From Clostridium sp. Marseille-Q2269 (GTDB lineage Bacteria > Bacillota > Clostridia > Clostridiales > Clostridiaceae), in assembly GCF_943736985.1 (NCBI RefSeq), contig NZ_CALSFS010000001.1, forward strand, positions 62,001-126,000: a DNA stretch of 64,000 nucleotides. The letters are read 5' to 3'. Each line of letters opens with the position of its first letter. Position 1 is the first letter of the stretch. The position numbers and the translations under genes are program-made. The notes under the pieces are model-generated. The model was not told the DNA's origin. It made no database searches and saw only the letters and a program-made list of their open reading frames with translations. Positions 1 to 64,000 of the stretch are shown in pieces.

Positions 1-2
1 AG

Positions 3-404
3 GTATTATGTGCTATGTCAGTATTTATAATGCTTTTAGCAGGAGCTCTTGTGGTTAGTAAAAATGCATCTAAATTAAAGTGTGAGCATATAAAAAAAGA
101 AAAATATATAGAATTTTTCCAAGGAGTAAAAAATGAGATTATGTACAATTTTACTTATGAGGATCTAAAAAATTTGAAGAATAAAAGCAAGTTATACATA
201 CAGAAAGATGAAATGAATTGGGATTTTCATGAAGAAAAAGATATAAAGATGCTATTTACAGACATGGTTCCAAAGGAAAAACCTTATTTAGAAATGAAAA
301 TTAATGAAGAAGAGATTTTAAAAGTAGATCTAATATTGAATTATGGAAAAATGAAAGAAGATCATCTCAAATGCCAATTTTATAAGGGTAGGTATAAAAA
401 GTGA
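3..404 (+). CDS. prepilin-like protein, 5' end outside the window
   Basis: The reading frame is open from base 3, and the codons before the first ATG (15) read V-L-C-A and run straight into a hydrophobic stretch (MSVFIMLLAGALVV). That resembles the inner part of a type IV prepilin N-terminal helix, so I infer the true start and the cleavage motif lie left of the window. The rest is lysine- and glutamate-rich and soluble. The stop overlaps the GTG start of the next prepilin gene (401-404), so the genes are translationally coupled. No ortholog is recognised; the pseudopilin call rests on the helix and on the neighbours, which are a prepilin and PilM/N/O-like genes. A start at ATG 15 cannot be excluded. 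Confidence 0.55.
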   Translation, partial: VLCAMSVFIMLLAGALVVSKNASKLKCEHIKKEKYIEFFQGVKNEIMYNFTYEDLKNLKNKSKLYIQKDEMNWDFHEEKDIKMLFTDMVPKEKPYLEMKINEEEILKVDLILNYGKMKEDHLKCQFYKGRYKK

Positions 405-838
405 TACAGAAAAAAGGATTTTCTATAATAGAGGTTTTGATAGGAATATCTATTATGTCTATAGTAAGTCTTTATATAATTATTACAACTTTAACGTATA
501 CAAGTAATTATAAGGGAAAAAGAGAAGAAACATTAGAAAGTGTTTATATTAAAGAAGCTATAGAATTTATAAATTATACTTTGGATAAAGAAAAGACATC
601 AATGGTTTTGGAAAATTCTATAAAAATAGAAAGAGTAGATGATAAAGGATATGACTATATAAAAAAAGATAAAAATAATCTAGTTATAAGTTATGGTTCT
701 AAAAATTCTTCTAATACTAATATTATCTGCCGCAATATAAAAGAATTTAATATAAAAGAGAAGGGTGATGTAATACATATAAAGATATTAGGAAAGAAAG
801 GGAAAGAATATAAAAGATGTCTAATAAAAAAAGAATGA
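401..838 (+). CDS. type IV prepilin / pseudopilin
   Basis: The 145-residue protein opens with a short basic leader and the type III signal motif KKGFSIIEVLIG. This is the G|F site cut and N-methylated by prepilin peptidase, with Glu at mature position 5, followed by a roughly 20-residue hydrophobic helix. These proteins are inserted in the membrane and assembled into a pilus or pseudopilus. The start is GTG at 401, 8 bases after AAGGGTAGG; it overlaps the upstream stop by 4 bases. The C-terminal half is lysine-rich and has no recognisable cysteine loop. Its exact role (major, minor or competence pilin) cannot be told; the small size and its place among other pilus genes favour a minor pilin. 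Confidence 0.8.
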   Translation: MIQKKGFSIIEVLIGISIMSIVSLYIIITTLTYTSNYKGKREETLESVYIKEAIEFINYTLDKEKTSMVLENSIKIERVDDKGYDYIKKDKNNLVISYGSKNSSNTNIICRNIKEFNIKEKGDVIHIKILGKKGKEYKRCLIKKE

Positions 839-1263
839 AAAATGGATATATACTTTTATACGCATTGTTTATGGGCTGTTTATGTATGTTTGCTAGTATG
901 TTTATCCTTAAAATGGAGAATATAAAGTTTCAAAATAGTAATAAAGAATTTAGAGAATTAAGTGAAGTAAATAATATACAAAGGGATAGAGAGTATGTGT
1001 TATCTCATATAAATAAAATTTTCCATGATAATATAAGGAATATAAATTTAGATAATATAGATAATTTCGTAAGAAGTTTAGATTTAAATTTTAAAGTTAA
1101 TATAAATGATAGTTCAGCTTATTTTTATAATGGAGATTTAATAATAGATTATTATAAAAATAAAGTTTTTTATAAGCAAGAAAAATACACAATTTCTACT
1201 AAGGATTCTAGTATATTCTATAAAAGAGAGTACGTATCCTATGAAAGGAAAGTGAGTAATTAA
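817..1263 (+). CDS. PilX/GspK-like membrane-anchored pilus assembly protein (putative)
   Basis: The protein has 148 residues. A short basic N-terminus with the motif MKNGYILLYALF is followed by one hydrophobic segment (about residues 12-30) and a polar C-terminus. This layout (basic, Gly-Tyr/Phe, hydrophobic helix without Glu5) is seen in PilX- or GspK-type minor pilins. The gene overlaps the preceding prepilin gene by 22 bases and is followed directly by the PilM-like gene. ATG 835 is an alternative start that would give a more typical leader. The call is inferred from layout and context; primary sequence similarity is not recognisable by eye. Confidence 0.5.
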   Translation: MSNKKRMKNGYILLYALFMGCLCMFASMFILKMENIKFQNSNKEFRELSEVNNIQRDREYVLSHINKIFHDNIRNINLDNIDNFVRSLDLNFKVNINDSSAYFYNGDLIIDYYKNKVFYKQEKYTISTKDSSIFYKREYVSYERKVSN

Positions 1264-1980
1264 TTGTTTAGAAATATTAATTTGTTAGAAATGGATAAAG
1301 ACAATATGTGTCTAAAAGACATAAAATATAATAAGGTGGAAGAAAAAAGTATTATAGAAAGCAATATAATAAAAATAGTTAATATGAAAAGAAGAAGATT
1401 ATATTTAATACTAGAAGGGGAAAGAGTATATGCTAAATTTATAACATTACCTAGAATAAATACCAGAAGTAAAATAAATGAAATAATAAGAAATGAATTG
1501 ATATATGAATTTAGTGATATACACAATATATTATATAGTTATGATATTATAAGTAAAAATAAAAACAGTATGAAGATAATAATTTTTTGTATAAACATAG
1601 GTAATAATAGTATGCTGAAAAAGTGCATGAATCAATTTAAATATATAGAAGGTATATATTCTATACAATTTTCTGTATTAAACTTATATAAAGAATATAT
1701 AAAGGAAAAAAATTATATTTTTTTATTCAAACATAAAAAATATATTTACATAATACTGTATTCAGAAAACAATTTAATTTATAGTAACTTTATTTTTGAA
1801 AAAGATAATGAAGCACATAAAATAGAAAGAGTTTTAAAAAAAGCAAAGGCTTTAGATATAGAGCTGAATACTATATATGGAATAAATATAGAAGAGGCTC
1901 TTATAAAAGATAAGTTAAAAGGATATAAGTTTATAGCTTTACGGAATTTCAGAGAAAAAGATTATAAAAAAATCATATAA
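1264..1980 (+). CDS. PilM-like pilus assembly protein (divergent)
   Basis: The protein has 238 residues, no signal peptide and no membrane segment, and starts with TTG directly after the upstream stop codon. It sits immediately before PilN-like and PilO-like genes, which is the position of the actin-like ATPase PilM in pilMNO operons. A typical PilM has about 350 residues with recognisable phosphate-binding loops; this one is shorter, and I cannot find clear actin-fold nucleotide motifs. It may therefore be a reduced PilM/GspL-like scaffold. The function is inferred from gene order only. Confidence 0.45.
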   Translation: MFRNINLLEMDKDNMCLKDIKYNKVEEKSIIESNIIKIVNMKRRRLYLILEGERVYAKFITLPRINTRSKINEIIRNELIYEFSDIHNILYSYDIISKNKNSMKIIIFCINIGNNSMLKKCMNQFKYIEGIYSIQFSVLNLYKEYIKEKNYIFLFKHKKYIYIILYSENNLIYSNFIFEKDNEAHKIERVLKKAKALDIELNTIYGINIEEALIKDKLKGYKFIALRNFREKDYKKII

Positions 1981-1996
1981 ATGGGAGAAGGTTAAA

Positions 1997-2443
1997 GTGA
2001 AAATTAATTTTATACCAGAAAGCTATATACAAATGAATTATAAAAAGGTCATGAAAAAATACATAGTATTAATAATTGTATTGTTTACTATAAATATAGT
2101 ATTTTTTAATAAAACATTGTATAGTCTTAAAAATATACATTGTATAAAAGAAGAAATCAATATTTTACATATGAAAAAGAAGAAAAAAAGTATTGATAAT
2201 ATTAAAAAAGATAATAATTATAATCTTTTTATTAGTTTATATGAAAATATGAATAAGGATATATTGTTAGATAATTTAATCATAAAAGAAGGTAGAGTGT
2301 ATTTAGATGGAAAATGTGTATATTTAGATAGTTATTATAGCTTATTAAATTTACTTGAGAAGGATAAAAAAGTAACTATTAAAAATCTAAACACCCCTAA
2401 AAAAGAGAACGATTTTTATAAATTTAGATTTATTTTGGAGTGA
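1997..2443 (+). CDS. PilN-like membrane protein
   Basis: The protein has 148 residues. The N-terminus KINFIPESY resembles the INLLP-type cytoplasmic motif by which PilN binds PilM. It is followed by one membrane helix (about residues 22-38) and a lysine-rich, coiled-coil-like periplasmic-side segment. The start is GTG 1997, with GGGAGAAGG about 7 bases upstream. Its stop overlaps the region of the next gene's ribosome binding site. In known systems PilN and PilO form an inner-membrane alignment complex for the pilus machine; in a Gram-positive cell this would be the only membrane. Confidence 0.55.
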   Translation: MKINFIPESYIQMNYKKVMKKYIVLIIVLFTINIVFFNKTLYSLKNIHCIKEEINILHMKKKKKSIDNIKKDNNYNLFISLYENMNKDILLDNLIIKEGRVYLDGKCVYLDSYYSLLNLLEKDKKVTIKNLNTPKKENDFYKFRFILE

Positions 2444-2448
2444 TAAAA

Positions 2449-2970
2449 TTGAAAAGAGTTAACACATGTAAGTTTATTTCTATACTAAATCTATTAATAT
2501 TTCCAATTATTATATTATTCAACATATATTTAAATGATGAAACTAGCATAGTAAATGAAGAAAAGGAAAGGCTAAAACTGCAATGTGAAAACATTAATCA
2601 TATTGTAAGTATAGATTGTACATATATTTTAGAAAATTTAGAGAAAGATTCCCATATAGCTGTTAAAAGTATAGAAAATGAAAATAATAATATGTACGTA
2701 AATTTAAGGTATTATGGAAACAATGAAGAATTAAAAGAGTTTTTAAAAAATATAAATTCTTCTAAAAATTTTAAAGGAATAAAAAGTTTAAGTATAAATA
2801 ATACATCAGTAAAAGAACTTAACGAAAGTTATCATAGCAATATTAATGAAAAAACTGAAGTTTCTAATGATAGTAATAAAGAATATAATAAGGAACAGTA
2901 TAATGAGAACAATAATAAATATCAACAAATAGATATAACATTACAGTATATAAAAAGGCTTATACTATAA
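2449..2970 (+). CDS. PilO-like membrane protein
   Basis: This is a small protein with one N-terminal membrane helix (about residues 10-28), a short coiled-coil stretch, and a central ferredoxin-like region where PilO proteins dimerise. The C-terminal third is asparagine- and glutamate-rich low-complexity sequence. A longer frame opens with GTG 2440, but that codon lies inside the GGAG ribosome binding site (2437-2440). TTG 2449, 8 bases after it, is the better start and gives 173 residues. It is the last gene of the pilus cluster; no terminator is obvious after it. Confidence 0.5.
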   Translation: MKRVNTCKFISILNLLIFPIIILFNIYLNDETSIVNEEKERLKLQCENINHIVSIDCTYILENLEKDSHIAVKSIENENNNMYVNLRYYGNNEELKEFLKNINSSKNFKGIKSLSINNTSVKELNESYHSNINEKTEVSNDSNKEYNKEQYNENNNKYQQIDITLQYIKRLIL

Positions 2971-3321
2971 TACATAATATAAAGTCTAATTATAGTTGTA
3001 ATATAATACAAAAAATGGCATGCTATTTAAATGAAAAAAATAACAATACATGTATTTTATGAAAAAATATTTGCAAATGGTCATAATATTATTTGCAAAT
3101 GAAGTGAAGTTTTGATAAAATATCATTGTTTGAGTGTTATATAGATAAAGATATAGTATAATTAAAAAGAAGATGTTTCAAAGTTAATTAGTGCTTATAG
3201 AATATCGTTCAAACAATTTACTAATAAAAAATAGCTTTATATTATATTAAATAATTAGTATATAAGGCCTTACAAAGGTTATAATATAAAAAGGAATATT
3301 TAGTTTTGGAGGGATACATAA
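2971..3321 (+). other. 350-base intergenic region upstream of efp
   Basis: No gene is seen. The region is AT-rich and contains two identical palindromic decamers ATTTGCAAAT (3069-3078 and 3091-3100), whose starts are 22 bases apart. A possible -10 box TATAAT lies at 3280-3285, with only a weak -35 match near 3255. The efp ribosome binding site is GGAGGG at 3308-3313. Confidence 0.5.
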
Positions 3322-3879
3322 ATGATATCAGCAGGAGATTTAAGAAAAGGAACTACTTTTGAACAAGATGGACAAGTATATGTTGTTGTAGAATTCCTAC
3401 ATGTAAAACCAGGTAAAGGAGCGGCTTTCGTAAGAACTAAATTAAAGAATGCCATAACTGGAGCTGTAACAGAAACAACTTTTAACCCGACTGCAAAACT
3501 TCAAGAAGCAGTTATTGAAAGAAAAGAAATGCAATATTTATATACTGATGGAGAATTATACTACTTCATGGATCAAGAGACTTTTGAACAAATTCCATTG
3601 AATTATGATAAAGTTGAAGAAGCTATAAAATTCTTAAAAGAAAACATGTTTGCTACAATAAAATTCTTTAAGGGAGAAGCTTTTTCAGTAGAAGCACCAA
3701 ACTTTGTTGAGTTAACTATATCTCATACAGAACCAGGTGCAAAAGGAAATACAACTAGTAATGTAATGAAACCTGCTACATTAGAAACAGGTGCTACAAT
3801 TCAAGTTCCATTATTCGTAAATGAAGGAGAAACTATAAGAGTAGATACAAGAACTGGTGAATATATGGAAAGAGTTTAG
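3322..3879 (+). CDS. efp: translation elongation factor P
   Basis: At 185 residues this is the standard EF-P length. It has an N-terminal KOW-like domain with the conserved loop [12 protein letters not shown], where the tip lysine contacts the P-site tRNA, then two OB-fold domains ending in the typical [15 protein letters not shown] rescues ribosomes stalled at polyproline stretches. It is preceded by a strong GGAGGG site. The codon use is less AT-extreme than that of the pilus genes, as expected for a well-expressed gene. Identification is secure. Confidence 0.97.
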
Positions 3880-3919
3880 TGTATACTATAAATAGTATAA
3901 TTTGCAAGGATGTGATTTT

Positions 3920-4339
3920 GTGAAATCTATTACTTCAAAAGTATCCTACTTAAAAGGTCTTATAGAAGGGCTAGATGTTGAAAAGGATAGTAAAGAAGGA
4001 AAAATAATTTCTGTTATGTCTGATATATTAGAGGACATAGCTTATGAAGTTGAAGACATGAAAGAGTCTCAAAGTATAATACAAGAATATGTAGATACTA
4101 TGGATCAAGATTTACTTTCTCTTCAAGAAGATTTTTATGATGAGGATGAAGATGAGGATTTTTTAGAAGATTTTTTAGGAATTGATTGTCCTATGTGTAA
4201 TGAAACCATCTATATTGATAAAGATGTATTTGGAGGTAAAGAAAGTATTTGTTGCCCAAATTGCCACAAAGAAATATCCTTAAACAATATATATAGTTCT
4301 GACGATGAATGTGAAGAATCGCAAAATAGAAATGATTAA
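3920..4339 (+). CDS. CD1247-type zinc-ribbon protein
   Basis: Downstream of efp is a 139-residue protein with an N-terminal helical domain (MKSITSKVSYLKGLIEGL), the signature I associate with the clostridial CD1247 N-terminal domain family. An acidic stretch (DEDEDEDFLEDF) follows, then a C-terminal zinc ribbon with two CxxC pairs (CPMC and CPNC). A longer frame begins with TTG 3902, but AAGGA (3906-3910) lies inside it and points to GTG 3920. The function is unknown; the efp neighbourhood is conserved in clostridia. Confidence 0.75.
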   Translation: MKSITSKVSYLKGLIEGLDVEKDSKEGKIISVMSDILEDIAYEVEDMKESQSIIQEYVDTMDQDLLSLQEDFYDEDEDEDFLEDFLGIDCPMCNETIYIDKDVFGGKESICCPNCHKEISLNNIYSSDDECEESQNRND

Positions 4340-4357
4340 TAAAAATCCACTAAAGTA

Positions 4358-4840
4358 TGTTCTGACTCCAAAAAGTTAGACAAATTTAATTAAGTAACTA
4401 ATAAGGATTGAATTCTGTATTAAACAGAACTCAGTCCTTTTAGTTTGCTCTTAATTCATTTATTATTACAATAATTTAATCTGTTGTCATAGTTAAATTT
4501 AAAGGAGTATATCTATTAAGCTAAACTTTCAGCTAATCTACTGTTAGTTGATTTACATTTAGTTTAATGTGCAAGATATGATTAATGAAATAACCTCTAT
4601 TTTTCAATTCTATATTAATTATGGAATAACTTATATGGTGTTTGATTTTCAATTATATATATATCTTACCTTTCTTTTATCATAGCTAGAGTTATATTCT
4701 TTTTAAAACATTCAAAAGCTCACATAGGCAGATAAGTATTTTTTACAATTTATAATTTCTATTCAGTTGAATATAGTCTTTGCTATAAAAATACACTCGG
4801 GAAAATTCAGATCTTTGTTTAAACTTTCAGGTGTACTTCA
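4358..4840 (-). mobile_element. degraded IS3-family (IS150-like) element remnant with both ends
   Basis: The left end (4358-4382) reads TGTTCTGACTCCAAAAAGTT and on to AGACA, the typical terminal repeat of IS150-group elements. The right end (4816-4840) is a degenerate partner ending in GTGTACTTCA. The trinucleotide GTA flanks both ends (4355-4357 and 4841-4843), matching the 3-bp duplication known for this group. Inside, minus-strand bases from about 4490 to 4400 encode the transposase C-terminus with three stops or changes explained by C-to-T transitions. Most of the transposase is deleted: about 485 bp remain of an expected 1.4 kb or so. Confidence 0.75.
4400..4490 (-). pseudogene. IS150-type transposase (orfB) C-terminal fragment
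   Basis: On the minus strand one frame reads NYCNNK*IKSKLKGLSSV*YRIQSL, where * marks stops. Family members carry (Y/F)NNxRIKxKLKGLSPVQYR at the end of the DDE transposase. The Arg codon CGA has become TGA, CCT has become TCT and CAA has become TAA, a transition pattern typical of an old, non-selected copy. The segment also forms the AAGGATTGAATTCTGT/ACAGAACTCAGTCCTT hairpin with a T-run on the + strand, so it may act as a terminator behind the zinc-ribbon gene. Confidence 0.75.
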
Positions 4841-5009
4841 GTAGTAGATGTTTTTTTATGAAATAAATATATTATCTATCATATAAAAATATATGTAATG
4901 CCAACCAAAATAATAAAATAAAAAAGTTAAAAATTATTTTAATAAAAGTTTTTGGAATAATTTTGTTAAGTTTGAAATAGATATTCTATAAAGAAAGGAG
5001 ATGATAAAT

Positions 5010-5918
5010 TTGTATACAAAAGAAATTCTAAATATACTTCCAAGTCATATAAGTAAATTAATATGTGCTTTAGATGAAGTAGATAAACTTCAAGAAATAA
5101 GATTTAAAATAGGAAAGCCTATATGTTTTCAAATAGGAAATAAAGAAAAGATCATAGATTATGAATTTAAAAGAGAAGATATAAGATCTATAGTCCAAAG
5201 AATGAGTAATTATTCTATATATAGCTTTGAAGAAGAAATAAAACAGGGATATTTAACTATAAAAGGAGGCCATAGGGTTGGTATATGTGGAAGATGTGTA
5301 ATAGATGGGGGAAAGGTTAAAACTATAAGAGATATAAGTTCTCTAAATATAAGAATATGTAGAGAAATATTTGATGCATCAAAATTGGTTATGCCCTATA
5401 TAGTAAAAAATGGACAGGTTTTAAATACTATAATAATTTCTCCACCCAAATGTGGAAAGACCACTATATTGCGAGATATATCTAAAAAAATATCTGATGG
5501 AATGGAAAAACTCAACTTAAAGGGGAAAAAAGTATCTGTTATAGATGAGAGAAGCGAAATAGCTGGAAGTTATAATGGAATTCCTCAGTTGGATGTGGGT
5601 TTAAGAACAGATGTATTAGATAATTGCCCTAAAAGTGAAGGTATAGTAATGGCTATAAGAAGTATGGCACCAGAAGTAATAATTTGTGATGAAATAGGAA
5701 CGTATAAAGATGTAGAGAGTATACTGATCGCTTTAAATTCAGGAGTAAGTTTAATAACTACTATACATGGTTTTGGAGTAGAAGATATCTATAATAGACC
5801 TGTATTTAAAGATATAGTAGAAAACAAAGTTTTCAAAAGAGCATTAGTTTTAAGTTCTAAGAAATCTGTAGGTAATTTAGAATATGCATATGATTTCGTT
5901 AAGGATACCAAGCTTTAG
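5010..5918 (+). CDS. spoIIIAA: stage III sporulation protein AA, ATPase
   Basis: This is a secretion-type ATPase related to the GspE/PilB/VirB11 family. It has a Walker A loop SPPKCGKTTILRD (about residue 148), Walker B VIICDEIG (about 227) and a His-containing sensor TTIHGF. It works in the mother cell as the motor of the SpoIIIA-SpoIIQ feeding-tube channel. ATG 5001 directly abuts the AGGAG site (4996-5000), so TTG 5010, nine bases after it, is taken as the start (302 residues). It is the first gene of a complete eight-gene operon. A SigE promoter is expected from the family but I could not place a convincing one. Confidence 0.95.
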   Translation: MYTKEILNILPSHISKLICALDEVDKLQEIRFKIGKPICFQIGNKEKIIDYEFKREDIRSIVQRMSNYSIYSFEEEIKQGYLTIKGGHRVGICGRCVIDGGKVKTIRDISSLNIRICREIFDASKLVMPYIVKNGQVLNTIIISPPKCGKTTILRDISKKISDGMEKLNLKGKKVSVIDERSEIAGSYNGIPQLDVGLRTDVLDNCPKSEGIVMAIRSMAPEVIICDEIGTYKDVESILIALNSGVSLITTIHGFGVEDIYNRPVFKDIVENKVFKRALVLSSKKSVGNLEYAYDFVKDTKL

Positions 5919-5969
5919 TTTAGGATAATTTAGAAAAAACTTTTTTTATAAATGGGAGTGTACAAGACT

Positions 5970-6488
5970 ATGTTTAAGATATTAGGAAGTTTATTTGTAT
6001 TTGTGGGAAGTTTATATTGGGGAATAAGTACTGCTAATAAATTTAAATATAGAAGAGATGAACTTCTAGAATTAGAAAGGTGTGTAAATGAACTAAAAAA
6101 TGAAATAACCTATACCTATACGTCTATACCAGACATATTAATGAATATATCCTTAAAAAGTAAGAAACCAATAAGTGTATTGTTTAAAAAGATTTCAGAT
6201 ATGCTTTATGAAAATCAGGTTAATAGTATTTATGAAGCTTTTCAGAAAGTTTTTTCACAAGAAAAAGAGAATTTATCATTGCAACAACAGGATATAAATA
6301 TAATATTAGATTTATCTAAAAATTTAGGCCAGTGGGATCCAAAAGGTCATGAGAACATGATAGATTTAACTCTTTTCAATTTAAAAAAACAAAGCAATAG
6401 AGCAGAAGAAATCATGATAAAAAACATGAAAATGTATAAATATTTGGGTTTTTCTATAGGGGCAGTGTTGGTTATTATATTTATATAA
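5970..6488 (+). CDS. spoIIIAB: stage III sporulation protein AB
   Basis: The 172-residue membrane protein has an N-terminal helix (MFKILGSLFVFVGSLYWG), a charged helical middle resembling type II secretion GspF half-domains, and a C-terminal membrane helix (LGFSIGAVLVIIFI). It is part of the SpoIIIA channel complex in the forespore-engulfing membrane. ATG 5952 is possible, but GGGAG (5954-5958) overlaps it; ATG 5970 matches the usual N-terminus of the family. It is followed by a 100-base gap before spoIIIAC. Confidence 0.93.
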   Translation: MFKILGSLFVFVGSLYWGISTANKFKYRRDELLELERCVNELKNEITYTYTSIPDILMNISLKSKKPISVLFKKISDMLYENQVNSIYEAFQKVFSQEKENLSLQQQDINIILDLSKNLGQWDPKGHENMIDLTLFNLKKQSNRAEEIMIKNMKMYKYLGFSIGAVLVIIFI

Positions 6489-6591
6489 AATTTTAGTTTT
6501 TATACTTTTTACAATATATTGTGAATATTATTATATAAAATCAAACATAAAAACTAATAAATGAAAATATACAGGTAAGAGGAGGTATAAC

Positions 6592-6789
6592 ATGCTAGAC
6601 ATACAATTAATCTTTAAGATAGCAGGAGTTAGTATACTGGTTATAATTTTAGATAAAATATTAAAATCTAGTGGAAAAGATGATTACGCTGTGGTAACAA
6701 ATTTAGCAGGTATAGTTGTAATACTTATGATGGTAATAAATTTGATAAGTAAATTATTTAATGCAGTAAAAACTATGTTTCAAATTTAA
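6592..6789 (+). CDS. spoIIIAC: stage III sporulation protein AC
   Basis: At 65 residues with two membrane helices (about 7-23 and 33-52) separated by SSGKDDYAVVTNLAG, this shows the standard size and loop of SpoIIIAC. It is a small integral protein of the SpoIIIA complex. The ribosome binding site is GAGGAGG about 7 bases before the ATG. It is 27 bases upstream of spoIIIAD, with which it shares sequence similarity in the hairpin fold. Confidence 0.95.
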   Translation: MLDIQLIFKIAGVSILVIILDKILKSSGKDDYAVVTNLAGIVVILMMVINLISKLFNAVKTMFQI

Positions 6790-6816
6790 AAATATGCTAA
6801 GGCCTAGGAGGGAAAA

Positions 6817-7200
6817 ATGGAGATCATTAAAATAGTAGCCTTTGCATTTATTTCACTATTTTTGATACTAATATTTAAGAGGAGAAGAGATGACTTAGCA
6901 GTTCAAATAAGTATTGCAGCAGGAGCTATAATATTTTTATTTCTAGCATCTAAAATAACAGCTATACTTCAATTTATGCAACAATTAGCTTCAAAAACTA
7001 ATATAGATTTTATATATTTAACCACAGTTTTTAAAATATTAGGGATAGCTTATTTAGCCACATTTTGTAGTGAGATATGTAAAGACGCAGGAGAAAACAG
7101 CTTAGCATCAAAAGTGGAATTTGCTGGTAAAATATTAATACTTGGACTTGCCATACCTATACTTATGGCAGTGCTTCAATCTATTTTAAAGATTATGTAG
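6817..7200 (+). CDS. spoIIIAD: stage III sporulation protein AD
   Basis: The 127-residue protein has about four hydrophobic segments and the conserved middle YLATFCSEICKDAGENSLASKVEFAGK typical of SpoIIIAD, including the acidic C-K-D-A-G-E loop. It is an integral membrane part of the mother cell-forespore channel. It has a strong GGAGGG site and lies 8 bases ahead of spoIIIAE. Confidence 0.95.
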   Translation: MEIIKIVAFAFISLFLILIFKRRRDDLAVQISIAAGAIIFLFLASKITAILQFMQQLASKTNIDFIYLTTVFKILGIAYLATFCSEICKDAGENSLASKVEFAGKILILGLAIPILMAVLQSILKIM

Positions 7201-7208
7201 GTGAGAAA

Positions 7209-8393
7209 ATGAAAAAAAATTTAAATACTGTTTTATTAACATTTTTGTTTGTGATTATGTTAGGTTTCAATGTACAAGCTGCACCTAGTCAGGTACAATC
7301 CACACCTAGCCAGCATAATGAAATAAAAGAAGAAAATCAACAAATAGAAAAACTATATGATTATATATCCAATATGAAAAATCAATATGAAATATTAAAA
7401 GATATAAATGCAAAAGATTATGTTAAAAATTTTATGGAAAAGGGAGAAAGTCATATTTCTGTAAAAAAAGCAGCAAAAGCTATAACTACATATGTATTTA
7501 AAGAAATAGCGGCTTCCTTAAAATTAATTGGGCTTCTTATTATGGTGGCTATAATATGTGCTTTATTGAATAATTTACAAAAGGCTTTTAGTAATGAAAC
7601 TTTATCAGATATAGCTTATTTTGCCTGTTATGCATTAATAATAATAATACTAGCTAGAAGTTTTTATTTAGGTGTTGATATAGCTAGAGACACTATAAAT
7701 AAAATGACAGATTTCATGATGGCTTTAATACCTATTTTAATAATGCTTATAGCATCTATAGGAGGTATTGTAGAAGCCACTATGTTAGATCCTATAATCA
7801 TAGGAACTATAAATATAAGTGCAAATATATTTTCCAGATTTATAATTCCATTAATATGCATGACATTTGTTTTGCAATTTGTAAATAATTTATCAGAGGA
7901 TTATAAGATAAACAAACTAACAAAATTATTAAATCAAGTAGCCCTCTGGACTCAAGGAATTGTAATGACTGTATTTGTTGGTATAGTTACTATAAGAGGT
8001 ATAACTTCTAAGGCTATGGATCAGGTTACTGTTAAAACTGCCAAATATGCTGTGGATAATTTTGTACCTGTGGTAGGAAAATGCCTATCTGATGCTATTT
8101 CTACTGTGGCTGGCTATTCATTACTTTTAAAAAACTCTATAAGCAGTCTAGGACTTATAGTAATAGTAGCCATGCTTTTGGTACCTGTTATAAAGCTTTT
8201 AATAATGGCTTTTATGTATAAAATGGCAGCAGCTTTAATAGAACCTATAAGTGATAGTAGACTTGTAAATTCTATAGGTGCTGCAGGAGATTCATTAATA
8301 CTCATACTGTCTTGTTTAATATGTGTGTCTGTTATGTTCTTTATAATGATAGCTATAATGGCTTCGGCAGGAAAGGTTTTTATGGGTTCTTAA
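7209..8393 (+). CDS. spoIIIAE: stage III sporulation protein AE
   Basis: The 394-residue polytopic protein begins with a signal peptide (MKKNLNTVLLTFLFVIMLGF...VQA|AP), then a Q/E/S-rich exported linker and 7-8 membrane helices. The length and the core motifs IARDTINKMTDFMMALIPIL and KMAAALIEPISDSRLV fit SpoIIIAE, the large membrane component of the SpoIIIA complex. The gene is tightly coupled to spoIIIAD (8-base gap). No anomalies are seen. Confidence 0.95.
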   Translation: MKKNLNTVLLTFLFVIMLGFNVQAAPSQVQSTPSQHNEIKEENQQIEKLYDYISNMKNQYEILKDINAKDYVKNFMEKGESHISVKKAAKAITTYVFKEIAASLKLIGLLIMVAIICALLNNLQKAFSNETLSDIAYFACYALIIIILARSFYLGVDIARDTINKMTDFMMALIPILIMLIASIGGIVEATMLDPIIIGTINISANIFSRFIIPLICMTFVLQFVNNLSEDYKINKLTKLLNQVALWTQGIVMTVFVGIVTIRGITSKAMDQVTVKTAKYAVDNFVPVVGKCLSDAISTVAGYSLLLKNSISSLGLIVIVAMLLVPVIKLLIMAFMYKMAAALIEPISDSRLVNSIGAAGDSLILILSCLICVSVMFFIMIAIMASAGKVFMGS

Positions 8394-8435
8394 TTTAAAA
8401 TATAAAATATAACGTTATAAAGGGGTGATTATATT

Positions 8436-9026
8436 TTGCTCCAATGGCTAAAAGAATGGATAACTAATATAGCTGTAGCAGTGTTCTTTATAACTGCAAT
8501 AGAGATGCTTTTACCTAAAAATAACATAAAAAAATATGGAAAGTTTGTTTTAGGATTAATATTAATAACTGTAATACTGAATCCAATAATAAAGATATTT
8601 AATAAAGAGTATAATATATCTCAGTATGCGGAAAAGGCAACAGCTTCTTTTGATAATATAGAATACAAAAATGATTTTGATAAATATAAAAAAAAGAATA
8701 AAGAAGAAACTTTAAATAATTTTAAGAATAATCTTCAAAATCAAACTAAGAAGAAATTAGAAGAGAAGTTTCCAAATAATAAATATGAGGTAAAAGTAAA
8801 AATCCATTATGATGAAGGCAAAAACAATCTAGAAATAAAGGCAATGGATGTAGGGGTAAAAGATAATAAAATAGAAAAAATTAAAAAAGTAAGCAAAATA
8901 AATATAGGCAACAATGGAAATGAAAAAGATGATAAAGATACCTTTGAAGGTGAAGGAAGGATAAAACAATTTATAAGCAATGAATTTAAGGTATCCTCTA
9001 ATGTAATAAAAGTATATAAAATATGA
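8436..9026 (+). CDS. spoIIIAF: stage III sporulation protein AF
   Basis: The 196-residue protein has two N-terminal membrane helices (about 9-25 and 36-51), including the motif IEMLLPKNNIKKYGKFVLGLI, and a lysine-rich soluble domain of ring-building-motif type. It starts with TTG 8436, 8-9 bases after AGGGGTG; no ATG lies close enough. In the family SpoIIIAF supports channel assembly and forms ring-like oligomers. Confidence 0.92.
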   Translation: MLQWLKEWITNIAVAVFFITAIEMLLPKNNIKKYGKFVLGLILITVILNPIIKIFNKEYNISQYAEKATASFDNIEYKNDFDKYKKKNKEETLNNFKNNLQNQTKKKLEEKFPNNKYEVKVKIHYDEGKNNLEIKAMDVGVKDNKIEKIKKVSKINIGNNGNEKDDKDTFEGEGRIKQFISNEFKVSSNVIKVYKI

Positions 9027-9175
9027 TTTAAAAGATATTAATATGTAACAGTATATCTGCTTTAGTATAAGTTATAAACATTTATTTTTATATATCGTAT
9101 TTTATATATAAAATGAACTTAGCTTAAAATAATAATCCACTAGAATTAAATCATTATGATTTAGGAGGAGATTTT

Positions 9176-9772
9176 ATGGATATAAAAGATTTGATTAAAA
9201 AATTGAAAACTAATCCCAAGAATAATAAGAAGAATATGAACATATTAATAGTAGTATTAGTTGGAGTATTATTTTTAATTGCAGGTAGTACTTTTAAAAA
9301 AGATAATGTTATGAGTAAAAATGAAAATCCTAAAAATAAACAAAGTCAGGAAGAAAAAATAGAAATAGAGAATGAAAATTATGAAAAAGAAACACAAAAT
9401 AGATTGAAAACCACTTTAGAGAAAATAGATGGTGTAGGTAAAGTAGAAGTTATGATAACATTTGAAAGTGGAGAAGAAAAAGTGCCAGCTGTTAATATAA
9501 ATAATTCAACTAATAAAAGTGTTGAGAAAGATACGGAGGGAGGTACGAGAGATACTACCCAGGAAAATGAAGGAAGTTCAGTAGTTATAACTAATAATGG
9601 TGACAAAACGCAACCTCTTATAGTAAAAGAATATAAACCTAAAATTACAGGGGTATGCATAGTGGCAGAAGGAGCAGAGAATAATATAACTAAATTAAGA
9701 ATATCAAAAGCGGTAGTAGATTTATTTTCATTGGCAGAAAATAAAGTAAATGTATATCCTATGAAAAAATAG
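9176..9772 (+). CDS. spoIIIAG: stage III sporulation protein AG
   Basis: This protein of 198 residues has one membrane helix (about 22-38), an extracytoplasmic linker and a ring-building motif domain (RLKTTLEKIDGVGKVEVMITFE). Between the two halves sits an insertion rich in N, T and E, the beta-triangle region seen in SpoIIIAG. In B. subtilis the protein forms a large ring in the intermembrane space. The conserved end ITKLRISKAVVDLFSLAENKV is present. Its ribosome binding site is GGAGGAG. Confidence 0.95.
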   Translation: MDIKDLIKKLKTNPKNNKKNMNILIVVLVGVLFLIAGSTFKKDNVMSKNENPKNKQSQEEKIEIENENYEKETQNRLKTTLEKIDGVGKVEVMITFESGEEKVPAVNINNSTNKSVEKDTEGGTRDTTQENEGSSVVITNNGDKTQPLIVKEYKPKITGVCIVAEGAENNITKLRISKAVVDLFSLAENKVNVYPMKK

Positions 9773-9833
9773 TATATTAATTAAATATTAAGCATATAAT
9801 TTTGTAGAATTATAATTTGGGGGGAATGAAACC

Positions 9834-10358
9834 ATGAATAAAAAACAAGGAGTTATAATTGTAACTTTATTAGCACTCATAATTTGTACAGGAGTGCTTG
9901 CAACAAAACTAAACAGTCCACTTTATGTAAATGGAAATGATGAAGGAAGTACTGTTTCTTTTAACAATACTTCTAAAAACTCAAACAAGACAGAAAATAA
10001 AGAAAACAGCAAGACAGATTTCTTTGCGGAAACAAAACTTACTAGAGATCAAAAAGCAGCTCAAACACTACAAACATTAAAATCTTTAATAGATGATAAG
10101 AATGTTCCAAAAGAAGATAAAGAGGAAGCCACTGCTAAGTATACTAAATTAGCTATGGATTCAAATTATGAATCAAAAATAGAATCTGTATTAAAGAGTA
10201 AAGGATTTGACGATGTTATATGCTCTATAGAAAATGATAAGGCTAGAGTTGTAGTAAAAGGAAAAGATAAATTAACAGATAAAGAAACAAGAGATATAAA
10301 AAATGTAGTAATGAGTATATCAAATATACAAGAAGTAGAAATCGAAACTAAACAATAA
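9834..10358 (+). CDS. spoIIIAH: stage III sporulation protein AH
   Basis: The 174-residue protein has an N-terminal membrane anchor (residues 5-25), an S/N/K-rich linker and a C-terminal ring-building motif domain of YscJ/FliF type. SpoIIIAH binds the forespore protein SpoIIQ across the intermembrane space and so links the two halves of the channel. It is the last gene of the operon and is followed by a separate promoter for the asp23 gene. Confidence 0.95.
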   Translation: MNKKQGVIIVTLLALIICTGVLATKLNSPLYVNGNDEGSTVSFNNTSKNSNKTENKENSKTDFFAETKLTRDQKAAQTLQTLKSLIDDKNVPKEDKEEATAKYTKLAMDSNYESKIESVLKSKGFDDVICSIENDKARVVVKGKDKLTDKETRDIKNVVMSISNIQEVEIETKQ

Positions 10359-10361
10359 TAA

Positions 10362-10428
10362 TTGTAAAAACATATACCTTTTGATATAATAAACCTAAGA
10401 TTACGTTTTGCATAGCTCAAAACTTAGG
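10362..10428 (+). promoter_or_regulatory. SigA-type promoter and leader hairpin upstream of the Asp23 gene
   Basis: The -35 box TTGTAA (10362-10367) and -10 box TATAAT (10385-10390) are 17 bases apart. The leader can fold with CCTAA (10394-10398) against TTAGG (10424-10428) and GTTTTG (10405-10410) against CAAAAC (10418-10423). This puts the first bases of the AGGAGG ribosome site in a stem; a regulatory role is inference. Confidence 0.55.
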
Positions 10429-10439
10429 AGGTACGGAAA

Positions 10440-10835
10440 ATGGAAGAAAATACTAAGAATGAAATTGACATGGGCATAGTTAAAATATCTGATGAAGTAG
10501 TAGGTGTTATAGCAGGACTGGCAGCCACTGAAATAGATGGTATTGTAGGAATGAGCTCAGGAGTAGTTGGAGGAATTACTCAAATACTTAAAGGGAAGAA
10601 AAATATTTCTAAAGGTGTAAAGGTGAATGTAGGAGAAGAAAGTGCATCTATAGACTTATATGTAGTTGTAGAGTATGGTGTTAAAATTCCTGAAGTAGCT
10701 CAAAAAGTTCAAGAAGATGTTAAAAGATCAGTAGAAACTATGACAGGTCTTACTGTATCCTCAGTTAATATTCATGTTCAAAATGTTATGATACCTAAAA
10801 TAGATAAAGAATTAGAGGATATTGATTTAGAATAA
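10440..10835 (+). CDS. Asp23/Gls24 family envelope stress response protein (YqhY-like)
   Basis: The 131-residue protein has the family core: IKISDEVV-like opening, VAGLAATEIDGIVGMSSG, and the ending TVSSVNIHVQNV. Asp23-type proteins are cytoplasmic or membrane-associated and linked to envelope homeostasis; YqhY sits near accBC and nusB in Bacillus. Here it lies between spoIIIAH and nusB without accBC. It has its own promoter and an AGGAGG site. Confidence 0.93.
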   Translation: MEENTKNEIDMGIVKISDEVVGVIAGLAATEIDGIVGMSSGVVGGITQILKGKKNISKGVKVNVGEESASIDLYVVVEYGVKIPEVAQKVQEDVKRSVETMTGLTVSSVNIHVQNVMIPKIDKELEDIDLE

Positions 10836-10844
10836 TAAATAATT

Positions 10845-10874
10845 ACACCCTCTGTGATAGAGGGTGTTTCTATG
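10845..10874 (+). terminator. hairpin after the Asp23 gene
   Basis: ACACCCTCT (10845-10853) pairs with AGAGGGTGT (10860-10868) around a 6-base loop. The following T-run is short (TTCTAT), so termination may be partial with read-through to nusB. Confidence 0.7.
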
Positions 10875-10973
10875 TGAAGAATCAATATTTATAATAATAT
10901 AAAAAAGTATAAATAATAGTAACAGTTAAAGCTAAAAATTATAAAAGTAAATATAGAAACTAGGGAGGAAAAT

Positions 10974-11405
10974 ATGAATAGAAGAAAATCAAGAGAAGCT
11001 GCCATGAAATTAGTATTTCAAACAACTTTAAATGGAGAAAATTTAGAGGAAGCTTTAGAAAATTTAAAAGATGTTAGAGATTCTGAGGGAAATGGAAAAG
11101 AAAGAGATAATGAATCTATTGATTTAAAAGATGTAGATATAAATTATGTTAAAAGAATAATAGAAGGAATAGAAGAAAACAAAGAAAAAATAGATGAAAA
11201 AATAAAAAACAATTTAAAAAATTGGAAAATAGAAAGATTATCTAAAGTAGATTTATCTATACTTAGATTATGTACATATGAGTTGAAATTTGAAGAAGAT
11301 ATTCCTAATAAGGTATCCGTAAATGAAGCTATAGAATTAGCTAAAAAATATTCAGGAGAAAAATCCGCAACTTTTATAAATGGTGTACTAGGTAAAATGA
11401 TTTAA
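10974..11405 (+). CDS. nusB: transcription antitermination factor NusB
   Basis: The all-helical protein of 143 residues opens with the NusB signature [15 protein letters not shown] and ends with the conserved [33 protein letters not shown]. NusB joins NusE (S10) on boxA RNA to promote rRNA antitermination. An internal acidic insert (about residues 32-52) lengthens it slightly compared with the family. It has a GGGAGG site. Confidence 0.96.
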
Positions 11406-11422
11406 ATTTAATAAATATTAAA

Positions 11423-11455
11423 AAAAGTGAAGAGCGTAGCTTTTCACTTTTAATA
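11423..11455 (+). terminator. hairpin between nusB and xseA
   Basis: AAAAGTGAAGAGC (11423-11435) pairs with GCTTTTCACTTTT (11439-11451) over 13 bp with one G-T pair and a 3-base loop. It could act in both directions. Confidence 0.7.
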
Positions 11456-11476
11456 TTAATAAAAAGGAAGATGTTT

Positions 11477-12676
11477 ATGCATATTAAAACTCTTACGGTT
11501 TCTCAATTAAATAGATATGTAAAAAATACCTTAGATTCTGATTTTATACTAAATAATGCCTCTGTTAAAGGAGAAATATCAAATCTTAAACTTCATAGCA
11601 GTGGACACATTTATTTCTCTTTAAAGGATGGAGAAAGTAAAATAAATTGTGTAATGTTTAAAAGTTATGCATATAATTTAAAATTTGTTCCAGAAAATGG
11701 TATAGATGTGGTTGTACAAGGAAATATATCTGTATATGAAAAAGAAGGCTCTTATCAATTATATGTGAAAGAAATTAAAAGAGAGGGCATAGGAGACTTA
11801 TATATAGCTTTTGAAAAATTAAAAGAAAAACTTAATGAAGAAGGTCTTTTTAGTGATATACACAAAAAAGAAATACCTAGATTCCCCCAAAAAATAGGAG
11901 TAATAACATCCCCTACAGGTGCAGCTATAAGAGATATAATAAATGTAAGTAGAAGAAGAAATAAAGGAATAGAATTACTTATATACCCAGCTTTAGTACA
12001 AGGTACTGGTGCCAGTAAGACGCTTATAGAAGGCATTAAAGAATTAAATAAGATTGAAGATATAGATATAATAATATTAGCTCGAGGGGGAGGTTCTATA
12101 GAAGAATTATGGGAGTTTAATAATGAAGAACTAGCTTATGCAGTGTATGATTCTAAAAAGCCTATAATAACGGCAATAGGTCATGAAACTGATTTTACCA
12201 TTGTAGATTTTGTAAGCGATAAAAGAGCTTCTACACCATCTGCAGCTGCAGAAATAGCTGTTTTTAATACAGAAAGTTTAATAAAAGAGATTTTAAATTA
12301 TAATCAAACCTTAGAAAATTATATGAAAAATATAATAAGAGAAAAAAGAAATTATATAAATCTATATAAAGGGAAAATAGAATCTTATAGCCCTAATAAT
12401 ATAATAGTAAATGAATATAAGAATATAGATAATTTAAAAGAGTTATTGAATATGAAAATAGAAGGCAAATTAAACAAACAAAAAAATAACTTATCAAGAT
12501 TATCTTCTCTACTAGAAGCACATAATCCATTAAATATATTAAAAAAAGGGTATGCTTTGGTAGAAGATGAAAAAAACAATTTGATAACAGAAAAAGAAAG
12601 TTTGAAACAATTAAATAAAATAAATATTACATTTAAGGATGGTAAGGCAGAGTTAAATATTAAATATATAGAATAA
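11477..12676 (+). CDS. xseA: exodeoxyribonuclease VII large subunit
   Basis: At 399 residues it has an N-terminal OB fold ([24 protein letters not shown]) and the catalytic core with [29 protein letters not shown] and [27 protein letters not shown], all diagnostic. A coiled-coil region and the small-subunit binding tail follow. With XseB it degrades single-stranded DNA from both ends. ATG 11471 is in frame but directly follows AAGGAA; ATG 11477 is better spaced. A 241-base gap with an IS remnant separates it from xseB. Confidence 0.96.
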
Positions 12677-12690
12677 CTTTTAAGAAAATT

Positions 12691-12864
12691 TTTTGTTGAG
12701 TTATAAATATTATAATCAAAAGAACTAAAAATTGCTTAAGAATTTTTTAAAAATACATCAATTTAAATTAGATAAGTGTTATTATTCAATTTGGATAATA
12801 TATCTTAATAAGTATATTTTATTTACAATAGGTAATTTAAATTTTAAAATTGCATAACTAAAAT
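12691..12864 (+). mobile_element. right-end remnant of the same IS type as 51971-53434
   Basis: From about 12720 to 12864 the sequence follows the tail of the intact IS (about 53290-53434). Shared blocks include TGGATAATATATC, AATAAGTATA, CAATAGGTAATTTA and the terminal repeat ending TAACTAAA. Differences are mainly GC-to-AT changes. Only the noncoding tail and possibly the last transposase codons remain; I see no matching left end, so the left limit is approximate. It splits xseA from xseB, which usually overlap or lie close together. Confidence 0.7.
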
Positions 12865-12918
12865 TAATAATTTAGAAATTATGTAACTATAAATAATAAA
12901 CTAAATTAGGAGGTAAAT

Positions 12919-14034
<1,116 letters not shown>

Positions 14035-14181
14035 TATTAATAAAGCTTTAAATTAATTTAAATAAAAAAATAATTATATGCAATAAATATTTTTCTATGA
14101 TATAATAAAAAATGCTTTATACACAAAATTAATATTTTTAGATTAGAAATGCAATCTTTTATTTTGAAAGTATATATAGAT

Positions 14182-14763
14182 AAAGGTGGTGCAGTATTCT
14201 AGTCAGGTAAGTATATCTTGAAGGCGGGGCTAAAAATCCGCTAAAGGGCACATCGATGAAGCTCTTGGTGCTGGCTTGCGACGCCCAGTTGTGGGCTGGT
14301 GCTGGGAGAAAGAAGGCTGGGGCAACCACAAAGGCATGTGGCAATTGACCCTACCTTCGTGGAGGCCATTGATTGTGGATAGGGAGAGATTCCCTATGTA
14401 CGACAATGGATTAAACCTGCATGTGGCGATGAGTTATGTGCAGTGTAGCCTGCCTTGAGTGGTGGGGGGAGAGGTTAATTTAAATCCAAAGGTTAGGCCA
14501 AACCTTTGGGCTAATAATTGCTGAAACCTCCATTGCAAAAGAGGCTAGAGATATACCCAACTGTTGAGGAAATCTCCTAGACTGTTCTATACGAGGTATA
14601 TTAGGGATTACAGTGCGGACTAAGTGGCAATCCAGTCCTATTTCTGGTGACAGGGTAGGTAGAACATTAAAGGGAAACCGTCAAAATGGCGACATTTTGA
14701 TTGTTTTACGGGAAATCCTACTGGACCTAAGCCGCAAGGTTTACTTAATATACTACCACCTTT
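14182..14763 (+). ncRNA. ole: OLE RNA (ornate large extremophilic RNA)
   Basis: About 580 bases are GC-rich compared with the surroundings, hold no credible gene and have many short self-complementary blocks. The ends pair: AAAGGTGGT (14182-14190) is the exact complement of ACCACCTTT (14755-14763), and AGTAT/ATACT extends the stem beyond a GC bulge. Size, position between ispA and dxs, and the membrane-protein gene directly downstream match OLE RNA, a roughly 600-nt RNA of anaerobic and extremophilic Firmicutes that binds OapA at the membrane. RNase P RNA was considered and rejected. Exact ends are inferred from the closing stem. Confidence 0.85.
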
Positions 14764-14901
14764 AAAAATTACATATTAAAACATACATTAATGGAGAATA
14801 TTTTTAATAATTATGGTTTAGTAACATTTTAGGTTATATAAACATAATTTTAATGATTAGTATAAAATCATTAAATACTTAGTTTTATGGAGGAATTGTA
14901 A

Positions 14902-15459
14902 TTGGGAAATAAAAAAGATAATAAGAAGAGTGACTCCAAGGTCAATGTAAAGTGGATATTAACCATTGTTGCATGGTCTGTTATTTTTTCAGGGAGTATA
15001 TCTCTTATGTCAGATGTGCTACTAGATAAAGTAAACTTATTAGTAGCTTTTATTATATTAATTTTTATTATATTAATTGGTATAATATTTGATATAATAG
15101 GAGTTGCAGTAACTGCAGCCAATGAAACGCCTTTTCATGCAAAAGCCGCCAATAAAGTTCCAGGGGCTAGGTTAGCAGTAATTTTTATTAGAAACGCAGA
15201 AAAGGTATCAAGCTTTTGTAATGATGTTATAGGAGATGTTTGCGGCATTGTAAGTGGATCTATAGGTATAATAATAACAAGCAAAATATTATCTTCAAAT
15301 TCCACTTTAAATTCCACAATGATAACTACAGGAATAGGTGTTACTATAGGAGCTTTAACTATAGGGGGAAAAGCTTTAGGTAAAGGTGTTGCTATAAAAA
15401 ATAGCAATGACATATTAGAGAAAGTTACAAGATTAATATATTTTTTTAAAAGAAGATAA
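14902..15459 (+). CDS. oapA: OLE-associated protein A (OapA) family membrane protein
   Basis: The 185-residue protein has a basic N-terminal tail (NKKDNKKSDSK), four hydrophobic segments (about 17-37, 44-72, 113-130, 137-160), a central loop with PGARLAVIFIRNAEKV, and a D-x3-D motif (DVIGD, 108-112). OapA is the known protein partner of OLE RNA and is encoded right behind it. The complex has been linked to alcohol, cold and magnesium stress in Bacillus halodurans. The start is TTG 14902, 8 bases after GGAGG. Gene order ispA-OLE-oapA-dxs supports the call strongly. No RNA-binding motif can be proven by eye. Confidence 0.85.
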   Translation: MGNKKDNKKSDSKVNVKWILTIVAWSVIFSGSISLMSDVLLDKVNLLVAFIILIFIILIGIIFDIIGVAVTAANETPFHAKAANKVPGARLAVIFIRNAEKVSSFCNDVIGDVCGIVSGSIGIIITSKILSSNSTLNSTMITTGIGVTIGALTIGGKALGKGVAIKNSNDILEKVTRLIYFFKRR

Positions 15460-15504
15460 AAACAGATGAAATTGCAAGGTTAATATATTTTTAAAAGAGG
15501 ATAG

Positions 15505-17376
15505 ATGAAAATGAAAAACATATTAGATGAATATAAAGATTTCAATACTATAAAATCTATGTCTATAAGAGAATTAAATCAATTTTCATATGAAATAAGA
15601 GAATTTTTAATAGATAGTGTATCTAAAACAGGAGGACATTTAGCTTCTAATTTAGGGGTGGTAGAACTTACTTTAAGTATATTTAATGTATTCGATTTAA
15701 ATAGGGATAAAATTATTTGGGATGTAGGACATCAAGCCTATGTATACAAGATATTGACGGGAAGAAAAGATCAGTTCCATACATTAAGACAATATGGTGG
15801 ATTAAGTGGCTTCCCTAAAAGATGCGAGAGCCCTTATGATGTGTTTGAAACAGGACATAGTAGTACTTCTATATCTGCTGCGCTTGGAATAGCAAGAGCT
15901 CGAGATATAAAAGGAGAAGATAATAAGGTTATAGCTGTAATAGGAGATGGAGCATTAACTGGTGGCATGGCCTTTGAAGCATTAAATGATATAGGATTTA
16001 ATAAAACAGATCTTATTATAATCTTAAATGATAACCAAATGTCCATAGCAGAAAACGTAGGTGGAATGTCTAGTTATTTAAGCAAAGTTAGATTAGATCC
16101 CACCTATAATAAATTAAAAAAAGAAGTTAATAATACTTTAAATAAAATACCAAACGTAGGTAAAGGGATGGCTCGCTCATTGGAAAAAATAAAAAATGGT
16201 ATAAAACAAATGATTGTGTCAGGCATGTTTTTTGAAAACTTAGGAATAAAATATTTAGGACCTATAGATGGGCACGATATAAAAGAATTAAGTAAAGTGA
16301 TGAAAATGGCACAAAATATAAAAGGGCCAGTATTAATACATACTATAACAAAAAAAGGAAAAGGGTATGCTTATGCAGAAGAACAGCCAGATAAGTTTCA
16401 TGGTATAGGACCTTTTGATTGTAATAGTGGTAAAGTAAGCTCTAAGGCATGTTTAACTTATTCAGGAGTATTTGGACAAGAATTAACCAATTTAGCTCAA
16501 AAAGATAAAAGAATAGTAGCTATAACTGCTGCTATGAAAGATGGTACTGGTCTTAGAAAATTTGGACAGAAATTCCCAGAAAGATTTTTTGATGTAGGCA
16601 TAGCAGAACAACATGCAGTAACTTTAGCTGCAGGTATAGCAACAGAAGGATTAAAACCGGTTTTTGCTGTTTATTCCACATTTCTTCAAAGGGCTTATGA
16701 TCAATTACTACATGATATATGTATACAAAACTTACCTGTAGTTTTTGCTATAGATAGAGCAGGTATAGTAGGTAGTGATGGAGAAACTCATCAAGGAATT
16801 TTTGATTTATCTTATTTATCATGTCTTCCTAATATGACTATAATGGCACCTAAATGCTTAGAAGAAATGGGAATAATGTTAAAATGGTCATTAAGTCAAG
16901 ATTCTCCTGTAGCTATAAGATATCCTAGAGGGGGAGATGTAAAATCTTTAGAGATGACTCCTATAAAAAATATAGAAAAAGGTAAATGGGAAATAATTTC
17001 TGAAGAAGAAGGAGATATAGTTATAATAGCAACTGGAAAAATGGTTCAGCATGCTATTATAGCAAGAGAAAAATTAAATGAATGTGGTATAAAATCTACG
17101 ATTGTAAATGCTAATTTTATAAAACCTATAGATAAGGAATTAATAAAAAACTTTGTAAAAAAAGGATATAAGATAGTAACTGTAGAAGATAATGTAATAA
17201 AAGGTGGTTTTGGCTCTTTAGTTCTTCAATATGTAAGTGAATTAAAGACTCATAATATTGTTTTAAATTTGGGCTTTAAGGATAAATTTGTGCCTCATGG
17301 CAGCACGGATATATTGTATAAAATGGAACAATTGGATCCAGAAGGTATTGTTAAAAATATAGTAAAGATTGTATAA
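15505..17376 (+). CDS. dxs: 1-deoxy-D-xylulose-5-phosphate synthase
   Basis: This full-length thiamine-diphosphate transketolase-type enzyme (623 residues) makes DXP from pyruvate and glyceraldehyde 3-phosphate, the first step of the MEP pathway. Seen are [32 protein letters not shown], the cofactor motif [15 protein letters not shown], and later [15 protein letters not shown] and RYPRGG. AGAGG (15496-15500) is very close to ATG 15505, and ATG 15511 is an equally good start. It functions with the nearby ispA in isoprenoid supply. Confidence 0.97.
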
Positions 17377-17397
17377 TATTATATGAAGGAGTTAATT

Positions 17398-18222
17398 ATG
17401 GCAGAAAAGAAAGAACGATTAGATTTGCTTTTGGTTAAAAAAGGTATTTTTCAATCTAGAGAAAGAGCAAAAGCTAGTATAATGGCAGGAGAAATATTTA
17501 TAGATGGTAATAGAGTAGATAAATGTGGAGAAAAAATAAAAGAAAGTGCTAATATAGATTTTAGAGGAGAAAAATTACCTTATGTAAGTCGAGGAGGGTT
17601 AAAGCTAGAAAAATCCATAAAAAATTTTTCTATAGATTTAAAAGATAAGGTATGTTTGGATATAGGAGCATCTACAGGAGGCTTTACAGACTGTATGCTT
17701 CAAAATGGAGCAAGAAAGGTCTTTGCTATAGATGTAGGATATGGCCAATTTGCTTGGAAGCTTAGAGTAGATCCTAGAGTAGTTTGCATGGAAAGAACTA
17801 ATGTGAGATATGTGACGCTTGAAGATTTAGGTGAAAAAGCTAATTTTGCAAGTATAGATGTATCTTTTATATCTCTTACATTGGTATTGCCTGTGGTAAA
17901 GGAGTTATTAGACGAAAAGGGTCAAATAATGGCTCTTATAAAACCTCAATTTGAAGCAGGAAGAGAAAAAGTAGGTAAGAAGGGCGTAGTAAGAGAGAGT
18001 AGTATTCATAAAGAAGTAATAGATAAGATAGTTAAATTTGCACAAAAAAATGCTTTGAATATATTAAATTTAGACTTTTCGCCTATAAAAGGGCCTGAAG
18101 GAAATATAGAATACCTTATATATATGACAAAGGATAAAGAATTAAATACAGATTTTAAAGATGATTATGTGGATTACATAGTAAATAAAGCTCATAATAA
18201 TTTAAATAATGGTAATAAATAA
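17398..18222 (+). CDS. tlyA: TlyA family rRNA (cytidine-2'-O)-methyltransferase / hemolysin A family
   Basis: It is a 274-residue protein with an N-terminal S4 RNA-binding domain (RLDLLLVKKGIFQSRERAKASIMAGEIFIDG). The FtsJ-like SAM methyltransferase domain shows CLDIGASTGGFTDCML, SIDVSFISL and LIKPQFEAGR. TlyA methylates 16S and 23S rRNA; the old name hemolysin refers to a side effect. ATG 17383 is followed by AAGGAG in the coding frame, so the ribosome site points to ATG 17398. Confidence 0.95.
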   Translation: MAEKKERLDLLLVKKGIFQSRERAKASIMAGEIFIDGNRVDKCGEKIKESANIDFRGEKLPYVSRGGLKLEKSIKNFSIDLKDKVCLDIGASTGGFTDCMLQNGARKVFAIDVGYGQFAWKLRVDPRVVCMERTNVRYVTLEDLGEKANFASIDVSFISLTLVLPVVKELLDEKGQIMALIKPQFEAGREKVGKKGVVRESSIHKEVIDKIVKFAQKNALNILNLDFSPIKGPEGNIEYLIYMTKDKELNTDFKDDYVDYIVNKAHNNLNNGNK

Positions 18223-18259
18223 ATTTAAAAATCATAAATAATTTGAATGGTGATAAATT

Positions 18260-19102
18260 ATGAAAAATATTGGTATAAATATAAATACAGATAAAGATAT
18301 AAGTAGAGACATTTTAGACAAAATTTTTCAATATATACACGATGAATCCAAGGATGCTAATATAAAGGTCTTTTATGATTCTAAAGATTTAGATAAGGAA
18401 GAAAGTAAATTATTAGATGCTGTTATTGTACTAGGTGGAGATGGTACTATTTTAGGTACAGCTAGAGCTTTAGCTAAATACGAAGTACCTATGTTTGGAA
18501 TTAATAGAGGGCATTTAGGTTTCTTAGCAGAAATAGAATTAGAAGATTGTAAAAAAGCTATAAAAAAGCTATTTAAAGGACAATATAAGATAGAAGATAG
18601 AATAATGCTAAAATGTGATCTAAAGAAAATAAATGAAGAAGACTTTTTGGCATTAAATGATATAGTTCTTACAAAAGGTAATCTGTCAAGAATAGTAAAA
18701 TATAGTATATATGTAGATGATGTATGGTATACAACTTTTGTAGCAGATGGAGTTATTGTAGCTACACCTACAGGGTCTACTGCTTATTCTTTGTCTGGTG
18801 GAGGACCAATAGTATATCCAGATCTAGATGTGCTAGAGGTTACACCTATTTGTCCTCATTCTTTAGGAATTAGACCTTTAATATTAAATGGTAACAGTAA
18901 AATAAATATAAAGGTACTTAAAAGATATGAGGATCCTGTACTTACAATAGATGGCCAAAGATACAAAAAAGTAACGGTAGATGAGGTTACTATAAGCAAA
19001 TCTAAATATAAATGTAAACTTATAAAATTTCAAAAAGGAAATTATTTTGAAATTTTAAGAACTAAAATATCTTATAGATCTAGAGAATGTGAAGGTGAAT
19101 AA
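18260..19102 (+). CDS. nadK: NAD kinase
   Basis: The 280-residue protein has the kinase signature [25 protein letters not shown], and the NAD site [17 protein letters not shown]. It phosphorylates NAD to NADP. It ends one base before the argR ATG, so the pair is probably co-transcribed. Confidence 0.96.
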
Positions 19103-19103
19103 T

Positions 19104-19556
19104 ATGAAGGTTTCAAGACATGCTAAAATTTTAGAAATAATAAATTCTAAGGATATAGATACTCAAGAAGAATTAGCAGAAGAATTAAAAAAGATGGGGA
19201 TGAATGTTACTCAAGCTACAGTTTCAAGAGATATAAAAGAGCTTAAGTTAATAAAAGTTTTATCTAATACAGGTAAGTATAAATATGCTACTATAAATCA
19301 TACAGATAGCTATATGTCAGATAAGCTTATTAATATTTTTGCACAAACAGTAATAAGTGTAGAAAATATAGATAAATTTATAATAATAAAAACTATATCA
19401 GGTTCAGCTCCAGCAGCAGGTGAAGCTATAGACTCATTAGGATTTGATGGTATAGCAGGCACTATAGCAGGTGATAATACTATAATGGCTATTACTAGAA
19501 CTAATGAAAAAGCTGAAGAAATAACTTCCAAATTAAGAAAAATTACTACTACATAA
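19104..19556 (+). CDS. argR: arginine repressor
   Basis: In this 150-residue protein an N-terminal winged helix ([35 protein letters not shown]) precedes the C-terminal arginine-binding hexamer domain with [28 protein letters not shown]. It represses arginine synthesis when arginine is bound. GTG 19089 is in frame but lies before the GAAGGTG ribosome site; ATG 19104 is preferred. argR-recN order is conserved in Firmicutes. Confidence 0.96.
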
Positions 19557-19570
19557 AAGGGGGATTTTGA

Positions 19571-21280
19571 ATGCTCCTTCAACTTAATATAAAGAATTTT
19601 GCTCTTATAGAAGAATTATCTATATCTTTTGATAAAGGATTTAATGTACTTACAGGTGAAACTGGAGCTGGTAAGTCTATTCTCATAGATGCTATAAGTT
19701 ACGTTTTAGGTGGTAAATTTAATAGAGATCTCATAAGAACTGGAGAAAATAAAACCTATGTTGAAGCAATATTTTCTATTGAGAATGAAAGTACAGAGAG
19801 AATACTTAAGGATGAAAGTATAAATTTTGAAGATATATTAATAATAAGCAGGGAAACTTTTCAATATGGTAAAAGTATAGCAAAAGTAAATGGTAAAAGT
19901 GTTTTGTTGTCTAATTTAAAAGAAATAACAAGTACTTTACTAGATATTCATGGGCAACATGAGAATCAAAATCTTTTAAGTGTAGAAAATCATATAAATT
20001 ATTTAGACTATTTTAGCGAAAAACAATTGTACTCTGTTATGACTAAATATAAAGATGAGTATTCGAACTTTTTAAATATAAAAAATAAAATAAAAGAATT
20101 GTCTGGTGGAAATGAGTTTGAAAGAGAAAAGTTAATGGATTTTTTAAAATACCAGATTAAAGAAATAGGGAATGCTAATTTAAAAGAAAAAGAAGAAGAA
20201 GACTTAGATAGTAGATTTGTAGAACTTTCAAATTCAGAGAAAATTAGCAAGGTACTTAATAATAGTTATAGTGTATTATATGGAGGAATAGAAGAAAGTT
20301 CTTCAGTTTTTGATAGTTTAGGATATGTTATAAGAGAGATGGAGTCTATTAGTAATATAGATAAAGTCACTTCCATATGTGAGACCCTAAAGGATGCTTA
20401 TTATATCGTAGAAGAATCTATAAGAAATATAGGGAATATAAAAGATAATGTATATTACGATGAGAATGAGCTGGATCGTATAAATAGCAGGCTTTTTCAA
20501 ATATCTGCCCTTAAGAAAAAATATGGTACAACCATAAAAGAGATTATAGAATATAAAAATAAAATACAAACTCAGTATGAAAATATGGTAAATTCTCAAG
20601 AAATAATAGAAAGTTTAAACAATGATAAAAAGAACGTATTAAAGAATTTAGAAGAGATAGCCTTAAAATTGCACAATATAAGAATTAAATATGCAGAAGA
20701 GTTAGAAAAAAGAATAAAAGAAGAATTGAGTTATGTAGGTCTTTCTAAAACTAGATTTAAGATTAATGTGGATTTAGTATCTAGTTTTTTTAAAAATGGC
20801 TGTGATAAGATAGAATTTTTTGTTTCTACTAATCCAGGGGAACCTTTAAAACCTTTAGACAAGGTCGTGTCTGGAGGAGAACTTTCAAGGATAATGTTAG
20901 CTTTAAAAACTGTATTTGTAGATAAAGATAAGATACCTTCAGTTATATTTGATGAAATAGATACAGGTATAAGTGGAGTAGTGGCACAAAGCGTGGGAGA
21001 AAAAATGTACTCTATATCTCATGGTCGTCAAGTATTTTGTATAACTCATTTACCCCAGATAGCTTGTATGTCTGATAATCATTATTATATACATAAAGAA
21101 GTTTTAGAAGATAAAACTTATACAAAAGTTACAAAATTAAGTAAAGAAGATAAAGAAATAGAAATAGGAAAAATGATAGGAGGATCAAATCTTACAGACA
21201 TAACTCTCCAAAATTCAAGAGAAATAATAAAGATAGCAGATAATAAAAAAGAAGAAATATTAAAAAAATTTTCAAAATAG
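19571..21280 (+). CDS. recN: DNA repair protein RecN
   Basis: The SMC-like ATPase has 569 residues. Walker A is GETGAGKSILIDAI near the N-terminus, a long coiled coil fills the middle, and the ABC signature VSGGELSRIMLALK and Walker B VIFDEIDTGISG lie near the end, followed by HLPQIACM. RecN helps early double-strand break repair. Its end is immediately followed by the promoter of the SAM riboswitch. Confidence 0.97.
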   Translation: MLLQLNIKNFALIEELSISFDKGFNVLTGETGAGKSILIDAISYVLGGKFNRDLIRTGENKTYVEAIFSIENESTERILKDESINFEDILIISRETFQYGKSIAKVNGKSVLLSNLKEITSTLLDIHGQHENQNLLSVENHINYLDYFSEKQLYSVMTKYKDEYSNFLNIKNKIKELSGGNEFEREKLMDFLKYQIKEIGNANLKEKEEEDLDSRFVELSNSEKISKVLNNSYSVLYGGIEESSSVFDSLGYVIREMESISNIDKVTSICETLKDAYYIVEESIRNIGNIKDNVYYDENELDRINSRLFQISALKKKYGTTIKEIIEYKNKIQTQYENMVNSQEIIESLNNDKKNVLKNLEEIALKLHNIRIKYAEELEKRIKEELSYVGLSKTRFKINVDLVSSFFKNGCDKIEFFVSTNPGEPLKPLDKVVSGGELSRIMLALKTVFVDKDKIPSVIFDEIDTGISGVVAQSVGEKMYSISHGRQVFCITHLPQIACMSDNHYYIHKEVLEDKTYTKVTKLSKEDKEIEIGKMIGGSNLTDITLQNSREIIKIADNKKEEILKKFSK

Positions 21281-21282
21281 TA

Positions 21283-21310
21283 TTGACAAAAAAATAAATA
21301 AGTTTATAAT
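21283..21310 (+). promoter_or_regulatory. SigA promoter of the methionine operon
   Basis: Perfect consensus boxes: TTGACA (21283-21288) and TATAAT (21305-21310), with a 16-base spacer, about 30 bases upstream of the SAM riboswitch. Confidence 0.85.
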
Positions 21311-21343
21311 AAATTTTAAAGATGTTTGAAAATTAAATATGAA

Positions 21344-21517
21344 CTCTTATCAAGAGTGGCGGAGGGATCAGGCCCTGTGAAGCCCGGCAACAGCTAGTAA
21401 GATCTAGAAATGTGCTAATTCCTGCAGTGAATTCACTGAGAGATGAGGGAGTAAAGTTACCATATTTTAATATTTGTAACTAATAACAAAGTCATTTCTT
21501 AGGAAGTGACTTTTTTT
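21344..21517 (+). promoter_or_regulatory. SAM-I riboswitch (S box) with terminator
   Basis: The aptamer (21344-21449) has P1 CTCTTATC pairing with GATGAGGG, and the core blocks AGAGTGGCGGAGGGA, GGCCCTGTGAAGCCCGGCAAC, and GTGCTAATTCCTGCAG, all typical of SAM-I. The expression platform contains a terminator hairpin AAAGTCATTTCTTAGGAAGTGACTTTTTTT type (21488-21517). With SAM bound the terminator should form and shut off metY-hom-metA. Confidence 0.96.
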
Positions 21518-21558
21518 AATACAAAAAAATATTATAAGTTTAGAAGGGAGACAAAAAT

Positions 21559-22839
21559 ATGAGTATTAAAGATTGGAAAACAGAAACTATATGTATTCAA
21601 GGAGGTTACACACCAAAATCAGGGGAACCAAGAATTCTTCCTATTATTCAAAGTACAACCTATAAATACGAGGATCCAGATACAGTTGCAAACTTATTTG
21701 ATTTAAAAGAAGAAGGTCATATATATACAAGAATAAGTAATCCAACATTAGCTGCTTTTGAAGAAAAAATAGCCCAATTAGAGGGTGGAGTAGGAGCCGT
21801 AGCTGTTTCTTCTGGTCAAAGTGCTATTACATTAGCCGTTTTAAATCTTTGTAATGCAGGAGATCATGTACTAGCATCCTCAAATCTATACGGAGGAACA
21901 TTTAATCTTCTTTCATCTACTTTAACAAAATTAGGAATAGAAACTACTTTCGTATCACCAGATTTATCTGAAGAAGAAATTTTGAAGTTTGCCAAAGAAA
22001 ATACTAAAGTAGTTTTAGCAGAGACTATAGCTAATCCAGCAGTGAATATTTTAGATTTTGATAAATTTTCAAGTATATCTAAAAAAATAGGAGTACCTTT
22101 AATAATAGATAATTCATTAGTTACTCCATATCTTTGTAAGCCATTTGAGCATGGAGCTAATATAGTAGTTCATTCTGCTACTAAATATATAGATGGACAT
22201 GCAACTAGCGTAGGAGGAGTTATAGTAGACGGAGGAAATTTCAACTGGGAAAATGGAAATTTTCCTTGTTTAGTAGATAAAGATCCTACATATCACGGTC
22301 TAAGCTATACAGAGGAATTTAAAAATTTAGCTTATATAACTAAACTAAGAGTAACATTGTTAAGAGATCTAGGAGCATGCTTAAGTCCATTTAATGCTTT
22401 TCTATTTAACCTAGGATTAGAAACACTGCATCTTAGAATGAGAAAACATAGCGATAACGCTTTAAAATTAGCCGAATTTTTAGAAAAACATGATAAAGTA
22501 GATTGGGTAAGATATCCTTTATTAAAAAATGATAAAGAGTACCAAAAAGCTAATAAATATTTAAAAAATGGAGCCAGTGGAATGCTGACATTTGGAATAA
22601 AAGGAGGAATAGAACAAGCTAAACAATTTACTAAGAATTTACAACTAGCCAGTTTAGTAGTACACATAGGAGATGCAAGAACTAGTGTGCTTCATCCTTC
22701 AAGTACAACTCATAGACAATTATCATTAGAAGAACAAATTGCATCTGGAGTAACTGAAGATTTAGTAAGGGTATCTGTAGGTATAGAAGATAGTGATGAT
22801 ATAATAAATGATTTTGATCAAGCTCTAAGTAAAATATAG
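21559..22839 (+). CDS. metY: O-acetylhomoserine sulfhydrylase (aminocarboxypropyltransferase)
   Basis: This PLP enzyme of the Cys/Met metabolism family has 426 residues, the length of MetY rather than the shorter MetB/MetC. It has the cofactor lysine in [26 protein letters not shown] and the C-terminal [20 protein letters not shown]. It makes homocysteine from O-acetylhomoserine and sulfide. It is controlled by the upstream SAM riboswitch and is paired with metA, which supplies its acetylated substrate. Confidence 0.95.
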
Positions 22840-22883
22840 ATAAGTTCATTAAAACTTTTCATAAGAAAGAAGGATAAGTATAT

Positions 22884-24095
22884 ATGATTTCAATTGCTAT
22901 TTTAGGTAATGGAGTAGTGGGTTCTGGAGTAGTGGAACTGATACAAAAAAACAATGAAAATATAAATATAAATAAGATATTAGTTAAAAATAAAAACAAA
23001 CATAAAGATAACAAATTATTTTCCATAATAACGGATAATATAAAAGAAATTGTGGATGAGGATGTAGATATTATAGTAGAAGCTATTGGAGGAATAGAAC
23101 CTGCATATGATTATATTAAAACTTTCCTAAAAAGGAAAAGACATGTAGTTACTGCAAACAAAGATTTAATAGCTAAACATGGAGAGGAACTTTTAAAAAT
23201 TGCAAAAGAAAACAATGTAAAACTTTATTTTGAGGCTAGTGTAGGGGGTGGAATTCCAATACTTAGACCTATAAATGAATGTTTGGTAGGAAATAAAGTT
23301 AAAAGTATTAAAGGTATTTTAAATGGAACTACAAATTTTATTTTGACTAAAATGCATGAGGAAGGAATATCTCTTAAAGATGCCCTAACTACTGCACAAA
23401 AATTAGGATTTGCAGAGCTTGATCCAACAGCTGATATAAAAGGATATGATAGTGCTAAAAAATTAGCTATATTGTCAAATTTAGCTTATAATAAGAAGTT
23501 TGATTGGGAAAGTTTCAATATAGAAGGAATAGAGAATATTGATGAATATGATATTGATGTAGCAAAGAAATTAGGTGGAGTTATTAAACTTATTGGAATA
23601 AGTGAGAATTTTAAAGATGGTACATGTATATCTGTTAAACCAGCTATCATATCTAAAAACAATATTCTATCAAAGGTAGAAAATGAGTTTAATTCTATAA
23701 TAATAGAAGGAGATAGCACAGGAGAACTAGCTTTTTATGGTAAAGGTGCAGGGAAACTACCAACAGCTAGTGCAGTTTATGCAGATATTATGAATATATT
23801 AAATAATAAAAAAGAGAAGGATTTATTATTTAATGAGGAAAAATCAGCTATTTTTAGTGACTCTCCTAATGAAAAAGATTGGTTTATAAGAATTTCCACA
23901 GAAAATCGTACCGAAATCATATGTGATATAAATAAATTATTTAATAAGGTATATGTGTATTCAAAAAGCTCTTATCCTCAAAAAGAAGTTTTTGCTATAG
24001 TATATAATGAAAAAGAGAAGGATTTAAAAAATAAGCTGGATAGTATATATAATATTAAAAAATTAAAGATTACCGCAATATTACATTCTAGCTAA
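22884..24095 (+). CDS. hom: homoserine dehydrogenase
   Basis: This 403-residue protein has the N-terminal NAD(P) fold AILGNGVVGSGVVELI, VVTANKDLIAKHG, and the substrate region GGGIPILRPINECLVGNKV, GILNGTTNFILTKM and LGFAELDPTADIKGYDSAKKLAIL. The C-terminal 70-80 residues form a putative ACT-like regulatory domain. It reduces aspartate semialdehyde to homoserine, the branch point to methionine and threonine. It lies 44 bases after metY. Confidence 0.96.
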   Translation: MISIAILGNGVVGSGVVELIQKNNENININKILVKNKNKHKDNKLFSIITDNIKEIVDEDVDIIVEAIGGIEPAYDYIKTFLKRKRHVVTANKDLIAKHGEELLKIAKENNVKLYFEASVGGGIPILRPINECLVGNKVKSIKGILNGTTNFILTKMHEEGISLKDALTTAQKLGFAELDPTADIKGYDSAKKLAILSNLAYNKKFDWESFNIEGIENIDEYDIDVAKKLGGVIKLIGISENFKDGTCISVKPAIISKNNILSKVENEFNSIIIEGDSTGELAFYGKGAGKLPTASAVYADIMNILNNKKEKDLLFNEEKSAIFSDSPNEKDWFIRISTENRTEIICDINKLFNKVYVYSKSSYPQKEVFAIVYNEKEKDLKNKLDSIYNIKKLKITAILHSS

Positions 24096-24121
24096 GGGCT
24101 AATTAGCAAAGAAAATAAAAT

Positions 24122-25006
24122 ATGGCTTTAATTATAGATAAAAACCTTCCAGCTTACCAAATATTAAAATTTGAAAATATAGATATAATAGACAAATTAA
24201 ATTATAACAAAAATACGGATAAATTGAAACTTATAGTATTAAATTTAATGCCTAAAAAAGTGGAAACAGAAACGCAAATACTACGAGTTTTAGGAAAAAG
24301 CTCTTTAAATCTAGAAATTACTTTCTTAAAAACAGAAAGTTATAAAAGTAAAAATATAGATAGTGAACATCTAAGCAAATTCTATAATACTTTTAATGAA
24401 ATAAAAGACAATAATTTTGATGGAATGATTATAACTGGTGCTCCGGTGGAACTTTTAGATTTTGAAAATGTAGATTATTGGCAAGAACTAAAAACCATAA
24501 TGGATTATTGTAATAAAAAAGTAAAATCCACTATATTTATATGTTGGGCAGCTCAAGCAGCTTTATATCATTATTATGGTATAAATAAGTATTTACTAGA
24601 TAAAAAACTTTTTGGTGTATTTCCTCATAAAGTTACAATAGATACTTCTTTACTTATTAAAGGTTTTGATGATGAATTTTATGTACCACATTCTAGACAT
24701 ACTTATACAAGAAAAGAAGATATAATAAAATGTGAAGATATAAAGATACTTTCTGAATCAGAAGAAGCAGGATTATATTTAATGCAAAGCAAAAACTGCA
24801 AGAGAATATTTATTACAGGACATTGTGAATATGATAGATATACCTTGTATGAAGAATATATTAGAGATGTAGAGAAAAATACACATATAGATATTCCTAA
24901 AAATTATTTTGAACAAAATAATGTAAATAAAAAACCTATTATGAAATGGCGTTGCCATGGACAAATACTATTTTTAAATTGGGTACAATTATTAAAACAA
25001 TTATAG
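24122..25006 (+). CDS. metAA: homoserine O-acetyltransferase (MetA type)
   Basis: In these 294 residues the catalytic Cys is in FICWAAQAALYHYYGI (C141), and His/Glu in GHCEYDRYTLYEEY. The residue after TGAPV is Glu (E110), not Gly as in the E. coli enzyme. This Glu is reported to select acetyl-CoA over succinyl-CoA in the family, and it fits the neighbouring O-acetylhomoserine sulfhydrylase. The ribosome site is weak, and a 26-base gap follows hom. Its operon ends in a terminator at 25070. Confidence 0.94.
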   Translation: MALIIDKNLPAYQILKFENIDIIDKLNYNKNTDKLKLIVLNLMPKKVETETQILRVLGKSSLNLEITFLKTESYKSKNIDSEHLSKFYNTFNEIKDNNFDGMIITGAPVELLDFENVDYWQELKTIMDYCNKKVKSTIFICWAAQAALYHYYGINKYLLDKKLFGVFPHKVTIDTSLLIKGFDDEFYVPHSRHTYTRKEDIIKCEDIKILSESEEAGLYLMQSKNCKRIFITGHCEYDRYTLYEEYIRDVEKNTHIDIPKNYFEQNNVNKKPIMKWRCHGQILFLNWVQLLKQL

Positions 25007-25069
25007 ATATAAATATATTGAGAATATATAAAAATACTAATTATATTGATTATTTAAAATTTAAATATT

Positions 25070-25107
25070 AAAAACTCTAAATGTATTATACATTTAGAGT
25101 TTTTTTG
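25070..25107 (+). terminator. terminator of the metY-hom-metA operon
   Basis: AAAACTCTAAATG pairs with CATTTAGAGTTTT around a TATTATA loop, followed by TTT. It is a textbook intrinsic terminator. Confidence 0.9.
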
Positions 25108-25302
25108 TTAAACAAAAAAAATTTACATGTCTATTCATAAATATTTTTTTATTTTTTGTCAACAATAAAAGATATGTCAAAAATATTATTTGTATCATAT
25201 AGTACAAAGAATTGGCTTTTCATGAAATTATACTACAGCATAATTATGTTTCAAAGGGGAAATTTAAGAATAAATAATGTTTTAAAACAGGAGGTAAAAG
25301 TT

Positions 25303-26529
25303 ATGGACAGAAATAAGAAAAAATTTTTGAGCTTTTTTTTAATTCCTATCCTGTTAATGAGTTTGTTTACTTATTATAAGATTCATCACATACCAACTAC
25401 AATTTTTGTGAGAGAAGGAGAAAGAGTAAAAAATAATAGTTTCATTAGATTAACAGAGGATGTAAGTGCAGATTGTGCAGTTTCTGATATAAAATCAAAT
25501 AATAAAAAAATGAATGTAAAACTTTTAGGAATGGTTCCTGTAAAATCTGTTTCATTAAAACCTGTTTCTAAGGATATTGTATTATATCCAGGAGGGCAAC
25601 CTGTTGGAGTAAAATTAAATACAAAGGGAGTGCTTGTAATAGCTCTTTCTGATATAGAAACACAAGAAGGTAAAATGCAAAGTCCTGCAGCATTGTCAGG
25701 CGTGCAAATAGGAGATAGTATAGTAAGTATAAATGGAAAAGAAATAACTAATTCAGAAGATGTAGAAAAAGAAATTAAAAATTGTGAAGGAAAAGATTTA
25801 GAAATAACATGTTATAGAAAAGGTGAAAAAATAGCAAAAAAAGTCAAACCTCAAAAAGGTAAAAAAGACAATAATTATAAAATAGGATTATGGGTAAGAG
25901 ATTCCACTGCTGGTGTAGGAACATTGACTTTCTATCATGATAAAAGTAAGAAATTTGCGGCCTTAGGTCATCCTATTACAGATGTGGATACAGGTACTAT
26001 ACTTACAATAGATTCAGGAGAAATAGTTCCGTCTTCTATAGTATCCATAAAAAAAGGTATAAAAGGAAATCCAGGAGAATTAAAGGGAATATTCTTAGAT
26101 GAAGATTTAGTTTTAGGAAATATAGAGAATAATACTGAGTGCGGTATATTTGGAGGAGCAAACATAAAATTAAACAACAAAAAATATCACAAACCCATGA
26201 AAATAGCTCTTAGAAATGAAATAAAAGAAGGACCAGCTCAAATATTAACAACCCTAGAAGGAGAAGAGCCTAATTTATATAATATAGAAATACAAAAACT
26301 TTTATCTCAGGATAAACCAGGACCTAAAAGCATGATTATAAAAGTCACAGATTCAAATCTTCTTAAGAAAACCGGAGGAATTGTTCAAGGAATGAGTGGA
26401 AGTCCTATAATTCAAGATAATAAAATAGTTGGTGCTGTTACTCATGTTTTAATTAATAAGCCAGATGTAGGCTATGGAATATATATAGAATGGATGTTAA
26501 AAGATGCAGGAATATTAGATAATAATTAA
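25303..26529 (+). CDS. spoIVB: SpoIVB serine peptidase
   Basis: This protease is secreted from the forespore and triggers SigK processing through the SpoIVFA/SpoIVFB complex in Bacillus. Visible are an N-terminal membrane anchor, a PDZ domain (SGVQIGDSIVSINGKEIT) and the S55 peptidase domain with His in AALGHPITDVDTG and Ser in QGMSGSPIIQDNKIVGAVTH. The long frame starts at 25156, but AGGAGGT lies 6 bases before ATG 25303, so that start is used (408 residues). spoIVB-spo0A order is conserved. Confidence 0.96.
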   Translation: MDRNKKKFLSFFLIPILLMSLFTYYKIHHIPTTIFVREGERVKNNSFIRLTEDVSADCAVSDIKSNNKKMNVKLLGMVPVKSVSLKPVSKDIVLYPGGQPVGVKLNTKGVLVIALSDIETQEGKMQSPAALSGVQIGDSIVSINGKEITNSEDVEKEIKNCEGKDLEITCYRKGEKIAKKVKPQKGKKDNNYKIGLWVRDSTAGVGTLTFYHDKSKKFAALGHPITDVDTGTILTIDSGEIVPSSIVSIKKGIKGNPGELKGIFLDEDLVLGNIENNTECGIFGGANIKLNNKKYHKPMKIALRNEIKEGPAQILTTLEGEEPNLYNIEIQKLLSQDKPGPKSMIIKVTDSNLLKKTGGIVQGMSGSPIIQDNKIVGAVTHVLINKPDVGYGIYIEWMLKDAGILDNN

Positions 26530-26748
26530 TTAAAAATTTAATATAAAATAGATATTTAGATATATTACAGAATATTAATAATTAAATTACAATTGAATAA
26601 TTTATAGTAATATAAAATAGTGCAAGTAAAATAATTGAAAATTTATATAAAAACTGTAAATTTAATAGTAATAAAGAGTAAATTTACAATAATTAACATA
26701 TAAATTAACGAAACCTTATGACAAAATAAAATATATATGGTACCATAT

Positions 26749-26790
26749 AAAGTGTAAGATATTAGAGTATCTTACACTTTATTATTTTTT
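26749..26790 (+). terminator. terminator after spoIVB
   Basis: AAAGTGTAAGATA (26749-) pairs with TATCTTACACTTT around TTAGAG, followed by ATTATTTTTT. It separates spoIVB from the spo0A promoter. Confidence 0.88.
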
Positions 26791-26812
26791 ATATAATTTT
26801 TTTCAAATAAGA

Positions 26813-26839
26813 AGGAATTGAATTTCTTTTGTCGAATAA
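26813..26839 (+). promoter_or_regulatory. SigH promoter overlapping a 0A box, upstream of spo0A
   Basis: AGGAATT (26813-26819), an 11-base spacer and GTCGAATAA (26831-26839) fit the SigH consensus as I know it. The sequence TGTCGAA (26830-26836) is a perfect 0A box and overlaps the -10 element. This predicts autoregulation of spo0A by Spo0A~P together with SigH. The start codon follows about 50 bases later. Confidence 0.75.
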
Positions 26840-26887
26840 ATAATTTGTTAAGATATGGTAATTTTATCAAAAAGGAGAGTAGTTTAT

Positions 26888-27709
26888 ATGGAAGAAACAA
26901 AGATCAATGTTATCATCGCTGATGATAATAAGGAATTTTGTAACATATTAAGTGATTATTTACTAAATCAAAGAGACATAATGGTTACAGGTATAGCTAA
27001 TGATGGGGTGGAGGCCCTTAAGTTGGTAGAAGAAAAGAAGCCAGATTTAATAATATTAGATATAATAATGCCTCATTTAGATGGATTAGGAGTTTTAGAA
27101 AAATTAAATAGTATAGATATTACTCCTATGCCAAGAGTAATTGTTTTGTCTGCTGTTGGACAGGATAAGATTACTCAGAGAGCTATAAATCTGGGTGCAG
27201 ATTATTATGTAGTTAAACCTTTTGATATGGATGTGTTTACTAAGAGAATAAGACAGATGTTTAATAATACTATAAGCAGTGAGGAAGTTAGAAGACCAGT
27301 AGTAATGCAAGAACCGTCTTCATCAGAAAAAATATCATTATCAAAAAATGAACCAGCAGATTTAGAGCAAGAAATAACAGACATTATACATGAAATAGGT
27401 GTACCGGCCCATATAAAAGGATATATGTATTTAAGAGAAGCTATAACTATGGTAGTTAATGATATGGAATTGTTATCTGCAGTTACAAAAGAACTATATC
27501 CTTCAATAGCTAAAAAATATAATACCACAGCAAGTAGAGTAGAAAGAGCTATAAGACATGCTATAGAAGTAGCTTGGTCAAGAGGTCAAGTAGAGACTAT
27601 AAATAATATATTTGGATATACCATAAACAATGGAAAGGGAAAGCCAACAAATTCTGAGTTTATTGCAATGGTAGCAGATAAATTAAGATTAAAAAACAGA
27701 GTGTGTTAA
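26888..27709 (+). CDS. spo0A: sporulation master regulator Spo0A
   Basis: It is a 273-residue response regulator. The receiver domain has acidic pocket residues in IIADDNKEF, phosphorylation Asp in [20 protein letters not shown] and Lys in YYVVKPFD. The C-terminal DNA-binding domain has [19 protein letters not shown] and [21 protein letters not shown], the helix that reads 0A boxes. It controls entry into sporulation and often solventogenesis or toxin genes in clostridia. ATG 26888 with AAAGGAGAG upstream is the proper start; the frame is open further to 26855. Confidence 0.98.
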
Positions 27710-28283
27710 TAGACTTAATTAATGAATTTATTAGATATTTTATATCTATAAACTCTATAAAAATCGCTATGAAATTTAATATTTTATATTGATAAATTTG
27801 AAATTTAAATTATATAAAAATACCTTTTGTATAATAGCTTAAGTGCTAATATTACAGGAGGTTTTTTATTTTCTCAAAAGTTATAAAAACACAAAAGAAA
27901 ATAATTGATTTAATTGAAAGCTTTTTAAAATATTGCAGTCATAAAAATATAATAGTTATATTAAAAAATAAAATATATTTCTAGTTTAAATATATAATTT
28001 ATTAAAATAGGACATTAGTATTTTATACTCATTTATGTCAATTAATAGTTATAAAGTATTTTTTTTAAAAAAATTACACATTATTCTATCAAAATAATTT
28101 AAATAATTAAAATATTTGGAAATATTTATGGAAATAGAATAAAATAGTAATTAATTTTAAAAAATCAACATAAAACAGCTAATTCAATACATAAAATATC
28201 AAAAATACAAAATATTTAAATGTAAGTATTTAGGATATAATTGAATTATAAAAAATAAATTTATAGTTATGAGGTGAAAAAAT
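27710..28283 (+). other. 574-base AT-rich gap after spo0A
   Basis: There is no convincing gene or terminator. One small frame stands out: AGGAGG (27856-27861), six bases, then an ATT codon (27868) opening 38 codons to TAG 27984 (IFSKVIKTQKKIIDLIE...). It has no ATG, GTG or TTG start and may be a dead gene end. The rest, to the permease remnant, shows nothing recognisable. Confidence 0.4.
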
Positions 28284-29152
28284 ATGTCACAAAGTTCACA
28301 AAAAACTAAAAAACTAACTTTAATACCATTAATATTAATGATTTTTACTTCAGTATTCGGCTTTGCTAATATGCCTAGATCTTTTTATTTAATGGGATAT
28401 GGTGCTATTCCTTGGTATATTCTATCGGGTATAACATTTTTTATTCCTTACGCATTCATGATGGCAGAATATGGTGCAGCATTTAAGGATGAAAAGGGAG
28501 GAATCTATTCTTGGATGGAAAAATCTGTAGGAGGTAAATATGCTTTTGTAGGAACCTTTATGTGGTATGCTTCCTATATAATTTGGATACTGTTTGTAAC
28601 TTTTACTGCTTCTAAAGTATTGGAAAAGATAACTAAAGTCACTTCCATAGGAGGAACCGCAGTTGCACTTTTAAATATTGTTCTGTTAGTTAGTGCAATA
28701 ATTGTACTCATATTAAATGGTGGAGAATTATCAGAACCTATAACCTCTGCCCAATCCTTTGTGAAGTCTCCAAATCCTGCATATCAAAGCCCAATTTCTG
28801 TATTAGCTTTTATAGTTTTTGCTATATTTGGTTACGGTGGTATAGAAGTTGTTGGAGGTCTTGTAGATAAAAAGCATTTATTTCCTTTAAAAAGAAAAGT
28901 GAAATAAAAAAACCATTCCAAGTCTATAAGTCTAAAGGAAGTACTATAATTGCTACAGTTATAGTTACATTTACAATAGCTTTTGCTAACTTTTTCACAA
29001 TAATAGAACCTGCTACAAAAGGTAATGTGTCAGATACAATATTTTCAATTATTGGGCCTGTATTTTTTAGTATAGTTGCAATATTAATGTATAATTCTTA
29101 TGAAAAAAAATATGTTATTAAAACTGAAAATAGCAAATCTAAAAAAATTTAA
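28284..29152 (+). pseudogene. amino-acid permease (YjeM / glutamate-GABA antiporter-like), broken
   Basis: The first frame (28284-28907) has the APC-family start TLIPLILMIFTSVFGFANMPRSFYLMGYGAIPWY and later FAIFGYGGIEVVGGLVDK. The reading then passes to another frame, which from about 28897 encodes a C-terminal piece (FQVYKSKGSTIIATVIVTF... to a stop at 29152) with two membrane helices. Together they give about 290 residues against about 500 for intact members, so at least one internal deletion plus a frameshift have removed much of the transporter. Clearly non-functional; family assignment to YjeM is from memory of its N-terminus. Confidence 0.8.
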
Positions 29153-29164
29153 TTTAAATAAAAG

Positions 29165-29201
29165 TAGAGGGAATACTAAATTTGATTCCTTCTATTTTTT
29201 T
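29165..29201 (+). terminator. terminator after the permease pseudogene
   Basis: TAGAGGGAAT (29165-29174) pairs with ATTCCTTCTA (29185-29194) with one mismatch or wobble, followed by TTTTTT. Confidence 0.7.
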
Positions 29202-29483
29202 GTATTAAATATAAAAGGTTTAAAATAAAAAACCACACTAATATAAATAATGTTATATTACTTTAAACTTTATTAGTATTTTTTTATATTATACAGTATT
29301 ACATAGTAAAATTTGATAAATATATAACCATATACTATAATTTATAAGTATAATTGTATATAATAATATATTACTAAATTGTTAAACAATATTATATCTT
29401 AAATTTAAAATATTATTTAATAAAAATAAACTGTAATTTATTTAGTAGTATTAAATTTGAAATTATATAAAGAGGTGTTTAAT

Positions 29484-30020
29484 ATGAACTTTTATGAAAA
29501 AACATTAGAAGAACATGAGATATATAAAGGAAAAATAATAAATGTTGTAAAACAAAAAGTAAAGCTTCCAAATGGTAAGGAATCATTTAGAGAAATTGTA
29601 AGGCATCCCGGTGCAGTGGCAATTGTGGCTTATAAGGATGAAAAAAAACTGCTTTTGATAAAGCAGTTTAGGAAAGCTATAGATAAAGAAATATTTGAAA
29701 TACCGGCAGGAAAAATAGAAAAAGGAGAAGAAGCAAAAAATTCCGCATTGAGAGAATTAGAAGAAGAAACAGGATATAAAGCTGAAAACATAGAATATTT
29801 AGGAAAAATTGTTACATCTCCAGGTTTTTCAGATGAATATATATATATTTATAAGGCTTTTAATCTTTATAAAGGCAATGAAGGAATGCAAGATGAAGAT
29901 GAATTTATAGATTTAACTGAAATTCATATAGATAAATTAAAAGAATATATTAAAAATGGAAATATAATAGATGGAAAAACTATAAGTGCTATTATGATGG
30001 ATGCTTTATCTAAAAGTTAG
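29484..30020 (+). CDS. Nudix hydrolase, probable ADP-ribose pyrophosphatase
   Basis: This 178-residue protein carries the full Nudix box from G-K-I-E-K-G-E to RELEEETGY (GX5EX7REUXEEXGU). The N-terminus (NFYEKTLEEHEIYKGKIINVV) and the motif HPGAVAIV fit the NudF/ADP-ribose pyrophosphatase group. This cuts ADP-ribose to AMP and ribose 5-phosphate. The frame opens at TTG 29457, but AGAGGTG points to ATG 29484. It precedes spoIIM, as in other clostridia. Confidence 0.9.
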   Translation: MNFYEKTLEEHEIYKGKIINVVKQKVKLPNGKESFREIVRHPGAVAIVAYKDEKKLLLIKQFRKAIDKEIFEIPAGKIEKGEEAKNSALRELEEETGYKAENIEYLGKIVTSPGFSDEYIYIYKAFNLYKGNEGMQDEDEFIDLTEIHIDKLKEYIKNGNIIDGKTISAIMMDALSKS

Positions 30021-30268
30021 TAATATTTTAAAGCTAAGAAATTTTCAGGAATACTCTGTATAGTGTATAGTGTATATTTAATATTTATAAGTAATAATTT
30101 AATAGGTAAATATAACAAGTAAAGAAATGTTGATTTAAAGTAAGCAAGACAAAGATAATTAATTATTATTCATTAATTATAATTTTATAAGTTAATAATA
30201 GTAGTAATATCCCTCTTTTGTTAATCATAAATATAAAAAAGATAGAAACAAAGGGGGATAAATTTATT

Positions 30269-30922
30269 ATGGAAAACAAATTTTTGAGTAATATAAACAG
30301 ACATGTTCAAGAAAACTTTTGGCTATACATTATAAGTCTTTTATGTATCTGTACTGGAATAGTTTTGGGAATATATTCTGTAAAGTATATGGGGTCCTTT
30401 GAAAAAGGAGATCTTCTAAGTTATGTTGAAAGCTTTAGTAAAAGCATTTCATCTAATGGAATAGACTCTAAATCAATATTATTTGAAGCTATAAAAACTA
30501 ATATAACTTTAATTGTAGCTATTTGGTTTTTAGGATTAACCATGATAGGCATACCAGTTATACTTATAATAGATGTAATAAAAGGATTTACAATAGGATT
30601 CACTACTAGCTTTATTGTAAATGGACTTGGAATGAAAGGTATATGGATGTCTCTTTTGGGTGTGTTACCTCAAAATTTAGTATATATTCCTTGTATAATT
30701 TTTGCATCAGTTTTAGCAATGGAATTTTCTATACAGATATTGAGAGATAAAAATAATAGAGGATTTCAAAATGGTGTATTGATGAGAGCAACATCTTATT
30801 CTTTTTCATTTGGATTTGTTGTAATAGTTATGTTTGCAGGATTTTTAATGGAATCTTATATAACACCTAATATGATAAAATTAGTAGTAGCAAGAGTAGG
30901 AAGTTGTATATTATGTTTATAA
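30269..30922 (+). CDS. spoIIM: stage II sporulation protein M
   Basis: This 217-residue protein has about five membrane segments and an N-terminal cytoplasmic stretch, and it fits the SpoIIM/DUF95 family (IWFLGLTMIGIPVILIIDVIKGFTIGFTTSFI). In the family SpoIIM joins SpoIID and SpoIIP in dissolving septal peptidoglycan during engulfment. ATG 30269 with AAGGGGG is used instead of the longer frame from 30218. Its end overlaps the next small gene. Confidence 0.93.
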   Translation: MENKFLSNINRHVQENFWLYIISLLCICTGIVLGIYSVKYMGSFEKGDLLSYVESFSKSISSNGIDSKSILFEAIKTNITLIVAIWFLGLTMIGIPVILIIDVIKGFTIGFTTSFIVNGLGMKGIWMSLLGVLPQNLVYIPCIIFASVLAMEFSIQILRDKNNRGFQNGVLMRATSYSFSFGFVVIVMFAGFLMESYITPNMIKLVVARVGSCILCL

Positions 30923-31140
30923 AATATAAAAAAACCATAATTACTCTAATAAAGTGTTTTTTAATATTACTATTTTTAGGCTGTTTATTACCTAAAGCAT
31001 TAGATTTAATTCTTTATAATTTTTTCATGAAAAATAAATCATATGAAAATAGTACCCTAGTATTTAAAAATATAAATTTAAAGATAAAAATAATATATAA
31101 TTATATATTAGTTTTTAATGATTTTTTAAGAGGTTTTTAA
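30913..31140 (+). CDS. small membrane protein, YqzK/DUF4227-like
   Basis: The protein of 75 residues has a basic N-terminus (MFIKYKKTIITLIK) and one hydrophobic segment with LLFLGCLLPKALDL. It overlaps the end of spoIIM by 10 bases and is followed by the XerD-like gene, the place of yqzK in Bacillus. The function is unknown. TTG 30904 is an alternative start. The family call rests on size, topology and position. Confidence 0.55.
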   Translation: MFIKYKKTIITLIKCFLILLFLGCLLPKALDLILYNFFMKNKSYENSTLVFKNINLKIKIIYNYILVFNDFLRGF

Positions 31141-31190
31141 CTTAATTTGTTGAATATAATAAAGTAAGCTTAAAAATAGGGGAATGATAA

Positions 31191-32066
31191 ATGAAAAATA
31201 TTATAGAAAATTATATAAATAATTTACAAAAGAAAAATTTAAGTAAAAATACTTTAGATGCTTATAAAAGAGATGTAGATAAATTTAATAAATTTGTTAA
31301 TAAGAGAGAAGAAGATATACTTTCTATTGATATAGTTACTATAATGGCTTTTGTTCAATTTTTACAGAAAGAAGGACGAGCTACCTCCTCTATAGTAAGG
31401 AATATAGTATCTATAAGAAATTTTTATAAATATTTAATTAAAAAGAGTATAGTGTCCGAAGATCCTACTTTAGGATATGAAATACCTAAAATAGAGAGAA
31501 CAATACCTAAAATACTTTCTGTAGAAGAAGTAGATAAACTTTTAGATTCCCCAGATTCTTCAAAAAAAGGATTGAGAGATAAAGCAATGTTAGAGCTTAT
31601 GTATGCTACAGGAGTTAAAATAACAGAGCTTTTAAATTTAAATATATATGATTTAAATTTAAAGTTTAATTATATAAAATGTAGGGGTAGCAAAAAAAGA
31701 GAGAGAATTATACCAATAGGATCATATGCTGTAAACTGTTTGAAAAATTATTTAGAAGTAAGACCTGCTATAAATATATATAATTTAGATTATTTATTTC
31801 TAAATTTAAAAGGAACTCAAATGACTAGACAAGGTTTTTGGAAGATAATAAAATTTTATGCCAAGGAAGCTTGTATAGATAAACAAATAGATTCTTATAC
31901 ATTAAGGCACTCTTTTGCAGTACATTTACTTCAAAATGGAGCAGATATAAAATCTGTTCAGGAACTTTTAGGTCATAAGGATTTAGCAGCAACTCAAATT
32001 TATTCTAGCATATCTAAAAAAAGTAAAATAGCAGAAGTATATAAAAATGCTCATCCAAGGGCATAA
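31191..32066 (+). CDS. XerD-like tyrosine recombinase with altered catalytic residues
   Basis: The 291-residue protein follows XerD throughout: SAM-like N-terminal domain, [61 protein letters not shown] and the end YKNAHPRA. XerD with XerC resolves chromosome dimers at dif. Two of the usual active-site residues differ: the first catalytic Arg (TGLRVSEL) is Lys143 and the His of H-x-x-R (PHTLRHS) is Tyr236. Arg239, His262 and Tyr271 are kept. It may be a non-canonical or inactive family member. Its location after spoIIM matches Bacillus ripX/xerD. Confidence 0.85.
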
Positions 32067-32103
32067 TTTTAATAAAGCATTTAAGACAGAGGAGGAATTA
32101 ATC

Positions 32104-32919
32104 TTGAATTTAAAGAAAATAAAAGAAAGTGTAAATTTTGTTAAAAACAATATATCAATAATGCCTGAAATAGGAGTTATTTTAGGATCAGGTTTGGGTG
32201 ATTTAGCTGAGGAAATAGAAAATAAAGAAATTATAAAATATTCAGATATACCTAATATGCCAGCTTCAACTATAAAAGGTCATAAAGGACAGTTTGTAGT
32301 AGGTACTCTAAAAGGGAAAAAAGTTATAATGATGCAAGGTAGAGTTCATTATTATGAAGGAAATAAAATGAGTGATGTAGTGCTTCCTGTATATATAATG
32401 AAACAATTAGGAGTAAAAAATTTGATTGTTACAAATGCAGCTGGAGGAGTAAATGAAAATTATAATCCAGGAGATCTTATGCTTATAGAAGATCATATCA
32501 ATTTTTCTTTTAATAATCCATTAATAGGTGAAAATGATGAAGAAATTGGTCCCAGATTTCCAGATATGTCCCAAGCATATAGTAAGAAATTAATAATGAT
32601 TGCAGAAGAAGAGGCTAAAAAGCTAGGTTTTTCATTTCAAAATGGAGTATACGCTATGATGACAGGGCCTTGTTATGAAACACCAGCAGAAATAAGAATG
32701 CTAAGAAAATTAGGAGCAGATGCAGTAGGAATGTCTACAGTGCCAGAGGTTATAGCTGCAAATCATTGTGGAATTAAGGTTCTAGGAATATCATGTATAA
32801 CAAATATGGCAGCAGGTATATTAGAACAGCCATTAAATCATAAAGAAGTTATAGAAACATCTAATAAAGTAAGAGCTGAATTTATATCATTATTAAAATC
32901 TATATTAGCGGCTATATAA
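32104..32919 (+). CDS. punA: purine-nucleoside phosphorylase (copy 1)
   Basis: The trimeric-type enzyme (271 residues) has GVILGSGLGDLAEEI, STIKGHKGQFVVG, GRVHYYEG, VTNAAGGVN, MTGPCYETPAEIRMLR and GADAVGMSTVPE. It splits purine nucleosides with phosphate. GGAGG (32091-32095) selects TTG 32104; the longer frame from 32047 overlaps the XerD-like gene. It is followed by a second copy; the two proteins share most motifs, pointing to tandem duplication with later divergence. Confidence 0.95.
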   Translation: MNLKKIKESVNFVKNNISIMPEIGVILGSGLGDLAEEIENKEIIKYSDIPNMPASTIKGHKGQFVVGTLKGKKVIMMQGRVHYYEGNKMSDVVLPVYIMKQLGVKNLIVTNAAGGVNENYNPGDLMLIEDHINFSFNNPLIGENDEEIGPRFPDMSQAYSKKLIMIAEEEAKKLGFSFQNGVYAMMTGPCYETPAEIRMLRKLGADAVGMSTVPEVIAANHCGIKVLGISCITNMAAGILEQPLNHKEVIETSNKVRAEFISLLKSILAAI

Positions 32920-33056
32920 AATTTTTAATTAATAAAATATGTTATAAATTAAAGTTAAAATAGTTAATTACTCTCTATTGTTGTTTTTAAAATTTTAAAG
33001 CATTATATTTTTGATAACGATTAAATGTTAGTTTGTCTATTAAAAGGAGAGATAGC

Positions 33057-33875
33057 ATGGACTTATTAGAAAAGATAAATAAAGCCAAAGAGAGCTTAGG
33101 AGAAATATGCAGCGAAAAAATAGAGTTAGCTATTATATTAGGATCAGGCTTAGGTGGCATAGTAGATCATATAGAAAATAAAATTTCTATAGAATATAGC
33201 AAAATAGAAGGATTCCCCGTTTCTACTGTAAAGGGCCATGCAGGAGAACTTATTATTGGAGAGCTAATGGGGAAAAAAGTATTAGCTTTAAATGGAAGAT
33301 TGCATTATTATGAGGGATATAATATAGAACAAGTTACTTTCCCTATAAGATTTATAAACTCCTTAGGAATAAATAATATTATAGTTTCAAATGCTGCAGG
33401 CGGTATGAATCCTAAATTTAATGCAGGGGATTTAATGACTATAGAAGATCAAATAAATTTAACAGGTTATAATCCTTTAATTGGGGAAAACTATGAAGAG
33501 TTAGGAGCAAGGTTTCCAGATATGTCTCAGTGTTATAATAAAGAACTTATAACACTTACAGAAAAAGCTGCAAATAGATTACATATAGGTATACAAAAAG
33601 GAGTATATGTGGCTGTTTCAGGACCTTGTTATGAAACCCCAGCAGAGCTTAGAATGTTGAGGGCTTTAGGAGCAGATGCTGTAGGAATGTCTACAGTACC
33701 AGAAATTATAGTAGCTAGCCATATGAAGATGAGTGTTTTAGGTATATCCTGCATTACAGATATGGCTTTAGCAGATAATTTAGAGCCCCTTGATCATGGT
33801 AAAGTAGTAGAAACAGCTAATAAAACTATGGATACTTTTATTAAATTAATAAAACAACTAGTCTTAACTATGTAG
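33057..33875 (+). CDS. purine-nucleoside phosphorylase (copy 2)
   Basis: This 272-residue paralog of the upstream gene has the same motifs (IILGSGLGGIVDHI, STVKGHAGELIIG, GRLHYYEG, VSNAAGGMN, VSGPCYETPAELRMLR). Start ATG 33057 follows AAAGGAGAG. The two copies differ around the nucleoside pocket end (GILEQPLNHKEV against DNLEPLDHGKV). Specificity may therefore differ, but this cannot be judged from the sequence. It is followed by a long hairpin at 33905-33977. Confidence 0.94.
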   Translation: MDLLEKINKAKESLGEICSEKIELAIILGSGLGGIVDHIENKISIEYSKIEGFPVSTVKGHAGELIIGELMGKKVLALNGRLHYYEGYNIEQVTFPIRFINSLGINNIIVSNAAGGMNPKFNAGDLMTIEDQINLTGYNPLIGENYEELGARFPDMSQCYNKELITLTEKAANRLHIGIQKGVYVAVSGPCYETPAELRMLRALGADAVGMSTVPEIIVASHMKMSVLGISCITDMALADNLEPLDHGKVVETANKTMDTFIKLIKQLVLTM

Positions 33876-33904
33876 TATAATATTTTAATAAAAATATAAA
33901 ATAA

Positions 33905-33977
33905 TAAGTGATTTTTAGGATTAAGCATAGAAATATTTATAAAATCAATTCTAACTGCTTTCCATAAAAATCACTTA
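33905..33977 (+). terminator. long hairpin between punA copy 2 and pdp
   Basis: TAAGTGATTTTTA (33905-33917) pairs with TAAAAATCACTTA (33965-33977). Inner blocks GGA/TCC, AAGCA/TGCTT and TAGAA/TTCTA extend the stem. It is unusually long for a terminator and could work for both directions. Confidence 0.65.
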
Positions 33978-34083
33978 ATATATTTAAAATATAAAAAGTT
34001 AAGGTTATAATTTAAAATATATTTAAATATAATACATGTGGTTACATTAACATAACAATTGCTTTATATGGAGGGATAAACTT

Positions 34084-35388
34084 ATGAGAATGTATGACTT
34101 AATTTTAAAAAAAAGAAATGGGGAAGAATTAAGCAAAGAGGAAATTAATTACTTTGTTTCAGAATATACAAAAGGAAATATTCCAGACTATCAAGTATCA
34201 GCTCTTCTAATGGCTATATATTTCCAGAAAATGAAAAGGTCAGAGACAGTAAATTTAACTATGGCTATGGTTAACTCTGGAGATATATTAGATTTATCAA
34301 AAATAGAAGGAATAAAAGTTGACAAGCATAGTACTGGTGGAGTTGGAGACACTACTACTTTAGTTCTAACACCTATGGTAGCGGCCTTAGGAATACCTGT
34401 AGCTAAAATGTCTGGTAGAGGATTAGGACATACCGGTGGAACTATAGATAAATTAGAATCTTTTAAGGGATTTTCAGTAAATATGACAGAAGATAAATTT
34501 ATGGATAATGTTAATTATATAAAGATTGCTGTAGGCGGTCAAACAGCAGACTTGGCTCCGGCTGATAAAAAATTGTATGCTTTAAGAGATGTTACTGCTA
34601 CAGTAGATAATATTTCTCTAATAGCTTCTAGCATAATGAGTAAAAAAATAGCTGCAGGAGCTAATGCTATAGTTTTAGATGTAAAGGTAGGAGAAGGTGC
34701 CTTTATGAAAACACCAGAGGCTGCAAAAGAGTTAGCTGAAGAAATGGTTAATATAGGTAAGAGCGTAGGAAGGAACACTGTAGCTATATTATCAAACATG
34801 GATCAACCATTAGGCTATGCTATAGGAAATGCTTTAGAGGTAAAAGAAGCTATTGATACATTAAATGGCAAGGGTCCTGAAGATTTACTGGAGTTATGTT
34901 TAGCTTTAGGAAGTAGTATGGTGGTTTTAGGTGGAAAGGCAAATACTACAGAAGAAGCAAGAAAAATGCTTTTAAATACTATAGATAATGGATTAGCAAT
35001 AGAAAAATTGAAAGAATTTGTTAAAGCTCAAGGCGGAGACCATACTTTGATAGATAATACAGAAAATTTACCTAAGGCACAATATATAATTCCTGTAGTG
35101 TCTGATAAAAATGGGTATGTAAATAAAATTCATGCACAAAATATAGGTATAATAGCATCTGAGTTAGGAGCAGGAAGAGTTACAAAAGACAGTATTATAG
35201 ATTTAGCAGTAGGTATAGTTTTAAATAAAAAAGTATCAGATAAAGTTGAAAAGGGAGATACTATAGCCTATGTTCATGCTAATGATAAAACAAAAGGAGA
35301 AAAAGCTGCAAAAAATATATTAGATAATTATGTTATAGAAGAAGAACTTAAAGAAGAATTACCTTTAATATATGACATAGTAAAATAA
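34084..35388 (+). CDS. pdp: pyrimidine-nucleoside phosphorylase
   Basis: At 434 residues it matches the thymidine/pyrimidine phosphorylase family: [76 protein letters not shown]. It splits uridine, thymidine and deoxyuridine. With the two purine phosphorylases it forms a nucleoside salvage unit. The ribosome site is GGAGGG; ATG 34090 is a second possible start. Confidence 0.95.
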
Positions 35389-35464
35389 TAGATATAAACA
35401 TATTCTTCTTTTAAGTCTTTTAAATTAATATTATAAATTATTTAAACTTAAGGGAGGAGCATAT

Positions 35465-35713
35465 ATGTTTTCAATTATGGCAATAAAAATTTCTCCAAGA
35501 AATAAAATTGCACCAAAATTTCAGTAAATATTAACTAAAAATGGATGTATAATAAAAACTAGATTAGGACTTCATGAAGCAGGAAGTGATAGTTGTTCCC
35601 AATGTGGTCTGATTTTATTAGAACTTTTAAATAAAAATAAACAAGATATAGAAAATTTAAGCAAAGAATTAAGCTTTTTAGATAGAGTAACTGTAAAATT
35701 ATTAGAAATTTAG
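35465..35713 (+). pseudogene. TM1266-like iron-hydrogenase-system regulator with in-frame TAA
   Basis: A good ribosome site (GGGAGGAG) precedes ATG 35465. The frame encodes MFSIMAIKISPRNKIAPKFQ, then TAA (35525-35527), then continues in the same frame for 61 codons (ILTKNGCIIKTRLGLHEA...) to TAG 35713. The whole has the length (82 codons) and pattern of the small ACT-like proteins annotated as iron-only hydrogenase system regulators; a GAA, CAA or AAA codon has probably become TAA. Either a pseudogene or an error. A functional downstream restart is not excluded, but no ribosome site is seen. Confidence 0.7.
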
Positions 35714-35759
35714 AATATTAAAAAATAATGGTTTATAAATTGTATGTATAATATATAAA

Positions 35760-35805
35760 AAAACACAACAGGCTTAGAATATTTTTAGGTTTGCTGTGTT
35801 TTTTA
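35760..35805 (+). terminator. terminator after the regulator-like pseudogene
   Basis: AAACACAACAGGCTTA pairs with AGGTTTGCTGTGTTT imperfectly, followed by TTT. It precedes the EEP-family gene. Confidence 0.75.
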
Positions 35806-35870
35806 TTGATAATTTTATAATGTTAAAATATACTATAAAATATAGAAAATAAAGAGGAAGGTGCTAGAAA

Positions 35871-36929
35871 ATGAAAAGAATGGGACAAGTTTTTGGAGGA
35901 ATAATAGCTATCATTATACTTATTATAGGTATATATATATTGTTTATGACCATAACGGACTACAAACCAGATGATAAGATCAAGTTATTAATAAAGGGAC
36001 AGAAAGGAAATAAATTAAGCTTAAAAGATAAATTTTCTATAACCACTTTTAATGTAGGATATGGTGGAATGGATGATAAGCAAGATTTTTTTATGGATGG
36101 AGGTAAAGGCTCTAGATCATCTAGTAAAGAAAAAACTATAGAAAATATAAAGACAATAACAGATTTTTTAAAAAAGGATAATAGTTCTTTTATATTTCTA
36201 CAAGAAGTAGACATTAACTCTACAAGAAGCTTTAGATTTAACCAATATGAGTATTTAAATAGTAATTTAAATGAGTATTCTTCAAGTATGGCTCTAAATT
36301 ATAAAACGCCATGGGTGCCAGTACCCATATTAAAGCCTCATGGGGCTGTTACTGCTGGATTATTAAGTTTGTCTAAATACAAAGTTAATTCAGCTAGTAG
36401 ATATCAATATCCAGGCAAAGAAAGTTGGCCAAGGCAATTAGCAGAATTAGATAGATGTTTTTTGGAATCTAGAATTTTCTTAGAAAATGGTAAAGAATTA
36501 GTACTTATAAATTCTCATTTATCTGCTTATGATAAAGATGGAAAAATAAGAAAACAGCAGCTTTCATTTTTAAAAAATTATATAATAAAAGAATATAAAA
36601 AAGGGAATTATATTATAGTAGGAGGAGATTGGAATCATCTAATACCAGGAACGGATCCTTCACTGTTTAAAACTACAGAAAAGTGGCCAGATTGGCTTCA
36701 AAAAATACCTAATGATTTTAAACCACAGCACTTTAAATGGGTAGCAGATAAAAATGTACCAACTACCAGAACTGACGCTACTTCATATAAAAAAGGAGAA
36801 AATTTCACAGCAGTTATAGATGGGTTTTTAGTATCAGACAATGTAAATGTCATAAGTGTAAATGGATATTCATTAGATTTTAAGAATACAGATCATAATC
36901 CTGTTAATATGGAATTTAAATTGAAGTAA
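35871..36929 (+). CDS. endonuclease/exonuclease/phosphatase family protein, membrane-anchored
   Basis: The 352-residue protein has one N-terminal membrane helix (about 8-28) and an EEP domain with the metal/catalytic motifs FNVGYGG, IFLQEVD (Glu), INSHLS, VGGDWNHL (Asp/Asn) and TDHNPV (Asp-His). The fold includes DNases, sphingomyelinases and inositol phosphatases; the substrate cannot be told. The active domain is likely outside the cell. It is a single gene with its own terminator at 36934. Confidence 0.85.
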   Translation: MKRMGQVFGGIIAIIILIIGIYILFMTITDYKPDDKIKLLIKGQKGNKLSLKDKFSITTFNVGYGGMDDKQDFFMDGGKGSRSSSKEKTIENIKTITDFLKKDNSSFIFLQEVDINSTRSFRFNQYEYLNSNLNEYSSSMALNYKTPWVPVPILKPHGAVTAGLLSLSKYKVNSASRYQYPGKESWPRQLAELDRCFLESRIFLENGKELVLINSHLSAYDKDGKIRKQQLSFLKNYIIKEYKKGNYIIVGGDWNHLIPGTDPSLFKTTEKWPDWLQKIPNDFKPQHFKWVADKNVPTTRTDATSYKKGENFTAVIDGFLVSDNVNVISVNGYSLDFKNTDHNPVNMEFKLK

Positions 36930-36933
36930 TTTT

Positions 36934-36982
36934 TAGGACCATTAACATATTTAAGAATCAAATAAGTTAATGGTCCTAAAAA
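36934..36982 (+). terminator. terminator after the EEP-family gene
   Basis: TAGGACCATTAAC pairs with GTTAATGGTCCTA about 20 bases later, followed by an A-rich stretch rather than T. It can act best on the opposite strand or as a weak terminator. Confidence 0.6.
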
Positions 36983-37058
36983 ATATATTTTAAAATAAAG
37001 AAGATCACAAATAGATTATGTATAATTTGACAACAATATATGTTAAGGAGGAAATAAA

Positions 37059-37781
37059 ATGAATAAATATGAAATAGATGCTATAAATGAAATAAATTTA
37101 TTTAAGAAAAAAATGACCAAGAGAGATTCATTAGTTTATAAAATTTCTAAAAAAGTTCAAAACAAAACTAACAGTCTCATACCGGGAAAAGTACAAAAAG
37201 TAATTACTGAAGGAGTCAAAAGCATGATAAAAGTTGTGCTTTTCACCTCAAAATATGTTACTGTAAAATCTCCCAAGTTAGCTAATTTAGAAGAAAGAGA
37301 GAATTTGGCTAAGGAAAAATTAAATTTGTACAGAAAGACAGCAACAATTAGTGGTGCAGGTACAGGATTAGGTGGTTTAATGTTAGGTCTTGCAGATTTT
37401 CCCATACTATTAGCAATTAAGATTAATTTTTTATTTAATTTAGCTAATATATATGGTATTGATGGTAGAGATTATAAGGAAAGATTATATATTTTATATG
37501 TTTTTCAATTGGCTTTTTCAGAAGGAAATGAAAGAAGAAAAACATATGATAAAATTATAAATTGGAGCAGTTATATTAAGGAGTTACCTGAAGATATGAA
37601 CGATTTTGATTGGAAAAATTTTCAGCAGGAATATAGAGATTACATAGATTTTTCAAAGATGCTTCAAATTATTCCAGGTATAGGTGCTCCAGTAGGGGCT
37701 TATGTAAATTATAAATTGATGAGTAAATTAGCTTATGTTTCTACTAATTGTTTTAGAATGAGGTATTTTTCTTTAAATTAA
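37059..37781 (+). CDS. EcsC family protein
   Basis: The 240-residue protein has the EcsC-like pattern: a central glycine-rich hydrophobic block (TATISGAGTGLGGLMLGLADFPILLAIKIN, shown in part), NLANIYGID and a C-terminal IIPGIGAPVGAYVNYKLM. The family is named after the third gene of the Bacillus ecs locus, and its biochemical role is unknown. It stands alone between terminators, with an AAGGAGG site. Confidence 0.8.
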   Translation: MNKYEIDAINEINLFKKKMTKRDSLVYKISKKVQNKTNSLIPGKVQKVITEGVKSMIKVVLFTSKYVTVKSPKLANLEERENLAKEKLNLYRKTATISGAGTGLGGLMLGLADFPILLAIKINFLFNLANIYGIDGRDYKERLYILYVFQLAFSEGNERRKTYDKIINWSSYIKELPEDMNDFDWKNFQQEYRDYIDFSKMLQIIPGIGAPVGAYVNYKLMSKLAYVSTNCFRMRYFSLN

Positions 37782-37905
37782 TTATAAATAATATGATTTA
37801 ACTCCTTTTTAATAGCCTAGAATTATAATTTTAAATCATAGAAAAATTTTCCGTGATAATATTATGAAATTCTGGAGAAAATATTTGTAAAGGAGGGAAC
37901 TGCAA

Positions 37906-39117
37906 ATGAAAAGAAAAATTTATTACTATTTCAGTGTAATAATTACTATAACTTTTATTTTCAGTATATTTGTGATACCTGTAAGTGCATATAATAAACA
38001 AAATCAGTTAAAACAAGAAGAAAAGCAGGAAGATAAAGAAGGAGGTTTAGATGTAGAAGCTAAATCTGCACTTCTTATAGAGCCTACAACAGGGAAAATT
38101 ATTTATGAAAAAAATTCTCATGAAAAATTTGCCCCAGCATCAGTTACAAAAGTTATGACAATGCTTTTAACTATGGAGGCCGTGGATAGTGGTAAAATTA
38201 AATTAACTGATAAAGTCACTATAAGCGAGAATGCTAAAAAAATGGGCGGAAGTACTATGCTTTTAGATGTAGGGGAAGAAAGAACTGTTGAAGAACTCTT
38301 AAAAGGAATAGCAATAGCTTCTGGAAATGATGCTGCTGTTGCTATGGGAGAATACTTAGCAGGAAGTGAGGAAGCTTTTGTAAAGAAAATGAATGATAGA
38401 GCTCAAAAATTGAATATGAAAGATACATCTTTGAAAAATTGTACTGGGCTTAGTGAAGAAGGCCATAAAACTTCAGCCTATGATATTTCTATAATGTCCA
38501 GGGAATTATTAAAACATAAACAAATATTGAAGTACACAGGAACATATATGGAAACTATATCAGAGGGAAGAAAAAGTCCTATAGGGTTGGTAAATCACAA
38601 TAAACTTGTTAGATTTTTTAAAGGTTGTGATGGATTAAAAACAGGATTCACAGATGAAGCCAAATATTGTATATCAGCTACAGCAAAAAAAGATGGCGTT
38701 AGGATGTTGGCAGTAATAATGGGAGCACCAACTTACAAAATAAGGAATAAAGATGCAAGTAAGCTTATGAATTATGGATTTTCAAAATTTGAATGCAAAG
38801 CTATAGCTAAAAAAGGTGATGTAATATCAAAAATACCTTTAAATTCTAAAGGAGATAAATATTTTATGGCAAAAGCTTGTGAGGATTTAAATGCTACAGT
38901 AGAAAAAGGTAAAAATGGGAAAATAACTAGCAAATGTATTATAGATCAAAATATAAAAGAATATAAAATAAATGAAAAAGTTGGTGTATGTGAATTTTAT
39001 TCAGATGGAAAACTAATAGGTAAAATTAAAATAACTTCTGATAGAAATATAAGAAAATCAGGCATATTTAATCAATTTAAAAGTGGATTTGAAAGATTAA
39101 TAGATAACGGTATATAA
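37906..39117 (+). CDS. dacF: D-alanyl-D-alanine carboxypeptidase, DacF type
   Basis: This 403-residue serine peptidase has a signal peptide (cleavage near VSA|YN), SxxK in ASVTKVM, SxN in ASGNDAA and KTG in LKTGFTDEAKY. A C-terminal beta domain and amphipathic tail follow, which are typical of low-molecular-weight PBPs that trim the terminal D-Ala. In Bacillus dacF lies next to nucleoside-phosphorylase genes, as here. The sigF operon usually found with dacF in Bacillus is absent. It has a strong GGAGGG site. Confidence 0.94.
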   Translation: MKRKIYYYFSVIITITFIFSIFVIPVSAYNKQNQLKQEEKQEDKEGGLDVEAKSALLIEPTTGKIIYEKNSHEKFAPASVTKVMTMLLTMEAVDSGKIKLTDKVTISENAKKMGGSTMLLDVGEERTVEELLKGIAIASGNDAAVAMGEYLAGSEEAFVKKMNDRAQKLNMKDTSLKNCTGLSEEGHKTSAYDISIMSRELLKHKQILKYTGTYMETISEGRKSPIGLVNHNKLVRFFKGCDGLKTGFTDEAKYCISATAKKDGVRMLAVIMGAPTYKIRNKDASKLMNYGFSKFECKAIAKKGDVISKIPLNSKGDKYFMAKACEDLNATVEKGKNGKITSKCIIDQNIKEYKINEKVGVCEFYSDGKLIGKIKITSDRNIRKSGIFNQFKSGFERLIDNGI

Positions 39118-39502
39118 TAAAGATATATACTTATAAGGAGAATAAAAGCTAACATGAAATATTCATGTTAGCTTTATTTAAATATATGGGTATATTAGAT
39201 AAATTCACACAAAATGAAATAAAGAAAATATTAAGAAGGTCCTTTATATAATGTGAGCAATGATAGAATATTAAGTGAAGTATAAGTCTATGCAAGGAAA
39301 GTAATTGAGTAGAAGCTATTACACTGAGTTATAGCTATGATTTATTACATATGAATTTAAAATCATTTGGATTACAAAATATTTTATTAGATTATTCTAA
39401 TATTTATGTTAGAATATTAAATGTACTTTATGCAATAAATAATAAAATTAGCATTATTAGATGAAGAAAAACTTTTAATAGATAACATAGGAGAGATAAA
39501 AG
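39118..39502 (+). other. 385-base gap between dacF and scpA
   Basis: A terminator hairpin AAAGCTAACATGAA/TTCATGTTAGCTTT lies at 39147-39176, followed by ATTTAAA. After it the sequence has no coding frame above about 22 codons (39186-39254, MGILDKFTQNEIKKIL...), which may be debris of a lost gene. No other signal is seen. Confidence 0.55.
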
Positions 39503-40246
39503 ATGCCATTAAATATAAAAATACATAATTTTGACGGACCATTCGATTTGTTATTGCACCTGATTAAAAAAAATAAAATGGAAATATATGATGTTAGTAT
39601 ATATGAAATAACAAATCAATATTTACAATACTTAAATGAAATGGAAGAGCTAGATTTGGAAATAACTTCAGAGTTTATAGTTATGGCAGCTACTTTGATT
39701 GAAATAAAATCTAAATATTTATTACCTAAACAAGAAGAAGAAAAGGAGGAAGAAAATGATCCTCAAAAGGAACTTTTAAATAAGCTTTTAGAATATAAAA
39801 AATTTAAAATGGCTGCAGAATTTTTTAAAATTCGTCAAAAAATTAGTGGCGTGTCCTTTAGTAAAAGACCAGAGATTATAGAAGTTAGGAATAAGGAAAC
39901 AACAACAGATGAATTACTTAGAAATGTAACAATGTTAAGTTTATATAATACATATAATGATTTAATTACTCAGTATTCAAATAAAATGAATGAGAATTTG
40001 GAGTTTAAAGGTAAAATACATCTGGATAAATATAAAATAGAAGATAAAATACAATATATAGGTAAAAAAATAAACTCAAAAGAAAAATGGCTTTTTTCTG
40101 ATTTTATAAAACAATGTAGCTGTAAAATGGAGATAGTAGTAACTTTTCTAGCCATACTAGAACTTATAAAATTAAAAACTATACAAGTATACCAATCTAA
40201 CAATTTTAATGATATATATATAGAAAGAGGCGTTGTAGTTGAATAA
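39503..40246 (+). CDS. scpA: segregation and condensation protein A
   Basis: The kleisin (247 residues) has the diagnostic start [31 protein letters not shown] and the winged C-terminal domain. ScpA bridges SMC heads with ScpB in the bacterial condensin. Its gene overlaps scpB by 8 bases. Confidence 0.96.
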
Positions 40247-40820
40247 GAATTATCAAGAACAATTAGAAATAAATGAGGTGTCTCAAAAAAATAAATATAA
40301 ATCTATAATAGAATCACTATTATTTATGAGTGGAGAACCTATTAGTATAAAAGAATTAGCATCTATACTCAATTGTAAACAAGATAAAATAGATATATTA
40401 ATTAGAGATATGAAAAAAAATTATGATGATGAACATAGAGGTATAAAATTATTAATTCATAATAAGTCTATTCAATTAGTTACTAAACCTGAAAATAGTA
40501 CATATGTAGAAAAACTATTAAAAACTAATGTTAGACAATCTTTATCACAAGCAGCATTAGAAACATTGTCAATTATTGCATATAAACAACCAATAACTAG
40601 AGTCGCCATAGACGAAATAAGAGGTGTAAAAAGCGATAGAGCTATATATACATTGTTAGAGAAAAGTATAATAAAAGAATGTGGTAAATTAGATGTGCCA
40701 GGTAGACCTATTTTATATGGAACTACGGAAGAATTTTTGAAATTTTTTGGATTAGATAATATAGGAACTATTCCCAATTTAGAAGATCTAATAAAAGAGT
40801 TTGGTGAAGAGGAAAGTTAA
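40239..40820 (+). CDS. scpB: segregation and condensation protein B
   Basis: The 193-residue protein has two winged-helix domains, with [19 protein letters not shown] and [25 protein letters not shown]. It is the partner of ScpA in the SMC complex. The start is TTG 40239, inside the end of scpA, after AGAGG; no better start is present. A terminator follows. Confidence 0.95.
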
Positions 40821-40835
40821 ACAAAAGTAAATATA

Positions 40836-40873
40836 AAGAAAGCCCATTGAATATGTATAAGGGCTTTCTTTTC
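40836..40873. terminator. bidirectional terminator between scpB and ytfJ
   Basis: AAAGAAAGCCC pairs with GGGCTTTCTTT (40836-40873) around a loop of 15-16 bases. It separates convergent scpB (+) and ytfJ (-). Confidence 0.88.
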
Positions 40874-40875
40874 AC

Positions 40876-41310
40876 TTAATTATTATTGGAATTGCAATCA
40901 CAGTTAGAATTTTCAGTAGAATCATCTTCATTTTTATTGCATCCAAATTTGTCTTTTAACATATCCATTATTTGAGGAACATTATCTATTAACTTTTCAT
41001 AAGTATTTTTATGATCCACAGATAAAAGTCTTATTTGATCTTGTTTTATAACTAAGAAAGCTACTGGTTTTACAGTAACACCAGCCCCTGAACCACCACC
41101 AAAAGGATAATTCATGTCATTTTCATTTTGTTTTTCAGATAGATATTCAGAACCACCTGAAGCAAATCCAAAGGAAACTTTAGATATAGGTACAATGGTA
41201 GTTCCATCAGGACTATTTAAAGCATCTCCAACAATTGTATTTACGTCTATCATATCTTTTATACTTTCCATGGTATTTTTCATTAAATTTTCAATAGGAT
41301 GATTATCCAT
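40876..41310 (-). CDS. ytfJ: GerW family sporulation protein YtfJ
   Basis: The 144-residue protein has the GerW/YtfJ core DANTIVGDALNSPDGTTIVPISKVSFGFASGGSEY-type motif (partly: VGDALNSPDGTTIVPISKV), then PFGGGSGAGVTVKPVAFLVI. In Bacillus the protein is made under SigF in the forespore and is needed for spore germination with cortex lytic enzymes. AGGAGG precedes the ATG. It forms a minus-strand pair with the DUF2953 gene upstream. Confidence 0.93.
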   Translation of the reverse strand: MDNHPIENLMKNTMESIKDMIDVNTIVGDALNSPDGTTIVPISKVSFGFASGGSEYLSEKQNENDMNYPFGGGSGAGVTVKPVAFLVIKQDQIRLLSVDHKNTYEKLIDNVPQIMDMLKDKFGCNKNEDDSTENSNCDCNSNNN

Positions 41311-41378
41311 AAAAAAACCTCCTCATATAATTTACTAATAGAATGTTTATTTTCTAAAAATTTATTAACAAATCTATT

Positions 41379-41900
41379 TTATGCCTTTTTCAGATTTTTA
41401 TAATTAATTTTATATGAAATATATATATATATAATTTTTACCAAACTTATATATAATATACCTTTAAACTTAAAATCTAAAAAATTCCTATTTTTAAATA
41501 GAGGAGTTATATTATAATTAAAATTTTTAACTTTAAATATTCGGCATAAAAAATTATAGATCTGAGGTAATATACTTTGTAAAAATCCATAAATAATAGC
41601 TGAATAAGCTGCATCATCTAGATCATAGTCTAGCAATGCTTTAATAATCACTTTAGGCTTAAATTTACAATTTTCTAAAGTGATTTTTAAAGCATTTTTT
41701 TTATTATTAAATTTTTTATTATTAGTTTTTTTACTAAAACTTTTATCTTCTTTATTTTTATGCTTATAGTTTTGTTTTTTTAAAAGAAAATTGTATAAAT
41801 ATATATTTAGCTCCTTATTGTGATAAAAAATAGTTAATTTTAAAGGTATAGTGAGAATAAGTATAAAAATTATAAATATAGAAATAATAAAAAAAAGCAT
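41379..41900 (-). CDS. DUF2953 protein (YtfI-like)
   Basis: The 173-residue protein has an N-terminal membrane helix (residues 1-20), the beta-type PLKLTIFYHNKELNIYLYNFLLK segment (part shown), a lysine/asparagine-rich middle and a C-terminal hydrophobic stretch. The family gene usually lies just before ytfJ and is co-expressed in sporulation. The function is unknown. A run of AT-rich codons makes its composition extreme. Confidence 0.75.
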   Translation of the reverse strand: MLFFIISIFIIFILILTIPLKLTIFYHNKELNIYLYNFLLKKQNYKHKNKEDKSFSKKTNNKKFNNKKNALKITLENCKFKPKVIIKALLDYDLDDAAYSAIIYGFLQSILPQIYNFLCRIFKVKNFNYNITPLFKNRNFLDFKFKGILYISLVKIIYIYISYKINYKNLKKA

Positions 41901-42079
41901 GTTAAACTCCTCCTAGAATTTAAATATTATAAATTATTGCCAATAAATTTAAAAAATATAACTATTGATTTATGTAAACATATAAAAAATTATGTTAAGT
42001 AACTAAAAAAGTAAACCCCAAAACTACTTATTAAAAAATAATAAATAATAAATACAAAAATAAGTGGAGTGTGAACAAA

Positions 42080-43216
42080 ATGAAAAAAACTCTAAAAAAC
42101 AAATTTATATTAATACTTTGTACAATATTTATAATTACAATAATACCAACAAAGGTCTATGGAAAAGAAGAATTAAGGAAAAATAAGCCTCCTCATATTG
42201 ATGCTAGATGCGCTATTGCAATGGATAAAAATACTGGAATAGTGTTATATGAAAAATCAGCCAATGAAATAGTTCCTATTGCAAGTACCACAAAAATAAT
42301 GACCACATTAGTGGCAATAAAATATGGAGACTTGGATAGAAAAATAGAAATATCTGAAAATGCAGATAAAATAAAAGGGTCTGTAGTAGGATATAAAAAA
42401 GGTGATAAAGTAACATTAAGAGAATTACTTTATGGTCTTATGCTAAGATCAGGGAATGATGCAGCTATTGCTATAGCAGAAGGAATAGCTGGAAGTGTAG
42501 AGGGATTTGCTAAACTTATGAATGAATATGCTAGCGAAATAGGTCTTTTGAATTCTCACTTTGTAACCCCTCATGGCTTAGATAGAGATGAACATTATTC
42601 TACCGCATATGATTTAGCACTAGCTACAGCTACAGCTAAAAGGTATGAAATATTCAACCAAATAGTTTCTTCAAAAGATGTAAAAAAAGAAGAATACGAT
42701 TTTACAAGAGATTATCATAATATAAACAAAATACTTTGGAAGATACCAGAAGCAGATGGAGTTAAAACAGGATATACTGGTAAGGCAGGAAAATGTTTAG
42801 TAACATCTTCCAAAATTAATAATAATGATATTATAATAGTAGTTTTAAACTGTACTCCTAGATGGAATGAAACAGCTAAGATACACGACTATGTTAAAGA
42901 TACTTATGATTTTAAAAAGATATGTAATAAAGGTGATGTTCTAGATCAAGCTGTATTTGATGAAGGTTCTGTAAATATAATAGCAGATAAAGATATAGTT
43001 ATTCCCTTTAAAAATGGAAAAGATTATTCTATAAAAATAAATAAACCTAAAGAATTAAATTGGAAAGTAAAAAAGGGAGAAGATTTTGGATCTCTTTCTA
43101 TATTAAATGGTAACGAATTAATATATACTAAGAAACTTAAAGCAGGAAATAATTTATCTAAAGGTGGTATAAAAAACTGGTTCTTAAACAAGAAAAAATG
43201 TAGATCTAATAAATAA
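42080..43216 (+). CDS. D-alanyl-D-alanine carboxypeptidase, second copy
   Basis: It has 378 residues, a signal peptide (cut near KVYG|KE), SxxK in ASTTKIMTT, SGN in RSGNDAAIAIAEGIAG and KTG in GVKTGYTGKAGKC. The C-terminal beta domain is shorter than in DacF. It is probably the DacB-like, sporulation-linked type, because it lies beside ytfJ/ytfI, but this is inference. GTG 42071 lies too close to GGAG; ATG 42080 is used. A symmetrical terminator follows. Confidence 0.93.
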   Translation: MKKTLKNKFILILCTIFIITIIPTKVYGKEELRKNKPPHIDARCAIAMDKNTGIVLYEKSANEIVPIASTTKIMTTLVAIKYGDLDRKIEISENADKIKGSVVGYKKGDKVTLRELLYGLMLRSGNDAAIAIAEGIAGSVEGFAKLMNEYASEIGLLNSHFVTPHGLDRDEHYSTAYDLALATATAKRYEIFNQIVSSKDVKKEEYDFTRDYHNINKILWKIPEADGVKTGYTGKAGKCLVTSSKINNNDIIIVVLNCTPRWNETAKIHDYVKDTYDFKKICNKGDVLDQAVFDEGSVNIIADKDIVIPFKNGKDYSIKINKPKELNWKVKKGEDFGSLSILNGNELIYTKKLKAGNNLSKGGIKNWFLNKKKCRSNK

Positions 43217-43267
43217 TAGTAAAGCTGTTATTTTAGAATAAGTTATAAAATAACAGCTTTACTATTT
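43213..43267. terminator. bidirectional terminator between convergent genes
   Basis: AATAGTAAAGCTGTTATTTTA (43213-) pairs with TAAAATAACAGCTTTACTATT over about 20 bp; strong on both strands. Confidence 0.92.
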
Positions 43268-44362
43268 CTATTTTTTATTTAATTTTATTTCTATGTATTT
43301 ATCTAAATAAATTTTTATAATGGCTGCAATAGGTACAGATAAAAACATTCCCATTACACCAAAAGTTCCGCCCCCAATGGTTATAGCAAATATTATCCAT
43401 ATTGGACTTAATCCAACTTGATTTCCAAGAATTTTAGGTCCTAAATACCAACCATCAAATTGTTGAAGTATTATTATAAAGATTAATACCCACATTGCTT
43501 TTATATAGTTAAAAAATAATGTTATTATAAAAGCAGGAATCATTCCTATGAAAGGCCCAAAATAAGGAATCATATTTGTAATTCCAACAATAAAAGATAT
43601 TAAAGCAGCGTAAGGAACTTTCATGATAGTTAGTCCTACAAAGCACATTAGACCTATTATTAAAGAATCTATAGATTTGCCTATTATGTATTTTGAAAAA
43701 ACCACATCCACTTCTTTAAAAAAACTTAAAATTTTGCAATATTTTTTTTCACCAAACAATGCTAATATAAATTTTTTAAAATTTCCTATAAGACTTTCTT
43801 TATCCAATAAAAAGTATATAGAAATAATCAATCCAAATACAAATTTAAGTAAAAATGAAGTGAATTTTATTGTAGTATTTAAAAATGTATTTATGAATGT
43901 ATTAGTCAAATTAGATATATTATTTAATAAATTTGGGATATTACTACTTATTTGAGAGTTCTCCATTAATATACTATATACCTTTGAATATTTTACATTA
44001 TTGTTAAACCACTTAATAGTCTGATTAATATAATCTGGACTATGACTAAAAAGATCACCGATATTCTTTATGATCTTAGGAACAAATGTGTTTACAAATA
44101 ATATTAAAAATCCTATTACAATTATGTAAGTTATTATAATACTAACAATCCTTTTAAATTTAAATTTACTTTGAAAGTATTTCATTAATGGATTTAATAT
44201 ATAAGCAATTCCAAAAGCCCATATAAAAGGAATTAATAATGATACAAAAGATTTTATAAAAGAATAAATATCTTCTATATTGTTTATAAATTTTAAAAGT
44301 AAAAAAGATATAATTATTATAGGGATAAACTCTAAAAATGGTATTTTTTTATTTCTTGTCAC
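43268..44362 (-). CDS. AI-2E family transporter
   Basis: This is a membrane protein of about 364 residues with eight hydrophobic segments. It shows the family motifs IYFLLDKESLIGNFKKFI, GKSIDSLIIGLMCFVGLTIMKVPYA, GITNMIPYFGPFIGMIPA and GPKILGNQVGLSPIWIIFAITIGGG (parts). The family includes TqsA and other exporters and YtvI; the substrate is unknown. The frame opens with ATG 44377, but GGAGG lies across it; GTG 44362, eight bases later, is the better start. Confidence 0.9.
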   Translation of the reverse strand: MTRNKKIPFLEFIPIIIISFLLLKFINNIEDIYSFIKSFVSLLIPFIWAFGIAYILNPLMKYFQSKFKFKRIVSIIITYIIVIGFLILFVNTFVPKIIKNIGDLFSHSPDYINQTIKWFNNNVKYSKVYSILMENSQISSNIPNLLNNISNLTNTFINTFLNTTIKFTSFLLKFVFGLIISIYFLLDKESLIGNFKKFILALFGEKKYCKILSFFKEVDVVFSKYIIGKSIDSLIIGLMCFVGLTIMKVPYAALISFIVGITNMIPYFGPFIGMIPAFIITLFFNYIKAMWVLIFIIILQQFDGWYLGPKILGNQVGLSPIWIIFAITIGGGTFGVMGMFLSVPIAAIIKIYLDKYIEIKLNKK

Positions 44363-44592
44363 CTTCTTAACCTCCAATATGGCTAATAATAACCTCTATG
44401 TGCTTTATAAATTTTACTATATTGTAATAAATTTTACAAGCTACATAATACTATAAAATACATAAAAAGCAATTAATATATTGAAGAATTTTAAAATCGT
44501 CTAAACTTTGATTTATCAATATTATTTATAGCGAAATTATATGTTATAATAAAAAACAAATAAATTTATTTTGTAGTTTGGAGGGCGTTAAT

Positions 44593-45480
44593 ATGGATAC
44601 AAGAACTAGAATACTAGGAGGATTATTAGGAGTAGCTTGTGGCGAAGCCTTAGGATTAACATTAGAAAATCTAAATAAGGAAGAAATTAATAAGTATGGA
44701 TACTTAAAAGAAATAGTTGGTGGTGGAGTTTTTGATTTGAAACCAGGATGTACAGTAGATAGTACTTTAATGATGCTATGTGTAGCCAAAGGAATATTAA
44801 ATAGCCCAAAAGATCCCAAAGATAAAATAGGAGATGAATTTATAAAAGTATATAAAGATTTAATAAAGTATGGAGGAGTAACTATAAAGTGTACTATTGA
44901 GAAATTCTTAGAGTGCAAAAATTGGCATGAAGCAAGTTTACATACTAGTGAAGTATTAGCTGGTCAATTTGGTGGTAATGGAAATGGAGCATTAAAAAGG
45001 AGTTTACCAGTAGCTTTATATTATAAAAATTATGATGATATAATGAAAATGACAAAGAAACAAACCCAGATAACTCATAGAAGCAAAATTAATGAAAGGG
45101 CTTGTTGTTTTTATAATACACTAATCTACTATTATATGAATAAATATAATAAAAATGATGCCTTAAAATTGGCACTTAAAGAATTTAGTGAATTTCAACA
45201 AATAATGAGTATAAATAAATACACATTAAATTCATCTTTATTTGTAGTAGATTCATTAATATGTGCAGTTTGGACATTTATGAACACAAATTCTGCAGAA
45301 GAGGCTATATGTGAAGCCGTAAATTTAAGTGGAGATGCATGTGGAAGTATAGGATCAATAACCGGAGGGTTAGCAGGAGTATATTATGGATATAGTGCTT
45401 TGCCGAAAAGATGGACAAGTATAATAGACAAAAAACAAGATTTATTAGATATTTCTATAAAATTAAACCAAGACATTTAA
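44593..45480 (+). CDS. ADP-ribosylglycohydrolase-like protein with degenerate metal site
   Basis: The protein of 295 residues matches the DraG/ARH family along its length: LGGLLGVACGEALGLTLE, GNGALKRSLPVALYY, QITHRSKINERA and GSIGSITGGLAGVYYG. The metal ligands are changed: the family TDDT motif reads TVDST (54-58) and the C-terminal GDTDT motif reads GDACG (247-251). It may bind rather than cleave ADP-ribose, or be a drifting paralog. GGAGGG supports ATG 44593; the frame is open from 44578. It is a single gene. Confidence 0.8.
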   Translation: MDTRTRILGGLLGVACGEALGLTLENLNKEEINKYGYLKEIVGGGVFDLKPGCTVDSTLMMLCVAKGILNSPKDPKDKIGDEFIKVYKDLIKYGGVTIKCTIEKFLECKNWHEASLHTSEVLAGQFGGNGNGALKRSLPVALYYKNYDDIMKMTKKQTQITHRSKINERACCFYNTLIYYYMNKYNKNDALKLALKEFSEFQQIMSINKYTLNSSLFVVDSLICAVWTFMNTNSAEEAICEAVNLSGDACGSIGSITGGLAGVYYGYSALPKRWTSIIDKKQDLLDISIKLNQDI

Positions 45481-45822
45481 ATTAGTTATCAATAGGATTA
45501 TATTTATGTATAATAAAATTCCATAATAAAAAAACTGTAGTTTAAAAATTATAATATTTTTTTATAACCACAGTTTTTTTATTATGGAAAATTCATATTG
45601 ATTTATTATGTTTTTAGTTAAAAAATGAATAATTATTGATAAATGATTATCAATAATACAAGCAAATATATTTAAATTTCAATAAAACACTGTTTAAATG
45701 AATGAATAGCCTTTTGCATTAATTAATTTTCTGAAATGTGTTAATTTTCTAAAGAATTTATAGTATAATATAAAATAAAAAAAATAAATAAGTTTTTTAA
45801 ATATGGGAAGGGGAGTATAGCT
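45481..45822 (+). other. 342-base gap: inverted repeat and hydrogenase promoter region
   Basis: It contains a long inverted repeat (45518-45594), in which CCATAATAAAAAAACTGT pairs with ACAGTTTTTTTATTATGG; this should work as a terminator in both directions. It also holds the promoter region of the hydrogenase operon (-10 candidate TATAAT 45764-45769). Confidence 0.7.
45738..45755 (+). promoter_or_regulatory. possible Rex operator before hydC
   Basis: GTGTTAATTTTCTAAAGA fits the Rex consensus TTGTTAANNNNTTAACAA at 10 of 14 fixed positions, with a full TGTTAA half. It lies just upstream of a -10 box TATAAT (45764-45769). Rex regulation of NADH-linked hydrogenases is common in clostridia. The match is only moderate. 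Confidence 0.3.
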
Positions 45823-46302
45823 ATGTGTTCTAATGAATTAATAAATACTAAATTTGAAGAACTAGAACAATATATCAATAATATATCCAATAAGAAAGGT
45901 TCCCTTATACAAGTTCTACATAAAGCGCAACATATTTTTGGATATCTTCCAAATGAAGTCCAAGAATTTGTAGCTAAAAAGTTAAACATTCCTGTTTCTA
46001 AGGTTTATGGTGTTATAACATTTTATTCTTATTTCACTACAGAACCAAATGGTGAAACCGTTATAAACGTCTGTATGGGCACAGCTTGCTTTGTAAAGGG
46101 AGCTGGAGAGATACTTTCAGAATTTGAAAAGAAATTAGATATAAAAGTAGGTGAAACCACTCAAACTGGTAAATTTACTCTACAAGTTTTAAGATGTGTA
46201 GGTGCCTGTGGATTAGCTCCAGTTGTTACAATTAATGACAAGGTATATGGACATTTTAATAAAAATCAAGTAGATGAAATATTAAAGGAATATGGTGCAT
46301 AG
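45823..46302 (+). CDS. hydC: NADH-linked hydrogenase subunit, NuoE-like (HydC)
   Basis: The 159-residue thioredoxin-like [2Fe-2S] protein carries the ligands CMGTAC and CVGACGLAP. It is the small subunit passing electrons between NADH dehydrogenase-type HydB and the hydrogenase. The first gene of a three-gene operon; the next gene's ribosome site starts at its stop codon. Gene names of this complex vary between species. Confidence 0.92.
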   Translation: MCSNELINTKFEELEQYINNISNKKGSLIQVLHKAQHIFGYLPNEVQEFVAKKLNIPVSKVYGVITFYSYFTTEPNGETVINVCMGTACFVKGAGEILSEFEKKLDIKVGETTQTGKFTLQVLRCVGACGLAPVVTINDKVYGHFNKNQVDEILKEYGA

Positions 46303-46315
46303 GAGGAGCATATCT

Positions 46316-48211
46316 ATGAAAAAAATTAATTCTTATGAAGAGTTGAAAAATTATCATCATGACTATAAAGATCTGCTAAAAAGTAGACATACTACTCATA
46401 AAGATGAAACAGCAGTGGAACATAAAAAATGTGAAAGACTTATATTAGTATGTGGTGGTACAGGATGTAAATCCGCTGATAGTGATAAAATTGTAGAAAA
46501 TTTACAAAACGAAATAGATATACTAGGACTTAGTGAAGAAATAAAAGTTTCTATTACTGGTTGTTTTGGATTTTGTGAAAAAGGACCTATAGTTAAAATA
46601 AATCCAGATAACGTATTTTATGTTAAAGTAACACCAGAAGATGCTAAGGAAATAGCTGAAAAGCATTTACTTACAGATGAAATAGTAGAAAGATTACTTT
46701 ACGAAGAACCCACCCTTAAACAAAAGGTAAAAAGACAAGATGAAATGTCTTTTTATAAGAAGCAAAAAAGAATCGCTCTTAGAAATTGCGGACTTATAAA
46801 TCCAGAAGATATAAAAGAATGTATTGGTTCAGAGGGATATTTAGCTTTAGGTAAAGTTTTAAATGAAATGACTCGAGAAAAGTTAATAAAATTAATAACT
46901 GATTCAGGGCTTAGAGGAAGAGGTGGTGGTGGCTTCTCAACAGGCAAAAAATGGAGTTTCGGTCGAATGGATGATAGTTCTATTAAATATATAATTTGTA
47001 ATGCAGATGAAGGCGATCCAGGTGCTTTTATGGATCGTTCTATATTAGAGGGAGATCCTCATAGTATAATTGAAGCTATGGCTATAGCTGGTTATGCTAT
47101 AGGCGCTTCTGAAGGATGCATATATATAAGAGCAGAATATCCTTTAGCTGTAAATAGATTAAAGATAGCTATGAATCAAGCCAAAGAATGGGGTCTTTTA
47201 GGAGAAAATATTTTAGGTACAAATTTTAGTTTTAATATACAAATAAAGTATGGTGCAGGTGCTTTTGTGTGTGGAGAAGAAACTGCATTAATACATTCTA
47301 TAGAGGGAGAAAGAGGAGAACCTACCTTTAAGCCCCCATTTCCTGCAGAATCAGGTCTTTGGCATAGATCAACGATAGTAAATAATGTAGAAACTTTAGC
47401 AAATATACCTGCCATAATAAATAGAGGATCAGATTGGTACAAATCTATAGGAACAGAAAACTCAAAAGGTACTAAGGTTTTTGCTTTAGCAGGAAAAATA
47501 AACAATGTAGGATTAGTAGAAGTTCCTATGGGAACTACTTTAAGAGAGATAATATATGACATAGGTGGAGGAATAAAAAACGGTAAAAAATTCAAAGCAG
47601 TTCAAACAGGAGGACCTTCAGGTGGATGTATTCCAGCATCTCTTTTAGATATCCCTATGGAGTATGAATCACTAACATCTATAGGTTCTATGATGGGATC
47701 TGGTGGAATGATTGTAATGGATGAAGATAATTGCATGGTGGACATAGCAAAATTTTATCTTGAATTTACTGTAGATGAATCCTGTGGTAAATGTACTCCG
47801 TGTAGGGTAGGTAATAAAAGACTATTAGAAACTTTAATAAATATAACTAATGGCAAAGGTTCAAAAGAGGATTTAAATAAGTTAAGTGAGTTATCACACA
47901 TCATAAAAGATACCTCCTTATGTGGATTAGGACAAACTGCTCCAAATCCAGTGTTAAGTACTATGAGATATTTCATGGATGAATATGAATCCCATGTTAA
48001 TGAAAAAAAATGCCCGTCAGGTACTTGTAAAAATTTACTTCATTATGAAATTACAGATACATGTATTGGGTGTACTAAATGTTCAAGAGGATGTCCAGTA
48101 TCTTGTATAATGGGAAAAGTTAAAGAGAAGCATTTTATAAATCAAGACAAATGTATTAAATGTGGAAACTGTTATAGTGCTTGTCCTGTTAGAGCAATTA
48201 TAAAAAAATAG
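46316..48211 (+). CDS. hydB: NADH-linked hydrogenase subunit, NuoF-like (HydB)
   Basis: It has about 631 residues. An N-terminal thioredoxin-like [2Fe-2S] domain (CGGTGCKS...CFGFCEKGP) precedes the FMN/NADH domain with GLRGRGGGGFSTGKKW, CNADEGDPGAFMDRS, GAGAYVCGEETAL-type (here GAGAFVCGEETAL). The N-3 cluster ESCGKCTPCRVG follows, and a C-terminal 2x[4Fe-4S] ferredoxin domain (CIGCTKCSRGCP, CIKCGNCYSACP). This is the flavin subunit for electron bifurcation or NAD coupling. AGGAGG selects ATG 46316 over 46292. Confidence 0.95.
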   Translation: MKKINSYEELKNYHHDYKDLLKSRHTTHKDETAVEHKKCERLILVCGGTGCKSADSDKIVENLQNEIDILGLSEEIKVSITGCFGFCEKGPIVKINPDNVFYVKVTPEDAKEIAEKHLLTDEIVERLLYEEPTLKQKVKRQDEMSFYKKQKRIALRNCGLINPEDIKECIGSEGYLALGKVLNEMTREKLIKLITDSGLRGRGGGGFSTGKKWSFGRMDDSSIKYIICNADEGDPGAFMDRSILEGDPHSIIEAMAIAGYAIGASEGCIYIRAEYPLAVNRLKIAMNQAKEWGLLGENILGTNFSFNIQIKYGAGAFVCGEETALIHSIEGERGEPTFKPPFPAESGLWHRSTIVNNVETLANIPAIINRGSDWYKSIGTENSKGTKVFALAGKINNVGLVEVPMGTTLREIIYDIGGGIKNGKKFKAVQTGGPSGGCIPASLLDIPMEYESLTSIGSMMGSGGMIVMDEDNCMVDIAKFYLEFTVDESCGKCTPCRVGNKRLLETLINITNGKGSKEDLNKLSELSHIIKDTSLCGLGQTAPNPVLSTMRYFMDEYESHVNEKKCPSGTCKNLLHYEITDTCIGCTKCSRGCPVSCIMGKVKEKHFINQDKCIKCGNCYSACPVRAIIKK

Positions 48212-48230
48212 TAATAAAGAGGTGAATATA

Positions 48231-49964
48231 ATGAGCTTAATAACTTTAAATATAAATGAAAAAGAGCTTAAAGTAGAAAAAGGAACTAGTATATTAACTG
48301 CTGCAAAGTTTTTAAATATAAATATACCTACTTTGTGTAATTTTCATCTTAATGATAATAAAACAGAAAATAAACCAGGTTCCTGTAGAGTATGTGTAGT
48401 AGAAATAGAGGAAAGAAAAAATTTAGCACCAGCCTGTTGCACTCCTGTAGCAGAAGGTATGGTAGTGAAAACTAATTCTATAAGAGCTATAAAAGCTAGA
48501 AGAACTATAGTAGAGTTACTTTTATCCGATCACCCAAAGGATTGTTTACTTTGCGAAAAAAATACAAAATGTGAGTTGCAAAAATTAGCCGCAGATATGG
48601 GCATAAGAGAAATGAGATATCAAGGTGAAATATCAATGTATCCTATAGATGTTTCCAGCTATTCAATAGTGAGAGATATGGATAAATGTATACTTTGTAG
48701 AAGATGCATAACCATGTGTAATGAAGTACAAACTGTAGGTACATTATCTGCAATTGGCAGAGGATTTGAAACTATAGTAGCACCTGCTTTTTCAGAAGCT
48801 ATAAAAAACACTAATTGTACTTTTTGTGGTCAATGTGTTTCAGTTTGTCCAACAGGAGCTTTAACAGAAGTAAATAATACAGGGAAAGTTTGGGATGCGT
48901 TATCTAAAAAAGATAAAATTGTTATTGTTCAGACAGCTCCAGCAATTAGAGCAGCTTTAGGTGAAGAATTTGGATTAGAATATGGAACATCTGTTACAGG
49001 AAAAATGGTAGCAGCTCTTCGTCAATTGGGATTTCATAAGGTTTTTGATACAGACTTCGCAGCAGATCTAACTATTATAGAAGAGGCCTCAGAATTTATT
49101 CATAGATTACAACATGGAGGGGCTCTTCCAATGCTTACAAGTTGTTGTCCAGGGTGGATAAAGTTTTTTGAACATAACTTTAGCGATTTAATGGATATAC
49201 CATCTACATGTAAATCTCCTCAACAAATGTTTGGAGCTATAGCTAAAAGTTATCTTGCTGAAAAAATGAAGATCAACCCTAAAGATATTATATTAGTGTC
49301 TGTAATGCCATGTCTTGCAAAAAAATATGAAGCAAAAAGAGAAGAAATGAATAGAAATGGAATTCCTGATGTAGATATTGTTATAAGTACTAGAGAGTTA
49401 GCTAAAATGATAATAGAAGCAGGTATAGATTTTAATTCTCTTTATGAGGATAATTTTGATAATCCTCTAGGAGAATCTACTGGGGCTTCAGTACTTTTTG
49501 GTACTACCGGAGGCGTGATGGAAGCAGCTTTAAGAACTTCGTATGAATGGGTTACTGGAGATACTTTAGAAAATGTAGAGTTCACCAAAATACGGGGACA
49601 AGAAGGTATAAGGGAAGCTTCAATAAATATAAAAGATATAGAAGTTAAAGTGGCTATAGCTAGTGGTCTTGGTAATGCTAGAAAACTTTTAACGGATATA
49701 AAAAATGGTAAATCTACTTATCACATGATAGAAATTATGGCATGTCCATCAGGCTGCGTAGATGGTGGTGGGCAACCTTATATTCATGGTAATACAAATA
49801 TATTAAAAAAGAGAACAGAAGCATTATATAAAGAAGATAGAAACAAAGAAATAAGAAAATCCCATGAAAATCCATATATAAAAAAGCTTTACGAAGAATA
49901 TTTAGGTAAGCCTTATGGGAAAAAAGCACATGAGCTTCTTCATACAAAATATAAGGTTAGATAA
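48231..49964 (+). CDS. hydA: [FeFe] hydrogenase catalytic subunit (HydA)
   Basis: The 577-residue protein has a full set of clusters: an N-terminal [2Fe-2S] domain (CNFHLN, CRVC), the His-Cys3 cluster (HPKDCLLCEKNTKC), two [4Fe-4S] motifs (CILCRRCITMC, CTFCGQCVSVCP) and the H-cluster motifs TSCCPGW, MPCLAKKYE and MACPSGCVDGGGQP. All catalytic cysteines are present. With HydC and HydB it forms the NAD(H)/ferredoxin-linked, probably electron-bifurcating, hydrogenase making H2. ATG 48231 follows AGAGGTG; 48222 is too close. Confidence 0.97.
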   Translation: MSLITLNINEKELKVEKGTSILTAAKFLNINIPTLCNFHLNDNKTENKPGSCRVCVVEIEERKNLAPACCTPVAEGMVVKTNSIRAIKARRTIVELLLSDHPKDCLLCEKNTKCELQKLAADMGIREMRYQGEISMYPIDVSSYSIVRDMDKCILCRRCITMCNEVQTVGTLSAIGRGFETIVAPAFSEAIKNTNCTFCGQCVSVCPTGALTEVNNTGKVWDALSKKDKIVIVQTAPAIRAALGEEFGLEYGTSVTGKMVAALRQLGFHKVFDTDFAADLTIIEEASEFIHRLQHGGALPMLTSCCPGWIKFFEHNFSDLMDIPSTCKSPQQMFGAIAKSYLAEKMKINPKDIILVSVMPCLAKKYEAKREEMNRNGIPDVDIVISTRELAKMIIEAGIDFNSLYEDNFDNPLGESTGASVLFGTTGGVMEAALRTSYEWVTGDTLENVEFTKIRGQEGIREASINIKDIEVKVAIASGLGNARKLLTDIKNGKSTYHMIEIMACPSGCVDGGGQPYIHGNTNILKKRTEALYKEDRNKEIRKSHENPYIKKLYEEYLGKPYGKKAHELLHTKYKVR

Positions 49965-50089
49965 TACTAGTAGAAATTTAAGTACAAGCCACTTCATAAA
50001 AATATAAGAACTATACTATATAATTGCAATTAGTTTATAATTTAAAATTAAATTTTTAAGCCTTCTAAGTATATAAATTATTTAATAAG

Positions 50090-50156
50090 AATAAGAGAGC
50101 TTATATTTATGATCTTAATACTCATTGTCTTTAATGTTTAAGCTCTCTTATTTTTG
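50090..50156 (+). terminator. terminator of the hyd operon
   Basis: AATAAGAGAGCTTA (50090-) pairs with TAAGCTCTCTTATT, a 14-bp stem with a long loop, followed by TTTGTGTTT. Confidence 0.8.
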
Positions 50157-50263
50157 TGTTTAAAAATATTAGAAATATAAGCATTTTTTAATAAATTATT
50201 GACAATGGGTTATTTATAAATTAAAGTTTATTTTAGATTATATTTTCAGGAGGATTTTTACAT

Positions 50264-51820
50264 ATGAGTATATTAACAGTTAAGGATATTAATCATGGAT
50301 TTGGGGATAGAGCCATTTTTCAAGAGGTATCCTTTAGACTTTTAAAAGGAGAACATGTGGGGCTTATTGGAGCTAATGGGGAAGGTAAGTCTACATTTAT
50401 GAATATAATAACAGGGAAATTAATGCCTGATGAGGGTAAAATTCAATGGGCAAAAGATGTAAGAGTTGGATATATGGATCAACATGCAAATCTTACAAAG
50501 GGTAAAACAATTAGAGAAGTTTTAAGGGAAGCTTTTCACTATTTATTTAATCTTGAAAAAGAAATGAATGATCTATATATGAAGATGGGTGATGTATCAG
50601 AAGAAGAGATGACAAAAATGTTAGATAGAACAGCTATAATTCAAGATATGTTAGATCATAATGATTTTTACATAATAGATGCTAAGATAGAAGAAATAGC
50701 AAGGGGACTTGGCATTTCTGATATAGGTTTAGACAAGGATGTATCTGATTTATCTGGGGGACAAAGAACAAAGATACTTTTAGCGAAACTGCTCTTAGAA
50801 AATCCAGATATATTACTATTAGATGAACCTACAAATTATTTAGACGAAAATCATATAGTATGGCTTAAAAATTACCTTAGAAGTTATGAAAATGCATTTA
50901 TTTTGATATCACATGATATACCATTTTTAAATGAGGTAATAAATTTAATTTATCATGTAGAAAATAAAAGACTTACTCGTTATGTAGGTGATTATAATGA
51001 ATTCAGAAGAATATATGAAGAAAATAAAAAAAGACTAGAAGCAGCCTATGAAAGACAACAGGCAGAAATATCTAAACTAGAGGATTTTATATCAAGAAAT
51101 AAGGCTAGAGTTTCTACGGTAGGTATGGCAAGATCTAGGCAAAAACAATTGGATAAAATAGACAAAATAGAGCTTACAAAAGATAAACCAAAGCCAGAAT
51201 TTAATTTTAAACAAGCTAGAGCTTCAGGTAAAATTATATTTGAAACGAAAGATTTAGTTATAGGATATGATTCACCTTTAACAAAACCTTTAAATATACA
51301 AATGGAAAGAGGTGAAAAAATAGCCTTAGTAGGAGCTAATGGTCTTGGAAAAACTACTCTACTAAAAAGTTTACTAGGATCCATAAAACCACTGGAGGGA
51401 GAAGTTACTTTAGGAGATTATCAATACATAGGATATTTTGAACAAGAGGAAAGAGACTCTAATTATAATACATGCATAGATGAAGTATGGAAAGAATTTC
51501 CTGCGTTTACTCAATACGAAATAAGGTCAGCTCTGGCAAAATGCGGATTAACTACTAAACAATTAGAATCTAAAATAGTGGTATTGTCTGGTGGAGAAGC
51601 GGCAAAGGTAAGACTTTGTAAAATACTAAATAGAGAAACAAATATATTAATATTAGATGAACCTACTAATCATCTAGATGTAGAAGCAAAAGAAGAATTA
51701 AAAAGAGCATTAAAAGAATATAAAGGGTCTATACTTTTAGTTTGTCACGAAAAAGAGTTTTATGAAGATATAGTGACAGAAACATGGAATTGTGAAAATT
51801 GGACAACTAAGATAATATAA
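50264..51820 (+). CDS. ABC-F family ATPase
   Basis: The 518-residue protein has two ABC domains and no membrane part. The first has GANGEGKSTF, DLSGGQRTKILLAKLL and LLLDEPTNYLD; the second GANGLGKTTLL, LSGGEAAKVRLCKIL and ILDEPTNHLD. An ABC-F linker with charged coiled coil (EENKKRLEAAYERQQAEISKLE) joins them. Such proteins act on stalled or stationary ribosomes. It has no long C-terminal arm; it looks closest to YkpA/YbiT-type housekeeping members rather than to antibiotic-resistance ones, but this is not certain. Confidence 0.93.
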   Translation: MSILTVKDINHGFGDRAIFQEVSFRLLKGEHVGLIGANGEGKSTFMNIITGKLMPDEGKIQWAKDVRVGYMDQHANLTKGKTIREVLREAFHYLFNLEKEMNDLYMKMGDVSEEEMTKMLDRTAIIQDMLDHNDFYIIDAKIEEIARGLGISDIGLDKDVSDLSGGQRTKILLAKLLLENPDILLLDEPTNYLDENHIVWLKNYLRSYENAFILISHDIPFLNEVINLIYHVENKRLTRYVGDYNEFRRIYEENKKRLEAAYERQQAEISKLEDFISRNKARVSTVGMARSRQKQLDKIDKIELTKDKPKPEFNFKQARASGKIIFETKDLVIGYDSPLTKPLNIQMERGEKIALVGANGLGKTTLLKSLLGSIKPLEGEVTLGDYQYIGYFEQEERDSNYNTCIDEVWKEFPAFTQYEIRSALAKCGLTTKQLESKIVVLSGGEAAKVRLCKILNRETNILILDEPTNHLDVEAKEELKRALKEYKGSILLVCHEKEFYEDIVTETWNCENWTTKII

Positions 51821-51970
51821 TAATACATAATTTATTCACTTAATTTTAACTAATTTCTGTATTAATTTTAAATACTGATTATATTTATACATTATTTTAT
51901 TATATTATCACTGATTTTATTGAAAAAAATTTTTTAGTAACATATAATTATATTATAAAATATATGTTTA

Positions 51971-53434
51971 ACTTTAGTTATGCAAAATAAAAATCTAAAT
52001 TGGTAAAACTACCAAAAAATAAATATGGCATACTTTCTCTCACTGTGTTATATAAAAGTTACCATACAAATATAAACACAGGAGGTAAAAAGTATGCCAA
52101 GTACTAATATTGTATCCATTAATAATGAACTTTACAATTACTTAAATGATGTAAATTATGGAATGTCTAAGCCTCAATTTAATCATTTAACCAATATTGC
52201 CAATGGATTAATTAATTTACCTGGCACTAAAACTTTATCTGAAATTGCTAAAAATGTGTTGCATTCAAAAGACAAAAGTTGTATTTATAGATTTTTAAGC
52301 CATTCTAAATGGGACCATAGTCTTCTGAACAACAATAGAATTAGCTATTTAAACTTTTTCCTTGAGCATAATATTAAACCTAAATCCGTAGGGTTTTTGA
52401 TTATAGATGATACTGTAAATCCCAAGAAATCAGCAAAGAAAATGCAAGGATTATCTTATAATTACTCTCATACAGAAGACAAAAATATTTGGTCACATTG
52501 TGTGGTTACTTCAAATTTTGTTGTAAATGATAAATCTATTCCTTTACAATATAAACCTTACTATAAAAAGGAATTTTGCAAAGATTTAAATAAAAATTTT
52601 AAATCTAAGATTGATATTGCAAAAAATTTTATAACTTCTTTTAAAACTCCATCTAATTGTGAAAAAATGTATTGTCTTATGGATTCATGGTATACAAATA
52701 ATAATTTAATAGAAGCATCTTTAGCAAAGGGCTACCACCTAATAGGAGCAATTAAATCTAACAGAAAAATATCTCCATTAGGAATTTCAATGCAGTTATC
52801 AAAATTTGAAAAATTCCTTAGTCCTAACACCTTAGACCTTGTTACAGTTGAAGGTAAGGACTATAGAGTATATACCTATGAAGGTAATGTTTCTAAATTC
52901 CCTTATGCTAAAATACTTATTTGCTATGAAGTCACCCATGATGGATTCAAGAACCCAGTATATTTGCTGTCTACCGACATCTTATTAAATGCAGAAACTA
53001 TAATTAAATATTATTCTCACAGATGGACTATAGAAACTTCATATAAATATTTAAAAAGCAATTTAGCTTTTGATAAATATAGAATGCGTAGCATTTTGTC
53101 TATAGAACGATATTTTCTTATAGTATTCTTAATCTATAATTTTTTACAATTATTTAGAGTTAGTTCCAACCACGGAGATTTTAAGACTATAGGTGAAACT
53201 CAGAAATATCTAAACAGCCTGACGGCAAAAGCACTTGTGTGCTTTATATATGAAAAATCAAAACAGAATATTGAACTAAAAGATATTTTATGTGAGCTAA
53301 AAATCCCTTAGAGTTTTTAAAAATTCATCATATAAAATTGGGCAAGTGTTTTCATATTATATGGATAATATATCATAATAAGTATAATATAGTCTCAATA
53401 GGTAATTTAGCTTTTGAAATTGCCTAACTAAAGT
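51971..53434 (+). mobile_element. complete IS (IS4-superfamily, YREK type)
   Basis: A 1464-bp element. Its ends form imperfect inverted repeats of 31 bp with 26 matches: the left starts ACTTTAGTTATGCAA (51971), the right complement ACTTTAGTTAGGCAA (from 53434). GTTTA stands on both sides (51966-51970 and 53435-53439) as a 5-bp target duplication. It contains one full transposase gene. The intact duplication suggests a relatively young insertion. Family placement (ISH3- or IS701-like) is open. Confidence 0.9.
52094..53311 (+). CDS. transposase, IS4-superfamily DDE type
   Basis: The 405-residue DDE transposase has the first Asp in FLIIDDTVNPKKS, the second in CLMDSWYTNNNL and the Glu in YSHRWTIETSYKYLK. 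The latter fits the Y-x2-R-x3-E-x6-K signature of the IS4 superfamily. The frame is uninterrupted, with AGGAGG 6 bases before ATG. It fills the IS between 51971 and 53434. Upstream, 123 bases hold the left end and a promoter region. A remnant of a related copy lies at 12691-12864. Confidence 0.93.
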   Translation: MPSTNIVSINNELYNYLNDVNYGMSKPQFNHLTNIANGLINLPGTKTLSEIAKNVLHSKDKSCIYRFLSHSKWDHSLLNNNRISYLNFFLEHNIKPKSVGFLIIDDTVNPKKSAKKMQGLSYNYSHTEDKNIWSHCVVTSNFVVNDKSIPLQYKPYYKKEFCKDLNKNFKSKIDIAKNFITSFKTPSNCEKMYCLMDSWYTNNNLIEASLAKGYHLIGAIKSNRKISPLGISMQLSKFEKFLSPNTLDLVTVEGKDYRVYTYEGNVSKFPYAKILICYEVTHDGFKNPVYLLSTDILLNAETIIKYYSHRWTIETSYKYLKSNLAFDKYRMRSILSIERYFLIVFLIYNFLQLFRVSSNHGDFKTIGETQKYLNSLTAKALVCFIYEKSKQNIELKDILCELKIP

Positions 53435-53439
53435 GTTTA

Positions 53440-53794
53440 ATAAAAGATGATTAATATACTTATTTAGTTAAAATGGATTTTTTAAACTTGTTTATTGAAT
53501 AGAATGAATACACATTATATTTTTTAGATTTGTGTAATAATTATCTTAATTTTACAATAAATAAAAAATAGGGATGCTAATAAAAAATATTATATTTTAG
53601 AATTTTTATAGTACTTAAAATATCATATATGAATATAATATATTTAGAGTAGTAAAATTTTTACATTAATTAAGTTTATATGTTTATTTTTATAGAATTT
53701 TTGATATAATATATAATGTAATCTATATAAAATATATTATTTTATACAAAATTCACAATTAAATTTTAAAATAAGCTTTTTAAAATTTAATTAA
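53440..53794 (+). other. AT-rich gap after the IS
   Basis: No gene is visible. It consists of short A/T runs with several promoter-like TATAAT words (for example about 53704-53712). No repeat besides the IS flank is seen. Confidence 0.4.
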
Positions 53795-53830
53795 GAAAAG
53801 GCTTAGTGCTGAGAACACTAAGCCAATCCT
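53795..53830 (-). terminator. minus-strand terminator of the small ORF transcript
   Basis: Reading on the minus strand, GGCTTAGTG pairs perfectly with CACTAAGCC (53803-53827) and is followed by TTTTCTTAATT. It ends a transcript coming from about 54240. Confidence 0.75.
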
Positions 53831-53957
53831 AGAACGTTTTTAAACAGAAATCTCAAATTTATTATTTAAGATAAACTGTTCACCAACTTAATGGTGTTGT
53901 TGTTTTAGGGCTATTGGATTTTTAACTTATAACTATGTTAAATGAGAGTTTAAAGCA

Positions 53958-54119
53958 CTAGTCTTTGCAGGATGGGTGCTTTTTCTCTTTGCTATTAACT
54001 TCTATATCTAAACCAAGAAATCTAATCTTGATTTTTATAGTTGAAATAAAAAGATTGTGCTTTAATATTAAACGAATAATATAAACAACAATGGTTCCTT
54101 TTATTAAAAGTTCAAGCAT
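53958..54119 (-). CDS. small basic membrane peptide (unknown; toxin-like)
   Basis: The 53-residue ORF encodes MLELLIKGTIVVYIIRLILK, then HNLFISTIKIKIRFLGLDIE and a lysine-rich tail. One hydrophobic helix plus basic tail resembles type I toxin peptides and phage-type small membrane proteins. The ribosome site AAGGGGGTGG ends 8 bases before ATG and its first bases lie in a 12-bp leader hairpin (54135-54169). A terminator lies 130 bases downstream. I do not recognise the family; the coding status is supported by the ribosome site and the transcript layout only. Confidence 0.5.
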   Translation of the reverse strand: MLELLIKGTIVVYIIRLILKHNLFISTIKIKIRFLGLDIEVNSKEKKHPSCKD

Positions 54120-54134
54120 ATCCAATACCACCCC

Positions 54135-54208
54135 CTTAAGCTATAGTAGTAAAAACCCTATAGCCCAAGGTGGAAAACGTACAACCACCGTAGCCATCCT
54201 TTCTACGG
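54135..54208 (-). promoter_or_regulatory. structured leader of the small minus-strand ORF
   Basis: On the minus strand there are three stems. CCGTAG/CTACGG lies at 54188-54208, and GTGG/CCAC around 54170-54189. A 12-bp stem at 54135-54169 (CTTGGGCTATAG with CTATAGCTTAAG, two G-U pairs) ends in the AAG of the Shine-Dalgarno sequence. A possible -10 TATACT lies at 54237-54232. Confidence 0.5.
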
Positions 54209-54454
54209 AATTTGAAATTTTTTACTTTTTTAGTATAACATAATTTTACCAATTAGTATATACATAAGCAAAAAAATAGAATGTTGTAAAGGGAACAGAT
54301 CTAAAGCTATTAAATTCATATAAATTTTTGTGATTATTTTATATTATAGTTACTTATAAAAATCTAATAATAACTTTACGTACTCTATATTATATATTTA
54401 TGTCAACTTCCTATAAATTAGAAATAATATATAAATAAATATACATGTTAAAGC

Positions 54455-54483
54455 TTGACATATTTATATTTATAAATTATAAT
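54455..54483 (+). promoter_or_regulatory. SigA promoter of carAB
   Basis: TTGACA (54455-54460), 17-base spacer, TATAAT (54478-54483): perfect consensus, followed by the PyrR-type attenuator. Confidence 0.88.
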
Positions 54484-54522
54484 TAACAAAATAAAATATT
54501 GAAGTAAAGAATACACTTTAAA

Positions 54523-54655
54523 TTGGTCCCGTGAGACTAGAAAGAGGTATGATGTTTTATGAATAAGTTTTTTTGTGATACGAAAAAAAGAATATTTATA
54601 TAAAAAGCAATAAGAAAGATTATTTTTAAATTAATCTTTTTTATTGCTCTTTTTG
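54523..54655 (+). promoter_or_regulatory. PyrR-binding attenuator upstream of carA
   Basis: The sequence TTGGTCCCGTGAGACTAG (54523-54540) followed by AAAGAGG fits the PyrR anti-antiterminator loop (UCCnGnGAGrCU...). A strong terminator follows (54602-54655): AAAGCAATAAGAAAGATTA with TAATCTTTTTTATTGCT and a T-run. High UMP/UTP should make PyrR hold the upstream hairpin and let termination occur. Confidence 0.8.
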
Positions 54656-54710
54656 TTTAAAAAATTTTATAAAGTGTATATTTACTGACAAAATAAAGGG
54701 AGGCCTATTA

Positions 54711-55759
54711 ATGAAAGCAAAACTTATATTAGAAAATGGCATAACATTTCAAGGAACATCATTTGGATGTTTAAAAGACAGTATTGGAGAAGTTGTATTT
54801 AATACTGGAATGACTGGATATCAAGAAATTCTTACAGATCCCTCCTATTATGGTCAGATTGTTACCATGACATATCCACTTATAGGGAATTATGGTATAA
54901 ACTTAGAAGATATTGAATCTAATTCAATTAAAATCAAAGGTCTCATAGTTAAAGAAAAATGTGATGTTTCAAGTAATTTTAGATCAGAAGTAGAATTAAA
55001 AGATTATTTAAAACAAAATAATATTATAGGATTGGAAGGAATAGACACAAGAGCATTAACAAAGATCTTAAGAACTAATGGAACAATGAAAGGAATAATA
55101 ACCTTAGATGATAGTAATTATGAAGAAGTTAAAGAAAAATTGAAGGCTTTTTCAAATAATCATGCTGTAGAAAAAGTTACTGTTAAAGAAAAATACGAAT
55201 TTAAGGGAAATGGAAAGCATGTTGCTATAATGGATTTCGGTATAAAACAAAACATTATAAGATCTTTTCTAAATAGAGGATGCCATATAACAGTTTTTCC
55301 AGCTAATACAAAAGCAGAAGAAATATTAAAAGTAAATCCTAATCTAATATTTTTATCTAATGGTCCTGGTAATCCAGAAGATTTAACAGGAATTATAGAA
55401 AATATAAAAATTCTAATAGGGAAAAAACCTATTGTAGGTATTTGCTTAGGACATCAACTTTTAGCTTTAAGTTTAGGTGGAAAAACATCAAAGCTTAAAT
55501 TTGGACATAGAGGATGCAACCATCCGTTAAAGATTTAAAAGAAAATAAAGTTTATATAACTTCACAAAATCATGGATATTTTGTAGACGTTGTTCCCAAG
55601 GATATGGAAATAACTCATATCAGTGTAAATGACGGTACAATAGAGGGAATGAAACATAAAAGTTTGCCTATATTTTCAGTACAGTTCCATCCAGAAGCAT
55701 GTCCAGGACCACAAGATAATAATTATATTTTTGATAAATTTATGGACTATGCAGAGTAA
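54711..55759 (+). pseudogene. carA: carbamoyl-phosphate synthase small subunit with -1 frameshift
   Basis: Frame one (54711-55538) carries the CarA N-terminal domain (GMTGYQEILTDPSYYGQIV, GIDTRALTKILR) and the amidotransferase nucleophile in VGICLGHQLLAL. Frame two (to 55759) continues with [35 protein letters not shown] and the end. Adding one base at 55524-55527 (CAT CCg GTT) gives one protein of about 350 residues, the usual length. It also has Cys instead of the usual Gly in HRGCNHP. CarA releases ammonia from glutamine for CarB. Either a sequencing error or a real loss; carB next to it is intact. Confidence 0.93.
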
Positions 55760-55868
55760 AAAATATATTTATTTTTAAATTAAACAAAATTTATAGTAAT
55801 TGTTCTTTATATTTATAATTTAATAACCATGTCTCATATTTTAATACGTAATTTAGGAGGTAGTAATT

Positions 55869-58800
55869 ATGCCATTAAATAAAGATATCAAAAGAGTTTT
55901 AGTTATAGGATCCGGGCCAATAGTAATAGGTCAAGCGGCAGAATTTGATTATTCAGGAACGCAAGCTTGCCAATCATTAAAAGAAGAAGGCGTAGAAGTT
56001 ATACTTATAAACAGTAATCCTGCTACAATAATGACAGATGGAGAAGTAGCTGATAAAGTTTATTTAGAACCTTTAACAATAGAATTTGTAGAAAAAGTTA
56101 TAGTTAAAGAAAAACCAGATAGCATTCTTGCAGGAATGGGAGGACAAACTGGATTAAATTTAGCAGTGGAACTTTATGATAAAGGAATATTACAAAAATA
56201 TGGAGTTAATGTAATAGGTACATCTATAGAATCTATAAAACAGGGAGAAGATAGAGAGCTTTTTAGAAATATGATGAACAGAATAAATGAGCCTGTTATA
56301 CAAAGTGAAATTATAACTAATATAGAAAGAGGAAAAGATTTTGCAAATAAGGTAGGATATCCACTTATAGTTAGACCAGCTTATACCCTAGGAGGAACTG
56401 GTGGAGGAATTGCTGAAAATGAAGAGGAATTAGAACAAATACTTGAATTAGGGCTTCAATTAAGTTCTATAGGACAAGTTCTGTTAGAAAAGAGTGTTAA
56501 AGGTTGGAAAGAAATAGAATATGAAGTAATGAGAGACAATAGAGGTAATTGTATAACTGTATGTAATATGGAAAATATAGATCCTGTAGGTATTCATACT
56601 GGAGATAGTATAGTCGTAGCACCAAGCCAAACTTTATCTGATAAAGAATATCAGATGCTTAGAACTGCTTCTATACATATAATAAACTCAGTAGGAATAG
56701 AAGGTGGTTGCAATGTGCAGTTTGCATTAAATCCACAATCTTTTGAATATGCAGTTATAGAGATAAATCCAAGAGTTAGCCGTTCTTCTGCTTTAGCATC
56801 AAAAGCAACAGGGTATCCAATAGCCAAGGTAGCAGCTAAGATAGCTTTAGGTTATACCTTAGATGAGATAAAAAATGCAGTTACTAAAAAAACATATGCT
56901 TGTTTCGAACCATCTCTAGATTATGTAGTTGTAAAAATTCCAAAATGGCCTTTTGATAAATTTCAAGATGCAGATAGAGCATTAGGTACAAAAATGATGG
57001 CTACAGGAGAAATAATGGCTATAGGAAATAATTTTGAAGCTGCTTTTTTAAAAGGAATACGTTCATTAGAAATAGGAAAATACTCATTAGAACATACAAA
57101 GTTTAGAGAATTTAGCATGGAAGAATTAAAAGGTAGAGTTACATATCCAGATGATGAAAGAATATTTGCTTTAGCTGAAATGCTTAGACGTGATTATAAA
57201 ATAGATAAAGTGGCTGAAATAACTGGTATAGATAAGTTTTTTATAGAAAAATTTAATTGGATAGTTAAAGAAGAACAAAGATTAAGGATTAGTAAAATAG
57301 ATGATTTAGATAAAGAATGGCTCTATAAATTAAAGAAGAAGGGATTTTCAGACAAAGGAATAGCAGATATGTTAAATATAAGTCCAGAAGATTTATATAG
57401 AATTAGAAATATATGGGGAATAAAACCAGTGTATAAGATGGTTGATACATGTGGTGGAGAATTTGAAGCCTTATCTCCATATTATTATTCTACCTATGAT
57501 ATTTATGATGAAGTTCAAGTTAGTAAAAATAAAAAAGTCATTGTTATAGGTTCAGGCCCTATAAGAATAGGGCAAGGAATAGAGTTTGATTATGCTTCAG
57601 TGCATTGTGTAAAGTCTTTAAAAACGTTAGGCATAGAAACAATAATAATAAACAATAATCCAGAAACTGTTAGTACGGATTTTGATATATCTGATAAACT
57701 TTATTTTGAACCACTTACAGAAGAAGATGTATTAAATATAATTGATAAGGAAAATCCAGATGGTATAATACTTCAATTTGGAGGGCAAACTTCAATAAAA
57801 CTTGCTAAGTTTCTAAAAGAAAAAAATATATTAACTCTTGGCACCACGGCAGATCAAATTGACATAGCAGAGGATAGAGAAAAATTTGATGAATTGTTAG
57901 AAAAATTGCAAATATCAAGACCTAAAGGTAAAGCAATTTGGTCCATAGATGAGGGAGTAGGAGAAGCTAAAAACTTAGGATTCCCAGTGCTTGTAAGACC
58001 TTCTTATGTACTTGGAGGTCAAGGAATGGAGATAACTCATGATGAAAAAGAACTAGTATATTATTTATCAAATACTTTTGAAAAAAACAAGAAAAATCCA
58101 ATACTTATAGACAAATACTTAATGGGAAGAGAAATAGAAATAGATGCTATATGTGATGGGCAAAACATTTTAATACCAGGTATAATGGAACATTTAGAAA
58201 GAGCAGGAGTACATTCTGGTGATAGTATAACTATATATCCAAGCCAAAATGTAAGCATAGATATAAAAGAAAAAATACTTGAGTATACTAAGAAAATTGC
58301 TTTAGGCATAGGAATAAAAGGTATGCTAAATATACAATTTATTGAGTTTGAGAAAAAGCTTTATGTAATAGAAGTTAACCCAAGGGCATCAAGGACTGTT
58401 CCTTATATAAGCAAAGTAAGTAAAGTTCCTATAGTAGATATAGCAACTAGAGTAATGCTAGGTGAAAAACTAAATGATTTATCATATGGTGTAGGCATAT
58501 ACAATGAGCCTAAACTAATATCTGTAAAGGTACCAGTATTCTCTACACAAAAGCTTCCTAAAGTTGAAATGTGCTTAGGCCCTGAAATGAAATCTACAGG
58601 AGAAGTTTTAGGCATAGGTAGAACATTAGATGAAGCATTATATAAAGGATTTATAGGAGCTAACATGTTTATTAAGAATAATAGTAAAACTATACTTGCC
58701 ACTATAAATGATCAGGATAAAAAAGAATTTTTACCTATAGCAAAACAACTTAATAAATTCGGCTTTAATTTTGTAGCTACGTCAAAAACTGCTGAACTTT

Positions 58801-59075
58801 TAAAAACAGAAAATATAGCAGTTAAAGAAGTTAAAAAGATTAATGAAGAAAGTCCTAATATAATAGATATAATTAAAAAAGGTGAATTAGATTTAGTAAT
58901 TAATACCCCTACAAAAGGTAATGATTCAAAAAGAGATGGATTTCATATAAGAAGAGAAGCTATTGAAAGAAATATAGGAGTAATAACAACATTAGATACA
59001 CTAAAAGCTATGGTAGATGTAAAAGTTAATGGGATAGAAAATCAAAATCTAGATATATTTGATATTGCAAGGTAA
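55869..59075 (+). CDS. carB: carbamoyl-phosphate synthase large subunit
   Basis: This 1068-residue protein is full length. The two ATP-grasp halves start with [21 protein letters not shown] and [21 protein letters not shown]; the conserved ATP motifs [12 protein letters not shown] and [12 protein letters not shown] follow in each, and [18 protein letters not shown] / [15 protein letters not shown] end them. The last 140 residues form the MGS-like allosteric domain (UMP/ornithine). It makes carbamoyl phosphate for pyrimidines and arginine. With carA it stands under the PyrR attenuator; no other pyr gene follows. Confidence 0.97.
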
Positions 59076-59204
59076 TATATAATTAATTATACATTGAATA
59101 TAGAAAAGTGTTGTATTAAATCTAAAGAGGCAGTAATTTATAATTTATTGCCTCTTTTTATAAATATATAAGATAAAAGTATTAAACGTGAGTTATGAGA
59201 TAAA

Positions 59205-60944
59205 TTAATATTCTTCTTCAGAAAACTGTACTATTCTCTTTAAATTAGTTAAAGTTATTTTTGTTTCTGCAGTGGTTTCACCTAAAAGACTAGCAATTTC
59301 TTGCACAACTCTCATTTGTTTTTCTAGTACCTCTTCTGCTGCACTAAAAGAACTTTCTTTAATTTTCTTTAGTTTATTCTTATTTTTTTCCTCATCTGTT
59401 ATATCAGTTAAGGATAAAAGAAAGATATTTTGTTTTTGTAAAAAAATAATACTTTCTATAAATAATAAGCCATAATTAGTAACGAATATTTTTTTACCTA
59501 AAATGCTTTGGTTACTTTCTTTTACTTTAATAAAATCTTCTTCATTTATTAAAAATTTTATAGGTTTATTTTTAACTACATTTCTTTCTATCATAAATGT
59601 TTTTTCTGTGGCAGGATTTATTTCTATTATATTTAATTCACAATCAACCATTATTATACAATTAACCGTATTTTCAAAGATTATATTAGAAATATTTTCT
59701 GCTTTACTTCTCATAAAATGAAGGCACATCTCAGATTCTGCCATTCCATCTAAGATAGCATTAGCCTTATCTACACACGTATCATATCCACAGACTCCAC
59801 AATTTAATTCATCCTCTTTACTATGCTTTCCCATAGATTTTAATATATTTTTAATTTGATTTTCATGTTTGACTTTCTTATTAATAGATCTATCTATAAA
59901 ATCTCTTTTATAGTTTAAATTATATTTCTTAAAATTATTTAAAGCAGTGATTTTTGTACATGATTCTGTATGGTTACTTCTATTTTTAATGTAATTTTCA
60001 ACTTTTTCTAGTTTATGATAGTATTCATGATTATTAGTTATAACTTCAGGGCTACCTATACAACTACCTACACAAGAACTAACTTCTATAAAAGAATTTT
60101 TTATATATCCCTTTCTTATACTTTCAAAAATATCTATACATTGATATACTCCAGATACATAAAAATGTTTTATACTCTTATTCTTTAAAATATCTTTTAT
60201 ATTATTAATAATTCCACCAGGTATAGGATAATAAACACCTAATTCTAAAGATTTGTTATCAAAATTTGTATCAGCTAAATTTTTTATATCTATATTATAA
60301 TCTTTTAATAAATTTATATATTCTTCATAGGTTAAAACTGCATCTATACTATTTTCAAAGTCATACGTTTTGTGTTCAGCTTTTTTAGCAGTACATGGTC
60401 CTATAAATAATGTAAAATAATCTTCACCATATGCTTTCTTAAGCATTCTCCCATGGCAGGCCATGGGAGACATAAAAGCTAACATATATTTAATTAGTTC
60501 TGGATAGTATTTTTCAACAAGTAAATTTACAGAAGGACAGGCAGTTGTAATATAATAATCTTGATTGTTTTGTTTTATAAATTCTTTATATAATTTAGTA
60601 GTCATATCAGCTCCTAAATCAGTTTCTTCTGCATATTTTATACCTAATGCTTTTAATGATGCTACTATTTTTCCATAAGGCACAGAAAAATTCCCCATAA
60701 AAGAAGGAGCGATAGAAGCTACTATTTTTCTGTTTTTATTTAATGCTGTTTTTACTTTATCTAAATAATTAGCTACCTTTCTGGCATTTTGAGGACATAT
60801 TAAAACGCAACGACTACATAATATGCATCTTTCTATTTCTATTTTTGCCTGATTATCTTTAAATTTTATAGCTTTTACAGGACAGCTTCTTAAACACTTA
60901 TAACAGTTTTTACAATTAGCTTCTTTAAAATTTATATAGTACAT
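59205..60944 (-). CDS. sensory-type [FeFe] hydrogenase-like protein with PAS domain (copy 2)
   Basis: A 579-residue multidomain protein. A 2x[4Fe-4S] ferredoxin part (CKNCYKCLRSCPVKAIKF, CILCSRCVLICP) is followed by an H-cluster domain with TTACPSVN, IGPCTAKKAE and SSCVGSCIGSPEV, a further [4Fe-4S] domain (ELNCGVCGYDTC...CLHFMR), a PAS domain (about 430-530) and a helical tail ([18 protein letters not shown]). The second Cys of TSCCP, used for proton transfer in catalytic enzymes, is missing, as in group C/HydS sensors. It likely senses H2 or redox state for the neighbouring phosphatase. Paralog of the 62230-63953 gene. Confidence 0.88.
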   Translation of the reverse strand: MYYINFKEANCKNCYKCLRSCPVKAIKFKDNQAKIEIERCILCSRCVLICPQNARKVANYLDKVKTALNKNRKIVASIAPSFMGNFSVPYGKIVASLKALGIKYAEETDLGADMTTKLYKEFIKQNNQDYYITTACPSVNLLVEKYYPELIKYMLAFMSPMACHGRMLKKAYGEDYFTLFIGPCTAKKAEHKTYDFENSIDAVLTYEEYINLLKDYNIDIKNLADTNFDNKSLELGVYYPIPGGIINNIKDILKNKSIKHFYVSGVYQCIDIFESIRKGYIKNSFIEVSSCVGSCIGSPEVITNNHEYYHKLEKVENYIKNRSNHTESCTKITALNNFKKYNLNYKRDFIDRSINKKVKHENQIKNILKSMGKHSKEDELNCGVCGYDTCVDKANAILDGMAESEMCLHFMRSKAENISNIIFENTVNCIIMVDCELNIIEINPATEKTFMIERNVVKNKPIKFLINEEDFIKVKESNQSILGKKIFVTNYGLLFIESIIFLQKQNIFLLSLTDITDEEKNKNKLKKIKESSFSAAEEVLEKQMRVVQEIASLLGETTAETKITLTNLKRIVQFSEEEY

Positions 60945-61060
60945 AAATCGCCTCCTACATAAAGAAATTTTCCCAAATGAATTATTAATACAGTATCTTT
61001 ACTGCAATATTATCTTTAATTTATTTAAGTAAGTTAATTAATTTTTATATGAAAGATAAA

Positions 61061-62233
61061 CTATATTTCATTTACATTAACATTTTTCCCTAACCTTCTC
61101 ATATGTTCTGATAATTCTTCCACTAATTTCAATTTTATACTTAGATCTACAGGTAAATTAGGATTTTGGTGAGCCGGATTCATAGCACTGCCAACCCATA
61201 TATTTAAATGAGTACATTCCATTAATAGTTTCACTAACAAACAAGCAGCATCTTTTCCTAATATTAAATCATCTTCTGAATCAATTTTACAAAAGGGATC
61301 AGAGTAACTTTTTATTATTTCCAAAACGCGACTTAAAGTTAAAACTCCTTCTGTAATTAAATCTATACCTTCCATATTAGCAGTAGGTGGGAGATTATTA
61401 TTTATAAGCTCAAGATTTACTTTTAAACTTTTATTTAATTCTCTTTGGAATATATTAGATGTGGTTCCTCCACATATTATTTTTTTACCTTTAGATTCCA
61501 TTAATTGAGTTGCAATGTATTTATCTTTAGTTTTATTTTTAGGAGGGCCTGTGAATAAGTCTACATATGCTGGTTCTTTTATATCTACAGAAACTACTGT
61601 TATATCGTCCCCAGGTTTGCCAACATAAAGATCCCAGCATACTTCTAATAAATCCTTTGCAATAAATTGAGCAGATACATCTTGATATGATCTTCTCTCT
61701 AAATAATCTTTAACATTTTTCCACTGCCATCCCAAATTTAGTATTTCTCCTAGTCCAGCATGAATAACTCCATCACTTACTACTGTAATAAAATCACCAG
61801 GCTTTAATTTTATATTGCTTTCTAAAACTTTTTTAGAATTTATTATTATTTCTTTTTTAGGAAAATCTAAATATTTATTATCTCTTATAATAAATATTGG
61901 AGGGCTATCATATTCTGCAATATAGGTATCTCCATTATTATATATTTTTATTAAAGTAAACGTAGAATAGGCTATGTTTCTTATTTTACATATGGGTAAA
62001 GTATTTACTATAGTATCTACTGTATCATATAAGTTAGCTCCTTCCTTAAGCATAGTAGCTGCTATTTTAGAAGTTAATGTAGATAAAATATTAGCTTTAA
62101 CACCACTGCCCAATCCATCTGCCAATACTATTATGGTGCATTGAGAAAGTCGAACAACCTCTACCATATCTCCACACAATTCTTCACCATATTTATTTAA
62201 ACTATGAAAGGCTACCTCTACAAACAAACTCAT
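61061..62233 (-). CDS. SpoIIE-family PP2C-type serine phosphatase
   Basis: The first 220 residues of this 390-residue protein form a PPM/SpoIIE phosphatase: [13 protein letters not shown] (Asp), [13 protein letters not shown] and [13 protein letters not shown]. The remaining 170 residues form an unassigned domain, with [20 protein letters not shown] and [13 protein letters not shown]. No membrane helices are seen. The start ATG overlaps the stop of the upstream hydS-like frame (ATGA), so translation is coupled. Sensory hydrogenases next to PP2C phosphatases are known in clostridia; the target is unknown. Confidence 0.85.
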
Positions 62234-63953
62234 CTTATATCACTTTTATCTCCTTCCACTACTTGTTTTAATTTAGTTAGGGTAATTTTAGTTTCTGCAG
62301 TAGTTTCACCAAGAAGGCTAGCTATTTCTTGAGCTACTCTCATTTGCTTTTCTATTACTTTTTGAGCCGTATCTATTGTCTGTTCTTTTACTTTTAATAA
62401 TTCTTTCTTGTTTTTTCCTCTTTTGTTATATCTATCATAGATATAACAACTATATCTTGTTTAGGAATATATACTATAGTTTTAATAAAAACCACATTGT
62501 ATTTATAATAGTGTACTTTTTTACCTACAATGCTTTTTCCTGTGTTTCTAACATATCTAAAATCTTCATCATTCATTAATAAAGATATTGGTTTATCTTT
62601 TATATCTTTAGCTGTTATCATAAAGGCTTTCTCTGCAGCAGGATTTATTTCTATTACATTCATGTTTTCATCTAATATAAAATTACAATTAGCTGTATTT
62701 TCAAAGATCACATTACTTAAATTTTCAGCTTTATTTCTCATAAAATGAAGACACATGGTCGGTTCTGCCATACCATCGTATATAGCCTGAGCCTTTTCTA
62801 TACAAGTATTGTATCCACACACTCCACAATTTAACTCATCTTCTTTTGTGTATTTACCCATGCTTTTCATTATTTTTGTAAGTTCTTCTTTTGAAGCCTT
62901 GCTACTTTGAAAGCATTTATCTATAAATGAAGTAGAAAAATCAATATTATAAGGAACAGAAGCTAGCATTATTGTATCAGTAGTATCTCTATTTCTTATA
63001 TAATTTTTAACTTTATTTAATCTTGTGTAGTAAGAAACTTCATTTTTAATCATATTAGGACCACCAACACAATTACCCCTGCAAGCGGTAATTTCTAAGA
63101 ATGTATTAGATAGTTGTCCTATTTGTATGCTTTTTAATACTTGAATACATTCCTCAATGCCACTTACTGACATGGGAATAAGATTATTATCTTCTATTAC
63201 CTTTCCCATGGCATCTATTATTCCACCATTTAAAGTAAAAGAACCGGTTTTTTTATAAACATTTCTATCAAACTCTCCAATAGGCATAGAATCTAAATTT
63301 ATATTATAATCTTTAAATAAAGTTTTTAATTCATCAAAATTTATAACAGCATCTATAATTTTTTCTTTTTTATAAATATCCGATTCCGTTTTCTTAGCTA
63401 TACAGGGTCCTATGAATACCACAAAAGTATCCTTACCACAAATTTCTTTCAATACTTTCCCGTGTGTAAGCATAGATGATGCAACAGGTATCATATATTT
63501 TACTAGTTGTGGAAAATATTTTTCTATCAAATTTACAGTAGAAGGACAGGATGTGGTTATATAATTATTTAAATTAGTTTTAGTTATATAATCTTTATAA
63601 AGTTCAGCAACAATTTCTCCACCAAGAGCTGTTTCCTCTATATAAGAAAATCCTAATTTCTTTAATGCAGAAACTATTTTACCTTCCTCAACATTAAATA
63701 CTCCAGCAAATACTGAAGAAACAGTAGCAATAACTTTTTTACCAGAATTTATAGCTTCTTTTACATATTTAATATCTGGTTTATCTTTTTTAGCATTTTG
63801 AGGACAAATAACAAGACATCTTCCGCAGGATATACACCTTTCCCCAACGATTTCTGCTTTCTCGTTCTTAAATTTAATAGCCTTCACAGGGCAGCTTCTT
63901 AAGCATTTGTAACAATTTTTACAGTTTAATCCAGATATATCTATATAATTCAT
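62230..63953 (-). pseudogene. sensory-type [FeFe] hydrogenase-like protein (copy 1), frameshifted near its 3' end
   Basis: The frame from ATG 63953 runs to 62394 (519 residues). It has the same layout as copy 2: CKNCYKCLRSCP, CISCGRCLVICP, TTSCPST, IGPCIAKKTE, ACRGNCVGGP, NCGVCGYNTC, PAS. At the A6 tract on the minus strand (62416-62411) one A seems missing. In the next frame the end continues with [20 protein letters not shown] and [18 protein letters not shown] to TGA at 62230, matching copy 2. The corrected protein has about 574 residues. Slippage, error or true truncation of the helical output segment are all possible; the sensor part is intact. Confidence 0.85.
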
Positions 63954-63955
63954 CT

Positions 63956-64000
63956 TTATATACCTCTTAGCACAACATTATTAAAAAATTCCTCTGTATT
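63956..64000 (-). CDS. 3' end of an unidentified upstream gene
   Basis: Minus-strand bases 64000-63956 read NTEEFFNNVVLRGI and then a stop, two bases before the ATG of the sensory hydrogenase gene. It looks like the end of a co-transcribed gene whose body lies outside the window. Too short to identify. Confidence 0.45.
   Translation of the reverse strand, partial: NTEEFFNNVVLRGI

Follow-up and report, generated by a model that had tools for sequence, protein, structure and literature searches.

A complete and conserved copy of the OLE RNA is encoded at positions 14182–14763 of the window, the 64,000-nucleotide stretch of Clostridium sp. Marseille-Q2269 DNA analyzed here, and is followed at 14902–15459 by the gene for OapA, its putative membrane partner; all features described below are on the forward strand. 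The RNA belongs to the OLE family, its conserved core is intact, its P1 and P3 stems covary, and it is linked to oapA. We consider it likely that the roles published for the OLE RNP apply to this locus. Among the structured bacterial RNAs that have no known biochemical function, OLE is one of the largest, and according to one proposal it is a natural integral membrane RNA (PMC12265935). Partial cryo-EM structures of the OLE RNAs of C. acetobutylicum and C. botulinum have been published (PMC12265935, PMC12286853). Because Clostridium OLE RNAs are already in print, the finding is of a known kind: this is a normal, complete OLE–oapA locus at the usual place of the family, and the window copy extends the set of intact Clostridium-like examples by one.

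Identity, Extent, and Genomic Setting of the OLE RNA

The original prediction had taken this region for the known OLE RNP locus, and a search with the OLE covariance model had been set beforehand as its refutation test. The Rfam model (RF01071) matches positions 14170–14775 with 558.3 bits (E 5.3e-161; cut-off 50), and the match is full-length, covering model positions 1–616 of 616. The noncoding block predicted as GC-rich and about 580 bases long, 14182–14763, measures 582 bases with a GC content of 0.464 vs 0.269 for the window, and no 582-base tile of the window (tiles taken every 20 bases) is richer in GC. The claim that the copy is complete is borne out both by the end-to-end coverage of the model and by the retention of every one of the 157 columns whose conservation reaches 97% or more in an alignment of 75 OLE RNAs that includes the window copy. 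Its P7, P8, and P9 segments are 49, 24, and 64 nt long (medians of the aligned OLE RNAs are 49, 26, and 67), and judged from its sequence the copy is of the full-length type that contains P7, P8, and P9, neither variant 1 nor variant 2. Its score is on par with those of the top two of six relatives scanned by the same model (558.8 and 556.9 bits); three others score 532.5, 505.9, and 403.9 bits, and in the locus of the sixth, L017, the model finds no OLE match.

The gene order around the RNA, SpoIIIAF, SpoIIIAG, SpoIIIAH, Asp23, NusB, XseA, XseB, IspA, OLE, OapA, Dxs, TlyA, NAD kinase, ArgR, and RecN, matches the published one. OLE follows the ispA frames, which end at 14034, and oapA (14902–15459) lies between OLE and dxs (15505–17376), so the coordinates confirm the predicted placement of the RNA between ispA and dxs and directly before oapA, with oapA also preceding dxs. 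Among the ten genomes searched, that of C. acetireducens (L005) has the Dxs protein most like the one in the window, at 70%. Shortly past recN, a SAM riboswitch (RF00162) is present in full length at 21344–21449 with 88 bits. The predicted frameshift in the upstream ispA (13161–14034) was likewise found, as two overlapping frames (13161–13511 and 13465–14034) that match consecutive parts of polyprenyl synthetase. Both a strain mutation and a sequencing error are possible causes of this split.

Relatives of OapA were gathered by their likeness to the window protein, and the set therefore leans to close relatives; at least 242 were found in named genome records, of which the best 80 were kept. 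Of these best 80 of at least 242 loci, 54 have a match to the window dxs no more than 1 kb past the OapA match and 26 have none in the locus; ispA is a single open frame in each of the 53 loci where both of its halves were found, one or both halves being absent from the other 27 of the 80. With the window RNA as query, nhmmer finds OLE in 78 of the best 80 of at least 242 OapA loci, and in 77 of these 78 fewer than 400 bases separate the end of the RNA from the OapA match that follows; the gap between the OLE match and oapA in the window is 126 bases. The 75 aligned OLE RNAs consist of the window copy and those of 74 of the 80 loci, with two loci left out for having no OLE match (L015 and L017) and four for partial nhmmer matches (L007, L060, L072, and L077), of which the L007 OLE is full-length by the Rfam model. 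The L015 locus is cut about 200 bases before its OapA match, and its genome yields no OLE match. The L017 MAG (uncultured Bacilli, Lapin-027 bin63) carries oapA with no OLE in front of it, and its OLE is found on another contig, L082 (411.2 bits, full), with no OapA match within 3.6 kb around it; unlinked genes or a binning error are possible explanations.

Stems, Loops, and Contact Sites of the RNA

The P1 closing stem consists of nine Watson–Crick pairs between 14182–14190 and 14755–14763, as had been predicted, and both sides are changed in seven of the nine pairs among the 75 sequences. Inside it, an unpaired GC (14191–14192) is followed by five more pairs (14193–14197 with 14750–14754); this extension past a GC bulge, also part of the original prediction, is present here but is not general, its pairs being formed in 40 to 73 of the 75 RNAs depending on the pair. 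Strands 14211–14219 and 14548–14556 pair to form P3, and 14204–14206 and 14561–14563 form P3.1, which is taken together with P3 as the published proposed membrane-spanning helix. P1 and P3 are named in the published OLE model (PMC12265935), and our naming follows its text and legends, the names P3 and P3.1 being given to these pairs by their position. The consensus of Rfam RF01071 leaves both P1 and P3 unpaired.

The 21 pairs of P1, P3.1, and P3 were compared in the 75 sequences with 500 shuffles, which related sequences can beat even when no structure is present, and with slid versions, over which the structure is favored by the mere fact that it was laid out from the pairing of the window itself. 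The cells are paired in 85.0% of cases vs 68.6 ± 0.8 in shuffles and 34.9 to 51.8 in slid versions, 362 cells are changed on both sides vs 137 ± 15 and 50 to 140, and the covariation score is 0.560 vs 0.261 ± 0.011 and 0.106 to 0.225. No separation is obtained from the count of pairs that show any both-side change, 18, as 20 of the 500 shuffles reach 18 and one slid version reaches 19. In a cross-pairing control for P1 with 61 of the 75 rows (14 rows having no motif match were left out), the longest run averages 7.8 for the strands of one RNA vs 6.2 for strands of different RNAs. The weak pairs are the two outer ones of P1 (paired in 43 and 56 of 75) and the outermost one of P3 (38 of 75). P1 and P3, left out of the Rfam model, covary strongly.

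In the published model the P3 helix is proposed to cross the membrane with the 3′ domain outside (PMC12265935). Across the 75 OLE RNAs the letters of P3 change freely while its pairing holds, and the stretch from the invariant T14203 to the invariant A14221, which contains the 5′ strand of P3 and P3.1, is 16 or 17 bases long in 73 of them and 15 and 18 bases in the remaining two. At the published 2.5 Å per pair, 16 positions span about 40 Å, close to a bilayer. The near-fixed length of the 5′ strand and its free sequence thus suit the membrane-spanning proposal, and this is a fit and not a proof. The length of P3 was considered as proof of a membrane helix and rejected: the 5′ strand has a length standard deviation of 0.5, while the 3′ strand is looser (23 to 28 bases, standard deviation 1.3), and other stems are equally fixed. 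Because the P4, P5.1, P6, and P14 segments (standard deviation 0.2 to 0.8) are as fixed as P3, fixed length alone is no sign of a membrane helix. P13 comes close with a standard deviation of 1.7, and the segments most variable in length are P7, P8, P9, and P10 (15.5, 7.4, 10.6, and 4.0), the first three differing by tens of bases among the RNAs.

In H. halodurans, the ribosomal protein bS21 is reported to bind P6 of OLE at the hexamer CCUCCU, which copies the tail of 16S rRNA (PMC12054373). The P6 interval of the window copy, 14345–14358, reads UUGACCCUACCUUC, and CCUCCU is found in the matching interval of none of the 75 OLE RNAs, with the H. halodurans hexamer taken from its description; CCUCC occurs in the P6 interval of four RNAs, and CCUCCU anywhere in the RNA in four. 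An anti-Shine–Dalgarno hexamer in P6 does not define the OLE class. The P6 bases G14321, G14322, C14350, and C14351 are identical in all 75 RNAs, and they are probably the pairs whose inversion cost bS21 binding (PMC12054373). The M1–M3 mutants, in which the mimic was changed and the GG/CC pairs were intact, still bound bS21 according to the same source, which fits a role of these invariant pairs. The absence of the hexamer suggests that bS21, where it is bound, reads the invariant GG/CC bases rather than a copy of the 16S tail.

The sites of contact described for other OLE RNAs are also present in the window copy, as placed on the published drawings from their text. These include the P4 hairpin with its A-rich loop (14226–14239), which makes A–A contacts in the published OLE dimer (PMC12286853), and the P9 loop (14494–14501), whose self-complementary GGCC is a published dimer kissing loop (PMC12286853). 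The P5.1 loop region would lie at 14280–14289 and that of P6.1, its kissing-loop partner in the dimer, at 14332–14338 (PMC12265935). Of the two strands of the kink turn, to which OapC is proposed to bind, J4a/5 is placed at 14251–14261 (PMC9723947, PMC12286853), and J6/7, the other side in the C. acetobutylicum cryo-EM model, at 14358–14364 (PMC12286853). Two GGNGAC loops of the 3′ domain, at 14644–14653 and 14686–14695, fall in the region described as P12.2/P13, where the OapB site lies (PMC9723947, PMC12265935), and their assignment to stems is tentative.

OapA, Transcription, and Alternative Explanations

The oapA gene, at 14902–15459, encodes 185 amino acids from a TTG start, which is preceded by GGAGG at 14889–14893. 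Among the matches listed, the best-scoring relative is that of Clostridium rectalis (61% identity), and the first five, all Clostridium, are 58–65% identical; identity ranges from 38 to 65% over the 29 relatives that were aligned out of the 80 kept. All 15 residues that are invariant among the 30 aligned OapA proteins are kept in the window, nine of them within C106 to G119. The downstream gene is thus a member of the OapA family, as its identity of 61% to the best relative and the presence of OLE in 78 of the 80 relatives' loci attest, and the prediction also passes the second refutation test set beforehand, a downstream protein outside this family. It had been predicted as a four-helix OapA-like gene, and of this the OapA likeness holds, while a plain Kyte–Doolittle scan gives three clear hydrophobic regions (about 19–40, 44–62, and 109–131); OapA is stated to have four membrane helices in PMC12265935. 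The protein has a weak match to the CNNM domain (E 8e-4, 19.6 bits), below the Pfam cut-off of 28.4, and no CBS or CorC domain was matched with Pfam. None of the NCBIfam models match up to E 0.001, and a search of solved structures with the profile of the OapA family gives nothing up to E 1. OapA has been linked to MpfA-type Mg2+ transporters (PMC11332333), and the weak CNNM match is in line with this tie.

In H. halodurans, ole is transcribed both as part of a long operon (PMC12265935) and from a promoter of its own (PMC9723947). An extended −10 element, defined as TGn plus TATAAT with at most one mismatch, lies within 45 bases before the P1 anchor in 60 of the 75 OLE genes; the window copy is one of the 15 in which none is found within this distance. 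By best-site count the element occurs in 56 of 75, whereas 200 shuffles give a mean of 3.9 and never more than 10. In 55 of 75 the best site is preceded by a −35-like hexamer with no more than two mismatches, vs a mean of 18.9 and a maximum of 30 in 100 shuffles; both sets of shuffles preserve base content only. In the window, an exact candidate, TGATATAAT, is located at 14098–14106 and ends 76 bases before P1. It is the sole extended −10 in the 160 bases examined before the window OLE (chance about 0.03 there), matches of its type number 14 in the whole window vs 13.95 expected, and taken alone this putative promoter element is weak evidence. A generic promoter scan of 12900–15600 gives 17 matches vs 16.4 in shuffles, which is no excess, and three terminator-like matches vs 0.9, all of them within OLE. 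A longer 5′ leader is possible because the only exact extended −10 before the gene lies further upstream; if the element at 14098–14106 is used, about 70 bases of AT-rich leader would be added to the RNA. The combined reading in which P3 is a sequence-free membrane-spanning ruler and the 5′ leader of the window copy is some 60–70 bases longer than that of most relatives is put forward as speculative and rather doubtful.

That ispA is in two frames here, against one open frame in all 53 loci with both halves, and that the extended −10 near the anchor is absent here and present in 60 of 75 genes, could indicate a decaying OLE copy whose RNA is perhaps no longer made in useful amounts. We judge this improbable, since all 157 of the most conserved OLE columns are kept, the score of 558.3 bits is level with the two highest among the six relatives scanned, and oapA is open and retains all 15 residues that do not vary among the 30 proteins aligned. 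Moreover, the window has a candidate −10 at a greater distance upstream, a nearby one is also missing from 14 of the other 74 OLE genes, transcription of a long operon also covers OLE in H. halodurans (PMC12265935), and the split of ispA may be a sequencing error.

The short distance of OLE to the OapA match, less than 400 bases in 77 of 78 OLE-bearing loci, would also be expected if the RNA were mainly a cis-acting 5′ leader that controls the translation of oapA and not a separate RNP. This is slightly less probable still in view of the trans roles and localization published for H. halodurans (PMC12265935, PMC9723947), the 126 bases between the end of the OLE match and oapA in the window, and the MAG with OLE and oapA on different contigs (L017/L082), though a binning error is possible there. 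The probability that an ordinary GC-rich noncoding stretch or another class of RNA resembles OLE by chance is negligible; the E value of 5.3e-161 with a curated model already refutes it, and 14 control genomes searched for the family in the same way give no match. The preferred reading is a complete OLE RNA acting together with OapA.

Proposed Function and Comparison with Known Systems

The functional steps of this OLE RNP are drawn by analogy from work on H. halodurans and from the Clostridium OLE structures (PMC11332333, PMC12265935, PMC9723947, PMC12286853, PMC12054373, PMC10898510). The RNA would dimerize through the P4, P5.1/P6.1, and P9 loops, and OapA, a putative small relative of CNNM-type Mg2+ transporters, would hold it at the membrane. 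According to a published but unproven proposal, the bilayer may be crossed by the P3 helix, with the 3′ domain outside. The complex would also bind OapB, OapC, and bS21, and may adjust metal-ion handling and aid the cell under cold, alcohol, Mg2+, and carbon-source stress. Three points can be checked in the aligned OLE RNAs: that P1 and P3 are paired, that the 5′ strand of P3 hardly varies in length, and that P6 does not contain the hexamer.

The likeness of OapA to the CNNM/MpfA Mg2+ transporters, a link made in PMC11332333, is a weak one to the CNNM domain in sequence; in contrast to these transporters, OapA has no CBS or CorC match, and its CNNM score is below the Pfam cut-off. Like the window, C. 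rectalis (L001), C. peptidivorans (L002), and C. muellerianum (L003) have OLE with oapA downstream, and the oapA products are 61%, 60%, and 65% identical to that of the window, respectively. The Rfam scores of the OLE RNAs are 556.9 bits in C. rectalis and 558.8 bits in C. peptidivorans, and that of C. muellerianum was found by nhmmer. Unlike the window, all three have one open ispA frame and TATAAT within about 35 bases of the P1 anchor, in C. peptidivorans with no preceding TG.

The OLE RNA of H. halodurans (637 nt) belongs to the same family, and its gene is clustered with oapA (PMC9723947, PMC12054373). As far as these sources describe it, its P6 is reported with CCUCCU, which the window copy, compared by description, does not have, while the invariant GG/CC bases of P6 probably correspond to those of the window. 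The OLE RNA of C. acetobutylicum (577 nt), solved as a dimer by cryo-EM (PMC12286853), is of the same length class as the window copy and, by its description, has in common with it the P4 loop of the A–A contacts, the kink-turn strands, and the self-complementary P9 loop.
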